Assembly: GCF_012933555.1 (NCBI RefSeq)
Contig: NZ_JABBPK010000001.1
Location: forward strand, 3,388,001 to 3,452,000
Source: Niallia alba
Lineage (GTDB): Bacteria > Bacillota > Bacilli > Bacillales > Cytobacillaceae
DNA: 64,000 nt
Reading direction: 5' to 3'
The notes beneath the pieces are model-generated. The model did no database searches. It worked only from the letters and a program-made list of their open reading frames with translations, and was not told the DNA's origin. Shown here piece by piece: positions 1 to 64,000 of this stretch. The position numbers and the translations under genes are program-made. Each line of letters begins with the position of its first letter. The first letter of the stretch is position 1.

Positions 1-272
1 ATTACCTTTATACCTGTATTTAACGATGCAAGTGCTAACCCGATTCCCGTATTCCCCGCAGTAGGTTCGATAATCGTGCCGCCTTCAGCAAGTTTTCCAC
101 TCTGCAATGCTTCTTGAATTAATTCATATCCTAGTCTATCTTTTATACTTCCACCTGGATTATAAAATTCCAATTTGGCAAATATACGAACATTTTCAGG
201 TAATGAAAAATGAGTAAGTTCAACCATAGGTGTACGACCAATTAATTGATGTACATTCTGATAAACATTCAA
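1..272 (-). CDS. mccA: O-acetylserine-dependent cystathionine beta-synthase, N-terminal part
   Basis: Only the first 90 or so residues lie in the window; the gene continues beyond base 1. The protein belongs to the PLP-dependent cysteine synthase/CBS family and has the early GRTPM motif and the PGGSIKDR segment, whose lysine forms the Schiff base with PLP, followed by the EPTAGNTGIG phosphate-binding loop. The start is a TTG at 272, preceded by a run of six G (281-286) as SD and an in-frame TAG at 276-278. In B. subtilis mccA (yrhA) converts homocysteine and O-acetylserine to cystathionine and follows mtnN, as here. An R1 repeat lies between mtnN and mccA. Confidence 0.9.
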   Translation of the reverse strand, partial: MNVYQNVHQLIGRTPMVELTHFSLPENVRIFAKLEFYNPGGSIKDRLGYELIQEALQSGKLAEGGTIIEPTAGNTGIGLALASLNTGIKV

Positions 273-422
273 ACTCTACACCCCCCTTTTATTCTTACCT
301 TATTTACAAGAAATTTCGTTCCATCCATAAATTACTTCCGTTCCAACTATTCTTAGTGATTTACTAGTGTTTAGAGATGAAGAAGGGCGAAATACTCCCC
401 TTCTTTATCTCTTTTTAAATTT

Positions 423-620
423 GGCTGTTTTTCGTAAAGTTTGTTGCGCTTACCCGCAGCCGGAATACACTTCGCTTTCCGTGGGGCTAACCTTGAGCCT
501 CCGGGGTCTCAGACTGTCTCGCTAATCCCCGTGGCGTCTACGTGTATTCAGTCTGCTCCATTTTTCCAACTAATTCTTTTTTTCGATGGAAAAACAACAA
601 TCCTTTAGAAGAAAACAACC
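423..620 (+). repeat. R1 intergenic element, copy a (abuts mtnN stop)
   Basis: This 198-bp element runs from GGCTGTTTTTCG to GAAAACAACC, so its ends are imperfect inverted repeats. A second inverted pair inside (GCAGCCGGAATACAC and GTGTATTCAGTCTGC) encloses the shared core CGCTTTCCGTGGGGC ... CCGGGGTCTCAGACTG. It is flanked by an 8-bp direct repeat, TTAAATTT (415-422 and 621-628). The right copy contains the mtnN stop codon, so the element begins at the base after the stop. No coding function is visible. Confidence 0.8.
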
Positions 621-1313
621 TTAAATTTTATCAACGATTCCCATTACTAAATTTGCTGAATGTACAGCAGCTTTTTCTAAGTATTGGTCAAAAGATAGAT
701 GGGATTCCTTCCCAGCAATATCTGATAAAGAGCGTATAATTACAAATGGTATATTGTATTGATAGGCAACCTGAGCGATGGCTGCTGCTTCCATTTCAAC
801 AGCTTGCAGATTTTCGAATTTCGATTTTATAAACGCTGCTTTTTCTGGCTGATTAATAAACGAGTCACCAGTTGTAATCAATCCTGTTACTACTGTATGA
901 TTACCAATTTCTTTTGCACTTTGTTCTGCAACAGCAATTAGTTTTTCATTTGCCTTAAAACTTGCTGGCATTTGTGGGACTTGCCCGTATTCATAGCCGA
1001 AAATAGTAGCATCTACATCATGATGACGCACTTCATTCGAAATGACAACATCTCCTACTTCTAGCTCAGGATTCAACCCTCCTGCTGAACCAGTATTAAT
1101 GAGATAATCTGGCTTAAATGTTTGAAGAAGAATTGTGGTACTCATCGCTGCATTGACTTTCCCTATACCTGAGCGAAGTAAGACAACTTCTTTTCCAAAT
1201 AATTCGCCTTCAATAAATTGAAATCCAACGACTGTGTGTTCTTTCTTATTTACTATTTTTTCGCGTAATAAAGTTACTTCTTCTTCCATTGCACCGATTA
1301 TTGCGATTTTCAA
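621..1313 (-). CDS. mtnN: 5'-methylthioadenosine/S-adenosylhomocysteine nucleosidase
   Basis: The 230-residue protein has the usual length and layout of MTA/SAH nucleosidase: [13 protein letters not shown] at the N-terminus with the catalytic glutamate region, NTGSAGGL in the middle, [12 protein letters not shown] for ribose contact and SLSDIAG with the catalytic aspartate near the C-terminus. It cleaves adenine from methylthioadenosine and S-adenosylhomocysteine, feeding methionine-to-cysteine recycling. Translation starts at a TTG (1313) with AGAGGT upstream, just after the yrrT stop, so the two are translationally coupled. The R1 element begins directly after the stop codon. Confidence 0.95.
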
Positions 1314-1317
1314 TTCA

Positions 1318-1965
1318 TTAACCTCTTTCGTTTATTTTTTCCCCTTCCATAATCCAGACAAAATCATTCATCTTTTTGAAATGTGTAGTAAAACCATTCT
1401 TTTCTAAGAGTTCTGTTAGAATGGGGATTGTTGTATAATATTCTCTCTGTAAGTCTTCTGCTAAATTATGCTGCCCTTTTTTACTTGCATCTAGAATTGC
1501 TTGGTTGTACGCTTCTTTTGTGACATACATAGTATCAGCAAACACTATTTTACCACCTATAGGTAGAAGATTACTATACTGTTTAATCGCTTCTTCTTTT
1601 TCTTGATCGGTTAAATGATGAAATGCATAGGTACTTACAAATGTATCTGGTTTACTATCTAACTTAAATTGAAGAAAGTCACCCTCTATTAACTGTGCCT
1701 TTGCACCGATTTTTTCCTTCGCCAACTTTCTCATAGCAGGTGATGGTTCAATTGCAGTAACCTTTAAACCCTTTGCAATCAATTTTAGTGTAAGGTTTCC
1801 TGTACCAGGTCCGAATTCGACAACATGACCAGTGGAACGTTCTGCTACATTATTTAAAATATGATCATAATGGTGAAAAACTGCTTCATACTCTTTGTTA
1901 TTCGTAAGACTGTCATCATAAGAATCAGCCCATTGTTCAAATATCTCAAGGAACTCTTTTCCCAT
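1318..1965 (-). CDS. yrrT: class I SAM-dependent methyltransferase YrrT
   Basis: This 215-residue protein has the class I methyltransferase fold. Motif I is [15 protein letters not shown] near residue 48, followed by an acidic post-I position (AIEPSPAM) and [12 protein letters not shown] as motif IV. In B. subtilis yrrT leads the yrrT-mtnN-mccA-mccB operon for methionine-to-cysteine conversion under the repressor CymR. The order is the same here. An AGGAATTA stretch about 25-35 bases upstream (near 1995-2003) could be part of a CymR site, but I could not confirm a full match. SD is AGGGGTG. The substrate is not known from sequence. Confidence 0.88.
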
Positions 1966-2203
1966 AGCTTTGCACCCCTGTTGTTTAAATATATATAATT
2001 CCTATAAGTATACTATGGTTTTTAATATTACTTGTTCTTAATTTATCATATCTTCCTTTTTCTAATCAAGAATCTTTAAATAGTAGATTGAGTCAAGTTT
2101 TTGTGGGAGTTTTTTTAGCTCCCTTTTTTATAAAGTAAAACCTCTAAGTTTGTATCCGCTTTCCAATTGGTTTTGTTCTTCCAACTGTTGATTCTCTCAT
2201 TTT

Positions 2204-3541
2204 TTAAAAACCTTTTAATCCCTGTAAGGCAAAGTGAACGGGTTTTCCAATCGCTTGATTTAAGTATGGCATGTTCTGACGCACGGTTTCTGTTACTAAT
2301 TTTGTGGGTATTTTTCTTTTCGGTCGATGCTCTTTCTTTGATTTTTCCGTGGCTTTTTCCCATTTTCCATATATCGTTTGGATAGATAGATCATCCTTCA
2401 ACCCAATCCACAAACGTGCCATGCTCATGACGCCTTTTTTGCTCCATGCTCTTCCATTTTTTAATCGTTTGGCTAATTGATTCATCATTGCTTCTGCACT
2501 TCCCATTGGACGATACGCTGTCGTGTCCACGCCTTTCTCCTGTAACCAACTACGGTAATCTTTTATGGTTTCCTGATGATGCGTTAAAAAGCCGAGGAAA
2601 TGCGCTAGTTTTTCTTCTTCTTCTGGTGTATCCATTGTTCCTACTGCGCTATTCAACTCTAGAAGTAATGTTTCTACCTGGTAGTTTTTTAACGCTCTTT
2701 TCATGTAGCGGTATCGAGGATGGCTCTTCATTAGTTGCTTCATCGAACGAGCGACATGAAAACGGTCCATGGTGAAAAAGGCGCGTTCCCGAAAATACTC
2801 CCGACATGCCGTTATCCAGCCTGCTCCATCGCCATTAATAATAAGCAAGGTTTGGGTTGGATCATACGCATAATGATTCTGTAAGAATGTTTCAAAAGCT
2901 TCCCAAAAGGGTTCTTTTTCTTCATAGAGAAAATGCCTTTTATTTCGGAGCCTGACTCGCTTTCCGTTTTCTTTCCATCCCTCATGTACAGCGGCGAATT
3001 TCAACTCCCATCCACGCTTTTTCTTTTCTTGACTCTTCACATATAATCCATCTACTTCGACAAACAACACCTTTTGAAAAGGACGTTTTTCCTTAGCGGG
3101 AAGTACGCTTGTATGAAGAAGATGTTGCCGTAATGCTTCGTGGCTCATCGCCGAATAGCCTAAAAATTGTTCGAACGTTTCCACCGCCTTTCGATAGGAG
3201 GAACCATTTGTCGCTAATTCTAGCCCCCATTCTTCTAATAGTGGACTAAACCCTTTATTCCCTTGAAACTGTAAATAATGATCTAACAGACAAATATATT
3301 TTTTGGTTACACGATCGAAATAATAATTACGCTTCAGCTCCACTGCTCCAAACGCTGTATCTACTCGTATTTCTCGTTTATCTCGTAAAGCAAATCTTCT
3401 TTTGTCTCGTTGCTGAGCAATCTCTAGATCCCAATTTTCTAATGTTTGAACAAGGATTTCTTGAAAGGTCATTTGTAGTGTTCGAAATAAAGTTTTTTCC
3501 AATTCTTTTAATGATGGCATTTTTGTGTTACATTGATTCAT
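2204..3541 (-). CDS. ISLre2-family transposase (UPF0236)
   Basis: The 445-residue protein matches the UPF0236/ISLre2 transposase layout. The N-terminus is charged (about residues 1-90) and contains VDTAFGAVELKRNYYFDR. The central catalytic region holds VLFVEVDGLYVKSQ and LLIINGDGAGWI, then FTMDRFHVARSMKQL, and the GSAEAMMNQLAKRLKNGRAWS segment is near residue 360. I chose the ATG at 3541 because AAAAGGAGAG precedes it by six bases; an in-frame start 11 codons upstream lacks an SD. The reading frame is intact, so the element may be active. Confidence 0.9.
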   Translation of the reverse strand: MNQCNTKMPSLKELEKTLFRTLQMTFQEILVQTLENWDLEIAQQRDKRRFALRDKREIRVDTAFGAVELKRNYYFDRVTKKYICLLDHYLQFQGNKGFSPLLEEWGLELATNGSSYRKAVETFEQFLGYSAMSHEALRQHLLHTSVLPAKEKRPFQKVLFVEVDGLYVKSQEKKKRGWELKFAAVHEGWKENGKRVRLRNKRHFLYEEKEPFWEAFETFLQNHYAYDPTQTLLIINGDGAGWITACREYFRERAFFTMDRFHVARSMKQLMKSHPRYRYMKRALKNYQVETLLLELNSAVGTMDTPEEEEKLAHFLGFLTHHQETIKDYRSWLQEKGVDTTAYRPMGSAEAMMNQLAKRLKNGRAWSKKGVMSMARLWIGLKDDLSIQTIYGKWEKATEKSKKEHRPKRKIPTKLVTETVRQNMPYLNQAIGKPVHFALQGLKGF

Positions 3542-3647
3542 GAGAGCCTCTCCTTTTCGTAGTATTCTAGTCAAACTCTACTTTACAAAAGGAAGCTCTC
3601 TTTTTTAATACTTAATTTTTTCCAGCTACCGCGCTTTCGCTTGGTGG

Positions 3648-3693
3648 CCTTTTTGTCTAGTTGGGGGACGAGTCCCCCAACTAGACAAAAAGG
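3648..3693. repeat. 46-bp palindrome inside the ISLre2 element
   Basis: Two perfectly complementary 22-base arms (beginning CCTTTTTGTCTAG) are separated by only two bases, GA. The palindrome lies between the transposase start and the right inverted end. On either strand it would form a very stable hairpin ending in a T run (CTAGACAAAAAGG), so it may insulate the transposase gene from outside transcription. It may also serve as a binding structure for the transposase. Confidence 0.8.
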
Positions 3694-3805
3694 ATATTTA
3701 TTCTCCCACAAACATTTTACTCATACTAAATAGTAAGTTTATTCCCTATTTTGCAATAATTATTCCATCTGTTTATCTATTTTGTTATTATTCCATTATG
3801 TGCTT

Positions 3806-3815
3806 ATGGTATGAT
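3806..3815 (+). promoter_or_regulatory. possible extended -10 promoter of yrzA
   Basis: TGGTATGAT (ending at 3815) resembles an extended -10 element (TGnTATAAT) and lies about 35 bases upstream of the yrzA ATG. No good -35 is seen. This is a weak inference from sequence alone. Confidence 0.35.
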
Positions 3816-3849
3816 AATTTTACTGTTAGAAAGAAAGGAAGTTTGAAGC

Positions 3850-4062
3850 ATGAATATCCAATTAGAAATGATAGAGGATAAAGTGGAATTTTTTGAAGGG
3901 GAGAGTCTGAAGACAATTGAGAAAAAAATCAATGAACAAATTGAAGTGAATAAAGCCATTTTACTTTCTGTTCATTCCGTCTCCCATCAAGTCACTATAT
4001 TAGATAATGGTCGACCTTATTATACAGCGGTGGTTCATTTCAAAGTGAAGAAAAGTTATTAA
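3850..4062 (+). CDS. yrzA: small conserved protein YrzA (DUF2536 family)
   Basis: A 70-residue protein beginning MNIQLEMIEDKVEFFE, with the LKTIEKKINEQIEVNKAILL helix and a YTAVVHFKVK C-terminal strand. Length, sequence pattern and position next to yrrS match the Bacillus YrzA/DUF2536 family, whose function is unknown. The SD is GGAAG, and the ATG lies eight bases later. It is one of only two native genes in this window on the plus strand and is convergent with yrrS. The space between the two holds a duplicated terminator and an R2 element. Confidence 0.8.
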   Translation: MNIQLEMIEDKVEFFEGESLKTIEKKINEQIEVNKAILLSVHSVSHQVTILDNGRPYYTAVVHFKVKKSY

Positions 4063-4076
4063 AAACAAACAAAAAA

Positions 4077-4097
4077 ACTGGAGATTATTTCTCCAGC
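4077..4097. terminator. terminator hairpin, left copy of a 21-bp direct repeat
   Basis: This is a stem-loop with arms CTGGAGA and TCTCCAG around a short AT loop. On the minus strand it is followed by seven T, so it would end yrrS transcripts. The same 21 bases recur at 4312-4332 with an R2 element between, which suggests the hairpin was duplicated when R2 inserted. Confidence 0.8.
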
Positions 4098-4311
4098 CAG
4101 CCTGTAGACAAACCCCTGAATTTTAGAAATAGAGGTTTATCTATAATTTATTTATTAGTCCCTTTGAATAGGGATTTGCTTTTGCTTTCCGCTTCAGGGG
4201 TTCGCTTTCCGTGGGGCTCGCGCTGATACCACAGGAGTCTCCCCCCTTCCACTCCAAGCAACGCATGAAAATTCCATTTAAGTTTTTAAAAATCTTTTTA
4301 TCGACAAACTG
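4098..4311. repeat. R2 intergenic element, copy a, between two terminator copies
   Basis: The 214-bp element begins CAGCCTGTAGACAAACC and ends ATCGACAAACTG, so its ends are imperfect inverted repeats (CAG..TGT.GA.AAA). Inside it has a small hairpin (TAGTCCCT ... AGGGATT) and the core GGGGTTCGCTTTCCGTGGGG shared with R1 and R3. It has no plausible reading frame. A second copy (57988-58212) is arranged identically between two copies of a different terminator. Confidence 0.85.
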
Positions 4312-4332
4312 ACTGGAGATTATTTCTCCAGC
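4312..4332. terminator. terminator hairpin, right copy of the 21-bp direct repeat
   Basis: The stem-loop is identical to the one at 4077-4097. Here it is followed on the plus strand by CTTTTTT, so it would terminate yrzA transcription. The ancestral sequence was probably one bidirectional terminator (A run, hairpin, T run) between yrzA and yrrS. The R2 element now splits its A-tract side from its T-tract side. Confidence 0.8.
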
Positions 4333-4338
4333 TCTTTT

Positions 4339-4983
4339 TTACCGAATATTCAAGTCTTTTATTTCTTCTACTTTTGTCGGTTTCCATCCACTTCCATCAA
4401 CCCATTCAATATACACTCTATATTTTTCAGATTTGTCCTTGGATGATACGGTTCCAATGGATTTATGTGGATCTTGATTATTGTTGCCGAGGAACCACAA
4501 AGTCATATTCCCGCTATCTAAACCAGTCGCATAGGACAATGCTTTTATCTGCTCATTCCAATCTACACCTTCTGAATAAGAGGCAACATGTTCACCCGTT
4601 TGTGTTGTTCCAACTGGCTGCCAGGAAGAATTTTCTATCGTTTTAATGACATTAGAGTCACTGCCGCCTTCTGTGACGACTTCTCCATCTTCTGATTCCT
4701 CTTCCTCTTCCTCTTCAGTAGTAGTATTTTCATCTGTATTATCCGATCCAGTTGTTGAACTAGCTGTTTCTTTATCACCAGATGCCTGTTGCCCAGTTTT
4801 CGTATCACTATCTTTATTTTTATCAGCATTTTTTTCATCATTTGTATGAAAAATAGAATAAGATACGAAAACTATTAGTAGAATAACGACAATAATTAAT
4901 CCATTTAGAATAAAGTTTGTTTTCTTTCTTTTGGAACGTTGTTGATATCTTGTTCTACCTTCATCATTTATCTCTTTACTCAA
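4339..4983 (-). CDS. yrrS: membrane-anchored YrrS family protein (DUF1510)
   Basis: A 215-residue protein with a short basic cytoplasmic tail (RYQQRSKRKKTNF), one membrane segment at about residues 22-42 (LNGLIIVVILLIVFVSYSIF) and a long acidic, low-complexity linker (KDSDTKTG ... EEEEEEESEDGE). The C-terminal extracellular domain contains SSWQPVGTTQTGEH and GDSGW-like strands, typical of YrrS (DUF1510). It is co-directional with and downstream of the penicillin-binding protein gene pbpI, as in B. subtilis, suggesting a cell-wall role. I chose the TTG at 4983 because TAGGAGGAG lies seven bases upstream. Confidence 0.85.
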   Translation of the reverse strand: MSKEINDEGRTRYQQRSKRKKTNFILNGLIIVVILLIVFVSYSIFHTNDEKNADKNKDSDTKTGQQASGDKETASSTTGSDNTDENTTTEEEEEEESEDGEVVTEGGSDSNVIKTIENSSWQPVGTTQTGEHVASYSEGVDWNEQIKALSYATGLDSGNMTLWFLGNNNQDPHKSIGTVSSKDKSEKYRVYIEWVDGSGWKPTKVEEIKDLNIR

Positions 4984-5098
4984 GGTGTTTCTCCTCCTAT
5001 TGACTTTCCATATCCTTAAATACAAACGATTATTTTTTCACTGTACCTATTTTAACATGGTAGTGTACTTTTAGAAAAGCAAGAACCATATATGTCTA

Positions 5099-6862
5099 CT
5101 ATTGAGCGGACTTTTGCTCCTTTTCATAAACCCCTTTTACCACCTCTGCAAAAAGCTGATTTACTCCACCTTCGTCCGAGTAAACATCTAGATTCACCGT
5201 TACTAATGCATATTTAGGATTATCGAATGGGAAGTATCCTGCAAACCATTTATTATGAAGCTGCTTTCCCTCTTTCAAAACACCTGTTTCTGCAGTCCCT
5301 GATTTACCTGCAACTTCAAAAGGTAGATCCTGGAACCATCTACCAGTCCCTTTTTCGTTTGTGACAACTTCTCTTAACAGCTTTTGCAATCTTGAAGCAG
5401 TATAGGGGGAAATCTTCTCTCCGTCCAGTTCTTGTCTGTCAAAAGAGTATAAGGTTGTGCCATTTTTGTATTGAATATCTGAGACAACTCGTACACTTTC
5501 TTTCGTACCTCCTCTTGCAATCGTCGCCATCATATTCGCCACAGCTAACGGTGTAACACGAACCTCATGTTGACCAATTCCAGTTAAAGCAACATAGTTT
5601 TTATCCTTTTTTGCTTCCTCGTTGAGAAACACTCTTCCCTTTTCTTCTCCACTAAACTGTTGAAATTCTGCTGAATGAAAGATACTTCCCTGCCAACCAA
5701 CCAAGCTTGTTAAAGATAATTTTTCGGCATATATCTCCAGTAAATTTTCATCTATCTCTTTTAAGTCTTTCGCCAATGTTCCAAATGTGTTGTTACAGCT
5801 AACCGCAAAGCTTTCTGTAAAATTCAGCATTCCATGCTGATAATTCGGGTCTTGCTCTCCATTAATCTTCTTACTACAATCATACTGCGTATTGGCGTCA
5901 TCTAATTTATTATCAATCGCTGCCGCTGCGATGACGGTCTTAAACACAGATCCAACTATCTGCTGTTTTAGCATGTAGTTATTTACTCCATCTGTCTGGT
6001 ATGGATTTGTTTTATTTATCTGTGGTCTAGAAACCATTGCCGCAACAGTATTATCCTCAAGATTCAACAGTACTAGTCCACCCTTCTTTATACCTTGTTC
6101 ATCAACTAATTTTTCAGCCATCTCCTGTAGTTCTGTATCAATTGTAGTTCGAATATTAACAGGATAAAAAGGATTTGCTGGTTCCACGTATTTAACATTC
6201 AATCCAAAAAGTGGTCCACCTTTCGCATCGACATGATAAACAAGTTTTGATTCCCCATCTGGCAAAAGAAATTCATCAAAACTTCTTTCCAATCCTGTTA
6301 AGCCAATTAATGTTGTGCCTACAAGCTCTCTATCTGGATATCGCTTTTGTAATTGCTCTTCATTTTGTCCCGTTATACCGAGTAATTGTTCAGCGATATT
6401 GTTATTAATATGAAATTTTTTTTCGGCAGCAAATACACCTGGAATTTTCAATTGATTAATTGCAGACATCTGGCTGCTTGTTAATTCTAAAGGGTTCTTA
6501 CCTCCAAAGACTACTGGATCTTTGGCATCTATAATACTTTTCTTTACATTGTATTCACTAGTCCCAATAATATCCGCTACTTTTTTGCTATTCCATTCCA
6601 TTTTATTTAAAAAGGGAAATAATATTAAAACAGATTTTGTCTGATGTGTAAGCGAATCTCCATTTTTATCAAGAAAAGTTCCCCTGCCATTGTCCAACAG
6701 CATTTCCTGTGATCTTTGCTTTACGCTTGCTTCCACCAAATTAATATTGTGCTTTGTAAAATGATTTGTCTCTACTAATTGCACTTGTATTAATCGTCCA
6801 AGCAAAACACATAAGGCAAGTAAAAAAACGATACCAATGCCAACTATTCTTTTTCTCCACAT
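5099..6862 (-). CDS. pbpI: class B penicillin-binding protein (PbpI/YrrR type)
   Basis: A 587-residue peptidoglycan transpeptidase anchored by an N-terminal membrane helix (about residues 5-25). The dimerisation domain follows (about 50-230), then the transpeptidase domain with the nucleophile in GSVFK (Ser305, Lys308), SCN at 355-357 and GKSGTAE near residue 520. KSG replaces the common KTG, as in many class B PBPs. Its nearest syntenic counterpart is B. subtilis pbpI (PBP4b), next to yrrS. The SD, GAGGTG at 6871-6876, lies in the 3' arm of the hairpin that terminates greA transcription, so initiation is probably influenced by that structure. Confidence 0.92.
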   Translation of the reverse strand: MWRKRIVGIGIVFLLALCVLLGRLIQVQLVETNHFTKHNINLVEASVKQRSQEMLLDNGRGTFLDKNGDSLTHQTKSVLILFPFLNKMEWNSKKVADIIGTSEYNVKKSIIDAKDPVVFGGKNPLELTSSQMSAINQLKIPGVFAAEKKFHINNNIAEQLLGITGQNEEQLQKRYPDRELVGTTLIGLTGLERSFDEFLLPDGESKLVYHVDAKGGPLFGLNVKYVEPANPFYPVNIRTTIDTELQEMAEKLVDEQGIKKGGLVLLNLEDNTVAAMVSRPQINKTNPYQTDGVNNYMLKQQIVGSVFKTVIAAAAIDNKLDDANTQYDCSKKINGEQDPNYQHGMLNFTESFAVSCNNTFGTLAKDLKEIDENLLEIYAEKLSLTSLVGWQGSIFHSAEFQQFSGEEKGRVFLNEEAKKDKNYVALTGIGQHEVRVTPLAVANMMATIARGGTKESVRVVSDIQYKNGTTLYSFDRQELDGEKISPYTASRLQKLLREVVTNEKGTGRWFQDLPFEVAGKSGTAETGVLKEGKQLHNKWFAGYFPFDNPKYALVTVNLDVYSDEGGVNQLFAEVVKGVYEKEQKSAQ

Positions 6863-6864
6863 AT

Positions 6865-6897
6865 AAAAAACACCTCATCAAGAGTGTTGACGAGGTG
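6865..6897 (-). terminator. greA terminator whose 3' arm contains the pbpI SD
   Basis: On the minus strand CACCTCGTC pairs with GATGAGGTG (nine pairs, one G-T) around a nine-base loop and is followed by six T, a classical intrinsic terminator. The GAGGTG of the 3' arm is also the SD of pbpI, eight bases before its ATG. Transcripts that read through would carry a sequestered SD. Confidence 0.8.
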
Positions 6898-6936
6898 CTT
6901 TATTTATAAACAAAAACAAGATAACTTTTTATTCTA

Positions 6937-7145
6937 GGTGTTTTCGTATTGATTATTGCTATAAAACGCAGATTGAATACACTTCGCTTTTCGTAGGGCA
7001 AGCTTTTAACCTCTTCAGGCATCACAAGCTACTTTCACCTGTCTCGCTAATTCCCCCATGAGTCTACGTGTATTCCGCCTGCTCCATTTTTTTCAACTAA
7101 TTCTTTTCTCCTATTGAAAAAACAACAATCATTTAGAAAACAGCC
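6937..7145 (+). repeat. R1 intergenic element, copy b (overlaps greA stop codon)
   Basis: A diverged 209-bp R1 copy: it begins GGTGTTTTCGTA and ends TAGAAAACAGCC, with the inner pair GATTGAATACACTTCG and ACGTGTATTCCGCCTGC. Its last base, read on the minus strand, is the G of the greA TAG stop. The core is degenerate (TTCGCTTTTCGTAGGGC), suggesting an older insertion. It lies between greA and the greA terminator. Confidence 0.75.
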
Positions 7146-7621
7146 TATTTAATTGAAACGATTTGTACATTCATCTCTCCACCTGGAGTTTGTACATTTA
7201 CTTTATCTCCAACTTTTTTCCCGATTAAGCTCTTCGCAATCGGTGAATCATTAGAAATTTTCCCTTCAAATGGATCTGCCTCTGCACTACCAACGATTGT
7301 ATACGTTTCCTCTTCACCATCTGGAAGTTCAATAAAAGTAACCGAACTACCTAGAGAAACTGTATCACGGTCCAACTCATCCTCAGAGATAATTTTTGCA
7401 TTTCGAATCATATTTTCAATTGTAGTAATACGACCTTCTACAAAAGCCTGTTCTTCTTTTGCTGAATCATACTCAGAGTTTTCGGATAAATCACCGAAAC
7501 TACGGGCGATTTTAATACGTTCCACTACTTCTTTACGTTTTACTGTTTTTAGTTGTTCTAGTTCCTGTTCTAATTTTTCTTTACCTGCTAATGTCATTGG
7601 AAATTCTTTTTCGATTGCCAA
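7145..7621 (-). CDS. greA: transcription elongation factor GreA
   Basis: The 158-residue protein has an N-terminal coiled coil with [14 protein letters not shown], where the tip acidic residues enter the RNA polymerase secondary channel. The C-terminal FKBP-like domain ends in [17 protein letters not shown]. GreA stimulates transcript cleavage in stalled polymerase. I chose the TTG at 7621: AAGGAG lies eight bases upstream, whereas the GTG at 7630 touches the SD. This gives about the length of B. subtilis GreA. A terminator-like hairpin lies 33 bases upstream in the leader. The TAG stop shares its last base with an R1 element. Confidence 0.95.
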
Positions 7622-7653
7622 AATCTTCACTCCTTCAAGTATGGGATATGTAG

Positions 7654-7677
7654 AAAAAATAGCACAAATGCTATTTT
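7654..7677 (-). terminator. terminator-like hairpin in the greA leader
   Basis: On the minus strand AAAATAGC pairs with GCTATTTT around six bases, and the 3' arm runs into a six-T tract. The hairpin ends 33 bases before the greA start codon. It has no other gene to terminate, so it could attenuate greA. Leader attenuation of greA is known in E. coli; the link here is inference. Confidence 0.55.
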
Positions 7678-8082
7678 AGAAAATCCCTAATATTTATGTA
7701 TTTAAAGATAATTGCACGACAACTTTGGATAGACGCGCTTTTTTTCTAATAGAATGAGTTTAATACGGATTGAAGAAAAAAGAAAGCATTTTCTATTAGA
7801 TTATCTGTTCTACTTTAACATTTTTTCACTAATTAGTGTTTATTTGTTAAAGAATGATTGTTTTTATAAAGTTAACCATGTTTATTCCATTGCGCTATAG
7901 ACACTTTCTTTCCCCTTCTTTCTGTAGGAGTTGAGTGTCTTTTGCTGTATTTCACTCTCGTTTTAAAATAATGTTTAAAAGCGACCAATATGATAAGAAC
8001 AACCTCGTAAAACTACGTTAATATTTCTTCATTCATTCTTCCTGTTATCTTAACCTATTGTTTTCTTACATAAACAATATTG
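7678..8082. other. intergenic region upstream of greA, no gene seen
   Basis: About 405 AT-rich bases lie between the greA leader hairpin and the udk terminator. Two long-loop inverted repeats are visible: TCTAATAGAA (about 7744-7753) with TTCTATTAGA (about 7791-7800), and AGACACT (about 7899) with AGTGTCT (about 7935). The greA promoter must lie here, but I could not fix a convincing -35/-10 pair. No reading frame with an SD was found. Confidence 0.5.
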
Positions 8083-8122
8083 GGAAAAATAGGCTGTCTA
8101 TAGACAAACAGCCTATTTTTCC
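8083..8122 (-). terminator. bidirectional-looking terminator after the udk operon
   Basis: GGAAAAATAGGCTGT and its reverse complement form 15-base arms around a ten-base loop. A/T runs within both arms give terminator geometry on either strand. It lies 30 bases past the udk stop codon, which ends the trmR-trhP1-trhP2-udk operon. Confidence 0.85.
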
Positions 8123-8151
8123 TGATAATTTAATGAACACCATCTATTGTT

Positions 8152-8787
8152 TCACAAAAGTGATTTTTGTTCAAGAATGGTCTGAATCTTAGTAACCATT
8201 AAATCGATCGCTACATGATTATGGCCACCTTCAGGAATGATAATGTCCGCATATCTTTTCGTTGGTTCTATAAATTGATTATGCATTGGGCGAACCACAT
8301 TAACATATTGTTCAATTACAGAATCAATCGTTCTGCCTCTTTCTTTGATATCTCTCATCAATCTTCTGATAATGCGCAAATCAGCGTCTGTATCCACAAA
8401 CAACTTCATGTCCATTAAATCACGGAGGCTTTCATCCTCTAGTATTAAGATCCCTTCAACGATGATTACATCCTTAGGCTCCACTAATATTGTTTCATCC
8501 GAACGAGTATGCATTGCATAGTTATATACAGGCTTTTCAATTGCCTCATAATTTATTAACTTTTGAATATGACTTATTAGCAATTCCGTGTCAAATGCCA
8601 GCGGATGGTCATAATTTGTTTTTAACCTTTCTTCAAATGGTAAATGAGATTGGTCTTTATAGTAATAATCTTGTTCGATCATTAAAATCGAATGTCCTTT
8701 AAAATGGTCAAATATCGCTTTGGTCACACTTGTTTTTCCAGATCCGGAGCCACCTGCGACACCAATAACTACTGGTTTTGGCTGCAT
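8152..8787 (-). CDS. udk: uridine kinase
   Basis: A 211-residue P-loop kinase phosphorylating uridine and cytidine with ATP/GTP in pyrimidine salvage. The Walker A loop [12 protein letters not shown] is at residues 9-20, EQDYYYKD near 38 is the substrate region, and IIVEGILIL and [12 protein letters not shown] follow. Length and motifs are those of bacterial Udk. It is the last gene of the trmR-trhP1-trhP2-udk operon, six bases after trhP2, and its SD (AAAGGAG) lies within the last codons of trhP2, suggesting translational coupling. Confidence 0.96.
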
Positions 8788-8793
8788 GCTTAT

Positions 8794-10062
8794 TTAAAGC
8801 TCCTTTCGCATCATATTATTTGGATAAACAGGGTGGTCCACCTTAAATTTAACAATTTGTAATGGATGTCTAGCAGCATCCATTTCCTTCCCGTCTGCAT
8901 CCCAAATTTTATCAACTATCATTGTAAAATTATCGATTTCTGGACCAAAAAACTCAACTTCTTGTCCCTGTTTAAAGAAGTTTCTTTGTTGTAATGTTAC
9001 TATTTTTGTTTCTTCATTATAATCAAGCACTAAACCAGCAAAGTCAAAAGTGGTCTTTTTGCTATGATTTCCAAACATTTGCTCTTTATACCCAGGCTGA
9101 CCTTCAAAGAAAGCCGGAGCCGTATCTCGATTTGCACATTTATCGAGTTCCTTTAGCCATTCCTCTTTTATGACAAAATTATCTGGGTCTTGACAATAAG
9201 CATCCATAACTTTTCGATACACACTAACAACAGTAGCGATATAGTGAATAGATTTCATTCTACCTTCGATTTTCAAACTATCTATGCCTAGTTCAATCAT
9301 CCTTGGAATGGATTCGATTAGCTTTAAGTCTTTAGGGCTCATCGCAAACGGCGCATCTCCATCGGTGAATAAAGGTTGTTCTTCTGTACCATCTAGCTTG
9401 TACAAATCATAATCCCAGCGACAAGATTGGCAGCAACCTCCACGGTTTGAATCTCTTGCTGTCATATGATTGCTTAATGTACAACGACCAGAATAAGCGA
9501 TACACATTGCACCATGAATAAAAGTTTCAATTTCGACATCCACTTTTTCTTTCATTTCCTTAATCTCTTCAGCACTCGTTTCACGAGCCAGCACGACACG
9601 TTCTAATCCCTCTTCCTTCCAATACTGAACGGCCTTCCAGTTAGAAAGGGATTGCTGTGTACTTAAATGAACCTCTATTTCTGGAGCAACTCGTCTACAA
9701 GTCTCAATGATTAATGGATCTGCAACAATTATTCCATGAACACCCGCTGTCTTTAAACCCAATAAATAATCTTCTAAACCGTCTATATTTTCATTATGTG
9801 CAAAGATATTTGTAGTTACATAAACTTTTGCTTGATATTTCTTAGCAAACTCCACTCCCTCTTTCATTTCTGCAAAAGTGAAGTTTCCAGCATTTGAGCG
9901 AAGTCCATATTCTTGTCCACCAATAAAAACAGCATCTGCACCATAAGCAATAGCAATTTTTAGTTTTTCTAAATTACCAGCTGGCGCTAACAGTTCCGGT
10001 TTCTTTACAATTACTCTTTTCCCATCTCTTATTTCAGAAATAGGATCTTTAACTAATGTCAT
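8794..10062 (-). CDS. trhP2: U32-family tRNA hydroxylation protein TrhP2 (YrrO)
   Basis: A 422-residue peptidase-U32-type TIM-barrel protein. Signature segments are ELLAPAGNLEKLKIAIAYGADAVFIGG at the N-terminus and IHGAMCIAYSGRCTLSNHM followed by NRGGCCQSCRW, whose four cysteines are consistent with the iron-sulphur site of the family. A C-terminal beta-barrel follows. In B. subtilis yrrO and yrrN act in prephenate-dependent 5-hydroxyuridine formation at tRNA position 34, and TrmR then methylates it. The adjacent trmR and trhP1 genes support that role; true peptidase activity is unlikely. Confidence 0.9.
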   Translation of the reverse strand: MTLVKDPISEIRDGKRVIVKKPELLAPAGNLEKLKIAIAYGADAVFIGGQEYGLRSNAGNFTFAEMKEGVEFAKKYQAKVYVTTNIFAHNENIDGLEDYLLGLKTAGVHGIIVADPLIIETCRRVAPEIEVHLSTQQSLSNWKAVQYWKEEGLERVVLARETSAEEIKEMKEKVDVEIETFIHGAMCIAYSGRCTLSNHMTARDSNRGGCCQSCRWDYDLYKLDGTEEQPLFTDGDAPFAMSPKDLKLIESIPRMIELGIDSLKIEGRMKSIHYIATVVSVYRKVMDAYCQDPDNFVIKEEWLKELDKCANRDTAPAFFEGQPGYKEQMFGNHSKKTTFDFAGLVLDYNEETKIVTLQQRNFFKQGQEVEFFGPEIDNFTMIVDKIWDADGKEMDAARHPLQIVKFKVDHPVYPNNMMRKEL

Positions 10063-10082
10063 TTCCCTTCTCCTCCACTTGT

Positions 10083-11012
10083 TTAGTAAACCGTTTCTTT
10101 AAAGAAAAATCCTGTATCCAATGGTCTGTTAGGTGGTTGAATCTTCTCTATCTCAGCAAGTAAGTGATCTTTTTCATCTTCATATTGATTTGGATCTTTT
10201 AAATATAAGGTTATCGCTTGATGATAAAGAGCTGTAACCGCCATAATATATGCTGGATCTTTTAAAAGGCCATCAATTTTAAAAGAATCAACCCCAGCAT
10301 CAATTAGCTCTTGTAACTCATCGATAATGCAAATATCATTTGGACTCAAAATATGTGTCCCGTTTTCATCCTGAAAAATTGGATATTTATTTTCTCTTTC
10401 TTTATCATGCAGGAAGAGGTTTTTATCTGTTTTGCTAGCTTCCAATTCAACTTCTTTCCCTTGATATTGAAAGTAATGTTCTAACAAGGTACGTTTTGAT
10501 TGAAACATCGTTGTGATTCCGTGAACTTGAATTTCAATCTCCACTTCTGCATGTTCTTTTGTTTCAATTATGGCATCCATGCTAATTTCTCTTGCAAGGA
10601 CAGCTCTTTTTGAACCTTTGCGTCCCCAATAATTACATGTGTACCAGTTCGTCCCTGTTGTTTCTGTATTCCAATGTAATTTCATATTTGGCGCTACTTC
10701 TCTAGCGATCATTAATACAGCTGGGTCACCATAATAAATAGCATCTGCATTCACATCCACTAGAAAACGAAGATATTCCGTTACATCCTCGATTTTATCA
10801 TTATGAAAAATGGCATTTACAGCCACATACACCTTTTTCCCTCTTTGATGCGCTATTTCAATCGCCTTTTTTACTTCTTCACGATTAAATTCACCAGCTA
10901 ATCTTAAACCAAATTTTTGTTCACCAATAACAAAAGCATCTGCTCCATTATCAATTAGTGGCTCTATATCGTTTATACTGGTTGGCGTTACTAGTAATTC
11001 CGGTTTTTTCAT
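10083..11012 (-). CDS. trhP1: U32-family tRNA hydroxylation protein TrhP1 (YrrN)
   Basis: This 309-residue U32 paralogue of TrhP2 has the same barrel start (KPELLVTPTSINDIEPLIDNGADAFVIG), but in the signature region IQVHGITTMFQSKRTLLEHYF it lacks the cluster of cysteines seen in TrhP2. It also lacks the C-terminal barrel, hence the shorter length. The pair therefore looks like one metal-cluster subunit and one cysteine-poor partner. Its stop is two bases upstream-side of the trmR stop arrangement (trmR ends at 11015), so the genes are tightly coupled. The role in ho5U34 synthesis is inferred from B. subtilis YrrN. Confidence 0.88.
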   Translation of the reverse strand: MKKPELLVTPTSINDIEPLIDNGADAFVIGEQKFGLRLAGEFNREEVKKAIEIAHQRGKKVYVAVNAIFHNDKIEDVTEYLRFLVDVNADAIYYGDPAVLMIAREVAPNMKLHWNTETTGTNWYTCNYWGRKGSKRAVLAREISMDAIIETKEHAEVEIEIQVHGITTMFQSKRTLLEHYFQYQGKEVELEASKTDKNLFLHDKERENKYPIFQDENGTHILSPNDICIIDELQELIDAGVDSFKIDGLLKDPAYIMAVTALYHQAITLYLKDPNQYEDEKDHLLAEIEKIQPPNRPLDTGFFFKETVY

Positions 11013-11014
11013 TA

Positions 11015-11656
11015 TTATCCCCTCTTTTTACTAATTGCAATACCGTCTCCCACAGGCAAAATTGCTGTGTGATAATCCTGATTTTCCATAAGCCATTGAT
11101 TATAATTTCTTATTTTACGTACTAATTGGCGAAGATTTCTACTGTCTATTTCTTCTTCAGCAACTAAACCATGAAACAAAATATTATCTGTGTACACGAT
11201 TCCGTCATTTGTTAAAAACTGGCTATATAAATCGAAAAACTTTTGATACTGTCCTTTAGCGGCATCAATGAAAATGGCATCAAACGGTCCATATTGTTTG
11301 ACAATCGACTCTAATTCTAGTGCATCTCCATACAACAAAACAATTTGTGATTCTCGTTTAAGCTTTTTCACATTCTCTTTCGCAACTAAGTGTCTTTGTT
11401 CATCTCTTTCGATTGTAATTATTTGCGATGATGGCAATACTTCCGCCATTCTTAATGCAGAATAACCAATAGCAGTACCAACTTCCAAAATTTTTTTAGG
11501 CTGCTGAATACGTAGTAATTGTAATAATGCTTCAATCCCTATTAATTCCATAATCGGGACTTCATTTTCTTTAGCATATTGTTCTATTTCACTTATCTGG
11601 TTACTTCTTGCTGGAATTAAATTTTCCATATAATCCAGGAGTTGTTTATTTTGCAA
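11015..11656 (-). CDS. trmR: tRNA 5-hydroxyuridine methyltransferase (YrrM)
   Basis: A 213-residue class I O-methyltransferase with motif I in ILEVGTAIGYSALRMAE (about residue 55), the post-I acidic residue in ITIERDEQRH and the metal/catalytic segment FDAIFIDAAKGQYQKFF, followed by VYTDNILFHG. The B. subtilis orthologue TrmR (YrrM) converts ho5U34 to mo5U34 in tRNAs. The gene starts at a TTG (11656) with GGAGGG eight bases upstream. It heads the operon with trhP1, trhP2 and udk. Confidence 0.93.
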   Translation of the reverse strand: MQNKQLLDYMENLIPARSNQISEIEQYAKENEVPIMELIGIEALLQLLRIQQPKKILEVGTAIGYSALRMAEVLPSSQIITIERDEQRHLVAKENVKKLKRESQIVLLYGDALELESIVKQYGPFDAIFIDAAKGQYQKFFDLYSQFLTNDGIVYTDNILFHGLVAEEEIDSRNLRQLVRKIRNYNQWLMENQDYHTAILPVGDGIAISKKRG

Positions 11657-11910
11657 GGATGAGTCCCTCCTATTTTCCTTAAAGCCCTATCCTTTTGGTC
11701 TTCTACCTAAAAATAGTTAGCTTCTTCTAAAGAACCTAACAAATCAAAAACAGTGTATGAAATTTAGCTAATTACGTAATACATACTCAAAAACACTTGT
11801 ACTATTTTATCATAAAATATTAGAGAATGCTAATAAATCTTTATTTATCAAAGGCTATATATATATAATCATTGACAAATTATTGAACAAATATTGCATA
11901 CGAGTATAAA
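11657..11910. other. intergenic region upstream of trmR
   Basis: About 250 AT-rich bases lie between the trmR start and the mltG terminator. They must hold the trmR operon promoter. TGATAAAATAG near 11810-11820 (minus strand) is -10-like, but no convincing -35 accompanies it. No reading frame with an SD is seen on either strand. Confidence 0.45.
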
Positions 11911-11954
11911 ACAAGACTGCAGTCATTCACCTTTCTGTTTGTCTGCAGTCTTGT
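11911..11954 (-). terminator. mltG terminator
   Basis: ACAAGACTGCAG and its reverse complement form 12-base arms around a 20-base loop, followed on the minus strand by TTTTAT. The hairpin begins about 20 bases past the mltG stop. Confidence 0.85.
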
Positions 11955-11973
11955 TTCTATCATTTCATTTGCT

Positions 11974-13125
11974 CTAATTATTCTCGGTAATATACTTAGC
12001 TTTCAATTCATTATGCTCATTGAGCGATTTAGAGAAATAAACTTTCCCATCTTTCGAAGCTAAAAAATAGAGATAATCTGTATCATCTGGATGCAGTGCT
12101 GCTTCCATAGAAACTGTTCCAGCATTCGCGATCGGACCAGGTGGTAATCCTACATTTTGATAAGTATTATAAGGTGAATCTACTTCGAGATCTTTATAAA
12201 GCACTCTATCTTTATGTTCACCTAACGCATACAGGACAGTAGGATCTGTTTGCAGTGGCATACCTTCTTCGATACGATTATAAAACACACTGGCAATTTT
12301 CTTACGATCGACATTCTTTGTTGCCTCTTCTTCGATTAACGAAGACATCGTTAAAAATTGATGAACGGTTAAATTATCTCTTGCAAGCTCCGTTTCATAG
12401 GCTTTTACTATACTTTCTGTTTTATCAAGCATTTCGGAAACAATTGCTTCCAGTGTTGGTTTTTCTTCATAATAAGAATAAGTTGCCGGGAATAAATACC
12501 CTTCAAGCGGATGCTTTATATTTTTTGCCCAAATTTCCGTTGTAAGAAGATCAGGATACTTAGCCATTAAACCTTTAATAAAAGCTTCATCATTTAATTG
12601 CTTCCAAATGTCTTCTTCATTTTGCTTTGTTTTCTCAGCAATAATGGCGGCAATTTCACTTAACTGTTTTCCCTCAGGAATCGTCATTGTAAAAATCGGC
12701 TCTTGCATAATCTTACCTGTTTTTAAGCTATCAATAATTTCTTGAATCGACATGGACGGATTCATATGGTATTCCCCTGCCATAAAATTCGATTCATTTT
12801 TAAATTTCACATAATATTTAAATACCTTTGCATTTTTTACGAGTCCATTGTCCACCAGCAATTGAGAAATAGTGTTAACACCTGAACCTATTGGAATATC
12901 CACAATAATTTCTTTATCACTTTTGGGATTAACTGGTTGTAATGCTGATTTTATGTAGAAATATCCTGAAGTTCCTACAATTGCAATAATCATGATTAAT
13001 ACAAAGGCAACAATTAATACGATTCTTCTTACTAATTTTGCTTCTTGTTGTCTCTGATGTAAATTAGCTAAAAATAACTCTTTCTTACTATTTAGAGTAT
13101 TGTTTTCGTCTTTATTTTTAGTCAA
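11974..13125 (-). CDS. mltG: endolytic murein transglycosylase MltG
   Basis: A 383-residue YceG-family protein: basic cytoplasmic N-terminus, one membrane helix (about residues 33-57, IVLIVAFVLIMIIAIVGTSGYFY), a LysM-like region (IPIGSGVNTISQLLVDNGLV) and the catalytic domain with the glutamate motif SSLIEEEATKNVDR and ALGEHKDRVLYKDL ... SPYNTY. MltG cuts nascent glycan strands and sets their length. I chose the TTG at 13125 because AAGGAGGG lies six bases upstream. It has its own promoter and terminator, so it is monocistronic. Confidence 0.93.
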   Translation of the reverse strand: MTKNKDENNTLNSKKELFLANLHQRQQEAKLVRRIVLIVAFVLIMIIAIVGTSGYFYIKSALQPVNPKSDKEIIVDIPIGSGVNTISQLLVDNGLVKNAKVFKYYVKFKNESNFMAGEYHMNPSMSIQEIIDSLKTGKIMQEPIFTMTIPEGKQLSEIAAIIAEKTKQNEEDIWKQLNDEAFIKGLMAKYPDLLTTEIWAKNIKHPLEGYLFPATYSYYEEKPTLEAIVSEMLDKTESIVKAYETELARDNLTVHQFLTMSSLIEEEATKNVDRKKIASVFYNRIEEGMPLQTDPTVLYALGEHKDRVLYKDLEVDSPYNTYQNVGLPPGPIANAGTVSMEAALHPDDTDYLYFLASKDGKVYFSKSLNEHNELKAKYITENN

Positions 13126-13178
13126 ACTTTTCCCTCCTTGACACACACCAATCAAACATTTTTTACATATCTCGACCT

Positions 13179-13208
13179 ATTATACTATATTTTGCAAAAG
13201 AAGTTGTA
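13179..13208 (-). promoter_or_regulatory. probable sigma-A promoter of mltG
   Basis: A perfect TATAAT (13179-13184, read on the minus strand) lies 18 bases from a weak -35, TACAAC (13203-13208), about 55 bases upstream of the mltG start. The yrzB terminator upstream means mltG needs such a promoter. Confidence 0.5.
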
Positions 13209-13273
13209 GCTTTTAGCGAAATTTACATGTTCCTCCAAGGACAGGAGCAATTTGTGAGAAGACTTTCCACAAT

Positions 13274-13304
13274 AAAAAAAGAGCCCTATAGGACTCTTTT
13301 TTTA
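13274..13304 (-). terminator. terminator after the alaS-yrzL-ruvX-yrzB operon
   Basis: AAAGAG(C)CCTATAGG(A)CTCTTT is almost palindromic and is followed by T runs on both strands. It lies four bases past the yrzB stop and separates the operon from mltG. Confidence 0.88.
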
Positions 13305-13308
13305 TTTA

Positions 13309-13596
13309 TTACTCTTCTTCCTGTTCTGCGAGGAATGTATTTAACATTTCTTCGACTAGATCCCATTCTTCCTCTGTTTCAATTGGAGAAAGTTCACCGT
13401 CTCCTGTTTCTTCATTTGGTATGAAGGAAGATGCGTGGATATCGATTTCTTCATCATCGCCTTCTTCTCCAAGAGGGTAGTATAATACATATGATTTTCC
13501 AAATTCATCAGATTCAAATGTAAATAAAATCTCGCATAATTGTTCATTTCCTTGTTCGTCTACAACCGTAATTGTATTTGTTTCACCGTGTTCCAT
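13309..13596 (-). CDS. yrzB: DUF1292 family protein YrzB
   Basis: This 95-residue, highly acidic cytoplasmic protein has two beta-rich motifs, [21 protein letters not shown] and [12 protein letters not shown], and an acidic tail ending [21 protein letters not shown]. Composition, length and position after ruvX match YrzB (DUF1292), of unknown function. SD GAGGTGG precedes the ATG, and 12 bases separate it from ruvX. It is the last gene of the alaS operon. Confidence 0.9.
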
Positions 13597-13608
13597 ATTT
13601 CCACCTCA

Positions 13609-14025
13609 TTATTTTTGGCTGTCTAAATACCCTTGTAAAATAATAGACGCCGCCATTTTATCGATAACTTTTTTTCGTTTTTTTCTACTAACATCTGCTT
13701 CCAATAGGATTCTTTCAGCAGCCATCGTTGTTAGTCGTTCATCCCAAAAAACAACTGGCAGTTCAAATCTTTCTTCTAAAAGCTTCCCGTACATTTGACT
13801 AGCTTCTCCTCGAAAACCTATACTACCATTCATATTTTTTGGAAGTCCAACCACTATTTTACCTATATCATACTCAACAATCAAGGACGCAATACGGTCT
13901 AGACCAAATTGTTCTTTCTCTTCATCAATTTGAATCGTTTCAATTCCTTGTGCTGTCCATCCTAAAGCATCACTAACAGCAACTCCTACTGTTTTTGAGC
14001 CCACATCTAAGCCCATTAGTCGCAT
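13609..14025 (-). CDS. ruvX: YqgF-type Holliday junction resolvase-like nuclease RuvX
   Basis: The 138-residue protein has an RNase-H-like fold: [19 protein letters not shown] supplies the first catalytic aspartate, [14 protein letters not shown] the central motif and [15 protein letters not shown] the second acidic site. RuvX/YqgF is linked to 16S rRNA 5'-end processing and, in some bacteria, Holliday junction resolution. It lies four bases after yrzL in the conserved alaS-yrzL-ruvX-yrzB order. Confidence 0.93.
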
Positions 14026-14029
14026 ACAT

Positions 14030-14296
14030 CTATTCCTCTCGTTGCCGTTTTAAATAAAACTTCACAAGTTCCTCAATAATTTCATCACGCTCTAATTTAC
14101 GGATGATATTGCGTGCATCCATGTGGCGGGGAATATAAGCAGGGTCCCCGGAAAGAAGATAACCAACAATTTGATTGATTGGATTATATCCTTTTTCTTG
14201 AAGTGCATCGTATACTTGATAAAGTACTTCCTTTACATCATGTTCATATGGTTCTTCTGGAAAATTGAATCTCATTGTTTTATCGAATGAGCTCAT
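14030..14296 (-). CDS. yrzL: IreB family regulatory protein (YrzL, DUF965)
   Basis: The 88-residue protein begins [12 protein letters not shown] and contains [35 protein letters not shown], nearly invariant in the IreB/YrzL family, and the [17 protein letters not shown] helix. In Enterococcus IreB is a substrate of the Ser/Thr kinase IreK and modulates cephalosporin resistance; the role in Bacillus is not clear. The ATG at 14296 is chosen since GGGGTG lies six bases upstream; the GTG three codons earlier overlaps that SD. Confidence 0.92.
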
Positions 14297-14370
14297 TTTG
14301 AACACCCCATTTCCTTTTCGAACAATTTCTGTTAAGAGTTATCTACATTTTACACTACTTGTCCCTAATA

Positions 14371-16998
14371 TCAAACGGATTTCACATATTCTTCTACAAA
14401 ATCTAAAGCATCATTTAATTTAGATGGATCCTTACCGCCTGCTTGAGCCATATCTGGACGACCGCCTCCGCCGCCTCCACAAATAGAAGCTACTTCTTTT
14501 ACAATCTTTCCTGCGTGGTAACCTTTATCCATTAAATCTTTCGTTACACCAGCAATTATATTTACTTTTCCTTCATTAACACTTCCTAAAACCAACACAA
14601 CAGAGCCAATTTTTTGTTTTAATTCGTCTGCCATTGTACGTAGATTATTCATATCCACATTTGGTATAGAAGCTGCTAATACAGGAACTTCATTTACCAT
14701 TTTTACTCGATCTACAAGATTGCCAGCCTCAATATTGCTTAATTTTGCAGCAAGCGACTCATTTTCACGCTGTAATTGCTTGACTTCCGTTAGAAGACTA
14801 TCAATTCGAGTTGTAACATCTTTTGGATTTGTCTTTAATTTACTTGCAGCTTCTTTTAATAAGTGAATTTGATCTGTTAATTGTTGATATGCAGCTTGTC
14901 CAGTTACTGCTTCAATACGTCTTGTTCCCGCACCTATTCCAGCTTCCGATACAATTTTAAATAAGCCAATTGCTGAAGTGTTGTCAACATGACATCCTCC
15001 ACACAATTCTAAGCTGTATTCACCCACTTGAACAACACGAACGATTTTGCCGTATTTTTCACCAAATAACGCCATAGCACCCATTGCTTTTGCTTCATTG
15101 ATATCTTTGTAGTCAATTTGGACTGCAATACTTTCCCAAATTTTTTCGTTTACGATGCGTTCAATTTCATCTAATTCTTCTGCAGTAATTTGCCCGAAAT
15201 GAGAAAAATCAAAACGTAAGCGATCTGATCGCACAAGGGAACCTGCCTGATTAACATGTGTTCCTAAAACATCTTTAAGTGCCTGATGCAATAAATGTGT
15301 TGCTGTATGATTTTTGACTATTTTCGAACGATTTTGGCTATCCACTTTAGCTGCTAACACATCGTTAATCCTTACAGCTCCCGTTTCGATCGTTCCTTTA
15401 TGCAAGTTTTGTCCGTTAGGTGCTTTTTGAACGTCCTCGACTTTGATTGTGACATGATCTGATTTTAACGTTCCTTTATCAGCAATCTGTCCGCCACTCT
15501 CTGCATAAAAAGGTGTTTTATCTAATATAAACTGAATTTCATCGCCTGCTTCAGCTGCGTCCACTTCTTCCCCATTTTTCAACAATGCAACTATTTTTGC
15601 TTCAGTTGCCCATTGATCATAGCCAATAAACTCACTTTCTACTTTAATATTCCCTAGAACACCACTTTGAACTTGCATGCTGTCTACTTCTTGTCTTGCT
15701 TTACGGGCACGGTCACGCTGACTTTCCATTTCCTTCTCAAAGCCTTCATGATCAATGCGAAGTCCCTGTTCTTCCGCATATTCCTCTGTAAGTTCAACTG
15801 GGAATCCATACGTATCATACAAACGGAAAATATCTTCTCCTGCGATAACCCCATTTCCCTTTGCTTTCTCAATTACTTCAGAAAGAATGGCAAGCCCTTC
15901 ATTTAAGGTTTCATGGAATCGTTCTTCTTCACTTTTCATTACTTTTTGAATGAATTCCGTCTTTTCTTTCACCGTTGGATAATAATCGACCATTATTTCT
16001 GCAACGACTGGAACTAGCTCAAACATAAACGGACGATTAATGTTGATTTTCTTTGCGTAGCGTACTGCTCTACGTAATAATCTTCTTAAAACATAACCTC
16101 TTCCTTCATTCGATGGAAGTGCTCCGTCGCCAATTGCAAAAGCAACTGTACGAATATGGTCTGCGATCACTTTAAATGCTTCATCACTTGAAGAATCCTT
16201 ACCATACTTTACATCTGCTAATTGTTCCGTAGCATGAATAATAGGCATAAATAAGTCTGTATCGAAGTTTGTTGGAACATTTTGAACAACGGATGCCATA
16301 CGTTCCAAACCCATTCCTGTATCAATATTCTTCTTTGGGAGTGGAGTATATGTTCCATCTGGATTATGGTTAAATTCAGAGAAAACTAGATTCCATACTT
16401 CTAAATAACGATCATTCTCTCCACCTGGATATAATTCAGGATCATTTATATCATCCCCATACTCTGGACCACGATCATAAAATATTTCCGTGTTAGGACC
16501 ACTTGGCCCTTCGCCAATATCCCAGAAATTTCCTTCTAATCGAATGATACGATTCTCTGGCACTCCAATTTTATCTCTCCATAGAACATACGCTTCTTCA
16601 TCTTCTGGATGAATCGTTACTGACAGCTTTTCTTTCTCAAAGCCGATCCACTTCTCATCAGTTAAGAACTCCCAAGCCCATTCAATTGCTTCTTCCTTAA
16701 AGTAATCCCCAATGGAGAAATTACCGAGCATTTCAAAAAAAGTATGGTGGCGAGCTGTTTTCCCTACGTTTTCAATATCATTTGTACGAATAGACTTTTG
16801 TGCATTTGTTATTCTTGGATTTTCTGGTATAACACGACCATCAAAATATTTTTTTAAGGTTGCTACTCCACTATTTATCCACAATAATGATGGATCATCA
16901 TGAGGAACTAGAGATGCACTTGGTTCAATTGCATGTCCTTTTCCCTGGAAAAATTCTAAAAATTTGCTTCTTATTTCTGCGCCAGTTAAATTCTTCAT
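14371..16998 (-). CDS. alaS: alanyl-tRNA synthetase
   Basis: The 875-residue enzyme has the full domain order. The class II aminoacylation domain includes [21 protein letters not shown] near residue 85 and [10 protein letters not shown] near 230. The editing domain has [11 protein letters not shown] (about 565) and the zinc-binding CGGCH (about 665). The C-terminal domain follows, with the [15 protein letters not shown] segment near the end. It charges tRNA-Ala and clears Ser/Gly mischarges. A T-box leader and a consensus sigma-A promoter lie upstream, so expression should rise when uncharged tRNA-Ala accumulates. Confidence 0.97.
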
Positions 16999-17063
16999 CG
17001 CATTTCCTCCTATTTTTCTATATGTAATTGCTACGAATTTAGAGTTTTACCTTTTTTCTGCAT

Positions 17064-17325
17064 AAAAAAAACTCCCATCCCTGGACAGGGACGAAAGTAT
17101 TGCTCGCGGTACCACCCTGATTATGGATAAAAGTATACAAAGACACTTAAAAATTTCTATCCATCTCTCAATACTCCTTAACGCGGAAAACGGCAGTGAT
17201 TAGCTGCACTCAAGAATTAGCTTTCAATTATCCTTCACTTGAAACTCCTTTCAGCCTAAGGGAATTTCTCTCTTTAAAGTGGTCTATAATCTACTTGTTT
17301 CTTTCACCATTTTTTCGATATATGC
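17064..17325 (-). promoter_or_regulatory. T-box riboswitch leader of alaS
   Basis: On the minus strand the leader contains the conserved T-box AGGGTGGTACCGCG (within 17103-17119). A terminator hairpin (GTCCCTG ... CAGGGA, then GGGAG and eight T) follows at 17064-17097. Upstream, AAAGCTA at 17218-17224 could present GCU as the alanine specifier codon (17219-17221), though I did not fold Stem I fully. Uncharged tRNA-Ala pairing with UGGU would favour the antiterminator. Confidence 0.9.
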
Positions 17326-17334
17326 TTCATTCGA

Positions 17335-17364
17335 ATTATACTGATTATTAGGCAGTATTGTCAA
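17335..17364 (-). promoter_or_regulatory. sigma-A promoter of alaS
   Basis: Consensus TTGACA (17359-17364) and TATAAT (17335-17340), read on the minus strand, are separated by 18 bases. They lie immediately upstream of the T-box leader, so transcription would start near 17328. Confidence 0.85.
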
Positions 17365-17375
17365 TATCGGTCTAT

Positions 17376-18455
17376 TTATATACGTTTAATTTCCGGGTCT
17401 TTTTTCCCGAAGTGTGTTCTCATATGAACGATTGCCACTTTCGCTATCGATAATAATGGAACTGCTACGATCATCCCAATCATTCCACCAACCTCTTCTC
17501 CAAGCAGAAGAGCAAACATAATAAATAGCGGATGCATATGGGTGCTTTTTCCAACTATATAAGGCGACAATATGTTCCCTTCTAGAAATTGCAAAATAAT
17601 AATGATGATGACTACAATAATTAGCATTTTAACAGAAACGGTACTTGCTACGATTAAGGCAGGAATAGCACCTATGATTGGACCAAAATAGGGAATGACA
17701 TTCGTTATCCCAACGATGATTCCTAATACAAGCGCAAATTTCATATGAAAAACCCAAAATAGGATCATGGATATTACTCCAATAATTGTACAAACCAATA
17801 ATTGCCCTCGTATATAGCTGCCTAATGATTCATTTACGTCTTCTAAAAATAAATGAGCACTGTTGCGCCATTTATTTGGAATTAGGCCGTTAAAAGCTTT
17901 TCTTACAGCATCAATATCTTTTAACATATAAAAAGAGATGAATGGTATCAGCATAATGACAATGGAATAATTAATAATCCCCATTGCCCCATTAATTACT
18001 TTATTTAAAAGAGATTCCATCTTTGTTTCAAATAAATCAATCCCCCGGTCAACCTTTTCCTGTAAATTAAATGGCCATGACTCCATTTTATTTTGGATGG
18101 AGTCAATCAGATCTTTATATCGTGCCGCAAGCTCAGGAGCACTTTCCGTAAGTTCTTCAAGCTGATGGATAAGAATAGGAATCCCTTTATATAAGGCATA
18201 GCCAATCCCACCAAAAAAAAGGATATAAATAAGTGCAACAGATAAACCTCTATGTAAGCCTTTTTTATGTAGTAATTCTACAATCGGATGTAATAAATAC
18301 GTAATAAATGCTCCAATTATAAAAGGAATAATAACTTTTGTTATAAGGCTTAAAATAGGCAACCAAATCGGTGATAATTTTATAAAAACAAATAATACAA
18401 TAAAAAGTAATAAGGTAAACCCTAACCGGTAATACCATTTCATTCTTATATCCAT
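17376..18455 (-). CDS. yrrI: AI-2E family transporter / permease YrrI
   Basis: A 359-residue integral membrane protein with about eight hydrophobic segments arranged as in the AI-2E (UPF0118/PerM) family. Two helices come first (FTLLLFIVLFVFIKL, LITKVIIPFIIGAFITYLLHPIV), then a large hydrophilic loop with an amphipathic stretch (about 95-160). The C-terminal helices include the family-typical GITNVIPYFGPIIGAIPALIVA and FLEGNILSPYIVGKSTHMHPL. Substrates in Bacillus are unknown; some relatives are Na+/H+ antiporters. SD GGGAGG precedes the ATG. Confidence 0.9.
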   Translation of the reverse strand: MDIRMKWYYRLGFTLLLFIVLFVFIKLSPIWLPILSLITKVIIPFIIGAFITYLLHPIVELLHKKGLHRGLSVALIYILFFGGIGYALYKGIPILIHQLEELTESAPELAARYKDLIDSIQNKMESWPFNLQEKVDRGIDLFETKMESLLNKVINGAMGIINYSIVIMLIPFISFYMLKDIDAVRKAFNGLIPNKWRNSAHLFLEDVNESLGSYIRGQLLVCTIIGVISMILFWVFHMKFALVLGIIVGITNVIPYFGPIIGAIPALIVASTVSVKMLIIVVIIIIILQFLEGNILSPYIVGKSTHMHPLFIMFALLLGEEVGGMIGMIVAVPLLSIAKVAIVHMRTHFGKKDPEIKRI

Positions 18456-18533
18456 TTTCTTTCCTCCCTCATAACCTATTGTGAGAGATAAAAGGAATTT
18501 TTATGCACATCATCATTGACGAAACTTTTCAAC

Positions 18534-18576
18534 AAAAAAAGATTGTAGATACACTTTTTTGAGCATCTACAATCTT
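18534..18576 (-). terminator. terminator after yrzQ
   Basis: AAGATTGTAGAT and its reverse complement form 12-base arms around a 14-base loop, followed on the minus strand by seven T. It lies 13 bases past the yrzQ stop. Confidence 0.85.
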
Positions 18577-18588
18577 CTAATAGACTAA

Positions 18589-18720
18589 TTAAAACATCTT
18601 CATTACTTTTTTTTGCATTTTTTTCAATTGTTTTTGACTCATCATATTATTTTTTTGCATATAGCTCATTGCTACTACACCAGCACCAATAGCTATTGCT
18701 GTATTCATCACTTTACCCAT
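18589..18720 (-). CDS. yrzQ: small DUF3918-like protein (YrzQ type), 43 residues
   Basis: A 43-residue frame: MGKVMNTAIAIGAGVVAMSY, then a short basic tail rich in Met, Lys and Gln (MQKNNMMSQK ... KKVMKMF). The N-terminal half is a single hydrophobic helix and the C-terminal half an amphipathic basic helix, as in YrzQ/DUF3918 proteins of Bacillus. SD-like GGAGTG lies nine bases upstream of the ATG, and a terminator follows. It lies between yrrI and the zinc-ribbon gene below. The function is unknown. Confidence 0.75.
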   Translation of the reverse strand: MGKVMNTAIAIGAGVVAMSYMQKNNMMSQKQLKKMQKKVMKMF

Positions 18721-18775
18721 TTTACTTTGCACTCCTTTTATATAGAAGTGAGCGCCAATGAATGTGGAGAAGAAC

Positions 18776-18964
18776 TTAGCTTAATCGACGCTCTTCTTCT
18801 TCAAATAAGTCGTCTAGAGAACTTAAGCTTCCATCTTCTTCTACTTGATGTGTATGAATAATCCCTTTTGTTAGCGATAATTCAATAAAGCAATTCCAGC
18901 AGTAGTATTGATTGATTCCAATTTTTCCAATATCTTTGCTCTGGCAATTTGGACATTTGAGCAC
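18776..18964 (-). CDS. yrzR: small zinc-ribbon protein (YrzR type)
   Basis: A 62-residue protein with two CxxC knuckles, LKCPNCQSKDIG and YYCWNCFIEL, forming a zinc ribbon. An acidic C-terminal tail (SSLDDLFEEEERRL) follows. The GTG at 18964 is preferred because GAGGTG lies six bases upstream; the GTG at 18973 is part of that SD. Position next to yrzQ and recD2 matches the Bacillus small-protein pair. The function is unknown. Confidence 0.75.
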   Translation of the reverse strand: MLKCPNCQSKDIGKIGINQYYCWNCFIELSLTKGIIHTHQVEEDGSLSSLDDLFEEEERRLS

Positions 18965-19180
18965 AGGAAACACCTCATCTTCATTCGTTTCATGAAATAT
19001 TCCATCATGGAATTTCTAGTTAAGTATTCCCATTATGCTCTAAACAGCTTCCAAATATACCAGAATTTCCTTAGGAGTTGGCTTTTTTTACGAAATCTCG
19101 GAATCCTACTGGGCTATTCGAAGAAGATAACAATATTATTTTTCTCCTAAGAATTAAAAACATGTAGTGCAAACATTGGC
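18965..19180. other. intergenic region between yrzR and the recD2 terminator
   Basis: No gene is supported. A small hairpin, GAAATATTCCATCATGGAATTTC-like (about 18993-19017), is the only evident structure. Promoters for yrzR-yrzQ presumably lie here, but none stands out. Confidence 0.4.
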
Positions 19181-19210
19181 AAAAAAAATCCCCTAAAAAT
19201 GGAGATTTTC
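19181..19210 (-). terminator. recD2 terminator (weak stem)
   Basis: On the minus strand AAAATCTCC pairs with GGGGATTTT-like bases around ATTTTTA and runs into eight T. The stem is AT-rich, and the hairpin begins about 80 bases past the recD2 stop. Confidence 0.6.
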
Positions 19211-19288
19211 AACTTCAAAAATACTAACTTTTCATAGGGATAGCGAGTGGATGCCTTGACAACCAATATACAACTTAAATTTATCATC

Positions 19289-21715
19289 TTATACTTCAGA
19301 CGTTTCCATAAAGTCATACGGTGTGATATTTTCCATACCAATCATTGGATCAATTTGATTGATTTTGCCTTCGTACAATAAATCAAATGAATTCTCTGAC
19401 GTCATTTCTTTCGTTTCGTCTGGTTGGTATACATCAGCGAATGCCTCTTTGATTTTTTCTTTTAAGGTAGTTTGCCGATTCAGCTCGTCATTTCGACTAA
19501 CTCCCAATTCTATCGCTTCTACCTCACCGCAAAGAATTAAAAATTGTTTGCTTCTTGTGATGCCCGTATAAATGAGATTCCGTCTCAACATGCGATAATA
19601 GCTTTTAACGATAGGCATGATGACGATTGGAAACTCACTTCCTTGCGATTTGTGGACAGAGCAGCAGTAAGCAAGGGTAATTTGATTTAAATCCTGTCGT
19701 GTATAAGTTGCTTCGATACCATCGAACGAAACAATAACCATGTCTTGCTTTTCCGTATTTTCCTTCGCATAAAAAATCGATACAATCTCTCCCATATCGC
19801 CATTAAAAACATTGCTTTCTGGTTGATTGACTAGTTGAAGGACTTTATCCCCTATTCGGTATGTAACGTCTCCAAATTTCAGCTCTTTTCTGGTTCCGTC
19901 AGGATTAGGATTTAAACTTTCCTGTAAAATAGCATTTAACCGATCAATACCTGCAGGTCCTCTATACATCGGTGCCAATACTTGAATATCCATTGGTGCA
20001 AATCCCTTATTTTTTGCATTTAAAACAATTTTTTCAATTGCTTGTGGAATTTGACTGGAAGAGCACTTTATGAAGGATCGATCTCCTTGTGGTACAAGCA
20101 AATTAGCCGGTAACTGTCCCTTTTTCATTTCATGTGCTAATTCGATGATAGATGACCCTTCTGCTTGACGATAAATATCTTTCAGCTTAACAGTAGGAAT
20201 ACAAGCTGAATCAAGTAAATCCTTTAGAACTTGACCTGGTCCCACTGAGGGTAGTTGATCTTCGTCCCCAACAATAATGACTTGAATATGCTCAGGCAAG
20301 GCTTTAAATAATTGATGGGCTAACCAAATATCTACCATCGATGTTTCATCCACTATGAGAATTTTACCTTCGAGAGGATGATCCTCATCTCGCTCAAATG
20401 TCCCTGTCCCATTCCAACCTAACAATCGATGAATCGTAACAGCAGGTAAACCAGTCGATTCAGCCATTCGCTTTGCAGCTCTGCCAGTCGGTGCAGCAAG
20501 AATAAACGGATAGGGCTCATCATTTTTGTAATCGTTTGGATCTAAGGAACAACCATGCAATTCTCCATATAATTCAACAATTCCTTTGATTACTGTCGTT
20601 TTTCCTGTACCAGGACCACCTGTCAAAATAAGCATCGGAGACATAAGCGCCGTTTGAATCGCTTCTCGTTGCGATGGAGCATACTGAACGCCAATGCGGT
20701 CCTCCAAATTTCCTAAGGCAAGCAAAAATTCTGATTCTGGAAATTGATCCTTATATTCTGATTGTTCCATTACCCGCTTAATATTTCGTACAAGTCCTTT
20801 TTCCGAAAAAAACAAAGAAGGCAAATATATTTTTTTATCCTCAACTATAATTTTCCCTTCTTCTTCTAGCTGAATAATCTGCTCTGCTATTTGCGAAAAC
20901 TCTATTTCCTCTTTTTGATTTTCTTCAAGTAACACTTTAACTTTTTCAAGCAAATATTCAGCTTGAAGATAGACATGACCTTCTTGATTACTGCTTAGCT
21001 CTAAAATATACAAGCACCCAGCTTTTAAACGATCTGGATGATTACCTGTAATTCCGATTTGTGAACCAAGATCATCTGCCTTTCCAAAACCAATCCCTTC
21101 TATATCTTCCACCAATTTATACGGATTAGTCTGAACCACTTCTAAAGTATTTTCTTTGTATACTTGATAAATTTTCATCGATAATTGTGGACCAAAACCG
21201 TATTGATTTAGCGAAACCATTGCTTGTTCTAAGCCCTGGTTTTTCATTAAGGTATCATATAATATTTTCGCTTTATCAGCTGCAAGTTTAGGCACTGTGT
21301 CTAAAATCGATGGCTGATTCATGATTTTAGATATTGCCTCTTCTCCCAATGTATCCACTATATTTTCAGCTGTTTTTTCCCCAATCCCTTTAAACAGATT
21401 ACTGGATAAATAAGCCACAACCCCTTGCTTTGTTTGTGGCATTTCTTTTCGAAAGGAAGTTGCCTGCAGCTGTAGCCCGAATCTTGGATGCTCTTTAAAA
21501 TCACCATAGTATGTATATGTCTCTTCTTCATTCATCTTCGGCAAATAGCCAGTAATAACCGCTTCTTTATCATCATAATCATGATTCGTTTCGTCTACTC
21601 TTATTCTTATTACAGAGTAAAGGTTCTGTTCATTATGAAAAATGGTAACAAGATGACGTCCCTTAACATACTTTTTTTCTTGTTCAAAAAGATCCAAGGA
21701 GTTCTGCTCGTTCAA
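19289..21715 (-). CDS. recD2: ATP-dependent RecD2-like 5'-3' helicase
   Basis: An 808-residue superfamily 1B helicase. The N-terminal region has an OB-like part and helix-hairpin-helix repeats (KGIGEKTAENIVDTLG, VEDIEGIGFGKADDLG). The motor follows, with Walker A ILTGGPGTGKTTVI near residue 365, Walker B ILIVDETSMVD near 440, EDQLPSVGPGQVLKDLL and the C-terminal TLAYCCSVHKSQGSEFP motif. RecD2 lacks RecBC partners and acts in mismatch repair and replication-fork maintenance in Bacillus. It starts at a TTG (21715) with AAAGGAGG ten bases upstream. Confidence 0.95.
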   Translation of the reverse strand: MNEQNSLDLFEQEKKYVKGRHLVTIFHNEQNLYSVIRIRVDETNHDYDDKEAVITGYLPKMNEEETYTYYGDFKEHPRFGLQLQATSFRKEMPQTKQGVVAYLSSNLFKGIGEKTAENIVDTLGEEAISKIMNQPSILDTVPKLAADKAKILYDTLMKNQGLEQAMVSLNQYGFGPQLSMKIYQVYKENTLEVVQTNPYKLVEDIEGIGFGKADDLGSQIGITGNHPDRLKAGCLYILELSSNQEGHVYLQAEYLLEKVKVLLEENQKEEIEFSQIAEQIIQLEEEGKIIVEDKKIYLPSLFFSEKGLVRNIKRVMEQSEYKDQFPESEFLLALGNLEDRIGVQYAPSQREAIQTALMSPMLILTGGPGTGKTTVIKGIVELYGELHGCSLDPNDYKNDEPYPFILAAPTGRAAKRMAESTGLPAVTIHRLLGWNGTGTFERDEDHPLEGKILIVDETSMVDIWLAHQLFKALPEHIQVIIVGDEDQLPSVGPGQVLKDLLDSACIPTVKLKDIYRQAEGSSIIELAHEMKKGQLPANLLVPQGDRSFIKCSSSQIPQAIEKIVLNAKNKGFAPMDIQVLAPMYRGPAGIDRLNAILQESLNPNPDGTRKELKFGDVTYRIGDKVLQLVNQPESNVFNGDMGEIVSIFYAKENTEKQDMVIVSFDGIEATYTRQDLNQITLAYCCSVHKSQGSEFPIVIMPIVKSYYRMLRRNLIYTGITRSKQFLILCGEVEAIELGVSRNDELNRQTTLKEKIKEAFADVYQPDETKEMTSENSFDLLYEGKINQIDPMIGMENITPYDFMETSEV

Positions 21716-21748
21716 CTGGAATCCTCCTTTCTACGCTTTAATCTCCTA

Positions 21749-22399
21749 TTATTTTCCTTCGATAATTTGCTTCCCATAACCGGCAAGGAGATGATCTGGT
21801 TGGATTTCTAGTGACTTATCAAACATTTCTATTGCTTTCTCTGTTTCTTCTTTAAAACCATACGCAACGCCTAAATTATAATAAGCATCAGCGTGATTAG
21901 CATCTATTGTTATACAGGATTGAAATTGCGCAATTGCTTCCTCAATATAATCGCTTTGTGCCAAACAGAGACCTAATTGAAAATATGCCTCAGCATCTTG
22001 ATTATTTAACTCAACTGCTCTCTGAAAATAAGGAATAGCAAGTTTTCCTTTTTCTAAACCAACATATGTTAATCCTAACATAAAGAAATTGTCACTTGTT
22101 TCTAATCCTTTTGCTAGTGCTTGTTCAAACATCGTTTTTGCAGATTCTAAATTTTCTTTCTCATAGTAAACAGCTCCTGCACTATAGTAGGCTGCAGCAG
22201 TAGTATCATCTATTTCTATCGCTTTTTGGTAAAAAGATAACGCTCTTGTCTCGTCTCCTAAAGCAGATAAAACATTCCCAAAATTAACGTAAGAAACGGC
22301 ATTATTCGGATTCTTCTCAATCTCTTCCATAAAAAACTTTGCTGCTTCTTCCCATTTACCTTCTTGCATATATTGTATTCCTAATTGACTATTATCCAT
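21749..22399 (-). CDS. yrrB: tetratricopeptide repeat protein YrrB
   Basis: This 216-residue protein consists almost wholly of TPR units (about six), for example EEAAKFFMEEIEKNPNNAVSY, RALSFYQKAIEIDDTTAAAY, LAIPYFQRAVELNNQDAEAY and EAIAQFQSCITIDANHADAY, so it is a protein-interaction scaffold. B. subtilis YrrB lies at the same place, upstream of recD2. The ATG at 22399 is chosen because TGGAG precedes it at normal spacing; the in-frame start 12 codons earlier lacks an SD. Confidence 0.9.
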   Translation of the reverse strand: MDNSQLGIQYMQEGKWEEAAKFFMEEIEKNPNNAVSYVNFGNVLSALGDETRALSFYQKAIEIDDTTAAAYYSAGAVYYEKENLESAKTMFEQALAKGLETSDNFFMLGLTYVGLEKGKLAIPYFQRAVELNNQDAEAYFQLGLCLAQSDYIEEAIAQFQSCITIDANHADAYYNLGVAYGFKEETEKAIEMFDKSLEIQPDHLLAGYGKQIIEGK

Positions 22400-22537
22400 C
22401 TTAAAACACTCCATTTCTAATTGGTAGTATAGCATATTTTCTAATCAAAAATGAGAAAACCAATAGCACAAAAGAAACTAGCAAATCATCCTACTTCAGG
22501 AAAATTGCTAGCTACTTTTACGATATGTAAAAAACAA

Positions 22538-22909
22538 GGTTGGGACATAACTAAATAGATACTCTGTAAAGACGAACAATTTCTAATCTAGCTAGTAAAT
22601 AGCAGCTGCTTTCGCATACTTTTTACAAGAGGAAATATAATTAGTTGGAAAAACAGAGCAGCCGGAATACACGAAGACGCCAAGGGGATTAGCGAGACAG
22701 TCTGAGACCCCGGAGGAGAAGCTGAGGAAGCTTAAGCTTAGCCCCACGGAAAGCGAAGTGTATTCCGGCTGCGGGGAATTGCACTAAACTTCATGGAAAC
22801 ATCCTTTTAAAAACAAATAAAAAACCAAACAATTATACGGAACTTTTATTAGTATCTTCGTATAATTGTTTGGATTTATCTTTGGCTGGAATACTTATGT
22901 CCCAGTCCC
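22538..22909. repeat. composite repeat: R1 core (copy c) inside R4 ends
   Basis: The outer ends are GGTTGGGACATAAC (22538) and TTATGTCCCAGTCCC (ending 22909), an inverted pair. Within them an R1 core in reverse orientation runs from GCAGCCGGAATACAC (22658) to GTGTATTCCGGCTGC (22772). Its 15-base arms are perfectly complementary and enclose the usual GAGACAGTCTGAGACCCCGG and GCCCCACGGAAAGCG. The R4 part nearest mnmA includes a terminator (22819-22873). The 518 bases between yrrB and mnmA hold no gene. Confidence 0.8.
22819..22873 (-). terminator. mnmA terminator carried by the R4 repeat
   Basis: Arms CCAAACAATTATACG and CGTATAATTGTTTGG are perfect 15-base complements around a 19-base loop. 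On the minus strand they are followed by a TTTTTTA tract. The hairpin starts 45 bases past the mnmA stop. A near copy follows the M20 gene (27222-27276). Confidence 0.85.
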
Positions 22910-22917
22910 GTTCACCA

Positions 22918-25234
<2,317 letters not shown>

Positions 25235-25271
25235 GTTATTCACCTACATTTAGTTAGTATCTTTTTATGTT

Positions 25272-25742
25272 ACTGTTTTCTATAAGATTGTTGTTTTTAA
25301 TAGGGAAAATTTATATATTGGAAAACTGAGCAGCAGCCTGAATATACATAGACTCCTTTGGGATATCGAGGAGGGCACTGAAAAACTGGCTAGTTAATGA
25401 TAATGGGCAATAGCCACTTTTTAAACATAAGATGATCGATTTGTTTTCCGAGGCGTCCGCTCGCTTTCCATGGGGCGAGCGCCAAGCCTCCTCGTCACTA
25501 CGTTCCTGCGGGGTCTCGGACTTTCTCGCAGCTCCCATAGGAGTCGAGCGGACGCCTCTCCAAACCAACCTTATTTTCACTTTCAAAAATGCTTGCTCTT
25601 CATTTCGCACGAAAAAAAGACTTTTTCAGTGGCCTCGATAGCGAGACAGATGAGCCAGCCAAGGGGGCTCAAGCGTAGCCCCATGGAAAGCGAATTGTAT
25701 TCAGGCTGCGGGTTACTAGCAACAAACTTTACGAAAACAGCT
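25272..25742 (-). repeat. R1 element, copy d, reverse orientation, interrupted by R3
   Basis: Read on the minus strand this R1 copy starts AGCTGTTTTCGTAAAG two bases after the cymR stop and ends near AAAACAGTA. Its inner arms GCAGCCTGAATA and TATTCAGGCTGC match other copies but with CTG/CAG in place of CGG/CCG, a compensatory change. The core is split at GGAT/TAGCGAG by R3. With it, the 510 bases between iscS and cymR hold no gene. Confidence 0.8.
25365..25639. repeat. R3 element nested in R1 copy d
   Basis: A 275-bp insert with ends ATCGAGG..GGCACTGAAAAA and TTTTTCAGTGGCCTCGAT, which are inverted repeats apart from a short mismatch. TA flanks both sides if the ends are taken as TCGAGG/CCTCGA. 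Inside lies a long hairpin (GAGGCGTCCGCTCG and CGAGCGGACGCCTC, 25450-25558) enclosing the same core as R1 and R2 (CGCTTTCCATGGGGC ... GCGGGGTCTCGGAC). Confidence 0.8.
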
Positions 25743-25744
25743 TT

Positions 25745-26164
25745 TTATATATAAAACATATAACCGTCTGAACTGCCGTCTTCTTTATGATTAGCTAAGT
25801 CTTCTATTGTTGTTGAATCCAACACATCTTTTACAGCATCTCTAATTTTCATCCATAATGCTTTTTTGGCTGGTTCTTCATCTTCGATTCCTTCGACCGG
25901 ACTAATCGGTCCTTCTAATATGCGAATAATGTCTCCAGCAGTAATTTTATTTGGTTCATCCCCTAAAACATACCCACCATATGCTCCGCGAATACTACGT
26001 ACATAACCAGCATTACGCAATGGTGCAACTAATTGTTCTAAGTAATGCTCCGATAAATTATTTGTTTGAGCAATAGATTTTAAGGAAATCGGTCCTTCTC
26101 CATGCTTCTTTGCTAACTCCATCATAATGGTTAATCCATATCTTCCTTTAGTTGATATCTTCAT
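25745..26164 (-). CDS. cymR: Rrf2-family cysteine metabolism repressor CymR
   Basis: The 139-residue winged-helix regulator begins MKISTKGRYGLTIMMELAKKHGEG and has the recognition region NNLSEHYLEQLVAPLRNAGYVRSIRGAYGGY. It ends YMFYI like B. subtilis CymR. It has no Fe-S cysteines, in keeping with CymR, which instead forms a complex with CysK and represses sulphur-uptake and cysteine genes (including the yrrT operon) when cysteine is plentiful. It overlaps the stop of the upstream membrane protein gene, so it may be co-expressed. R1 begins two bases after its stop. Confidence 0.95.
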   Translation of the reverse strand: MKISTKGRYGLTIMMELAKKHGEGPISLKSIAQTNNLSEHYLEQLVAPLRNAGYVRSIRGAYGGYVLGDEPNKITAGDIIRILEGPISPVEGIEDEEPAKKALWMKIRDAVKDVLDSTTIEDLANHKEDGSSDGYMFYI

Positions 26165-26847
26165 TATTTTGCCTCCTGCTCCATATTATGTTGGTGAATA
26201 TTATTCACTGTTCTTTCGCTTCGATTCAGTATATAGTTCGTCCATTTTGTACACTGTGGGATACTCCATCCGGCAATTCTTCCTATTAAAACAGCATAGA
26301 TAATCGTCCCCCAAGATACGGGTCCCCCGAGCATCCATCCTATTACTAAAACAATCGCCTCCATAAATAACCTCGTTTTTGCGATACTTCCACCAAATTT
26401 TTCGGATAAGACGATCATTAGACTATCACGAGGTCCGGCACCAAGTTTTGCAGAAATATAGATTCCCATTCCGTAGCCCATTATGATCAACCCAATTAAA
26501 AACATGATCCATTTTTGATATAAGGAGGAAGGGGTATTCATAAAAGGAAGGAGTAAAAAGAGATCAATAAAGGCTCCTACTAACACCATATTTAATAAAG
26601 CCCCAAACTGTGGAAGCTTCTTGGAAAGAATCGCAGCAATTAATAATATTAAAAATCCAACTATTATTGCCCAGCTGCCAATGGTTAGACCAAACTGAAT
26701 ATGTAATCCAATATTCAAAATATCCCAAGGGGCTGAACCTAAATTTGCTGTTATAACTAAAACAATACCTAATGACATAATCAAAAGTCCTAAAATAAAA
26801 ATAGCTAGTCGTTTAACCGGTTTATCTTGGCTTATTAATGCTTTCAT
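26164..26847 (-). CDS. YczE/YitT-like integral membrane protein
   Basis: A 227-residue protein with about five hydrophobic segments and two related halves. Each half has a motif of the type (V/I)xA(N/K)LGxxPxDxL: ITANLGSAPWDILNIGL (about residue 33) and ISAKLGAGPRDSLMIVL (about 130), the hallmark of the YczE/YyaS membrane family. Function is not established; relatives are suspected transporters. The stop overlaps the cymR start by one base, so it is the first gene of a two-gene unit. It is absent from this position in B. subtilis. SD AAGGGG. Confidence 0.8.
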   Translation of the reverse strand: MKALISQDKPVKRLAIFILGLLIMSLGIVLVITANLGSAPWDILNIGLHIQFGLTIGSWAIIVGFLILLIAAILSKKLPQFGALLNMVLVGAFIDLFLLLPFMNTPSSLYQKWIMFLIGLIIMGYGMGIYISAKLGAGPRDSLMIVLSEKFGGSIAKTRLFMEAIVLVIGWMLGGPVSWGTIIYAVLIGRIAGWSIPQCTKWTNYILNRSERTVNNIHQHNMEQEAK

Positions 26848-26906
26848 TTGTAGCCCCTTTTAATTTCCCTATAGTATGCGGTTTTTCTGTATAATTGCCA
26901 TTAAGC

Positions 26907-26915
26907 ATTATAGCA
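26907..26915 (-). promoter_or_regulatory. possible extended -10 promoter of the yczE-like/cymR unit
   Basis: TGCTATAAT on the minus strand matches an extended -10 element, about 60 bases upstream of the start codon. No good -35 is seen, which is common with extended -10 promoters. Confidence 0.45.
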
Positions 26916-27114
26916 TAATTACTTATGAATTGTTGGTATAAAGACCTAATATTCATCCTTTATCCAGTATAATTATTTTATATCCTATCTATTCAATAGG
27001 ATATCATATTTTTTCACTTTGCATAATAATTAGTGGATTTATCCATTTACATGGGGAGGCTATTATTTTTTCTTTTAGAAAATCTCGTAAATTAGATTAA
27101 AAAGATTTTGCTCT

Positions 27115-27312
27115 ACTTCCCATAGGAATAATATGACAAGGAGGCTTGGCACTCGTCCCACGGAAAGCGAAATGTATTTAGTCTGGGGGTGATAACCACA
27201 AACCATCTTTGTAAAATGAATAAAAAACCCAAACAATTATACGAATTTTTTTAGCATCTTCGTGTAATTGTTTAGGTTTATATTTGGTTGGAATACTTAT
27301 GTCCCAGCCCAT
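27115..27312 (-). repeat. degenerate R1 core (copy e) joined to R4 (copy b)
   Basis: AGGAGGCTTGGCACTCGTCC and CACGGAAAGCGAAATGTATTT are recognisable R1 core pieces in reverse orientation. They are followed by the R4 right half with its hairpin and the end ATACTTATGTCCCAGCCC. The join matches copy c at 22538-22909, so R1 within R4 may be an old, jointly moving arrangement. With the promoter above, these are the only features seen in the 470 bases between the YczE-like gene and the M20 gene. Confidence 0.65.
27222..27276 (-). terminator. terminator of the racemase operon, carried by R4
   Basis: CCCAAACAATTATACGA and a near-complementary CGTGTAATTGTTTAGG flank a short loop. T run TTTTTTA follows on the minus strand. 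The loop and arms closely resemble those of the mnmA terminator. Confidence 0.8.
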
Positions 27313-27317
27313 TCTAT

Positions 27318-28460
27318 TTAGTGGTTTCTTTCCATTAATTTAGTTGTAGATAGTGCCATGATTTTTATCCCATGTAGTAAGCTATTTAGCTGAAAATGCA
27401 TGTCAGGATGGTGTAAACCTGGCTGCAAATCAGTACCTAATCCGATCATGGTTGTTTGAAGTTGTTCATTTACTTTTGCATAATAATGAAAATCTTCGCC
27501 TCCAGGTGTTATTGGTGGTTTTACAAGCCCTTCTTTCCCAAGTATATCTTTAATGCTTCTTGCTACTATTTCCTCCATCCATTTATTAGGACTTGCTGCT
27601 GGCATTTCGGATAATAGTTCTAATTCTATTCTTGCTCCATTTGCCTCTCCTGCTAGTTTTACTTGGCTCTCTAATCTGGAAATTAATTGAGCCATCGCTT
27701 CATTGGTTTGGGCACGAACATCGATCCCAAACTCGGCATAATCTGGGATAATGTTGAAATTTTTCCCTCCTGCTTGTGCAAAAGTTAATTTTGCGGATGC
27801 TGGAATGATCGGATTTAAAGGAATAGAACGGATCGCCACATTGATTGCTGTAAGACTATCGATTACATTTATACCTAAGTGAGGTCTTGCTGCATGTGCC
27901 TGCATTCCATATATTTTCCCTTTAAAGCTTGCTGCTGCACCATGATAAATAGCAGGAGAGCATTCGCCAAATCTCATTTCTTGAATTGGCCGTACATGCA
28001 GTCCTAATAAATAATCCACATCATCTAAAAGCCCCTTATTAATAAAAGAAATTGCCCCTGCACCAGTCTCTTCGGCCGGCTGAAAAAGAGACTTAATCTT
28101 TCCTTTTGGTTCAAAACCCAATTCCTTCAGACATCTTAAAGTAAAAAGTAAAATAGTTGTATGTGCATCATGACCGCATGAATGATTTGCTTTCCATTTC
28201 CCGTTAACTTGTTGCCATAATGCGTCCATATCTGCTCGAAGGCCAACGACAGGAGCATTACCTTCTCCCCATACACCTACAATACCAGTTTGATCATTAA
28301 ATAATTCATAAGAGATTGATAATTTCTCTAGTTCATTCTTTATAAATTGAGTTGTTTTAACTTCCTCCCAACTTATTTCTGCATTATTATGAAGAAACTG
28401 GTACATTTCTATTATATTTTCCTTTTGCCTATCTACCCAGCCGTCAATTTGCTCGCGCAT
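27318..28460 (-). CDS. M20-family amidohydrolase (probable N-acyl-L-amino acid hydrolase)
   Basis: A 380-residue metallopeptidase of the M20D/IAA-hydrolase type. Metal-binding motifs are GLRADMDAL (about 73-81), HSCGHDAH (93-100), the catalytic PAEETGAGA (129-136) and a C-terminal TPGGEDFHYYA. The dimerisation domain starts near residue 180. It lies last in an operon with an N-acylamino-acid racemase and a COG3375 acyltransferase, a set described in Geobacillus where the hydrolase removes succinate from N-succinyl-L-amino acids. The N-acyl-L-amino acid substrate here is inferred from that context. Confidence 0.85.
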   Translation of the reverse strand: MREQIDGWVDRQKENIIEMYQFLHNNAEISWEEVKTTQFIKNELEKLSISYELFNDQTGIVGVWGEGNAPVVGLRADMDALWQQVNGKWKANHSCGHDAHTTILLFTLRCLKELGFEPKGKIKSLFQPAEETGAGAISFINKGLLDDVDYLLGLHVRPIQEMRFGECSPAIYHGAAASFKGKIYGMQAHAARPHLGINVIDSLTAINVAIRSIPLNPIIPASAKLTFAQAGGKNFNIIPDYAEFGIDVRAQTNEAMAQLISRLESQVKLAGEANGARIELELLSEMPAASPNKWMEEIVARSIKDILGKEGLVKPPITPGGEDFHYYAKVNEQLQTTMIGLGTDLQPGLHHPDMHFQLNSLLHGIKIMALSTTKLMERNH

Positions 28461-28487
28461 TTTTCCCCTCCTAGTTTATGCACCTCG

Positions 28488-29312
28488 TTATTCAGCTTGT
28501 ATTGTTTTGCTAAAACAAGCGACTTTGCCTAAGCTTACAATATAATAATTCACTGGTTCATTTGTCTTTTGAAAAGAATGAATGATATATCCCATTTCAA
28601 ACAAGTGATTACATGCATTTCGTAGCATGATGCGCCATTTTTTTGCTATCGCAATGTCTCTTTCTTTTATTGTATGTATGTTATTTGGAACAGGAACCTT
28701 ATAGAATTCTGCCTTTTTGGAAATTGATTCTACGAATAATGGCACAGGAATATCTGCCGCCATTTCCCAAGTAACAATCGATTGAATTTGCTCCTCCGCC
28801 GGAATATTATTAACAGATTTCCCCTTAAGACTCCACTCTAATAAAAAACGGTCTGAAGGAAGACCACTATTTAATTCATCGTCCATTATTCCATAATGAT
28901 CGGAATAATATGTTTTGACTGTTCCTCCTAATTTTGCAATATTAAGAAAGGCATTACGTGATTCTAGCGGATCAAAAGTCCAGATAATTTTTTTATAGCC
29001 ACGCTCCAAAGCTAATTCTTTTTGTTTAACTTTCATTTTAAAGCCCAATCCAGCATTTCTTTCCTTATCCTTTACTGCCATCATATGTGACACCAAATAT
29101 ACTTCATTTTGATGAAAGCCAGGAAAACCATAGCAAAAACCGACTAATTCTTTCTTGAGAAAAGCCCCTATAATGATCCCTCCATTATGAAGGGAGGCAA
29201 CCAAAAATGGAAAAGGCATCGTATTCTTCTTCCCCCAAATTAAATCTTGAAAAACAACCACCATTTGGATTTCATCTTTTGCGGTCACTTCTCTTATCAT
29301 ATAAGGTTTCAC
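28488..29312 (-). CDS. COG3375-type GNAT acyltransferase (probable amino acid N-acyltransferase)
   Basis: A 274-residue protein with the GNAT fold in its N-terminal half: IREVTAKDEIQMVVVFQDLIW, GAFLKKELVGFCYGFPGF, VYLVSHMMAVKDKERNAGLGFKMKVKQKELALERGYKKIIWTFDPL, where the ERNAGLGFKMK segment corresponds to the acyl-CoA-binding loop. The C-terminal half is family-specific. In the Geobacillus pathway the homologue succinylates D-amino acids, giving substrates for the racemase encoded just upstream. It starts at a GTG (29312) with AAGGGGAGA upstream. Confidence 0.82.
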   Translation of the reverse strand: MKPYMIREVTAKDEIQMVVVFQDLIWGKKNTMPFPFLVASLHNGGIIIGAFLKKELVGFCYGFPGFHQNEVYLVSHMMAVKDKERNAGLGFKMKVKQKELALERGYKKIIWTFDPLESRNAFLNIAKLGGTVKTYYSDHYGIMDDELNSGLPSDRFLLEWSLKGKSVNNIPAEEQIQSIVTWEMAADIPVPLFVESISKKAEFYKVPVPNNIHTIKERDIAIAKKWRIMLRNACNHLFEMGYIIHSFQKTNEPVNYYIVSLGKVACFSKTIQAE

Positions 29313-29332
29313 TTTATTTGTTCTCCCCTTAA

Positions 29333-30457
29333 CTATATAGATAGATTAGGATATACCTTCTTCGAAATCATATGTTGATTAATCACTTCTTCGTTTAAGT
29401 CGAATCCAATACCAGCTCCTGAGGGCACATCTATTTTTCCTGGGGTAGACAATGTGACTTCTGGACAGATGATATCCTTTTTCCAGTATCGATTGGAAGC
29501 AGATGTATCTCCTGCTATAGTAAAGGCTGGGAGTGTTGTAATCGCGATATTATGCGCTCTGCCAATACCGCCTTCCAGCATTCCTCCACACCATACAGGG
29601 ATACCATGTTTTTCACATAAATCATGAATTTTCTTCGATTCGGTCAATCCACCAACACGGCCAATCTTAATATTAATAATTTTACAACTTCCTAATTCAA
29701 TCGCTTTTCGCGCATCTTCTACGGAATGAATACTTTCATCTAGACATATTGGTGTAGCAAGCTCGCTCTGTAGGATAGAATGGTCAATAATATCATCATA
29801 TGCTAACGGCTGTTCAATCATCATCAATTTAAGTGGATCTAATTCTTTGATTCTTTCAATGTCTGCTAATGTATACGCAGAGTTAGCATCCGCCATTAAC
29901 GGTATTTCATATCCAAAAGTCTGTCTTATTTTCGTTAAAGGCTCCAAATCATAACCAGGTTTAATTTTTACTTTGATTTTTTTATAGCCCTCTGACAAAA
30001 AACGATCCACCTTTGATAAAAGCATCTCTGTAGTAGGTTCAATTCCAATGCTAACCCCTACATCAATCGAAGTTTGTACACCACCAAGTGCTTTAGAAAG
30101 AGAAATACCTAATTTCTTACTATATAAATCCCATATCGCTCCTTCTAAAGCTGCTTTTGCCATATTATTTCTTCTGATAGGAGCGAATCTTTTTGAAACT
30201 TCATCTGGATGATTTATTTCTTCTTTTAACAAGAGTGGTATCAAAAACTCATTTAACATGTAAATGACTGTTCCAGTCGTTTCCTCATTATAAGTAGGAT
30301 CAGGTAAAGCGACAGACTCTCCATAGCCAATGTGCTCTCCACTATATATTTTAATTATAAGAAAATCCTTCTCTAACAGTTTGCCAAAGCTCGTCTCAAA
30401 AGGACTAACCAACGGCATTTTTACATGCTGAACTTCTATTTTATCGATTTGCACCAT
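29333..30457 (-). CDS. N-acylamino acid racemase / o-succinylbenzoate synthase-like enolase
   Basis: The 374-residue enolase-superfamily protein has the MLE-type layout: lid domain with FETSFGKL, barrel with the KxK acid-base pair in KIKVKIKPG (Lys164 most likely), metal ligands Asp190, Glu215 and Asp240, and the opposite lysine Lys264 in NIKIGRVGG, then GGMLEGGIGRAHN. This is the OSBS/NSAR group. The absence of menaquinone genes nearby, together with the GNAT and M20 partners, favours N-succinylamino-acid racemase activity: D-amino acid to N-acyl, racemised, then released as L-amino acid. Confidence 0.85.
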   Translation of the reverse strand: MVQIDKIEVQHVKMPLVSPFETSFGKLLEKDFLIIKIYSGEHIGYGESVALPDPTYNEETTGTVIYMLNEFLIPLLLKEEINHPDEVSKRFAPIRRNNMAKAALEGAIWDLYSKKLGISLSKALGGVQTSIDVGVSIGIEPTTEMLLSKVDRFLSEGYKKIKVKIKPGYDLEPLTKIRQTFGYEIPLMADANSAYTLADIERIKELDPLKLMMIEQPLAYDDIIDHSILQSELATPICLDESIHSVEDARKAIELGSCKIINIKIGRVGGLTESKKIHDLCEKHGIPVWCGGMLEGGIGRAHNIAITTLPAFTIAGDTSASNRYWKKDIICPEVTLSTPGKIDVPSGAGIGFDLNEEVINQHMISKKVYPNLSI

Positions 30458-30556
30458 TTCACGCCCTTTTCATCAAGTCTCTTTATTCTATTTTAATAGT
30501 TATTTGAATTTTGTGTGTAAATTTATTTAAAAAGTCGAAATATCTTAGAAAAAGTT

Positions 30557-30619
30557 TATAGCTATTACTCGCAGCCTAAATACACAAAAGTGTGCTTACA
30601 CAGAGTAAACACACTTTGT
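30557..30619 (-). other. R1 end remnant and strong stem-loop after the broken regulator gene
   Basis: CGCAGCCTAAATACAC (about 30570-30585) is an isolated R1 arm. Next to it CAAAGTGTGTTTAC (minus strand) pairs with GTGTAAGCACACTTTTG in a stem-loop at 30584-30619, 13 bases past the regulator stop. It probably ended the glycan-operon transcript. The rest of 30458-30631 shows nothing else clear. Confidence 0.55.
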
Positions 30620-30631
30620 ATATCATTATAT

Positions 30632-30753
30632 TTATTTGGCCATTTTATTGATAACATACTTTCCTGGTGTTATTCCTTCATACTGCTTAAAAATCCTTAT
30701 AAAAGTATTAACATTTTTACACCCTACCATTTCGCCAACTTCTGATACCATAT
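30632..30753 (-). pseudogene. AraC-type regulator, C-terminal fragment (cut by IS4 element A)
   Basis: Minus-strand translation reads MVSEVGEMVGCKNVNTFIRI and then FKQYEGITPGKYVINKMAK to a stop at 30632. This is the second helix-turn-helix and signature of an AraC domain (FKxYxGITPxxY). It continues in frame from the fragment at 32159-33294 when the IS and one copy of the 9-bp duplication are removed. Without its own start it cannot be expressed as a regulator. Confidence 0.9.
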
Positions 30754-32158
30754 CACTAGCGTCGCATTAAAATAATACAACGCCTTCCGGAAATCTGAAT
30801 TTTCTGTAATATTAATGATACACAAAAAAATCCTTTATAATGGTTGGACGGTAGTAAACCATCCAAATCCAACATAAAGGACATAAGCATGGATAAGTTT
30901 ACACGAAAAACATCATTTGAACAATGGTTTTCACCGATTTCCTCCACAAAACTTGAAGAATTGGTTGAAACCCATCAATTAAATTACTATACAAAGAAGC
31001 TACACATCGCTTCATTCCTGAAATTACTGCTGTTTGCGCAGCTGAATGAAACCGAAAGTCTGCGTGCTGTCAGTGATACATTGTTTTCAGACGACCTACA
31101 AAAAGCAACGAATTTGGAATCGATTAGCTTTTCACAATTAGGACGTCGATTAAATCAAGTACCGACAGAGGTGTTCCAGCAGGTGTTTCTAGATTTAGTC
31201 GCGCAAATTCATGAGAAAACGGATTTTGATAAGCGACGTAAAATGACAACACCACTGAAAATCATCGACTCGAGTACGTTGCCACTGAATTTGAACAATC
31301 ATAAATGGGCTAAGTTCCGCAAAACAAAGTCAGGCATTAAGCTTCATTTACGTCTTGTTTACTTAGAAAAGGGTTGTTCCTATCCAGACAAAGCGGTGTT
31401 AACGAATGCGATCGAACATGATCGAGGTCAGCTAGAAGTACTCGTTGACGACAAAGAGTGCATGTACGTCTTTGACCGTGGCTACTTGGATTACGAGCGA
31501 TTCGACCGCATGACCGACGATGGTTACTTCTTCGTTTCACGCTTGCGGAAAAACGCTGTAACTCATCAAATCGAGGAATTTGATCTTCCAAAAGATTCAA
31601 CCGTTTTATCAGATGAAATGATTTCCTTGGGCACAGCACAAAGTCGAGCAGGTAATGAATTCAGACAATTGAAAGTGTTGGATTCAAAAGGAAATGAGTT
31701 ACACCTCATAACGAATCGCTTCGACTTGAGTGCAGATGAAATCGCTGAATTGTATAAATCACGCTGGGCAATCGAGCTGTTTTTCAAGTGGATGAAGCAA
31801 CATTTAAACATCAAAAAGTTCTACGGACAAAGCGAACAAGCTGTGCATAATCAAGTGTACATCGCGATGATCGTCTACTGTTTACATGTACTGGCTCAGC
31901 TGAGTACAAATAGTTCACGGACGTACTTACAAATCAGTCGGTGGCTAAAAGCAGCACCCTGGAAACCAGCACGTATTTGGATTCGAAAAATAGCAGGAAG
32001 AGCTGTCCCGTAAAGGTTTAACCGTTTCTGTCGCCCTCGCCAAAGGTTATAGTAAAAAAATGGATGATTACTACCTCTGTTCGCGTGTCTTCGTTTTTCT
32101 TCTCAAACGGGAATATCAGAAAACAGAATATTCAGTTAGAATTTATGCGACGTTAGTG
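30754..32158 (+). mobile_element. IS4-family insertion sequence A (IS4Bsu1-like)
   Basis: A 1405-bp element with imperfect inverted ends CACTAGCGTCGCATTAAA and CACTAACGTCGCATAAA (right end reverse-complemented). It is flanked by a perfect 9-bp duplication ATACCATAT at 30745-30753 and 32159-32167. It carries one intact transposase gene. Length, ends and duplication size resemble IS4Bsu1-type elements. It interrupts the AraC domain of the regulator. Confidence 0.93.
30889..32013 (+). CDS. IS4-family transposase, element A
   Basis: A 374-residue DDE transposase. The N-terminal domain starts MDKFTRKTSFEQWFSP. The catalytic aspartates are in LKIIDSSTLPL and MYVFDRGYLDYERFD, and the glutamate is in YKSRWAIELFFKWMKQHL, the IS4 YREK-type signature. 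I chose the ATG at 30889 (SD AAAGGA seven bases upstream); a TTG 15 codons earlier lacks one. The protein is clearly related to the transposase of element B, with the catalytic region nearly identical and the N-terminal third diverged, so these are two different IS. Confidence 0.93.
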   Translation: MDKFTRKTSFEQWFSPISSTKLEELVETHQLNYYTKKLHIASFLKLLLFAQLNETESLRAVSDTLFSDDLQKATNLESISFSQLGRRLNQVPTEVFQQVFLDLVAQIHEKTDFDKRRKMTTPLKIIDSSTLPLNLNNHKWAKFRKTKSGIKLHLRLVYLEKGCSYPDKAVLTNAIEHDRGQLEVLVDDKECMYVFDRGYLDYERFDRMTDDGYFFVSRLRKNAVTHQIEEFDLPKDSTVLSDEMISLGTAQSRAGNEFRQLKVLDSKGNELHLITNRFDLSADEIAELYKSRWAIELFFKWMKQHLNIKKFYGQSEQAVHNQVYIAMIVYCLHVLAQLSTNSSRTYLQISRWLKAAPWKPARIWIRKIAGRAVP

Positions 32159-33294
32159 ATACCATATATTTACCTGATTTCAATAAATCCTTGGATTTTT
32201 CTACCTTCAGCTGGTTTACATAATTTTTAAAAGAAGACTTCAAATGATCTTTGATCAACTTGCTTACATAGGATTCACTTAATTGAAAATGATCTGCAAC
32301 TTCCCCTAAGGAAAGATCGTTTGTGTAATTATCTTGAATATAACTGATAACACTTTCTACAGTTGAAAGTTTAAGAGAATGTTTTTCTCCTAGAAGAAGC
32401 ATTAACTCATTGAAAATATCGATAAAGGTGCTCTTTAAAATCTCAATATCGGTACTGTTCAAATGAAAAAACAAAGCCTTATTCTCTTTCAAAAAATCGC
32501 CAAACGGTAAATTAAATTTATTCAAGATTCTTTTTAATGTGTTGATAAGGGCATTTCTAAAATCATAAATACTAAATATATCCATGCTTTCTTCTCTAAA
32601 ATTTGTTTCGACAATCTCCTTTATCAGTTTTTCAGCTTGCTTCAAGTCTCTTTTCTGCATAAAATTTATTAAAATACTTTCCGTCTCCACACTATAGAAG
32701 TATTCTTTTTCAGACGTTAAAGGAACATTGCTGGTACATAAACATTTTGTATCGATAAAAGAATATTTCTGTTCCATAAGCTGAAAAGATGACTTAAATA
32801 TTTCTGGTAAATCTATTAACGAAGAAAAAGCTTGCGAGAGGGTAAAAGTTATTTCTATTCCTAATTCTTGCTCTATTCTATGAATCATTCTATTTAACAT
32901 CTCTAAAATAAGATGCTGATTTTTTTCTGCAAAAAATAAGCAAAAATGTTGATAATCAATCGGAAATGATATGAATTTTTGGTTGGGATCTTTGTCATTA
33001 AATAAAGCTAATACTTTTTTTCTTAATGTCAAAATATTGCCTTCACTTAAAGTTGATTCCCACTCTGAAATTCCCTCCATTGATACAATTGCAAGAATTC
33101 CACCGTCACGGAATGGATCTAACTGAAGAAGATTCAATCTTTTCTCTATAAACTGCTTATCATAATTTTCATAAATGATATTCTTTAAAAAGTTCTCTTG
33201 TAAATCGCTTAATGAGCTTTCTTGCAATTGCACTAAATTTTTATTGATTTTATTTATATCATGAATATTAGAGATAATATAATCTAGTTCATTT
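32159..33294 (-). pseudogene. AraC-type regulator, middle fragment between two IS4 elements
   Basis: This segment encodes the cytoplasmic central domain (YENYDKQFIEKRLNLLQLDP ... GILAIVSMEG) and the first part of the AraC DNA-binding domain (SLGEVADHFQLSESYVSKLI, then VNQLKVEKSKDLLKSGKYMV). Both ends are IS insertion points. A GTG at 33233 gives a 365-residue frame that runs into element A and stops there, so a truncated protein without the second HTH is conceivable but unlikely to bind its site normally. Confidence 0.88.
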
Positions 33295-34697
33295 CACTAG
33301 TGTTGCGTTAATTTAATTTAACTATTAAAAATACTTGAAATGTTCAATTTTATCATTTTATGCAAAGAAAAAGTCCTTTATAATGGATAAGTTAGGTGGT
33401 AACCCGTCCAAATCCACTAAAAAGGACTATCGCATGGACAAGATTACACGAAAAACTTCATTTGGACAATGGTTTTCACCAATAAATCTTCAATTATTTG
33501 AAGAAAACGTGAAAACGTTGAAATTAGATTTCTATACGAAAAAACTAACGACAGAGTCATTTCTAAAATTATTACTTTTTGCGCAGCTAGAAGAAGTCGA
33601 AAGTCTGCATGCGCTGAGCGATTGTCTTTTCGATGATCAACTGCAAAAGGGCATTGATCTTGATTCTATCAGTATTTCCCAACTCTCACGCCGTTTAAAT
33701 GGCATGAATCCAGACTTATTCCAAAAGCTTTTCCTTGATTTAGTTTCACAAATTCATGCCAAAACGCACAACACGAAACTTGTGATGCCATTAAAAATCA
33801 TTGATTCAAGCACATTGCCTCTCAATTTGACTAATCATAAATGGGCAAAATTCCGCAAAACAAAAGCGGGTGTTAAATTGCACTTACGCCTTGTGTTTAT
33901 GGAAAAAGGTATATCCTATCCCGAAAAGGCCATTATGACAACGGCCAAAGAACATGACCGCGGTCAGCTTGAAGTAATGGTTGATGACAAGGAATGTATG
34001 TATGTGTTTGACCGTGGTTACTTAGACTACGAACGCTTTGATCGGATGACAGATGACGGCTACTTTTTCCTTTCTAGGCTGCGAAAAAACGCAGTCATAC
34101 GGGAGGTTTACGATTTTAAACTACCCGAGAATACATCTGTTTTGTCGGATCAAATGGTGTTGATTGGTACGACGCAAAACCGTGCCGAAAATTACTTTCG
34201 TCTTCTAAAAGTGATTGATTCAAAAGGAAATGAGCTTCATTTAATCACAAATCGTTTTGATTTAAGTGCTGAAGAAATCTCAAAGATGTATAAATCACGC
34301 TGGGCGATTGAGTTATTTTTCAAATGGATTAAACAACATCTCCATATCAAAAAGTTTTACGGCCAAAGCGAATGGGCAATTCAGAATCAAGTGTTTATCG
34401 CACTTATTGTTTTTTGCCTGCATGTTCTCGCACAAATCGAGACAAAAAGTAAACGAAAAACCCTACAAATTAGCCGATATTTACGGGCAGCTTTGTGGAA
34501 ACCAGCACATATTTGGCTTCGAAAGATTGAAGGAAAAACCATTCCTTAATAAACAAATTGTCGTCGTCTCTTAAGTCTAATTGTGAAAAAATTTCCAAAT
34601 GGATGGATCCACCTTTAGTTGGGTATTTACTTTTTTGGCTCTTAACAGGGGACATATTTAAACTGAATATTCTAACAACATTTATGCAACACTAGTG
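33295..34697 (+). mobile_element. IS4-family insertion sequence B (related to A)
   Basis: A 1403-bp element with ends CACTAGTGTTGCGTTAA and CACTAGTGTTGCATAAA (right end reverse-complemented). It is flanked by a perfect 9-bp duplication AGTTCATTT at 33286-33294 and 34698-34706. It lies in the same orientation as element A, 1136 bases away, and carries an intact but distinct transposase gene. Confidence 0.93.
33434..34549 (+). CDS. IS4-family transposase, element B
   Basis: A 371-residue DDE transposase starting MDKITRKTSFGQWFSP, with aspartates in LKIIDSSTLPL and MYVFDRGYLDYERFD and the glutamate in YKSRWAIELFFKWIKQHLH. The ATG at 33434 has AAAGGA seven bases upstream; starts further up in frame belong to the IS leader. 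Compared with element A the central domain is conserved and residues 20-130 differ widely, so neither arose from the other by a recent transposition. Confidence 0.93.
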   Translation: MDKITRKTSFGQWFSPINLQLFEENVKTLKLDFYTKKLTTESFLKLLLFAQLEEVESLHALSDCLFDDQLQKGIDLDSISISQLSRRLNGMNPDLFQKLFLDLVSQIHAKTHNTKLVMPLKIIDSSTLPLNLTNHKWAKFRKTKAGVKLHLRLVFMEKGISYPEKAIMTTAKEHDRGQLEVMVDDKECMYVFDRGYLDYERFDRMTDDGYFFLSRLRKNAVIREVYDFKLPENTSVLSDQMVLIGTTQNRAENYFRLLKVIDSKGNELHLITNRFDLSAEEISKMYKSRWAIELFFKWIKQHLHIKKFYGQSEWAIQNQVFIALIVFCLHVLAQIETKSKRKTLQISRYLRAALWKPAHIWLRKIEGKTIP

Positions 34698-35689
34698 AGT
34701 TCATTTTTTATATACTCTTCTGTATTATTCTTTTTTTCACCGCTTTTTATGTTTTTGATAATTTCTTCAATCGGTGAATACGATTTTCTACTTAAGATTG
34801 TAGTTAGAATGAAACCGAGCAGAAGTAATACGAACAAAATTATTGCTATGCTCTTAATGGTATGAATCGGTAACCCTATTCCTTTATGTACATTCGTTAT
34901 ATATAAATAATTAATTGTTGGTATCGCATTGGAACCCTTTTGATAGCCATCATAATCATTTAATGAACGAGAAACAATTTGATTTTCATGCGTATTTTCC
35001 ACTGGTAAAAAACTAGATAGTATGTTTTCCCCTCTATTTGCGGTAGAGGCTAAGGTAGACTCATTGACAATCCCAAAAATACCATTCTCATCTGGTAAAT
35101 TCGTCATTAACAAGTCCTTTTTCTCCCATACAATAAAAAAGTAAAGGTTTTGCTTTTCCTGATGATAATAGATTTTATGAACAATGATTAATTTGTCATT
35201 TGCATCATAGCATTGTAAATCATTGTTTCCTTCCGAACCCATAAATCCTTTTAATTTCTCCAAATTCTTATCCATATGAATAAATTTCATGTAGTCTTTA
35301 AACAAAAAATAACCATCAGAGCTCGTTACATCTGTCCCAAAATCTTTTAAAACAGCAAGATTAAACCCTAATTGATCATTCGAAAAATGATTGCCTGTTA
35401 ACTCATTAAACAATTTACTATATGTATTGTAATCAAACTGATTCTTTTCTAAGAACTCCACAATAACATCTTGTTGGGATAGCAGCTTGACCACATTTAA
35501 CGAAACATCTAAACGATAGTCAATTATATTACTTTCCCTTTCAAGAAACATTTCATTTAATTTATCCAATTCTAGCCTATTCTGGGAATACTCTTGGGAA
35601 ATTGTAACAAATAGAATGATAGAAGTATAAATAATGATAACAACGGAGAATGACAGAAAAATTTTCTTAAAGATAGTTTTCCGAAACAT
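34698..35689 (-). pseudogene. AraC-type regulator, N-terminal membrane-sensor fragment
   Basis: The fragment encodes the start of the regulator: a membrane helix (IFLSFSVVIIIYTSIILFVT, about residues 10-29), an extracytoplasmic domain of some 240 residues, a second helix (IAIILFVLLLLGFILTTIL, near 285) and a linker. It runs into element B and stops shortly after. Joined to the other two fragments it makes a 743-residue YesS/YtdP-like protein. It is the gene after the GH38 gene, so it presumably sensed extracellular sugar and controlled this operon. Confidence 0.9.
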
Positions 35690-35788
35690 TATATCCCCCT
35701 CTTTTTGTTATTATTCAACTTATATTTGTGCGATTATAATGAAAAACAATATGTTAGAAGAGGTCGCTAAACTCACGGTTAAAGACGA

Positions 35789-35821
35789 TTAATAGGTGGA
35801 GAAACTGTTTCCACCTATTAA
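35789..35821 (-). other. stem-loop between GH38 gene and regulator
   Basis: TTAATAGGTGGA and TCCACCTATTAA form 12-base arms around nine bases. No T run follows on the minus strand, so it may protect or process the mRNA rather than terminate it. Confidence 0.6.
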
Positions 35822-35844
35822 TCTCTTGTAATTAATTATTACCC

Positions 35845-38800
35845 TTATATAATACGGATCGTTTTAATCTCATAAGGATTTAACTCAAATGTGATATTCC
35901 CCTGTATATCTACAGGAAGGGTCATGTCCTTTTCCAGTAAATTCGTTTCATTCCATTCTTTACAATCAAATAATGGCTCGAGACTTAAAACTCTGTTACT
36001 ACCTAGATGATCATGTACTCGTAAAATTAGACCCTTACCATTTTCCGCTAATTTAATAGCATCTATGAATACGCTTTCTTCTGCATGTAATTTAAATAGC
36101 CCCTTAATCAATTTATTGCCTTTCACTACGGATAATGGCTGGTTTATAGCCCAAGCTTCCTCAACTGTTCTTCCCTCTATGAAATCTCCTTTATGTGGTA
36201 GAAGACTATACGTAAATTCATGCTGACCAATATCAGCTGTTGGGTCTGGATAAATTCCACCTTTTAATAAGGTAATTCTCATCGTTTGATCCTTAATATC
36301 ATGACCGTACTTACAGTCATTTAATAAGCTAACTCCATAGTCCCTTTGAGAAAAATCCACCCACTGGTGTGCCACTGTTTCAAATTTTGCCATATCCCAA
36401 CTCGTATTCCAATGTGTTGGTCGCTTAACATTACCGTATTGAATATCATAAGTTGCTTCTGTATTGCGAATGTCCACATCAAATCCTGCTTTAAGCAATT
36501 GTTCCCTTTCTTTCCAATCAGCCTGAGTAATAAAATCTATTCGACGTGAATTTTTATAAACCTGCATGATTTGAATAATTCTCGAAGTACCAAACGAATA
36601 AACAAATTCAACCGAGGCATATAATTTATTTCGTTCTTTGATCGTAATTGATTCTGCGGTTAACTCAATACATTTTTCTTGGTAAAAAATATCGATATCC
36701 CATGCATTAAAGTTCATTGGTTTATCTTCAAATAATTGAAGTCTATTACCAAGACCATTTTCTTTTAATACTTCCCGCTGATATTTTTTGTCATAGATGC
36801 TAATTAGCTGTCCCTTTTCATTCCAACTTATCACGTATTTATCTGTCTCAATGCCACTTTCTATTTCTTTAACAAAATCGGTTTCTATGCTATCCTCTTT
36901 AGTTGGTACAAACTGAATGATACAATTCCCTAAAGCAGGAATGTTAGGAGTCTGAACAATATATCCTTCCTCACAAGGAACAGCTTGTAATTCTTCTCCA
37001 GAATCCGTTACGAATTTTCCGCTTTCATTTAGATCAATCGTCACCAATTCTCTTCTTTCCCAGCCTGCTGAGTTATATACGTTCCATTGATTTATAACGA
37101 CATCATTCAATCGTGTTAAAAGTTGGGCTGATCTTTCCATCGCTCCTCCTATCTCCACCTTATGGTCTTGATAGACTTCTTTTATCGATGAACCAGGAAT
37201 AATATCATGAAATTGATTACGTAATAACACTTCCCATAAATCATATATTTCTTCCTTCGGATAAGGGTCTCCTTCCGTATTTTGAACTGTTGCATACAAA
37301 ATTTCCAGCTCTCTTAATGCAAGTTCTAATCTGCGGTTCATTTTTTTTACAAACGCTTGAGAAGTATAGGTTCCTCGATGATATTCTAAATACAATTCAC
37401 CATCCCATTTATGCACATAACTTTCTGCTGCATTTACGGTTTCATGAAGCTGCTTGAAAAATTCATCAGCACGCCCTGTTTTGACGTGAGGAAGACCAGG
37501 TATTTTATCCATTCGACGGCGATTTTCTAACATATCTCTCGTGACTCCTCCACCGCCATCGCCATACCCGTATGATATCAGTAATTGTTTATTCAAATCT
37601 TTATTCCGGTAAGCTTTATAACTGCCTAACACTGTTTCTGGTTCTAACTGTCCATTATACGTATAGAACCAGCGGGACGCCCATTCATTATCAACTAAGT
37701 TTCTTCCTGGTTCAGGTGTAGTAATAAAATGCGTTAACACCTCAGATCCGTCTATTCCACGCCACACAAATGTATCATGCGGCATTCGATTATATTGATT
37801 CCAACTTATTTTAGTGGTCATAAATGTCTCTATTCCACTCTTTTTTAAAATCTGTGGCAATGCCCACGAATAACCGAATACGTCTGGCAGCCATAGATAC
37901 TGGACATCTTTATTGAACTCCTTTTTTATAAATTGCGTTCCATGGAGAATTTGCCGAGTTAATGATTCCCCAGATGGTATATTACAATCAGCTTCAAGCC
38001 ACATAGCTCCATCTACTTCCCATCGTCCTTCCGCTATTCTATTTTTAATTTGTTCATAGATTAGAGGATAATCCTCTTTAATAAATTTATAGAGTTGGGG
38101 TTGTGTTTGTAAAAATATATAGTCTGGGTATTGCTTCATTAACTGTAAAACAGTTGAAAAACTACGGGCTACTTTTTCTCTTGTATGTTTTAATCTCCAT
38201 AACCAAGCAACATCAATATGTGTATGACCTATAGTGGTAATTGCTACTAAATCACGTTTGTCTAAAGAATCAATTCCTTTTTGTAGCATGTCATTTGCTA
38301 ATTTTACACTTTTATAAAAAGACGGACTTCCTGGATAAGACCAATCAATATATTTCATTGCCTTTTCTAATAAAGGCAAAAGTTCGTATCGATCAGGGTT
38401 ATCCTCCTTTAATTGTTTAATCGTTTTTAAGACACAATCAGCTGTAAAATATAAATCATCACATTCTTCATTTAAAACAGCAGAATCCGCTGCTTTAAAT
38501 TTATGTGATTGAATGTGTTCAGGTCCTCCGCCTTCTAACCCGGACCATAATTTTAATGAGAGAGTAATTTCCTTTCCGTACAATTCCGAATCAATAAAGA
38601 CTTCTTTATGATTGGAATCAACACCTTGATATGGATGACCATCAATAAAAAGTAATGACTCAAACCCAGAATTATAACCTCCACCTGTTCGTCCAAAATC
38701 CAATAATAAGATTACTTTCCCATCTGATCTCGGTACTTTAAAGGTTGTTTGAATCCATAAATAATAGTCTCTTCCTTCCCAAATATCCCCTATAGAAAAG

Positions 38801-38952
38801 TCTTTCCAATCAGCAGAGAGGTAAGGAGGATATTTCTCTTCTCCATCAATGCTCTCTTTTGCTTTCCAACCGTTGAGACTACTTTTTTCCATGTAACGAT
38901 AAGTATTTAATTCTTTAATCCTCGCTTCTAATTTTTCAATTGTATAAAACAT
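35845..38952 (-). CDS. glycoside hydrolase family 38 alpha-mannosidase
   Basis: A 1035-residue cytoplasmic enzyme with no signal peptide. The GH38 catalytic domain has the zinc-binding GHTHIDVAWLW (about residue 242), the nucleophile aspartate in LWLPDVFGYSWALPQ (about 355), GDGGGGVTRDML and NQFHDIIPGSS. A long beta-rich C-terminal region follows. GH38 enzymes release alpha-linked mannose from glycans. It lies seven bases after a permease gene in an operon with ABC importer genes, so it probably degrades an imported mannose-containing oligosaccharide. SD AAAGGATAGGG overlaps the permease stop. Confidence 0.93.
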   Translation of the reverse strand: MFYTIEKLEARIKELNTYRYMEKSSLNGWKAKESIDGEEKYPPYLSADWKDFSIGDIWEGRDYYLWIQTTFKVPRSDGKVILLLDFGRTGGGYNSGFESLLFIDGHPYQGVDSNHKEVFIDSELYGKEITLSLKLWSGLEGGGPEHIQSHKFKAADSAVLNEECDDLYFTADCVLKTIKQLKEDNPDRYELLPLLEKAMKYIDWSYPGSPSFYKSVKLANDMLQKGIDSLDKRDLVAITTIGHTHIDVAWLWRLKHTREKVARSFSTVLQLMKQYPDYIFLQTQPQLYKFIKEDYPLIYEQIKNRIAEGRWEVDGAMWLEADCNIPSGESLTRQILHGTQFIKKEFNKDVQYLWLPDVFGYSWALPQILKKSGIETFMTTKISWNQYNRMPHDTFVWRGIDGSEVLTHFITTPEPGRNLVDNEWASRWFYTYNGQLEPETVLGSYKAYRNKDLNKQLLISYGYGDGGGGVTRDMLENRRRMDKIPGLPHVKTGRADEFFKQLHETVNAAESYVHKWDGELYLEYHRGTYTSQAFVKKMNRRLELALRELEILYATVQNTEGDPYPKEEIYDLWEVLLRNQFHDIIPGSSIKEVYQDHKVEIGGAMERSAQLLTRLNDVVINQWNVYNSAGWERRELVTIDLNESGKFVTDSGEELQAVPCEEGYIVQTPNIPALGNCIIQFVPTKEDSIETDFVKEIESGIETDKYVISWNEKGQLISIYDKKYQREVLKENGLGNRLQLFEDKPMNFNAWDIDIFYQEKCIELTAESITIKERNKLYASVEFVYSFGTSRIIQIMQVYKNSRRIDFITQADWKEREQLLKAGFDVDIRNTEATYDIQYGNVKRPTHWNTSWDMAKFETVAHQWVDFSQRDYGVSLLNDCKYGHDIKDQTMRITLLKGGIYPDPTADIGQHEFTYSLLPHKGDFIEGRTVEEAWAINQPLSVVKGNKLIKGLFKLHAEESVFIDAIKLAENGKGLILRVHDHLGSNRVLSLEPLFDCKEWNETNLLEKDMTLPVDIQGNITFELNPYEIKTIRII

Positions 38953-38958
38953 AGCACC

Positions 38959-39789
38959 CTATCCTTTCGTAGCTCCACCTAAACTGAAGCCTTTTGACAT
39001 AAAATTTTGTGATATTGTATACAAAATGACAACAGGTAATGTATACATTACCGAAAACGCTGCTAATCTACCGTAATTAACCATTCCGAAATTTCCGAAA
39101 AATTGAAATATCGTCACAGATGCTGGCATTTTTTCAGGACTTTGAATCAGGATATATGGAACAAAGTAATTTCCCCAGCTGCCTGTAAAAGTAAAAATAG
39201 CAACTGTAAATATACCAGGAAGCATTAATGGAGCAACGATTTTTTTTATTCCTTGGAAGATTGATGCACCATCAACCCATGCTGATTCTTCTAAATCTAA
39301 AGGAATAGAATCCATAAAATTTTTCATCATCCAAATACCATATGGCAAAGAGGATGCTGTTAAAAAAAGTGTCATCGCAATTAAAGAATCTTGAAATTTC
39401 AAATAAAGAAATAATTGAAATACAGGTACGATGACTGCTGTCATTGGTAATGAAGTCATAAACAAGATTGTCATCATAAAACTATTTTTATATTTTAACG
39501 TATACCTAGATAGTGGATACGCAGCCAAAATACATAAAATCACTACTAACAATGCTTGCGAAGTTGAGATTCCGATACCAATAAAAAACGAACGCAAAAT
39601 CGCTGTTTCTGACAATATGGACTTAAAGTTATCTAACGTTATCTTTTCTGGCATCTTTAGTGCCTGAATTGCCCCTGGATCTACTGATGCGAAAATCATC
39701 CATAGCAGTGGCAATAAAAACAGGATTGCTAGAATAGAGAGAATTAAATAATGAATAAATTTTTCGACTTTATATCCTTTTTGGACCAA
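38959..39789 (-). CDS. carbohydrate ABC transporter permease (MalG type)
   Basis: A 276-residue membrane protein with six helices and the EAA loop EESAWVDGASIFQGIKKIVAPLMLPG (about 185-210), which contacts the ATPase. It ends in the family-typical SKGFSLGGATKG. It pairs with the MalF-type permease just upstream. Import of an oligosaccharide, perhaps mannose-rich, is inferred from the GH38 gene. No ATPase gene is in the operon, so a shared MsmX-like ATPase is probably used. TTG start with AGGTGA upstream. Confidence 0.9.
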   Translation of the reverse strand: MVQKGYKVEKFIHYLILSILAILFLLPLLWMIFASVDPGAIQALKMPEKITLDNFKSILSETAILRSFFIGIGISTSQALLVVILCILAAYPLSRYTLKYKNSFMMTILFMTSLPMTAVIVPVFQLFLYLKFQDSLIAMTLFLTASSLPYGIWMMKNFMDSIPLDLEESAWVDGASIFQGIKKIVAPLMLPGIFTVAIFTFTGSWGNYFVPYILIQSPEKMPASVTIFQFFGNFGMVNYGRLAAFSVMYTLPVVILYTISQNFMSKGFSLGGATKG

Positions 39790-39799
39790 CTTACATCAC

Positions 39800-40708
39800 C
39801 TACACTTTCACTTTCAAGGTTTTCATATATATTAAGCTGGCAATTGCTCCTAATACTAACAACACAAAGGAAATGGCAGTTCCATATCCTAACTGATAAC
39901 TAACAAATGCCTGTTTATACATAAATACAGGTAGAGTCGCTGTACTTACACCTGGACCACCGCCAGTCATTGTATAAATTAAAGCAAATACCCCAAGAGT
40001 TTGCAGAGTAACTAGCATCATATTCGTTGCGATCGTTCCTTTTACCATCGGGATAGTGATATAGCGAATAACCTGAAAGCGGCGGGCACCATCCATAATA
40101 GCTGCCTCTTCCACATCTTTAGGAACATCGTCTAAAGCAGCCTGAAACACCATCATGGAAAAAGCCGTTCCTCTCCACATATTTGCTATGACTACACTAA
40201 TCATAGGGAAGGTAAACAACCAGGCAATTGGCTTAATATCAAAAAGACTCAATAGCCAATTAGCCGTCCCGCTTTCCCCAAGAAATGCCACCCAACAGAA
40301 TGCTACAACAACTTCTGGAGTTACCCAAGCAGCAATAATGATTAAACCAACAATTCTTCTAAATGTTTTATTTTTCTCTTTCATTAAAAAGGCGATCAAA
40401 AAGCCAAAAAAACATTGTCCTAATACTGCAGAAAAAAACACGAAAACAATTGTGTTCCATACACTAGCACGGAAATCTGGATCTTGAAACATTCGGGTAA
40501 AGTTTTCAAAACCTACAAATCTTAGCTGACTAGCTTCTGCTCCGGTCAAGGCTAAATTCGTAAAAGAAAAAAGCAAGGTCAAAATCATAGGTCCAATAAA
40601 AAAAATCAATAATAAAAGCCAAGTTGGAGCTAGAAAGATAGCTGCCTTAAAGTGATCCGATTTGCCTTTCTTTTTAGGCTTCTTTAATAATGCGGCTTCC
40701 AATTTCAT
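39800..40708 (-). CDS. carbohydrate ABC transporter permease (MalF type)
   Basis: A permease of about 300 residues with a basic N-terminus (KKPKKKGKSDHFKAAIF), six helices and the EAA loop EEAAIMDGARRFQVIRYITIPMVKG (about 205-230). It ends near the start of the MalG-type gene with ten bases between them. The start is uncertain: the ATG at 40708 has AAAAAAGG four bases upstream, a TTG two codons later has better spacing, and a GTG at 40735 lacks an SD. Confidence 0.88.
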   Translation of the reverse strand: MKLEAALLKKPKKKGKSDHFKAAIFLAPTWLLLLIFFIGPMILTLLFSFTNLALTGAEASQLRFVGFENFTRMFQDPDFRASVWNTIVFVFFSAVLGQCFFGFLIAFLMKEKNKTFRRIVGLIIIAAWVTPEVVVAFCWVAFLGESGTANWLLSLFDIKPIAWLFTFPMISVVIANMWRGTAFSMMVFQAALDDVPKDVEEAAIMDGARRFQVIRYITIPMVKGTIATNMMLVTLQTLGVFALIYTMTGGGPGVSTATLPVFMYKQAFVSYQLGYGTAISFVLLVLGAIASLIYMKTLKVKV

Positions 40709-40757
40709 CCCACCTTTTTTAAAAAAGTTTATCACTATGACAAAAAGGTTTAGACCT

Positions 40758-40797
40758 TACAAGGAATAATACATAATCTGGCTGATAATTCCTTGTA
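40758..40797 (-). other. stem-loop between binding-protein and permease genes
   Basis: TACAAGGAAT and ATTCCTTGTA form ten-base arms around a 20-base loop with no T run after them. Such structures often protect the binding-protein mRNA and lower permease expression; that role is inferred. Confidence 0.6.
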
Positions 40798-40843
40798 GGG
40801 TCTCATCATTTAGATTTATCTAACCTTTTGTACAGCTTAAAAC

Positions 40844-42211
40844 TTATTTAACTACATTCTCTTCTCCAACAATCCTAGTTACGTTACTTGCATAATCCTT
40901 TGCAGCTTGTTTTGGAGTTTTACTTCCAGTCGCTACCGCTTCTACCATTGTTTGAATTTCTACTGAAACATTCGGATATTTATCATTAGCAGGACGAAAA
41001 TGTGCATTCTTCAAATATTCGGTTGCTTCTGAAATAAATGCTTGTTCCTTATATTCTGGAATCTCAGCCGAATCATCTCGTACTGTTAAGTTACCTTCTG
41101 AAACAGCGCGTGCTGCTTGCTGTTCTTTGCCACCTAAAGCTTGGATAACCTTCCAAGATGCTTCAGGATTTTTTGCTTTTGCTGGAATAGCCCATGTCCA
41201 TCCCCCAGACATCGTAGTATTACCAGGCTCTTGTCCATTTTGGGTAGGCATTGCAGCAAAACCAAATCGTTCTGTTACATTATCTAATGGTACTGCCCCA
41301 TTTTCCGAATAATTGCCTGTATTCCAGAATCCATCTAGGATAATTCCCGCTTCATCATTAGGGAACTTCTCTTGAAATAGAACGGAACTGTAGTTACTAT
41401 TAATTGCAATGGAAAGAGGAGGCCCTAATTTTTTCTGATTGTATACGTTGTCAATAAATTTTAAGGAATCTTCAATTCCTTTTGTATTTACATGCCATTT
41501 TTTTGTTTCAGCATCAAATAAAACATCTTCTGTGCCGTAGAGTAACATCTCGAAAGTTTGCATCGATACAGATTCTCCATTTGCTTTTGCCACTCCCATG
41601 GAAAGAGGAATCACATCTGAGGAAGAATCTTTTATTTTTTCAGCAGCTTCTATAATTTCATCCCAATTTTTAGGCTGCCAATCATCTGGTAAGCCAGCTT
41701 TTTTAAAAACATTTTTGTTATACCACAGTCCACGGGAATCAGACGTCCCTGGAATGGCATACAATTTCCCATCTTCTCCAAGCGAACCTGACTTTAAATT
41801 TTCCGTATAATATTCCCATTGATCCCAATCACTCACATAATCATCAAGAGGCAATAAATATCCTGCATTAGCATCAGAATTTAACATAAAGGAGTCTTCT
41901 GCTACAACATCAGGTGCTGTACTTTCTGATTGCATCGATAAGGCTACTTTTGAGAAATAGTCTCCTTCACTAGCGGTGATCGGAGATAAAACAATTTTTA
42001 TGTCTGGATTTTCTTTTTCAAATTCAGGAATAAAGGTGTTAGTTAAATATTTTTTCAAATTATCATGTTCGCCTACATCTCTCCATGTTATTTTAACCTG
42101 TGTTTTTCCTTCACTATTCCCCTCATCAGTATTACTTTCACTAGAGCATCCAATCAATAAAAAAGGAATGCATAAGAGAATCAAAAATACTTTTTTAAAC
42201 GATTTCCCCAT
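40844..42211 (-). CDS. extracellular carbohydrate-binding lipoprotein of ABC importer
   Basis: A 455-residue family 1 solute-binding protein. The lipoprotein signal peptide ends in the lipobox LLIGC (Cys about residue 21), followed by a polar linker. The mature part has ITWRDVGEHDNLKKYLTN, the WYNKNVFKKAGLPDDWQPKNWDE hinge segment and a C-terminal GNLTVRDD region. It captures sugar outside the membrane for the two permeases. I chose the ATG at 42211 because GGAGGGG lies eight bases upstream. It is first in the operon, and a cre-like site lies about 57 bases upstream. Confidence 0.92.
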   Translation of the reverse strand: MGKSFKKVFLILLCIPFLLIGCSSESNTDEGNSEGKTQVKITWRDVGEHDNLKKYLTNTFIPEFEKENPDIKIVLSPITASEGDYFSKVALSMQSESTAPDVVAEDSFMLNSDANAGYLLPLDDYVSDWDQWEYYTENLKSGSLGEDGKLYAIPGTSDSRGLWYNKNVFKKAGLPDDWQPKNWDEIIEAAEKIKDSSSDVIPLSMGVAKANGESVSMQTFEMLLYGTEDVLFDAETKKWHVNTKGIEDSLKFIDNVYNQKKLGPPLSIAINSNYSSVLFQEKFPNDEAGIILDGFWNTGNYSENGAVPLDNVTERFGFAAMPTQNGQEPGNTTMSGGWTWAIPAKAKNPEASWKVIQALGGKEQQAARAVSEGNLTVRDDSAEIPEYKEQAFISEATEYLKNAHFRPANDKYPNVSVEIQTMVEAVATGSKTPKQAAKDYASNVTRIVGEENVVK

Positions 42212-42267
42212 CTTTTCAACCCCTCCATTTTTATTCAATCATTAGTGGATATAATCAGCCACTAAAA

Positions 42268-42281
42268 TGTAAGCACTTTCA
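42268..42281. promoter_or_regulatory. probable cre site (CcpA) for the glycan operon
   Basis: TGTAAGCACTTTCA (plus strand; TGAAAGTGCTTACA on the coding strand) agrees with the cre consensus TGWAANCGNTNWCA except for one base at the central CG. It lies upstream of the binding-protein gene, so glucose repression of the operon through CcpA is likely. I could not place the promoter with confidence. Confidence 0.7.
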
Positions 42282-42462
42282 ATTTAAGCTCTAATTACCT
42301 CTATTTCAATCTATAAAATAAAAGAAAGTCAATATTTTTCATATATAGTTAAAAAAATGAAGATTTTAACAAAATATATTGATTTGCTAGAATGACATTT
42401 TATCTACCATCTAAGAAAATGAAGATTATTCCGCATAGATTTTTTCACCTAATAATTCGCCT

Positions 42463-42521
42463 AAAAAAGAAGCCTACATAAATGACTACCTTTTGTTCAT
42501 AAGTGTCATTTACGCAGACTC
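42463..42521 (-). terminator. rarA terminator
   Basis: On the minus strand GGAGTCTGCGTAAATGAC pairs with GTCATTTATGTAGGCTTC (with mismatches) and is followed by TTTTTTAG. It begins 14 bases past the rarA stop. Confidence 0.75.
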
Positions 42522-42534
42522 CAATTATTCAAAT

Positions 42535-43824
42535 CTATTCTTTATTATCTTTTTTAAACCCTCTAAGTTTGTCATATATAGATCCCAGCTTCTTCTCCTC
42601 CCCTGCTTCTGTTGGGTGGTAATACTGCGTTCCTTTTAACTTCTCTGGTAAATAATCTTGATCGACCCATCCTCCGAATGTTCCAATTGGATGGTCATGC
42701 GGATAAATATAGCCAACATGTCCAAGCTTTTTGCTACCTTCATAATGCCCGTCTCTTAAATGCATCGGGATATCACCTACTCTGCCACTACGAACATCTG
42801 CTATCGCTGCATCTAACGCTTTATAAGCAGCATTCGATTTTGAGGATAAGCACATTTCCACAACCGCTACAGATAAGGGAATACGTGCTTCTGGCAGACC
42901 TAGTCTCTCACTAGCTGTTACTGCTGCTAAAACATTATTTCCAACAGATGTTTTAGCGAGTCCAATGTCTTCATAAGCAATAACTAGTAGTCTTCTGTTC
43001 ACAGCTACCAAATCTCCACTTTCCAACAAATGAGCAAGGTAATAAAGGGCTGCATCTACATCACTTCCCCTAATACTTTTTTGTAGACTTGATAAAAGAT
43101 TATAAAAATGCGAACCTTTTTTATCCCCAAAAACACCAACCTTTTCAATCATTTGTTCAATCGTTTCATCTTTAATGATAAAAGTTCCTTCTTCTTTATC
43201 TGATGAATATACAATTGATTCTAATAGCGTTAGCGATTTCCTTGCATCGCCATTTGTTCCCATTGCGATTCTTTCCACCTGATTATCACTAATTTGAATG
43301 GAGAGATTTCCAAGCCCTTTTTCCTCTTTTAATGCTCGATGCAGTAATTCATTAATATCATCATCTGTTAATCTCTTTAATTGCTTAATTTGACCACATC
43401 TGCTTCTAATCGCAGGGTTTACGTCGTGATAGGGATTCTCTGTAGTAGCACCTATTAAAACAATATCTCCTCTTTCTACATGTGGGAGTAGATAATCCTG
43501 TTGTGCTTTATTAAAGCGATGAATTTCATCCAAAAAGAGAATAACCTTTCCTGTCATTCTTGCTTCATCTACAACTGCCTCCACATCCTTTTTACCAGAT
43601 GTGGTTGCATTTAATGCAATAAAAGGAAGCTTTGTCGTTCCAGCAATCGCAAATGCAATCGAGGTTTTGCCAATACCAGGCTCACCATACAATAGCATGG
43701 ATGGAACATGACCATTTTTAATCATTTTATATAAACTTGTTTTTTTCCCAATAATTTCTTTTTGCCCAACTACTTCATCTAGGTTTGTCGGTCGCATTCG
43801 AAAAGCAAGTGGTTCTCCGTTCAT
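42535..43824 (-). CDS. rarA: replication-associated recombination ATPase RarA (MgsA/YrvN)
   Basis: A 429-residue AAA+ clamp-loader-like ATPase with Walker A LYGEPGIGKTSIAFA (about residue 45), Walker B VILFLDEIHRFNKAQQD and arginine finger NPAIRSRCGQ. The C-terminal tetramerisation part has LRDGHYEGSKKLGHVGYIYPHD. RarA acts at stalled replication forks. In B. subtilis it follows cymR directly; here the racemase and glycan operons separate them. SD AAGAAGGTG precedes the ATG. Confidence 0.94.
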   Translation of the reverse strand: MNGEPLAFRMRPTNLDEVVGQKEIIGKKTSLYKMIKNGHVPSMLLYGEPGIGKTSIAFAIAGTTKLPFIALNATTSGKKDVEAVVDEARMTGKVILFLDEIHRFNKAQQDYLLPHVERGDIVLIGATTENPYHDVNPAIRSRCGQIKQLKRLTDDDINELLHRALKEEKGLGNLSIQISDNQVERIAMGTNGDARKSLTLLESIVYSSDKEEGTFIIKDETIEQMIEKVGVFGDKKGSHFYNLLSSLQKSIRGSDVDAALYYLAHLLESGDLVAVNRRLLVIAYEDIGLAKTSVGNNVLAAVTASERLGLPEARIPLSVAVVEMCLSSKSNAAYKALDAAIADVRSGRVGDIPMHLRDGHYEGSKKLGHVGYIYPHDHPIGTFGGWVDQDYLPEKLKGTQYYHPTEAGEEKKLGSIYDKLRGFKKDNKE

Positions 43825-43903
43825 TTATACACCTTCTTTAAAACATCTTACCTTTATTATAACGTAAAAGAAGAAAGTAAGAAAAAAGTTGATTTGTCTA
43901 ATA

Positions 43904-43980
43904 AAATGAAACTTCCATTAGTGGGGGTTTTCCTTTCTCCCCCACTGATGGTTAGTTGCACTATATGACCTTTAGGGGAT
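43904..43980 (-). repeat. R5 hairpin repeat, copy a, upstream of rarA
   Basis: AAACTTCCATTAGTGGGGG and CCCCCACTGATGG form a long hairpin, followed by TTAGTTGCACTATATGACCTT. The same unit occurs at 52706-52790 and 61268-61345 in the same orientation, each 80-130 bases upstream of a minus-strand transcription unit. With the terminator at 44214-44254 it is all I can support in the 434 bases between rarA and the ABC permease gene. Confidence 0.75.
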
Positions 43981-44213
43981 ACTTTCAACAGCTTGAGCTG
44001 GGGCTGTTATGAGTGGGATAAAATAGCAAAGCTCTTTACCTATCTACTATTCCTTGGGAAATACTTTTGCTTATTAATTTCTTTCTATTTTCATAAGATT
44101 ATTTAAAATGATCCTTTGTTTTCTCATTCTACTTTATTAAATAGTGAAATGGAGTTATTAAAAGGGGGTCTTTCTAATATAACTATTACATTCTGTATTT
44201 AATAATTCTTTAT

Positions 44214-44254
44214 AAAAAAAGAATAAAGCGAATAATATCACTTCATTCTTTTTT
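44214..44254 (-). terminator. terminator of the ytr-like operon
   Basis: AAAAAGAATGAAG (minus strand) pairs with CTTTATTCTTTTT and continues into a T run. It begins about five bases past the last permease stop. Confidence 0.8.
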
Positions 44255-44258
44255 ACTA

Positions 44259-45212
44259 TTATGCCGCCACATCCCTCTTCTTAAATACCCAAAAGGCTAA
44301 CCCGATGAACACGATAAAATAAACTAGTAGCATTATAATAGAGAAAAACAAGGTCATGCCACTAACAAGAGGTGTTCCATCAAAATACTGTGTTAAATCA
44401 GTGTTAGCAAATAATAGATACTTTGCCCAGTCGAACCAATTAGCTAATAAAAACGTTACTGTATTTCCCATAAACATTAAGAAAATGGATATACCAATTG
44501 CTAATGAACTGTTCCGGAAGACGGACGATATCATAAACGCCATCGTAGTGAGCATAATTAAACTAATCGAATTTAACCCATAAAAACCGATTAAGTGAAT
44601 GAAGATACTTTGTTCTTTCACTACACCATCGGAATAATATAAATATGGATAGGCTTCTTCTGGTAGACCAAAAAGGATAGCACCTAGTGCAAAGGAGAAT
44701 GCGAATAAGACAAAAAGAGCTATAAAACCGAAAAATAGCACGGTTAAATACTTGGACAATAATATCTTCGTTCTGCTCAATGGTCGGATAAGCAGAAGTT
44801 TCACCGTTCCCCAATTAAACTCATTCGCAACAATTCCAGCTGCTATAATAATAGTAAATAAGCCTACGATACTTATTAACTGGATATTATCAGAAACAAA
44901 ATCCCATGCCGAATATTCTATGTTTGTACTTAAATCATGCGTAATACGGTACTCATTTAGTGCTATTTCTTTTGTATAATAATTTCTTGTTTCTGAAGGA
45001 AGATGTTCATCCTTTAGCATTTCTTTATAGCGTTTATTTTCCAATTCAAGTCCATGTTGCCAGTTCTCATTATCTGGAACAGAAAATCCACTTGATTGAT
45101 ATTTATTAAAAGCACCTAATAGCAGTACAGCAATTAACAAAATCACTATCATTACTAATGTAGCTGGACGTTTCCATATTTTCATCCATTCATTTCTTAT
45201 TAGCTGAATCAT
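44259..45212 (-). CDS. ABC-2-type transporter permease
   Basis: A 317-residue membrane protein with an N-terminal helix (ATLVMIVILLIAVLLLGAF), an extracellular loop of about 75 residues and five further helices near 115-140, 160-185, 215-240, 245-270 and 290-312. The segment IVANEFNWGTVKLLLIRPLSRTKILLSKYL is typical of ABC-2 permeases of the bacitracin/lantibiotic-export type. It overlaps the upstream ATPase gene by four bases, so the two are translationally coupled. It is the last gene of the GntR-controlled operon. The substrate is unknown. Confidence 0.85.
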   Translation of the reverse strand: MIQLIRNEWMKIWKRPATLVMIVILLIAVLLLGAFNKYQSSGFSVPDNENWQHGLELENKRYKEMLKDEHLPSETRNYYTKEIALNEYRITHDLSTNIEYSAWDFVSDNIQLISIVGLFTIIIAAGIVANEFNWGTVKLLLIRPLSRTKILLSKYLTVLFFGFIALFVLFAFSFALGAILFGLPEEAYPYLYYSDGVVKEQSIFIHLIGFYGLNSISLIMLTTMAFMISSVFRNSSLAIGISIFLMFMGNTVTFLLANWFDWAKYLLFANTDLTQYFDGTPLVSGMTLFFSIIMLLVYFIVFIGLAFWVFKKRDVAA

Positions 45213-46126
45213 TTCTGTCCCTCCCCTTGATTAGTCAATTCTAAAAATCTATCTTCTAATGTCTTCGATACTTCCTTTATTCCGAAAATGCGAAAATCTT
45301 GTAACACAAGTGTTTTAATTATTTCTGGTATTTTATCTCTTGTCACAGTAAGCGAAATTCCTAATTCACTTGATGTCATTTGCACATCAGGATATACATT
45401 TTTCAAATAATTGATCGCTGTATCAACAGGATTCAATTCTATTTCAAATACTTGTTCCACTGCAACAAAATCTTTTACTAATTGTACATCGACAAGTTTC
45501 CCCTCTTGAATGATACCGATACGATCACACATCATTTCCATCTCTGATAATAAGTGACTAGAAACAATAACTGCCATATTTCTTTCTCTTGCTAACATTC
45601 TTAAATGATCTCTTATTTCTCGGATTCCAGCAGGATCTAACCCATTAGTTGGCTCATCTAAAATCAGAACCTTCGGATCATGCAAAAGACTTTGTGCAAG
45701 ACCTAATCGCTGTCTCATACCGAGTGAATACGTACGAACCTTATCATGAATGCGTTCTGTTAGTCCAACTAATTCAACCGTCTCCATTATTTTTTCTTTT
45801 GATATCCCCTTCATCATTCGTGCATAATGCAAGAGATTCTCATAGCCACTTAAAAATTTATACATTTCAGGGTTTTCTACAATTGCTCCGATGTGCTGGA
45901 TCGCTTTCTCAAATTGATCACGAACACTCTCGTTGCAAATAAAAATATCGCCGTCACTCATACTGATTAATCCAACAATCATTCGAATGGTCGTCGTTTT
46001 ACCAGCTCCATTCGGACCAAGAAAACCGAATACCTCCCCTTCTTCTACCTGGAAGCTTAAGGAATCAATAATTTTTCTCCCCTTGATTACTTTAGAAACA
46101 TTTTTTAAGTCTACAATTGAAGTCAA
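45209..46126 (-). CDS. ABC transporter ATP-binding protein (BcrA-like)
   Basis: A 305-residue ATPase with Walker A FGFLGPNGAGKTTTIRMI (about 33-50), Q-loop VENPEMYKFLSGYENL, signature YSLGMRQRLGLAQSL (about 137), Walker B VLILDEPTNGLDPAGIRE and H-loop VIVSSHLLSEMEMMCD. A C-terminal regulatory part of about 80 residues is typical of bacitracin-type exporters. It pairs with the overlapping permease. The TTG start at 46126 has a weak SD, perhaps reflecting coupling to the gene before it. Confidence 0.88.
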   Translation of the reverse strand: MTSIVDLKNVSKVIKGRKIIDSLSFQVEEGEVFGFLGPNGAGKTTTIRMIVGLISMSDGDIFICNESVRDQFEKAIQHIGAIVENPEMYKFLSGYENLLHYARMMKGISKEKIMETVELVGLTERIHDKVRTYSLGMRQRLGLAQSLLHDPKVLILDEPTNGLDPAGIREIRDHLRMLARERNMAVIVSSHLLSEMEMMCDRIGIIQEGKLVDVQLVKDFVAVEQVFEIELNPVDTAINYLKNVYPDVQMTSSELGISLTVTRDKIPEIIKTLVLQDFRIFGIKEVSKTLEDRFLELTNQGEGQK

Positions 46127-46147
46127 TATTTCTCTACCAACCTTTCA

Positions 46148-46837
46148 CTAGTTTATATTTTCCTTCATCCACTCAATAATTGATTGCCCTTTGTCTTCTC
46201 TCAAATCTTCTACAGAAAGATTGGCGATTAAATCCCCATTATTTAATACAATAATATTGTCTAAAATAGATTCAACCTCTGCTATTTCATGTGTAGCAAC
46301 CACAACTGTTTGCTTTCCAAAATCTATATATGTTAATAAGCTTTTAACGATGGATTCACGAACCAATGGATCGAGTCCAGAAAAAGGTTCATCCAGTAAA
46401 AGAATAGGCACTGTTCTAGCTAAACAGAGGACAAGCTTAAGTCTCCCTCTATTCCCCTTTGAAAGATGCTTTATTTTTTTATCTCCATCTAGGTGTATAA
46501 ATTCTAGTAATTCTTTTGCTTTATCAAGCTGAAAATCGTTAAATTGTAATGCACTGAATTGAACCATATCATGGACAGTAAAGGATTCATAAAAACGATC
46601 TAACTCTGTTAAATACGAAACTTCCTCAGCAATTCTACGATTAGCCTTTTTCTTGTTGACTAACACCTCTCCATTAGTCGGTTGAACAAGCCCAGCAATC
46701 ATCTTTAATATAGTTGATTTGCCGCTCCCGTTTGTTCCAAGAAGACCATAAATCTTCCCTTCTTCTAGGCTTAAATTTATATTATTCACAGCGTAGTCTT
46801 TGCCATATTTTTTGGTTACATGTTGAAATTGTATCAT
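46148..46837 (-). CDS. ABC transporter ATP-binding protein (YtrB-like)
   Basis: A 229-residue ATPase with Walker A YGLLGTNGSGKSTILKMIAG (about 33-50), signature LSKGNRGRLKLVLCLART and Walker B ILLLDEPFSGLDPLVRE, then VVVATHEIAEVES. The signature reads LSKGN rather than LSGGQ, as is common in YtrB/YhcG-like ATPases. It starts at the base after the stop of the GntR repressor gene, so they are coupled. Its membrane partner is probably the protein encoded at 47223-47987. Confidence 0.87.
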   Translation of the reverse strand: MIQFQHVTKKYGKDYAVNNINLSLEEGKIYGLLGTNGSGKSTILKMIAGLVQPTNGEVLVNKKKANRRIAEEVSYLTELDRFYESFTVHDMVQFSALQFNDFQLDKAKELLEFIHLDGDKKIKHLSKGNRGRLKLVLCLARTVPILLLDEPFSGLDPLVRESIVKSLLTYIDFGKQTVVVATHEIAEVESILDNIIVLNNGDLIANLSVEDLREDKGQSIIEWMKENIN

Positions 46838-47215
46838 TTACTTATCACCCTTCTTCTCGTGAAGATAGCTTGTTAATAACTGAACCATTTCTTCTTTTTT
46901 GATTCCTAGCTCTTTCATATTGCAAACAAACTGATCTAGTAAATCATGTTGTAACTTTGTTCTTAGCTTATCTAAAACTTCCCCTGATTCAGTAATAAAT
47001 GTACCTTGACCTCTTCTCGTTTCCACAATTTTCATCCTTTCCAATTCACTGTACGTTCGTTGAATCGTATTAGGATTTACGCCTAAAGCAATAGCCATTT
47101 CTCGAACAGATGGTAGTTTATCTCCTGGCATTCGTTCATAACGAGCAATTTGCTGTGTGATTTTTTCGACGATTTGCATATAAATTGGTCTTGATGCTTG
47201 AAATTCATCTGCCAT
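46838..47215 (-). CDS. GntR-family transcriptional repressor (YtrA-like)
   Basis: A 125-residue regulator with an N-terminal winged helix (YMQIVEKITQQIARYERMPGDKLPSVREMAIALGVNPNTIQRTYSEL is the family pattern, about residues 12-58) followed by VETRRGQGTFITES. The C-terminal helical tail is short (about 45 residues), as in the YtrA subfamily. Such repressors control cell-envelope-stress ABC operons and bind an AGTGTA-n-TACACT type palindrome. One lies at the operon promoter (48005-48034). SD GGAGGTG, ten bases before the ATG. Confidence 0.9.
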   Translation of the reverse strand: MADEFQASRPIYMQIVEKITQQIARYERMPGDKLPSVREMAIALGVNPNTIQRTYSELERMKIVETRRGQGTFITESGEVLDKLRTKLQHDLLDQFVCNMKELGIKKEEMVQLLTSYLHEKKGDK

Positions 47216-47222
47216 TGTAAAG

Positions 47223-47987
47223 CTACACCTCCACTTTCTTTTCCAGTAACCAAGAAGCTGCTAGAAAAACGGCAATGAATGTTATGAAATATCCTAGTAA
47301 TGTAAAAATTGATATATCTGTTCTTTCTATTGAAGCCTGAAATAAATGCTGATTTCCTTCAAAAGTGAATGTATGGTCTACTGAAATCACACTTTTCCTT
47401 TTAAGCGCATCAATAATGGGAATTCGATTAAACCAATAGACTGCCACATTCCAGCCATTCCAAATAAGGATTAAAAGCAGCCAACGTATTTTGTTCATCC
47501 ATGCGATTCTTTTCATACTGTGATAGAGAGCCCAATAGAAAAAAATCCAGCTACTAAAGTATATGGACATTCCTAAAATAACCAAACACATAAAAAATAA
47601 ATCCGACTGATTGAAAGCTAACTGAAAGTCTCCTGCATTTACAATGCTGATCACTGCAACAATAAATATTAGACTTAAAGATCCTAAAGAATAGAGAAAG
47701 CCAGCAATCCATTTGGATAAAAGAAGTTTTATACTGCTATTTGGATTATGAAGCCATAATTGTGTTTTCCCCTCTATATTCAACGAAGTCAATAAAAAGG
47801 CAGGAAGAAAAAAAAGGTGGGCAAAACATAAAGAAATAGCTAAAATCGCTACCAAAACAAATGATTGATAATAACCTGCAAAACCAATTGCCGTGACCAT
47901 CCCTAATCCCATAATAAGAAGAATTGTATATAGAAAAGGGAGACCAAGCTTTAAATCTTTCTTCAATAGTCCATTAAAGGAATGCAA
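47223..47987 (-). CDS. membrane protein of the ytr-like ABC operon
   Basis: A 254-residue protein with about six hydrophobic helices (PFLYTILLIMGLGMVTAIGF, FVLVAILAISLCFAHLFFLP, WIAGFLYSLGSLSLIFIVAV and others) and an extracellular loop containing DHTFTFEGNQHLFQ. No ATPase motif is present. It is the first gene of the GntR-controlled operon and is likely a permease subunit comparable to YtrC/YtrD. The TTG at 47987 is chosen since GAGGTG lies six bases upstream; the GTG at 47996 is part of that SD. Confidence 0.75.
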   Translation of the reverse strand: MHSFNGLLKKDLKLGLPFLYTILLIMGLGMVTAIGFAGYYQSFVLVAILAISLCFAHLFFLPAFLLTSLNIEGKTQLWLHNPNSSIKLLLSKWIAGFLYSLGSLSLIFIVAVISIVNAGDFQLAFNQSDLFFMCLVILGMSIYFSSWIFFYWALYHSMKRIAWMNKIRWLLLILIWNGWNVAVYWFNRIPIIDALKRKSVISVDHTFTFEGNQHLFQASIERTDISIFTLLGYFITFIAVFLAASWLLEKKVEV

Positions 47988-48004
47988 ACAAATCACCTCA
48001 TTGT

Positions 48005-48051
48005 ATTAGTGTACTATCAACATAGTACACTAATGCAAAAACATTCGTCAA
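48005..48051 (-). promoter_or_regulatory. ytr-like operon promoter with 30-bp palindromic GntR operator
   Basis: ATTAGTGTACTAT, CAAC and ATAGTACACTAAT form a near-perfect 30-base palindrome (48005-48034). On the minus strand a promoter TTGACG (48046-48051), 18-base spacer, TACTAT (48022-48027) places the -10 inside the operator. The upstream half-site AGTGTAC/GTACACT matches what YtrA-type repressors bind. Bound repressor would block RNA polymerase. Confidence 0.85.
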
Positions 48052-48084
48052 TAGGACATTGGAGTGGTATTTCTAAACACAAAT

Positions 48085-48125
48085 AAAAAAGGATCAACTC
48101 ATCAATTATGAGTTCACCCTTTTTT
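48085..48125 (-). terminator. tcdA terminator
   Basis: On the minus strand GGGTGAACTCAT pairs with ATGAGTTGATCC around AATTG and is followed by TTTTTAT. It starts 35 bases past the tcdA stop. Confidence 0.85.
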
Positions 48126-48159
48126 ACGACGTAAAGACTGTAATTATAAAATAAATAAC

Positions 48160-48927
48160 TTATTTTTCATCTTTTACACGTGTTATTTTTATCTCTTTTA
48201 ATAACTCTTTTACAACATGACTAGCCATAATTAATCCAGCTACAGAAGGTACAAATGCATTAGAAGAGGGCGGCATTTTTGCTTTACGGATTGGTGCATT
48301 ATCTTTTCCTACTACTTTACGAACATCCTCACGAATGATAATGGGACTTTCATCAGAGAATACGACATTAATTCCTTTTCTAATCCCTTCTTTACGTAGT
48401 CTTGTACGAATAACTTTCGCAATCGGATCTGTGTGTGTTTTACTGATATCTGCAATTTGGAAACGGGTTGGATCCATTTTATTTGCAGCACCCATGCTTG
48501 AAATAATCGGTATATTCCTTTTTAGGCACTCTTTCATTAAATGTATTTTATACGCAATTGTATCAGAAGCATCTATCACAAAATCTAAGCCATAGTCAAA
48601 AATTTCTTCATATGTTTCTTCTGTATAGAACATTTTCAAGGCAATTACTTCACACTCAGGATTAATGTCTGCAATACGCTCTTTCATTATGTCTACTTTA
48701 GGACGGCCAACAGTGGATAACAATGCAATGACCTGCCTGTTCACATTTGTAATATCCACATCGTCTTTATCAATTAAAATTAATCTTCCTATGCCAGAGC
48801 GGGCCAAGGCTTCTGCTGAAAAAGAACCAACGCCCCCAATACCTAAAACAGCTACAGTGCTGTTTTTCATCGTGTCTAATCCTTCTTTACCAATGGCTAA
48901 CTCATTTCTCGAAAATTGGTGTAACAT
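48160..48927 (-). CDS. tcdA: tRNA threonylcarbamoyladenosine dehydratase
   Basis: A 255-residue E1/ThiF-fold enzyme. The nucleotide-binding loop VAVLGIGGVGSFSAEALARSGIG is near residues 26-48, followed by LIDKDDVDITNVNRQ and DFVIDASDTIAYK. It lacks the CxxC zinc pairs of MoeB, as TcdA (YrvM/CsdL) proteins do. It cyclises t6A37 of tRNA to ct6A in an ATP-dependent step. It lies between rarA and aspS as in B. subtilis. SD TGGAG. Confidence 0.92.
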   Translation of the reverse strand: MLHQFSRNELAIGKEGLDTMKNSTVAVLGIGGVGSFSAEALARSGIGRLILIDKDDVDITNVNRQVIALLSTVGRPKVDIMKERIADINPECEVIALKMFYTEETYEEIFDYGLDFVIDASDTIAYKIHLMKECLKRNIPIISSMGAANKMDPTRFQIADISKTHTDPIAKVIRTRLRKEGIRKGINVVFSDESPIIIREDVRKVVGKDNAPIRKAKMPPSSNAFVPSVAGLIMASHVVKELLKEIKITRVKDEK

Positions 48928-49155
48928 CTGTTTTCAACTCCATTTAATTTTTCCTATAAGCTAATTATGTTTACATATTCCCTTACTGGGAACTTTCATT
49001 CTGGGAGAATAAAAATAATTACTTATGAAATATATCATAATTTTTTATCAGCTACCACTCTTCCTTTTCTTGCTTCCAAATAAGCATCAAATTTTGTTTA
49101 CCATAATAGTTCATTTTACAAGGAAGTCATTGTCAACACTAAATATCTCATGAAT

Positions 49156-49199
49156 AAAAAAAGCAGAAGAAAACATATTCTAGAATGTTTTCTTCTGCT
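49156..49199 (-). terminator. terminator of the hisS-aspS operon
   Basis: GCAGAAGAAAACAT and ATGTTTTCTTCTGC are perfect 14-base arms around eight bases. A T run (TTTTTTTATTC) follows on the minus strand, nine bases past the aspS stop. Confidence 0.9.
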
Positions 49200-49207
49200 C
49201 TTCATCA

Positions 49208-50977
49208 TTATTTATCTAGTTTTAGTGATAAATGTAGATCTGTTAATTGGTTTTCACTTACTTCACTTGGAGCATTTGTCATGAGACAGCTTGCACTTGC
49301 CGTTTTAGGGAATGCAATTGTATCACGAAGGTTAGTACGGCCAGATAACAACATAATTAAGCGGTCTAATCCAATCGCGATCCCGCCATGTGGTGGTGTA
49401 CCATATTCAAAAGCTTCTAATAAAAAGCCAAATTGAGCATGCGCTTCTTCCTTCGTAAAGCCTAGTAAGCTAAACATTTTCTCTTGGATGTCTTTTTCAA
49501 AAATACGCAGAGATCCTCCACCTAGCTCGTATCCATTTAATACAATATCATAGGCTTGTGCTTTCACTGCTTTAGGATTGCTATCAAGCAGTTCAAGATC
49601 TGCTCTTTGTGGCATCGTAAATGGATGATGAGCTGCGTAAAAACGACCTTCAGCTTCGTCATATTCAAATAATGGCCAATCAGTCACCCAAAGGAAATTA
49701 AATTTGCTTTGATCGATTAAATCTAGCTCTTTTGCTAATTTTAAACGTAGAGCTCCTAATGCATCTGCAACAACGTTCTTTTTATCGGCAACAAATAATA
49801 GAAGGTCTCCAGTTTCAATTGCTAAAGCTTGCTCTAAACCTTTTTGCTCTGTTTCTGAAATAAACTTGGAAATAGGTCCTTTTAAGCCATCTTCTTCTGC
49901 TTTTAACCAAGCAAGACCTTTTGCACCATACACTTTTACAAACTCTGTCAATGCATCAATATCTTTACGAGAATATTTTCCGCTTGCATTCTTTACATTA
50001 ATTGCTTTTACTTGACCATTTGTTTCGACCGCTGAAGCAAATACCTTAAAGCTTGAATCTTTAACTATTTCAGAAAGGTCTACTAATTCCATTTCAAAAC
50101 GAGTATCTGGTTTATCAGAACCGTATCTGCTCATCGCTTCATCATATGGCATTCTTGCAAAAGGTAAAGAAATATTTATTCCTTTTACTTCTTTCATGAT
50201 TTTTGCCATCATTGTTTCCATCATAGCCATAATGTCTTCTTGACTCATAAAGCTTGTTTCGATATCAAGTTGCGTAAATTCTGGTTGTCGATCTGCACGT
50301 AAGTCTTCGTCACGGAAACAACGAGCAATTTGATAGTATCTTTCTACTCCACCAACCATTAACAATTGCTTAAAGATTTGCGGAGATTGTGGAAGAGCAT
50401 AAAATTCACCTGGATGAACACGACTAGGAACTAAATAATCTCTTGCTCCTTCAGGCGTACTTTTCGTTAAAATTGGTGTTTCTATATCTAAGAATCCTTC
50501 ACTATCAAGAAAGTCTCTCATAACTTTGGTTACTTGATGACGCATCTTTAATGTTTCAAACATAACAGGTCTTCTAACATCTAAATAACGATATTTTAAA
50601 CGGACATCTTCTGCTACATCTGTTTGATCAGAAATAATAAATGGAGGAGTTTTTGCTTCATTTATTATCGAAATTTCATCCGCTATTATTTCAATTTTTC
50701 CTGTTTTAATGTTTTCATTAACTGTTCCTTCTTGACGTGCCACTACTTTTCCTTTTATATCAAGAACAAATTCGTTTCGCACTTTATCAGCAATTTCTAT
50801 TGCTTCTTTATTTATCTCAGGATTAAACACTACCTGTACAATACCAGTACGGTCACGCAAATCGATGAAAATAAGTCCACCTAAGTCACGTCTTTTTTGA
50901 ACCCACCCTTTTAAAACAATACTTTCTCCAATCGATTTTTCTGTTACTTCACCACAAAAATATGTTCTTCCAAACAT
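49208..50977 (-). CDS. aspS: aspartyl-tRNA synthetase
   Basis: A 589-residue class IIb synthetase of bacterial type. The OB anticodon-binding domain has [25 protein letters not shown] at about 18-45. Motif 2 is in [30 protein letters not shown] near 215, an inserted GAD domain occupies about 290-420, and motif 3 is [15 protein letters not shown] near 535. Second gene of the hisS-aspS operon, 55 bases after hisS, so it is under the same T-box. SD GGGAGG. Confidence 0.97.
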
Positions 50978-51032
50978 GAAGTATCCTCCCTAATTATCTT
51001 GTATTAATAATTCTATAAAACGATTCCTTGTA

Positions 51033-52307
51033 TTAAAAAGCTCCAAAATCTTTCAGTACACTTACAAGATTCGTTAATTCAATCTCTTTTTGTTGCCCGG
51101 TTTCTAAATGCTTTACATTAATTTTGTTATTTTGAAGCTCATCTTCTCCTATAACAACTACATATTTAGCACCAAGACGGTCAGCAGCTTTAAATTGTGC
51201 TTTTACTTTGCGATCAAGATAATCTCTTTCAGCAGAGAAACCAGCTTGTCTAAGCTCATATAATAAGCCTACCGTGTAATCCTTCGCTTCTTCCCCTAAT
51301 GAAACTAAATAACAATCCACTTTTTTTTCAATAGGTAATTCGATTTTTTCCGCTTCAAGTGCAGCAAGTAATCTTTCTAGACTCATGGCAAAACCGATTC
51401 CCGGTGCTTCTGGTCCACCTAATTCTTCTGTTAAGCCATTGTATCTGCCTCCACCACATAAGGTAGTAATTGCCCCAAATCCTTCTGCCTCACTCATTAT
51501 TTCAAAAGCTGTGTGATTGTAATAATCCAATCCTCTAACTAGGTTGGAGTCTACAACAAAAGGAATGTTTAACGCTGTTAAATATTTCTGCACTTTTTCA
51601 AAGTATGTTTTTGATTCTTCATTTAAATAATCTAAGATCGATGGAGCAGATTTCATTAATGGGTGGTCATGATCTTTTTTGCAATCTAAGATTCTCATTG
51701 GGTTTTTCTCTAATCTTGTTTGACAGTCATGACAAAATTCACCGATGCTTGGTTTAAAATGTGCAATTAATGCTTCACGATGAGCTTGTCTGCTTTCTTT
51801 ATCTCCTAAGCTATTTACAACCACTTTCAACTTAGATAGTCCCATTGTTTGATAAACAGAATAAGCAAGTGCGATTACTTCTGCATCAATAGCTGGATCT
51901 TTACTCCCTATTGCTTCCACACCAAATTGAACAAATTGACGAAAACGACCAGCCTGTGGTCTTTCATAACGGAACATTTGTCCTAAATAAAAGAGCTTAA
52001 TTGGCTGAGCAGCATAACCATGCATTTTGTTCTCTACGAATGAACGAACAACCGCTGCTGTTCCTTCTGGTCTTAATGTTAGGCTTCTTTTTCCTCGATC
52101 TTCAAAAGTATACATTTCCTTTGTCACGATATCCGTCGTATCTCCGACACTTCGTAGAAATAACTCTGTATGTTCAAATATAGGTGTGCGGATTTCACTA
52201 TATTGATATCGTTCACAAAGTTCCTTCATTTTCTGTTCAACATATTGCCACTTTTCTACTGTTCCAGGCAATATATCTTGGGTTCCTCTTGGAATATTAA
52301 TTTGCAT
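51033..52307 (-). CDS. hisS: histidyl-tRNA synthetase
   Basis: A 424-residue class IIa synthetase. The N-terminus is [12 protein letters not shown], motif 2 [23 protein letters not shown] is near residue 110, the histidine-specific motifs are [15 protein letters not shown] and [17 protein letters not shown], and motif 3 is [16 protein letters not shown]. The anticodon-binding domain occupies the last 95 residues. The gene follows a T-box leader and a strong promoter. SD GGGAGG is ten bases before the ATG. Confidence 0.97.
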
Positions 52308-52372
52308 TTTTATGTATCCTCCCTAATATTAGAAAGCACCGGCTATTCGTGCTTTTTCCGTAATAGTTTGTA

Positions 52373-52645
52373 CAAAAAAAATCTCGTCCCTTGCATCCAT
52401 CTGAATACAAGGGACGAGATTCTTCCCGTGGTACCACCCTAATTGAAGATTATCATAAATCTTCCACTTTGCAGTTAACGCCTGCTCACGTTTCTACCTA
52501 CTAATGAAGCAATATTTTCAGAAGAAAGCCTCCCAGAGTGTTCTTTCTCTAAGTCATCATGTAGAAATGCTTGCAGCCTTATGGACATTTCCTCTCTGTT
52601 CATGTGTCTCTTAGATACTTTTCTCGATCAATAGCTTTACTTGAT
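52373..52645 (-). promoter_or_regulatory. T-box riboswitch leader of hisS-aspS
   Basis: The conserved T-box AGGGTGGTACCACGGG (minus strand, about 52425-52440) is followed by a terminator with arms AATCTCGTCCCTTG and CAAGGGACGAGATT and eight T (52373-52421). In the Stem I region TCTAAG pairs with CTTAGA, and GAC (52553-52555) sits at the expected specifier position, an aspartate codon. If so, both synthetases respond to uncharged tRNA-Asp. Stem I was folded by eye only. Confidence 0.9.
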
Positions 52646-52665
52646 TATTTATTATTATCTAATTA

Positions 52666-52694
52666 ATAATAAATAGGAACGATTATATTGTCAA
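52666..52694 (-). promoter_or_regulatory. sigma-A promoter of hisS-aspS
   Basis: TTGACA (52689-52694) and TATTAT (52666-52671), minus strand, are separated by exactly 17 bases just upstream of the T-box leader. Transcription should start near 52659. An R5 repeat ends 12 bases upstream of the -35. Confidence 0.85.
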
Positions 52695-52705
52695 TAGGAT
52701 ATAAA

Positions 52706-52790
52706 GTGAAACTTCCATCAAGGGGATTTTTCTTCATTCAACAATGATAGTTAGTTGAACTATTCGGACCTTTTAGACAGTTAATCTCCA
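52706..52790 (-). repeat. R5 hairpin repeat, copy b, upstream of the hisS promoter
   Basis: GTGAAACTTCCATCAAGGGG ... AATGATAGTTAGTTGAACTATTCGGACC matches the R5 unit, but the 3' arm is degenerate. It continues with TTTTAGACAGTTAATCTCC, and the terminal GGACAGT-like tail recurs in copy c. Confidence 0.65.
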
Positions 52791-52875
52791 ACCTATTTTC
52801 TTCGAATTCTCTTAAGCTTACGTCCAGAGTCTTACTTTCCGTTGAGAGTGGGCCAAAAATGATTTCCCTGTTCTT

Positions 52876-53052
52876 TTATGATTTCCCTAATTGTTTTTTT
52901 AGTTTTTTTACTTCTCCTAATGATAAACCAAATTCAGAAGCAAGTTCCACAGCATTGGAATTTCCTTCTCTTTGAATAAAATCGTGAAAATCTACGCCTA
53001 GTAATTTGGAATCAATTTCACCAGCTGATAAACTTTTTTCACCAAATCTCAT
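52876..53052 (-). CDS. small HTH-like protein (58 residues), unknown function
   Basis: A 58-residue protein, MRFGEKSLSAGEIDSKLLGV then DFHDFIQREGNSNAVELASE and FGLSLGEVKKLKKQLGKS. The last 35 residues look like a helix-turn-helix of the sigma-region-4/RNA polymerase type. Its place between hisS and the amidase yrvJ corresponds to the small B. subtilis gene yrzK, but I am not sure of homology. The ATG at 53052 has GGGTG six bases upstream. Confidence 0.6.
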   Translation of the reverse strand: MRFGEKSLSAGEIDSKLLGVDFHDFIQREGNSNAVELASEFGLSLGEVKKLKKQLGKS

Positions 53053-53151
53053 GCAATTCACCCTTTTTTCTGTTATTTTTTTATAGTATTACCATGAGTG
53101 GCTAAAAAATATCATCCAAAAAATAGTTTCTTGTCTAAATTTGATTAGAAA

Positions 53152-53203
53152 AAAAGAGAATATCATAAAGGAATCTACCTTCCTAATGAAGAATTCTCTT
53201 TTA
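53152..53203. other. AT-rich stem-loop upstream of yrvJ
   Basis: AAGAGAAT and ATTCTCTT flank a long loop that contains the smaller pair GGAA/TTCC. T runs follow on both strands. It lies in the divergent space between the small gene and yrvJ, where there is no gene end to terminate, so an attenuator or an R-element remnant is possible. Confidence 0.4.
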
Positions 53204-53260
53204 TAGGCCCAAAAATACACTAGTCATCTTTAGACAATATACGGAAGGAGTGTAGCTTGT

Positions 53261-54799
53261 TTGAAGAATATAAGATGGATGCTATTACTTTTAGTAAGCA
53301 TCTTCTTCATTCCTACATACAATCAATATGTATCAGCAGAAAATCAATCAACTGTTCAAGCTAATACAGTAGTAAATGTTAGAGATAATCCAGGGCTTGA
53401 TCAAAACGTTATTGGGAAAATGGAGATAGGAAAAGCGTATCCCTTAATAAAAGAAGAAGAGGGTTGGCTGGAAATTCAAATTACTTCCTCTTTAACTGGT
53501 TGGGTAGCCGGCTATTTAGTAACCAAAAATGGAGAAAACGTAGAAGAAAAACCGATAGAAGAAGAAAAAATAACTTCCCTTTCAAACAAAGCCACGATTA
53601 TAGAAAATGGTCTTCGCTTAAGAAAAGGTCCTGGTACCAATTACCAAGTTATTACATCTTTAGGAAAAGGAATCGAAGTTACCATACTTTCAACTAATGG
53701 AGAATGGTATCAAATAAAAACGGACTTAGGGTCTGGATGGGTCCATAATGATTATCTCCTGCTTAAGGATCCTCAAACTCAAGCAGATACTGGAGAACCG
53801 GAAAAACCTAAACAGCAAATTGCGACTGTTACAGAAGATCAGATCAATCTTCGGAGTAATCCATCTACAAGTGCTGAAATCATTGGTAAAATTAGCATAG
53901 GCACTGTAATTACTATAATAGAAGAAGAATCTAATTGGGCAAAAATCCAATATTCTGGTAATATCGGCTGGGTTCACAAAGATTTACTAAAGAATAGTGA
54001 TCTCGAAAGCAGAAAAGGAAAAAAAACAGATAAGACAATCAAACTTGTATACGACAGAACAAACATCAGAAGTGATGCAACAGTCAATTCAAAGGTCTTA
54101 CTTGTTGCCAATAATGGAGAAACATTTCAAGCAGTAGAAATAATCGATGATTGGTATAAAATTAAACTTTCAGATGGAGAATTTGGATATATTGCCGAAT
54201 GGATTGTAGAAGAAACAGACCCTTTAGATCAGCAAATTGCAAGTGCTACAAATTCAGCTGATTTAAAAGGAAAAACGATCGTAATAGATCCAGGTCATGG
54301 TGGAAAGGATAGCGGTACAATCGGAGTAATTGGTACACTAGAAAAGGATTTAAATCTTCGTACTGCCCAATTACTTGCTAGCAAACTAAAAACTGCAGGT
54401 GCAAAAGTAATTCTTACTAGATCTAACGATATATTCATTCCACTGCAAAATCGAGTGGATATCAGCCATTTCTATCATGCAGATGCTTTTATCAGTCTTC
54501 ATTATGATAGTATAAATGATAGCTCTGTAAATGGCGTCACAAGCTATTACTATACAGCAAATCAAAAAAAACTAGCTACTAGCTTACATAAAAGTATCAT
54601 TGAAGCAACCGATCGAAAAGACAGAGGTGTTAGACAAAATACGTTTGTTGTACTCAAGGAAAATAGACAAGCTGCATCTCTTTTAGAATTAGGCTATCTA
54701 AGTAATCCTGCTGAAGAACAAACACTGCTTTCAAGTAAATATCAAGAGACCATTACTACAGCTATTTATCATGGTTTAGAGAATTATTTTAGCTATTAA
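53261..54799 (+). CDS. yrvJ: secreted N-acetylmuramoyl-L-alanine amidase with four SH3b domains (YrvJ)
   Basis: A 512-residue cell-wall hydrolase. The signal peptide covers about residues 1-26 (cleavage after YVSA). Four SH3b repeats lie near 32-90, 107-166, 182-242 and 255-312, each with an (N/R)(V/L)R(x)(D/N/K)P/A...GW(V/I) pattern. The amidase_3 domain is at about 334-510, with zinc ligands in IDPGHGGKDSG and FISLHYDS and the catalytic glutamate in LELGYLSNP. It cleaves the amide between muramic acid and L-alanine. TTG start; SD GGAAGGAG is ten bases upstream. It is divergent from its minus-strand neighbours. Confidence 0.93.
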   Translation: MKNIRWMLLLLVSIFFIPTYNQYVSAENQSTVQANTVVNVRDNPGLDQNVIGKMEIGKAYPLIKEEEGWLEIQITSSLTGWVAGYLVTKNGENVEEKPIEEEKITSLSNKATIIENGLRLRKGPGTNYQVITSLGKGIEVTILSTNGEWYQIKTDLGSGWVHNDYLLLKDPQTQADTGEPEKPKQQIATVTEDQINLRSNPSTSAEIIGKISIGTVITIIEEESNWAKIQYSGNIGWVHKDLLKNSDLESRKGKKTDKTIKLVYDRTNIRSDATVNSKVLLVANNGETFQAVEIIDDWYKIKLSDGEFGYIAEWIVEETDPLDQQIASATNSADLKGKTIVIDPGHGGKDSGTIGVIGTLEKDLNLRTAQLLASKLKTAGAKVILTRSNDIFIPLQNRVDISHFYHADAFISLHYDSINDSSVNGVTSYYYTANQKKLATSLHKSIIEATDRKDRGVRQNTFVVLKENRQAASLLELGYLSNPAEEQTLLSSKYQETITTAIYHGLENYFSY

Positions 54800-54863
54800 A
54801 GTTCTCCAAATTACTAGTTAGTTAAAATTATGCAAATATAATGATTTGTGAGTTGCATATCCC

Positions 54864-54958
54864 GCAGCCTGAATAAACATTGCTTCCGACGGGGCTACGT
54901 TTTTCGCCTCCTTAGGCATCGCTAATCCCCGCCATAAGTCTACATGTATTTAGGCTGC
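54864..54958 (+). repeat. R1 core, copy f, between yrvJ and dtd
   Basis: Arms GCAGCCTGAATAAACAT and ATGTATTTAGGCTGC enclose a diverged core (TTCCGACGGGGCTACG ... CGCTAATCCCCGCC). Flanking R1 outer sequence is reduced to TCCATATTTCTAATCAGTTC on the right. It lies just before the shared terminator of two convergent genes. Confidence 0.7.
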
Positions 54959-54983
54959 TCCATATTTCTAATCAGTTCTAAAC

Positions 54984-55028
54984 AAAAAAGTTCTTTCACA
55001 GAATATTATCTGTTGAAAGAACTTTTTT
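54984..55028. terminator. bidirectional terminator between yrvJ and dtd
   Basis: AAAAAAGTTCTTTCA and its reverse complement form 15-base arms around a 15-base loop, with A/T tracts giving terminator geometry for yrvJ (plus) and for relA-dtd (minus). Confidence 0.88.
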
Positions 55029-55053
55029 ATGATTTTTTATCTTTAAGCTTATT

Positions 55054-55494
55054 TTATTTGCTATCTAGAATAAGAGTTACTGGTCCATCGTTAATTAAAT
55101 GGACATCCATCATGGCACCAAAGATGCCCGTTTCAACCGTTAAGCCTTGATCACGTAAAAGAATATTAAATTGATCATATAGTTCTTTTGCCTGATCTGG
55201 TTTTGCTGCATTCATAAAGTTTGGTCTTCTTCCTTTACGGGTATCTCCGTAAAGGGTAAACTGAGAAATCGAAAGAATTGCTCCTCCACTATCCAAAATG
55301 CTTTGATTCATCTTCCCATTCTCATCTTCAAACACGCGAAGGTGAGCAATTTTTTCTGCAAGGTATTTGACATCCTCTAGCTCGTCACTATGGGTAATGC
55401 CTACTAGGAGAACAAAACCTTTCTCAATCGACCCCACTGCTTTTCCGTCCACTTCTACTTTTGCTTCTTTTGATCTTTGTAATACGACACGCAC
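55054..55494 (-). CDS. dtd: D-aminoacyl-tRNA deacylase
   Basis: The 146-residue protein has the Dtd hallmarks: [18 protein letters not shown], the catalytic loop [19 protein letters not shown] (SQFTL) and the C-terminal cross-subunit [26 protein letters not shown] (a GxP-type region). It removes D-amino acids, and glycine from mischarged tRNA-Ala. It lies 11 bases after relA, the usual Bacillus pair. A functional link with the D-amino-acid racemase operon in this window is possible but not needed to explain it. Confidence 0.96.
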
Positions 55495-55505
55495 ATTAAT
55501 ACTCC

Positions 55506-57701
55506 TTAGTTCATTATTCTTCGCACAGAATAGACATCTGGAATTTGCTTAATTCGATCTACAACTTTATGAAGGTGATTTACATTTAAAATCATAATAC
55601 TCATGTTAATTGTCGCGACTTTATTCCGATCAGACTTACCAGATACTGCTGAGATATTAGTTTTCGATTCATTTACTGCTTGTAGAACCTCATTTAATAA
55701 ACCTCTTCTGTCATAGCCACTTATTTCAATTTCAACATTATATTCTTTACGATTATTTAAATTCGTTTCCCATTCAACAGGAATTAGTCGAGCTTTTGCA
55801 TCGTCTGTATCAATATTAGTACAATCTGCACGATGGACAGAAACTCCTCTTCCTTTTGTGATAAATCCGACTATTTCATCACCTGGAACTGGATTACAAC
55901 AGCGGGATAAACGGATGAGTAAATTATCAATTCCAGTTACTCGAACACCTGAAGCACTTTTTTTATTATTAGGAAAGGATTTTAATTCAGCAACAGCATT
56001 TGTTATGGTAGATACTTGTTCTGCATCTCTTTTCTTACGCCATTTTTCTGTTAATCGATTTGCTACTTGAAGTGCAGTTATTCCATTATAACCAACAGCT
56101 GCATACATATCCTCTTCTGTCATAAAATTAAATTTCTCAATCACAGCCTTCACATTATCCGGAGTAAGAATTTCTTTGATATCAAATTCCATATTGCGAA
56201 TTTCTTTTTCAACTAATTCCTGGCCTTTTTCGATATTCTCTTCTCGGCGCTGCTTTTTGAAAAATTGTCTAATTTTATTTTTTGCTTGAGAGGTTTGTGC
56301 TATCTTTAACCAATCTTGACTTGGTCCGTAAGAATGTTTACTCGTATGAATTTCAATAATATCGCCTGTTTTTAATTTATAATCAAGGGTTACCATCTTG
56401 CCATTTACTTTAGCTCCAATGGTTTTATTCCCTATCTCTGAATGAACGCGGTAAGCAAAGTCAATTGGTACAGAGCCTGAAGGTAACTCAAACACATCTC
56501 CTTTTGGTGTAAAAACAAAAACCATATCGGAAAATAAATCAATTTTCAGACTTTCCATAAACTCTTCCGCATTGACGATATCATCTTGGAATTCAAGTAT
56601 TTCTCTAAACCAAGTTAATTTTTCTTCTAGTGAGGATCCTTCATTTACTGATTTCCCCTCTTTGTATGCCCAATGTGCTGCAATCCCATATTCAGCAATC
56701 CGATGCATGTCTTGGGTACGAATTTGCACTTCTAAAGGATCACCCTTCGGTCCAATTACAGTTGTGTGTAAAGATTGATACATATTAGCCTTTGGCATGG
56801 CAATATAATCTTTAAAGCGCCCTGGCATTGGCTTCCATCTAGTATGAATAATTCCTAATATCGCATAGCAATCTTTAATACTATTTACGACAATTCTTAC
56901 TGCTAGCAAATCGTATATCTCATTAAATTGTTTGTTCTGTAAAACCATTTTACGGTAAATGCTATAGATATGCTTCGGTCTTCCTGAAATATCTGCCTGT
57001 ATATTTACTTCTGCTGTTCCTTCACGAATTTCAGTAACTACCTCATCTAAGTATTGTTCTCTTTCTGCTCTTTTCTTCTTCATTAAGTTAACAATACGAT
57101 AATATTGCTGTGGATTCATATAGCGTAATGCTGTATCCTCTAGTTCCCATTTAATTGTGGAGATTCCAAGACGATGAGCTAGTGGGGCAAAAATTTCTAA
57201 TGTTTCATTAGAAATACGACGCTGTTTTTCTGCAGGTAAATGCTTCAATGTTCTCATGTTATGGAGCCTATCTGCAAGTTTAATTAAAATAACACGAATA
57301 TCTTGTGCCATTGCAACAAACATTTTGCGATGATTCTCTGCTTGCTGTTCTTCATGCGATTTATATTTAATTTTCCCGAGCTTCGTTACACCGTCAACGA
57401 GCATGGCCACTTCACTGTTAAATGCTTTACTTATATCTTCTAAAGTAATTTCCGTATCTTCAACAACGTCATGGAGAAAACCTGCTGCTACAGTTGCTGG
57501 ATCCATTTCTAAATCAGCCAAAATACCTGCTACTTGGATTGGATGAATAATATATGGTTCCCCAGATTTCCTATATTGTTCACGATGAGCCTCTCTTGCA
57601 TAGTCATAGGCTTTTTCAATAAAAGCTACGTGCTCTCCGTTTAAATATCCTCTAGTCTTATCGATGACTTGTTCGGCGGTTAATACTTGATCATTCGCCA
57701 T
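55506..57701 (-). CDS. relA: (p)ppGpp synthetase/hydrolase RelA (Rel)
   Basis: A 731-residue bifunctional Rel protein. The HD hydrolase domain (about 40-190) has [13 protein letters not shown] and [29 protein letters not shown]. The synthetase domain (about 225-340) has [11 protein letters not shown] and [22 protein letters not shown]. The TGS domain (about 395-455), helical and CC-type regions ([10 protein letters not shown]-like near 580) and an ACT domain at the C-terminus follow. It mediates the stringent response. The ATG at 57701 is chosen because GAAAGGTG precedes it; this matches B. subtilis RelA (MANxQVLTAEQ). Confidence 0.96.
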
Positions 57702-57960
57702 GTAATCACCTTTCATATCACGATTATATTATTTAAATGTATCATATTTTAGACATTCTTTCTATCCTACTACTTTTATGCGAAATTACAAAAAAGAATA
57801 AAATTTATTTTAGAATGATTATTACTATTATCGAAAAAAAAACGAAGAATGTAAAGGGATTGGAAGGAAATTTTATGGAGAATCATAGAAAAATGTCGAA
57901 TAAAGGCGATTTTTATAAAAATTCCATGAATTTATTTCCTTATTTCCCATTTAAAATAAA

Positions 57961-57987
57961 AAAGAGCGCTCTTTATAAACGCTCTTT
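57961..57987. terminator. terminator hairpin, left copy of a 27-bp direct repeat
   Basis: AAAGAGCGCTC..TATAAACGCTCTTT forms a stem-loop preceded by an A run, so it can terminate minus-strand (apt) transcripts. It matches 57961-57987 against 58213-58239 at 25 of 27 positions; an R2 element lies between. Confidence 0.8.
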
Positions 57988-58212
57988 CAGACTGTAGACA
58001 AACCCCTAATTATTTAAAATAGAAGTTTGTATATAGCATATTTATTAGTCCCTTTGAAGAGGGATGTTACTTTCCGCTCCAGGGGTTCGCTTTCCGTGGG
58101 GCTCGCGCTGAGCCGCGGTCTGCCTTTGGCCTGCAGGGTCTCACCCCTTCCACTCCAAGCAACGCATAAAAATTCCATTTAACTTTTTAAAAATCTTTTT
58201 GTCTACATACTG
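57988..58212. repeat. R2 intergenic element, copy b, between two terminator copies
   Basis: A 225-bp element with ends CAGACTGTAGACAAACC and TTTGTCTACATACTG (clear inverted repeats). It has the inner hairpin TAGTCCCTTTGAAGAGGGA and the core GGGGTTCGCTTTCCGTGGGGC ... CAGGGTCTCACCCC. The tail CCACTCCAAGCAACGCAT is nearly identical to copy a. Together with the flanking terminators it accounts for the gene-free space between relA and apt; the remaining bases upstream of relA (57702-57960) are AT-rich and show no gene. Confidence 0.85.
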
Positions 58213-58239
58213 AAAGAGCGCTCATTATAAGCGCTCTTT
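58213..58239 (-). terminator. terminator hairpin, right copy of the 27-bp direct repeat (apt terminator)
   Basis: AAAGAGCGC and GCGCTCTTT pair perfectly around TCATTATAA. It lies 35 bases past the apt stop and would be the first terminator reached; the left copy lies beyond the R2 element. Confidence 0.8.
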
Positions 58240-58273
58240 GTTTAAAATTTTTCAAGCTGAAAAAATATATATA

Positions 58274-58786
58274 TTAATATTCCATTAATGTTAATATATC
58301 ATATCCATCTAAATTTTTACGTCCTTCAAGATAAGATAATTCAATTAAGAATGCGATACCTGCAACAACTCCACCAAGCTCTTCTACTAATTTAATTGTT
58401 GCCTCAATTGTGCCGCCAGTCGCTAATAAATCATCTGTAATTAACACACGTTGACCTGGTTTAATTGCATCCTTATGGATTGTTAATACGTCTTTTCCAT
58501 ACTCTAATCCATATTCTACTTTAATTGTTTCTCTAGGTAATTTCCCTTCTTTACGAACTGGAGCAAAACCTACTCCTAGAGAATAAGCAACAGGACAGCC
58601 AATGATAAAGCCTCTTGCTTCTGGTCCTACAACAAGATCAATTTCCTTTTCTTTTGCATACGCTACTATTTGATCTGTTGCATATCTATATGCTTCTCCA
58701 TTATCCATTAATGTTGTAATATCCTTGAATCTGATCCCTTCTTTTGGCCAATCTTCAACGATGGTAACATATTGTTTTAAATCCAT
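58274..58786 (-). CDS. apt: adenine phosphoribosyltransferase
   Basis: A 170-residue purine salvage enzyme making AMP from adenine and PRPP. Visible are the N-terminal [48 protein letters not shown] and the PRPP loop [17 protein letters not shown]. Length and motifs are standard. Its start overlaps the end of recJ by ten bases, indicating translational coupling. It is followed by the terminator duplication with R2. Confidence 0.96.
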
Positions 58787-61140
58787 TCTTTTACTGCCTC
58801 CTCATTATTAACGGATTTCTTTAGAATAAGATCAAACCAATTTTTAAGTTGCTCATAAGATGAATAAATCAATTCATTTTCTAGCTCAAATTGCGCCTGC
58901 TTTTGTTGAAAAGAGATAGACTCTGATAAATCTCTTTTCGGTACATTCTTATTCAATGAAATAAATCCATCCTTCATTGTAACAAAATTCAATTCAAAAA
59001 ACACCTTTGACATAAAATCTACCGTTTCTTTACTCCAACCTTTTCTTCTAGCTAGCTCTCCACCGAATTTTCCGAGGTGAAACGTCCCCTGTTTCGCTAA
59101 AAAGGCATAGAACCATTTAAAATGGTCTCGAGTTGGCATCGTACTAAAAAAGTCACTTTGTTGTTTATAAAAAACAGCATAGATTCTTTCAGGTTGATTG
59201 TTCGCTAACAACGTTTTTAACATATCTATATTTGGCGGATAATCTGCTAATACTATAGCATTATCGACTGACTCAAAAAAAGCTGCTTGTTCTATCGTTT
59301 CCATTACCTGATAGGAGACTTGTTGATTCATATCCTTTGGAACAGAGTCTTGATGGAAGAAAATCCAATGAGCATTTTCAGGTACTACATCATATAAATG
59401 ATTCATTTTCCTCAAACTTCGATAGTCAAATAGCTGCCAATGAGAAACCTCGATATCTTGAATAAAGATTTGTGTTTTTTTGCGATTATTCCATTCGTTT
59501 ATCGAAAGTTCTCCCAATACAGATACTTTTGCATTTGGAGCAATATGATCACATAAGTCACCAATTCCAAACCCTATACCATCCAAATCAAATTCATTTT
59601 GCTTTAATAAAATTTTTAAATGGTTTTGATTTGAACCTATTTTCCTCATGTTCTCTACTTCTAAATCACAGAATGTCAGCTTCGGTTTCGGATTATCAAC
59701 ACCAAACGGAGCCAACATTTGCATATCCTCTATTGACTGAATGGAAATGTCACTTATCGAAAAACTGCCATCCACCTTTGTTAATGGCACGAGATCTTCC
59801 TCCGTTAATTGATCAAAGGCTAATTTGTTTAAGTTATTTCTTAGCACATCTGCATCGTCTATTTTCAAGGACATTCCTGCTGCCATTGGATGGCCACCAA
59901 AATGGGGCAGAATATCTCTACAAGTCGATAAATTTTGATATAAATCAAATCCTTCAATACTACGAGCAGACCCTTTTGCTACACCCTTTTCATAATCAAA
60001 GCTTAATATAATCGTTGGACGGTAGAACTTCTCTACCAATCTTGAAGCAACAATTCCTACTACTCCTGGATTCCACCCTTCTTTCCCAACTATTAGAACG
60101 CGATTTTCAGCCAAGGGGTAGTTTTGTTCGACTTGTTCTATCGCTTCCTCTGTGATTTGATTTACAATGGCTTGTCTTTCCTTATTGGTTTCTTCCATTT
60201 CTAATGCAAGCTCTTTCGCAAGCTCTGGATCGTCAGTTGATAATAGCTCTACCGCAGGATCAGCACTTCCTAATCTTCCTATTGCATTAATTCGGGGGGC
60301 AAGCATAAATCCAATTGTTTCTTCGTTAATCGCATTTTTTTCTACATTCATTTGGCGGTATAATGCATTTAAACCGATATTATTTGTTTCTTGTAATGCT
60401 TTGATTCCTTTTTTCGCAAGAAGACGATTTTCCCCAGTCAAGGAGACAAGGTCAGCAATCGTTCCTATTGCTGCAAATGGCAATAAATGAAGAGGAACAC
60501 TACCATATAAAGCATGGGATAGCTTAAAAGCAACACCAACCCCTGCTAGATCGCGAAACGGATATTTACTACCTTCTATTTTTGGGTGAATAATCGCTAG
60601 TGCCTCTGGTAACACTGGACCAGGTTCATGATGATCGGTAATGATTAAATCTATGTCTAATTCCTTTGCCACTTGTGCTTCATGTACTGCAGCAATACCT
60701 GTATCAACAGTAATAATTAATTGAACCCCTATGCTTTTGGCATAACGAAAAGCACCTTCATTGGGGCCATACCCTTCGGTGAATCGGTTTGGAATATAAA
60801 ATTGCACATTCGCACCGAGATCTTCTAATGTTTTCATCATTACAGTCGTACTGGTTACTCCGTCGGCGTCATAATCTCCAAAAATTAAGATTGATTCATT
60901 ATTAGAAATTGCTTTCTTTATTCGTTCAACCGCTATATTCATTCCTAAAAGTAAAAACGGATCATGAAATTCATTATTATCATCAAATAAAAAAGCCTTT
61001 GCTTCTTCTGTAGTATAATAACCTCTTTTTATTAAAAGTGAGGCAACTAGTGGTGCTATTTTTAATTCTTCCGCTAATTCGGAAGCTTTTTCTTTATTGG
61101 GAGCTTCTTCTTTTATCCATCTTTTTTTAGAACGTAACAT
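58777..61140 (-). CDS. recJ: single-stranded-DNA-specific exonuclease RecJ
   Basis: A 787-residue DHH-family 5'-3' exonuclease. Motif I is [15 protein letters not shown] (about residue 80), DHH in [11 protein letters not shown], and the DHHA1 domain has [18 protein letters not shown] and [28 protein letters not shown]. An OB fold follows. The C-terminal region of about 220 residues ([15 protein letters not shown] onward) is the Bacillus-type extension that contacts SSB in related enzymes. It acts in recombination repair. SD GAGGTG. Confidence 0.95.
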
Positions 61141-61160
61141 TCAATCACCTCAATTTAACT

Positions 61161-61189
61161 ATTATACAAGTTAAAAGAAGTCGTTTCAA
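61161..61189 (-). promoter_or_regulatory. sigma-A promoter of recJ-apt
   Basis: TTGAAA (61184-61189) and TATAAT (61161-61166), minus strand, are separated by 17 bases, about 20-45 bases upstream of the recJ ATG. The leader would be very short. Confidence 0.8.
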
Positions 61190-61267
61190 TGCAAGAAGAA
61201 TGGAAAAGATAGAGGTTTCCCTTTTTGTAAATACTTTAAAAGCATATAGAATTCTCATAAAGGGAAA

Positions 61268-61345
61268 TTTTCCATCAGTGGGGGTTTTCCTTCCTCCACC
61301 ACTGATGGTTAATTGAACCATTCGGACCTTCACGGACAGTAAGAG
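61268..61345 (-). repeat. R5 hairpin repeat, copy c, upstream of recJ
   Basis: TTTTCCATCAGTGGGGG and CCACCACTGATGG form a hairpin, followed by TTAATTGAACCATTCGGACC and TTCACGGACAGTAAGAG. It is the clearest R5 copy and lies about 80 bases upstream of the recJ promoter in the same orientation as the other two. Confidence 0.75.
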
Positions 61346-61385
61346 TGGACTAAATAAAGATGTATTACTAATCATTTTACACCTT

Positions 61386-61452
61386 AAAAAAATGCCTGCA
61401 CAGAAATTATTCGAAGGAATGAATCACAACAAACTATCTCCAAACAGGCATC
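61386..61452 (-). terminator. lapA terminator
   Basis: On the minus strand GATGCCTGTTTGG pairs at its end with CAGGCATTTTTTTA across a loop of about 45 bases. The T run and position (four bases past the lapA stop) support termination, although the loop is long. Confidence 0.7.
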
Positions 61453-61456
61453 TTTT

Positions 61457-61756
61457 TTATTTTGAATCTGTAAGAATCTTTGGATTTTCTTTTTTGCTAC
61501 CATTTTTTTGTTCTAATTCTCTTTTTTCTTTCTCCAATGTTTTAATCTTGCGCTGCAATGAATAGATGCGAATAATTCCTGCAGAGCCAATAATCAACCC
61601 ACCTAGTAGAACAGAAATTAGTATTACTAAAATAAGTGGCCATTGTCCTTCACCAAATAGATAATTAACAGACACTGGATCTACGTTAATAACTGCAAAT
61701 ACCGCTACAATTAAGGCGAAAATAATTCCTAAAAGCATACTCCATTGAAACTTCAT
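61457..61756 (-). CDS. lapA: LapA-domain membrane protein YrvD (DUF1049)
   Basis: A 99-residue protein with two membrane helices, SMLLGIIFALIVAVFAVINV (about 5-24) and WPLILVILISVLLGGLIIGS (about 39-58), joined by DPVSVNYLFGEGQ. A basic, coiled-coil-like tail (LQRKIKTLEKEKRELEQKNG) follows. This is the LapA (DUF1049) arrangement; E. coli LapA is linked to LPS assembly, but the role in Gram-positives is unknown. It lies between recJ and secDF as yrvD does in B. subtilis. SD GGGGGG. Confidence 0.88.
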   Translation of the reverse strand: MKFQWSMLLGIIFALIVAVFAVINVDPVSVNYLFGEGQWPLILVILISVLLGGLIIGSAGIIRIYSLQRKIKTLEKEKRELEQKNGSKKENPKILTDSK

Positions 61757-61969
61757 TTCTTTCCCCCCCTTTTTCTATACGTATTCATTATTCCCTAATT
61801 TCCACATTCTCACTAATATAAACAAGAAAAGCAAACACAAAGAACGTAGCTTTTTCGTGTTTCCTTACGTAAAAGAGGTAACCTGATATTTACTAGGCAG
61901 TAGGCTGCTTGTGCTAGAGGCTCCCTATTAATTTCAAATACTTATACTTTCTTCTTTTCAAAAAAAAAA

Positions 61970-62179
61970 GGCTGTTTTCGTAAAGTTTGTTGCGATTACC
62001 CGCAGCCGGAATATCACTTCATTTTCCGTGGAGCTAAGCTTAAGCCTCCTCAGATTCGCCTCCGGGGTCTCAGGCTGTTTCGCTAATCCCCGTGGCGTCC
62101 TCGTGTATTCCGGCTGCTCCGTTTTTCCAATTAATTCTTTTTTTCTATTGAAAAAACAACAATCCTTTTGAAAACAGCC
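61970..62179 (+). repeat. R1 intergenic element, copy g (best preserved ends)
   Basis: A 210-bp element from GGCTGTTTTCGTAAAG to CCTTTTGAAAACAGCC. TTTGTTG and CAACAA continue the inverted ends inward, and the inner arms GCAGCCGGAATATCAC and GTGTATTCCGGCTGC flank the core (TTTTCCGTGGAGC ... GCCTCCGGGGTCTCAGGCTG). It lies directly beyond the T tract of the secDF terminator. The rest of 61757-62233 shows no gene. Confidence 0.85.
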
Positions 62180-62180
62180 C

Positions 62181-62215
62181 AAAAAAACTGCCTCCTCTAC
62201 TAAAAGGAGACAGGC
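62181..62215 (-). terminator. secDF terminator
   Basis: On the minus strand GCCTGTCTCC pairs with GGAGGCAG around TTTTAGTAGA and is followed by seven T. It starts 19 bases past the secDF stop; the R1 element begins one base beyond the T tract. Confidence 0.85.
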
Positions 62216-62233
62216 TAAAACTAACTATTTATA

Positions 62234-64000
62234 TTATACTTGTGGTTCGTCAGAAATAGGACGTTTCTCTTTATAAGTAACTAAGACACCTTTTCTCTTT
62301 AATTCTTTCTTCTTCCATACATACCAAAGCTGGGATGCAATGAAGATAGAGGAATACGCTCCACCAATTAAACCGATAAGTAACGCTAATGAGAAGTTTG
62401 TAATTGCACTGCTACCAAATATTAATAGAGCAACAACACAAATTACAACTGTTACTACAGTATTTATTGAGCGTGCAAGAGTCTGTCTAATACTTGTATT
62501 GATAATATCTTTAATCTCTTGTGGTGTTTTTATACGCTTTTTCTTCGCTAGATTTTCTCTAATACGATCAAAAGTAACAATCGTATCATTAATCGAATAA
62601 CCTACTATCGTTAACACCGCTGCAATAAAGGTAATATCTACTTCTAATCGTGTGAGACTGAAAATTACTATAATAAAGAACGCATCATGAAGTAGCGCTA
62701 ACACTGCAGCAAGTCCCATATATAATTCAAAACGAATCGCTACATAAATAATAATCCCAATAGAAGCGAATATTATCGCATAAAATGCATTTTTAGCTAA
62801 TTCTTTACCAACAGTTGGTGATACACTGCTTACGCTCGGATCATGCCCATACGTATTTTTAAACTCTGATTTTATCGTATTAATTTTCTCTTGACTCAAA
62901 TCCCCTTTAATACGAATAGCGGCAATCTCTTGCTTTTCACCTGAAATAATAATATCATCCGCTTTTACATCCAGCTTGTCCAATTGGTCTTCAATTTCAG
63001 CAGTTGTTAATGCCTTATCTGCCATGACTTCTATGCGTGATCCACTTGCAAAATCAATTCCAAGGTTAAGCTTGAATATAAACATAATTACAATCCCTGC
63101 AGCAATTAAAATACCAGAAATTGCAAAAAACACATTTTTATATTTCACAAAATCAAGCCGGTCAAATTTAGTTGGCAATGTCAACGTATCATAATTCTCG
63201 CTAATATGTTTTACATCTTTTCGATTGACTCCAAACCACGTAATTTTTTTATCAAACAATTTACTTTTAACTAGTAAACCAAGTAATAATCTAGAACCAT
63301 AAACGGCAGTTATAAAACTAACTAATATACTGACAATTAAGAGGGTGGCAAATCCTTTTACGGAACTTGTACCATAAACAAACAATACAATGGAAGCTAT
63401 GATTGTAGTTAAGTTTGCATCAAGAATGGTTCCGATAGAATTTTTATTACCCGCCTGAAATGCAGCGCGTAGCGACTTTCCTACTCTCAATTCATCCTTT
63501 ATTCTTTCATAAGTAATGATATTAGCATCCACAGCCATCCCAACACCAAGAATAAGTGCTGCAATTCCTGGAAGGGTTAATACACCATTCATTAAATCAA
63601 GAACGAGCAGATTTAAATAAACATAAATAGACAATGTAATGACAGCTACTAATCCAGGCAAGCGGTAATAGAGGAGCATAAATAAAAATACTAGTCCCAC
63701 ACCAATTATACCAGCATATACAGTATCCTTTAATGCTTGATCCCCGAACTGGGCACCAACACTAGTTGAATATTCTTCAGTCAATTTAACCGGTAATGCA
63801 CCAGCATTTAATAATTCTGCTAACCTTGTCGCCTCATCAACTGTAAAATTACCAGTTATAGAAACAGTATCGGAGTTAATTACTTCACTTACCATTGGAG
63901 CTGATAAGAATTTTGGTTCTTCCTTCGTAGCTTCTGCACTGTAGGAATCTCCTTCTTCAAAATCTAGCCAAATTACCAATGGACTTCCTAAAACAGATTG
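62234..64000 (-). CDS. secDF: protein translocase subunit SecDF (C-terminal 588 residues)
   Basis: The frame is open to the window edge, so the N-terminus is missing. Visible are the end of the periplasmic SecD domain (EEGDSYSAEATKEEPKFLSA, then ATRLAELLNAGALPVKLTEEY), the SecD membrane half with GMAVDANIITYERIKDEL, then the SecF half: a helix, a second extracytoplasmic loop (INTIKSEFKNTYGHDPSVSS) and five helices with GYSINDTIVTFDRIRENLA. SecD and SecF are fused, as in B. subtilis. It uses the proton gradient to help protein export through SecYEG. Confidence 0.96.
   Translation of the reverse strand, partial: QSVLGSPLVIWLDFEEGDSYSAEATKEEPKFLSAPMVSEVINSDTVSITGNFTVDEATRLAELLNAGALPVKLTEEYSTSVGAQFGDQALKDTVYAGIIGVGLVFLFMLLYYRLPGLVAVITLSIYVYLNLLVLDLMNGVLTLPGIAALILGVGMAVDANIITYERIKDELRVGKSLRAAFQAGNKNSIGTILDANLTTIIASIVLFVYGTSSVKGFATLLIVSILVSFITAVYGSRLLLGLLVKSKLFDKKITWFGVNRKDVKHISENYDTLTLPTKFDRLDFVKYKNVFFAISGILIAAGIVIMFIFKLNLGIDFASGSRIEVMADKALTTAEIEDQLDKLDVKADDIIISGEKQEIAAIRIKGDLSQEKINTIKSEFKNTYGHDPSVSSVSPTVGKELAKNAFYAIIFASIGIIIYVAIRFELYMGLAAVLALLHDAFFIIVIFSLTRLEVDITFIAAVLTIVGYSINDTIVTFDRIRENLAKKKRIKTPQEIKDIINTSIRQTLARSINTVVTVVICVVALLIFGSSAITNFSLALLIGLIGGAYSSIFIASQLWYVWKKKELKRKGVLVTYKEKRPISDEPQV

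Follow-up and report, generated by a model that had tools for sequence, protein, structure and literature searches.

How does a short repeat element come to lie between two complete copies of one transcription terminator hairpin? This question is raised by a 214-bp element that separates two convergent genes in the window, i.e., the whole stretch of 64,000 nucleotides from Niallia alba analyzed here. The element is termed R2, a label of the initial annotation that is unrelated to the eukaryotic R2 retrotransposon.

R2 copies in the window and their empty sites

The first copy of R2 spans positions 4098-4311 on the + strand, has CAG...CTG ends of the IS1182 type (see below), carries no transposase gene and is repeated in the genome. 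Its sequence runs CAGCCTGTAGACAAA...TTTATCGACAAACTG, where CAGCCTGTAGACAAA (4098-4112, + strand) is the left terminal inverted repeat; the right one (4297-4311, - strand) reads CAGTTTGTCGATAAA inwards, and each is one base away from the R2 consensus. Upstream lies a gene of 70 aa (3850-4062, + strand) that is matched in 13 of 13 genus genomes including its own, and the convergent gene on the other side comprises 228 aa as listed open reading frame (4339-5025, - strand); for these we use the labels yrzA and yrrS of the initial annotation. That annotation had described the element as enclosed by a perfect 21-bp direct repeat forming a stem-loop, and its coordinates proved exact: the repeat ACTGGAGATTATTTCTCCAGC occupies 4077-4097 on the left and 4312-4332 on the right. 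Each repeat folds into arms CTGGAGA/TCTCCAG (7 pairs) around a TTATT loop, with a predicted DNA folding energy of -6.4 kcal/mol (z -7.71) that none of 200 shuffled sequences equaled in stability.

The two hairpins differ in what adjoins them, again as initially described. AAAAAA precedes the left hairpin, which is thus followed by a T run on the - strand and is the predicted terminator of yrrS, and TCTTTTTT trails the right hairpin on the + strand, the predicted terminator of yrzA. A terminator scan agrees, placing a - strand site at 4098-4076 on the left hairpin and a + strand site at 4313-4331 on the right one; together with an extra + strand site within the element (4157-4176), this gives three sites around copy 1 vs a shuffle mean of 0.6. 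A gene for an ISLre2-family transposase (NF033529; 2204-3574, - strand) is found immediately upstream of yrzA. We considered mobilization of R2 by this element and rejected it, as it belongs to a different family.

The second copy of R2 (225 bp; 57988-58212, + strand) shows the same arrangement, which confirms the earlier reading of both window copies. It is located downstream of a 170-aa gene (58274-58786, - strand), which we call apt, as did the initial annotation; the next gene (55506-57716) is encoded on the same strand. Copy 2 splits the terminator of apt and lies between two 27-bp hairpins at 57961-57987 and 58213-58239, which differ from each other at 2 of 27 bases. The left hairpin retains an A tract, which on the - strand reads as the T run of the apt terminator; on the right-hand side, the T tract is weak (GTTTAAAA).

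The initial annotation had suggested that the duplicated hairpin was originally one bidirectional terminator. We inspected the corresponding sites by eye in 12 congeners, at the yrzA-yrrS spacer over 140 bases past the gene. Four of them (G001, G002, G004 and G010) contain the same CTGGAG/CTCCAG hairpin once and no R2, and the spacer of the other eight holds a different hairpin. In the four congeners sharing the stem, the A tract is present, but only a weak T tract follows (GTTTCAC, two instances of GTTCGAG, and GTTCTTTCC). Thus, the single ancestral hairpin stands, and the two tracts are borne out only in part. At the apt site, all 12 congeners show a hairpin followed by T's with no adjacent R2; the stem is of the GAGCGCT type in most of them, and G006 has another stem, with an R1/R2-like module lying further on. 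These empty sites bear on the simplest explanation, namely that R2 brought the flanking hairpins along as part of its own sequence or that two paired terminators pre-existed. The bare arrangement in the window would allow for either, but the hairpin sequence varies from site to site, which rules out the former, and relatives without the element carry a single hairpin, which rules out the latter. We therefore give this explanation practically no weight.

R2 and its relatives across genomes

We collected further copies of R2 from the 5.24-Mb host genome by repeat match and by an end-pattern search. The repeat match returned 47 matches, of which 8 covered only positions 103-143 of the query, a module shared with the dispersed repeat R1; the remaining 39 pieces represent 31 copies, to which the end-pattern search added two. 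The genome thus contains at least 33 copies or remnants of R2, a lower bound because only 40 of the 221 candidates were scored. Copies without large inserts range from 149 to 286 bp, and R2 displays the hallmarks of a bacterial miniature inverted-repeat element (MITE): it is short, multicopy, devoid of a transposase gene and equipped with inverted ends and a target duplication. A script detected a duplicated flank at 15 of the 33 copies. These repeats measure 18-44 bp with 0-4 mismatches, and not the 4 bp seen for some IS1182 members; they consist of the local hairpin and differ at each site. Inside the duplication, a Watson-Crick stem score of at least 6 was reached in 12 of the 15 copies and a score of 4-5 in the other three; a T or A tract accompanies 14 of the 15. 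The initial proposal that structure and not sequence is recognized is well supported.

Copies without a scripted duplication mostly miss one end, although about five or six two-ended copies (e.g., 1970758 and 1463169) gave no duplication by script either, and the copy at 2972950 shows only a 9-bp flank match by eye. We also scored hairpins abutting the ends, i.e., with their base at most 4 bases from the element. Of the recognizable ends, 29 of 31 on the left and 17 of 22 on the right scored at least 6; this threshold is loose, since 507 of 3000 random positions passed it as well. At a score of at least 8, the counts were 24 of 31 and 13 of 22 vs 110 of 3000 positions drawn at random and 209 of 3000 drawn from intergenic parts of the window; the single-ended copy at 3592745 is tallied on both sides in these counts.

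Several other repeats share the genome with R2. A second miniature family of 169 bp (CAGGCTGTCGAGAAA...CTACAATCTG) is flanked by duplicated hairpins, judged by eye, at 315973, 742202 and 1573782 and also at 640834, where the right end is eroded; its remnant at 2519544 lacks a duplicated hairpin. A near-perfect long palindrome is found at about 3610-3720 of the window around ctagttgggggac/gtcccccaactag, and a second copy with shared surroundings at about 641,050-641,150 of the genome (L076) adjoins a copy of the 169-bp MITE. The dispersed repeat R1, whose module reads TTCGCTTTCCGTGGGGCT...GTCTC, occurs in the window at 429-594, 22620-22799, 27140-27203 and 61975-62155. The central part of R2 (about 4199-4240) consists of an R1-like module, and 8 more places among the genome matches listed match this module alone. 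The window also holds two T-box leaders (17084-17316 and 52407-52640, both - strand). As these are its only Rfam matches at gathering threshold, with none in R2, we discarded the idea that R2 is a known structured RNA.

The family of R2 can be assigned from its ends. The 15-bp consensus ends CAGACTGTAGACAAA / CAGTTTGTCGACAAA, from which the window copies deviate by 0-2 bases per end, are identical at both ends to those of two longer elements: one with an R2-type transposase from another genus of the same bacterial family (L257), and a 710-bp deletion derivative from the congener G005 (L164), which combines transposase remnants with R2 consensus ends and sits between two near-identical hairpins. 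As R2 thereby shares its ends with IS1182-family elements of the same bacterial family, it is best read, from its sequence, as an IS1182-type MITE. The host genome itself contains a 1575-bp insertion sequence (IS) with related ends, whose transposase is split across two frames and whose flanks show no clear duplication. Its relative in G006 (L166; L175 in the first survey described below) is 94% identical over the searched part, measures 1576 bp, encodes an open transposase of 450 aa and is bounded by a perfect 31-bp duplicated hairpin. This transposase matches the model NF033551 transpos_IS1182 with 488 bits (cut-off 270; E 3e-146), and the broken pieces of an R2-type transposase in L161 match it with 154 and 80 bits, which is under the whole-protein cut-off. 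The transposase belongs to the DDE class (PF13751); residues D146 and E403 are conserved in all 96 relatives and D276 in 95 of them, and the three are presumably catalytic.

Among the matches listed in 13 genus genomes, we found no intact R2-type transposase, which suggests that R2 is probably not moving in these genomes now. Other genera of the family contain long open frames (many of about 450-500 aa), most of which share 73-79% identity with the G005 remnant across the searched part. Five genomes (G121, G170, G172, G119 and G061) hold 13-20 R2-type transposase matches each, many of them equal in score and with long open frames, and would be a good system to catch fresh insertions.

We surveyed full-size relatives of R2 in two rounds. 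The first took the best 80 of 296 confirmed candidates, of which 59 had both ends found and 21 gave no end pair. Of the 59, 45 are flanked by a duplicated complete hairpin whose two copies span 16-31 bp and differ by no more than 2 mismatches; beyond these 45, L214 has one with 3 mismatches, and L242 has a 23-bp duplicated hairpin that the script missed. Hosts of the 45 include Bacillaceae, rhizobia, Burkholderia, Brucella oryzae and a clostridial MAG. For the second round, directed at the R2-type group, 89 loci were given to the script, and four yielded no end pair. Here, 81 of 85 (79 distinct) carry a duplicated hairpin, 16-36 bp in length and once about 53 bp. The duplicated complete hairpins of these full-size relatives usually possess a terminator tract. 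A variation of flanking-repeat length among copies, as the initial annotation expected, is thus found both for R2 (18-44 bp) and for the full-size relatives (16-31 and 16-53 bp). Chance does not account for such repeats: when flanks of related elements were paired in mismatched combinations, a direct repeat of at least 14 bp with at most 10% mismatch appeared in 4 of 7140 pairs, and the two loci that had been fetched twice and are contained in this set would explain the four.

By script, the pattern is absent in 14 of 59 elements of the first survey and 4 of 85 of the second. The exceptions in the first survey include plain 7-8-bp repeats, loci at contig edges or with mis-found ends, and elements such as L216 and L229, whose hairpins differ between the two sides and could be the product of recombination between copies. 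Two elements from Paenibacillaceae (L210 and L211), which form a group in the tree described below, show plain target repeats of 7-8 bp with no hairpin and lend themselves as a natural contrast when the structure preference is to be mapped. Two loci of G121 deserve separate mention. In L294 (element at about 1314-3073), a palindrome of ~53 bp is duplicated with 5 mismatches, and its right copy has seemingly grown by a repeated internal unit. The hairpins flanking L298 (element at about 1969-3728) share the stem GCATCCAA/TTGGATGC and differ elsewhere, as if by changes that preserve pairing or by recombination that brought two hairpins together.

Other elements of the host genome behave differently. 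Another IS present in five copies (L064-L068), with a weak match to PF13751, shows no duplicated hairpin by eye and served as our negative control. Two further PF13751 transposons (L087 and L088) are likewise without hairpin duplication, and their GAGGCTGGGACA ends look IS1272-like to us. L088 (within 712500-718500; element at about 2643-4472) has an A run on its left, a T-rich stretch on its right and no hairpin, as expected if a terminator hairpin had been replaced; a search for an orthologous empty site of L088 found none. Such removal of the hairpin with no duplication is not what we see at the window copies and most relatives of R2, which have hairpins on both sides. In a tree of 42 transposases, the hairpin-duplicating elements are spread over several branches. 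Since L343 and L250 have a branch length of 10 (probably due to wrong ORFs) and the L087/L088 pair is placed on a very long branch, we draw nothing fine from this tree.

Geometry of the duplication and a proposed route

We pooled 139 distinct sites, i.e., 78 from the second survey, 46 from the first (the 45 plus L214) and 15 of R2, leaving out L294 (53 bp, 5 mismatches) and the two loci that had been fetched twice. Of the pooled sites, the 124 from IS elements had been pre-filtered by the hairpin test and the 15 from R2 by the repeat test only, so the figure of 139 is not a success rate. The center of the duplication coincides exactly with the dyad of the hairpin at 113 of the 139 sites and deviates by at most 2 bases at all 139, a symmetry that is favored by selection, as 124 of the sites were admitted only with a stem in the duplication. 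The first G:C pair lies 1-3 bases within the edge of the duplication at 107 sites, and at 115 at least one complementary pair continues past the joint, which is therefore not simply the end of the palindrome. Accordingly, the length of the duplication correlates only moderately with that of the free palindrome (r 0.44, where the best of 1000 permutations gave 0.25), since palindromes frequently extend into the A/T tract beyond the joint. In our reading, the joints are set by the G:C-clamped stem and not by the full palindrome. The outer bases are A..T at 87 of the 139 sites, which makes a mild sequence preference at the joint possible.

This geometry speaks against the idea that insertion is random or weakly selective and that copies survive only in terminators, with the flanking hairpins as a by-product. 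Terminators are indeed safe, non-coding places, and hairpins are somewhat enriched at the intergenic positions scored above. However, survival alone explains neither the joints symmetric about the dyad nor a duplication as long as the hairpin, and the five copies of the control transposon in the same genome show no duplicated hairpins by eye. We regard this explanation as very improbable.

Instead, we think it likely, on balance of all evidence, that R2 is a non-autonomous IS1182-type element whose integration is directed by a hairpin or cruciform and whose target duplication arises by gap repair. The part of this account that concerns an IS1182-type element duplicating whole hairpins is close to certain: the duplicated hairpins, the empty sites with a single hairpin, the ends shared with IS1182, the dyad symmetry and the variable duplication length can all be read directly from the sequences. 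The cruciform step is somewhat more probable than its converse. An IS1182 transposase would pair the two ends of R2 and insert them at a palindrome, probably one that belongs to an intrinsic terminator and is extruded as a hairpin or cruciform. It would join the element by its 3' ends to both 5' feet of this hairpin, in most cases 1-3 bases further out than the first G:C pair; on a cruciform, both feet would lie close together at the junction irrespective of stem length. Gap repair would then copy everything between the joints and thus leave the whole hairpin on either side. We infer the joining at the 5' feet, as we do the preservation of termination in vivo discussed below.

DDE enzymes join both ends to linear DNA with a short, fixed stagger, and in textbook DDE transposition the length of the duplication is a fixed property of the enzyme. 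Duplications of 16-53 bp are hard to reconcile with a stagger set by the protein on a linear duplex and would agree with a junction at which the two feet meet. A duplication length that tracks the fold of the target gives a direct means to test whether a DDE enzyme can integrate under the direction of structure.

Two other routes to a hairpin target have to be weighed. In the first, the transposase would meet the hairpin in a paused elongation complex, as RNA hairpin or as single-stranded DNA of the bubble, and then cut both DNA strands at the base of the stem. The frequency of T or A tracts favors such guidance by transcription, with 129 of the 139 pooled sites, drawn from many genomes, vs 20 of 47 strong hairpins in the window, and the joints lie near the border between G:C stem and A/T tract, where the RNA hairpin of a terminator ends. 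Yet a tract is missing at 10 of the 139 sites, A/T runs form part of the duplicated stem in the R2 copy at 788434, in L286 and in L333, and the excess of tracts must partly reflect survival bias, since terminators dominate among non-coding palindromes. We thus consider transcription guidance unlikely, if well worth bearing in mind. The same figures qualify the initial view that the element recognizes terminators: most sites have a tract, but hairpin and terminator are inseparable in the data, as, among strong palindromes, it is terminators where an insertion does the least harm. The second route, in which the target is a single-stranded hairpin on the lagging-strand template as for IS200/IS605 elements, appears less probable still. 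Hairpins form easily on single strands and the duplicated hairpin is stable as a single-stranded DNA fold; IS200/IS605 elements, however, are not known to have terminal inverted repeats or a target duplication, whereas both are present here along with a DDE-type transposase.

Returning to integration at a hairpin or cruciform, the outcome has consequences for the neighboring genes. With the A tract on one hairpin copy and the T tract on the other, transcription from either direction would still run into a complete terminator once it has crossed the element. At copy 1, a transcript entering from the left would pass the hairpin without T's, cross R2 and end at the right hairpin with its T run, and the convergent transcript would do the mirror image; at copy 2, the far (left) hairpin would serve, which keeps the T run of apt. 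Termination should hence be delayed by about 0.2 kb, not lost. This suggests how many such elements can adjoin genes without damage by read-through, and it yields a genome-wide set of duplicated terminators for termination studies. Taken together, the observation of the initial annotation is correct and general, and its interpretation is supported, with the weak points named above.

More tentatively, and with slightly less than even confidence, we extend this account to a large branch of IS1182 in Bacillota and Pseudomonadota. There, a DDE transposase would integrate across a DNA four-way junction, and the target hairpin rather than the protein would set the size of the duplication (16-53 bp). 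Terminators would become self-restoring safe harbors, because each insertion leaves a complete terminator facing outwards, and IS1272 would carry out the same reaction with its joints at the 3' feet.

Comparison with known systems

Insertion at hairpins is known from elements outside the IS1182 family. Group IIC introns are retroelements that are not known to carry inverted repeats or to duplicate the hairpin, and ISPpu9 reportedly targets one repeat family with conserved sequence, its own family and the outcome of insertion being said to differ from those of R2. We rejected R2 as a group IIC intron in view of its 214 bp, its inverted ends, its duplication and the Rfam matches of the window, which are the two T-boxes only. 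The likeness of these systems to R2, as far as the portions of the papers covered here describe it, consists in insertion at intrinsic terminator motifs and not at a long specific sequence for group IIC introns (PMC4424553), and in a palindromic, extragenic target for ISPpu9, an IS in REP palindromes (PMC8450116).

Within the IS1182 family, two outcomes are described. ISPse1 (PMC3281130) and the Paracoccus element MITEPye1 (PMC11578231) produce direct repeats of 4 bp. Like R2, MITEPye1/ISPye18 and ISPse1 have IS1182-type ends, and MITEPye1 is a non-autonomous, intergenic element of 159 bp; unlike for R2, the parts of these reports considered describe 4-bp repeats and no hairpin duplication (PMC11578231, PMC3281130). 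IS1272 and TnSha1 from Staphylococcus come closer to R2, as they target hairpins, several of them confirmed terminators, with no primary sequence consensus. In contrast to R2, which duplicates the whole hairpin, they delete or replace it and generate no target duplication, according to the sections covered of both papers (PMC4923244, PMC5678879). Fig. 13 of the 2017 paper (PMC5678879) distinguishes two pathways: pathway a, proposed for IS1272, uses the 3' feet and loses the hairpin, and pathway b, drawn as a possibility only, duplicates the whole stem-loop. The portions of that paper covered here contain no example of pathway b.

In the open-licence PubMed Central literature covered by our search, we found no report of an IS1182 element duplicating a whole terminator hairpin. 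The family table of ISfinder is said to give long and variable repeat lengths for IS1182. What appears to be new, by the measure of that open-access search, is that a large branch of IS1182, together with its MITEs, regularly duplicates the whole hairpin. The targeting of palindromes by some members of the family is already in print (Siguier 2015, as cited in the parts covered of PMC4923244 and PMC5678879), which qualifies this novelty. Beside the two published outcomes for the IS1182 family, deletion of the hairpin or a short repeat, duplication of the hairpin constitutes a third.
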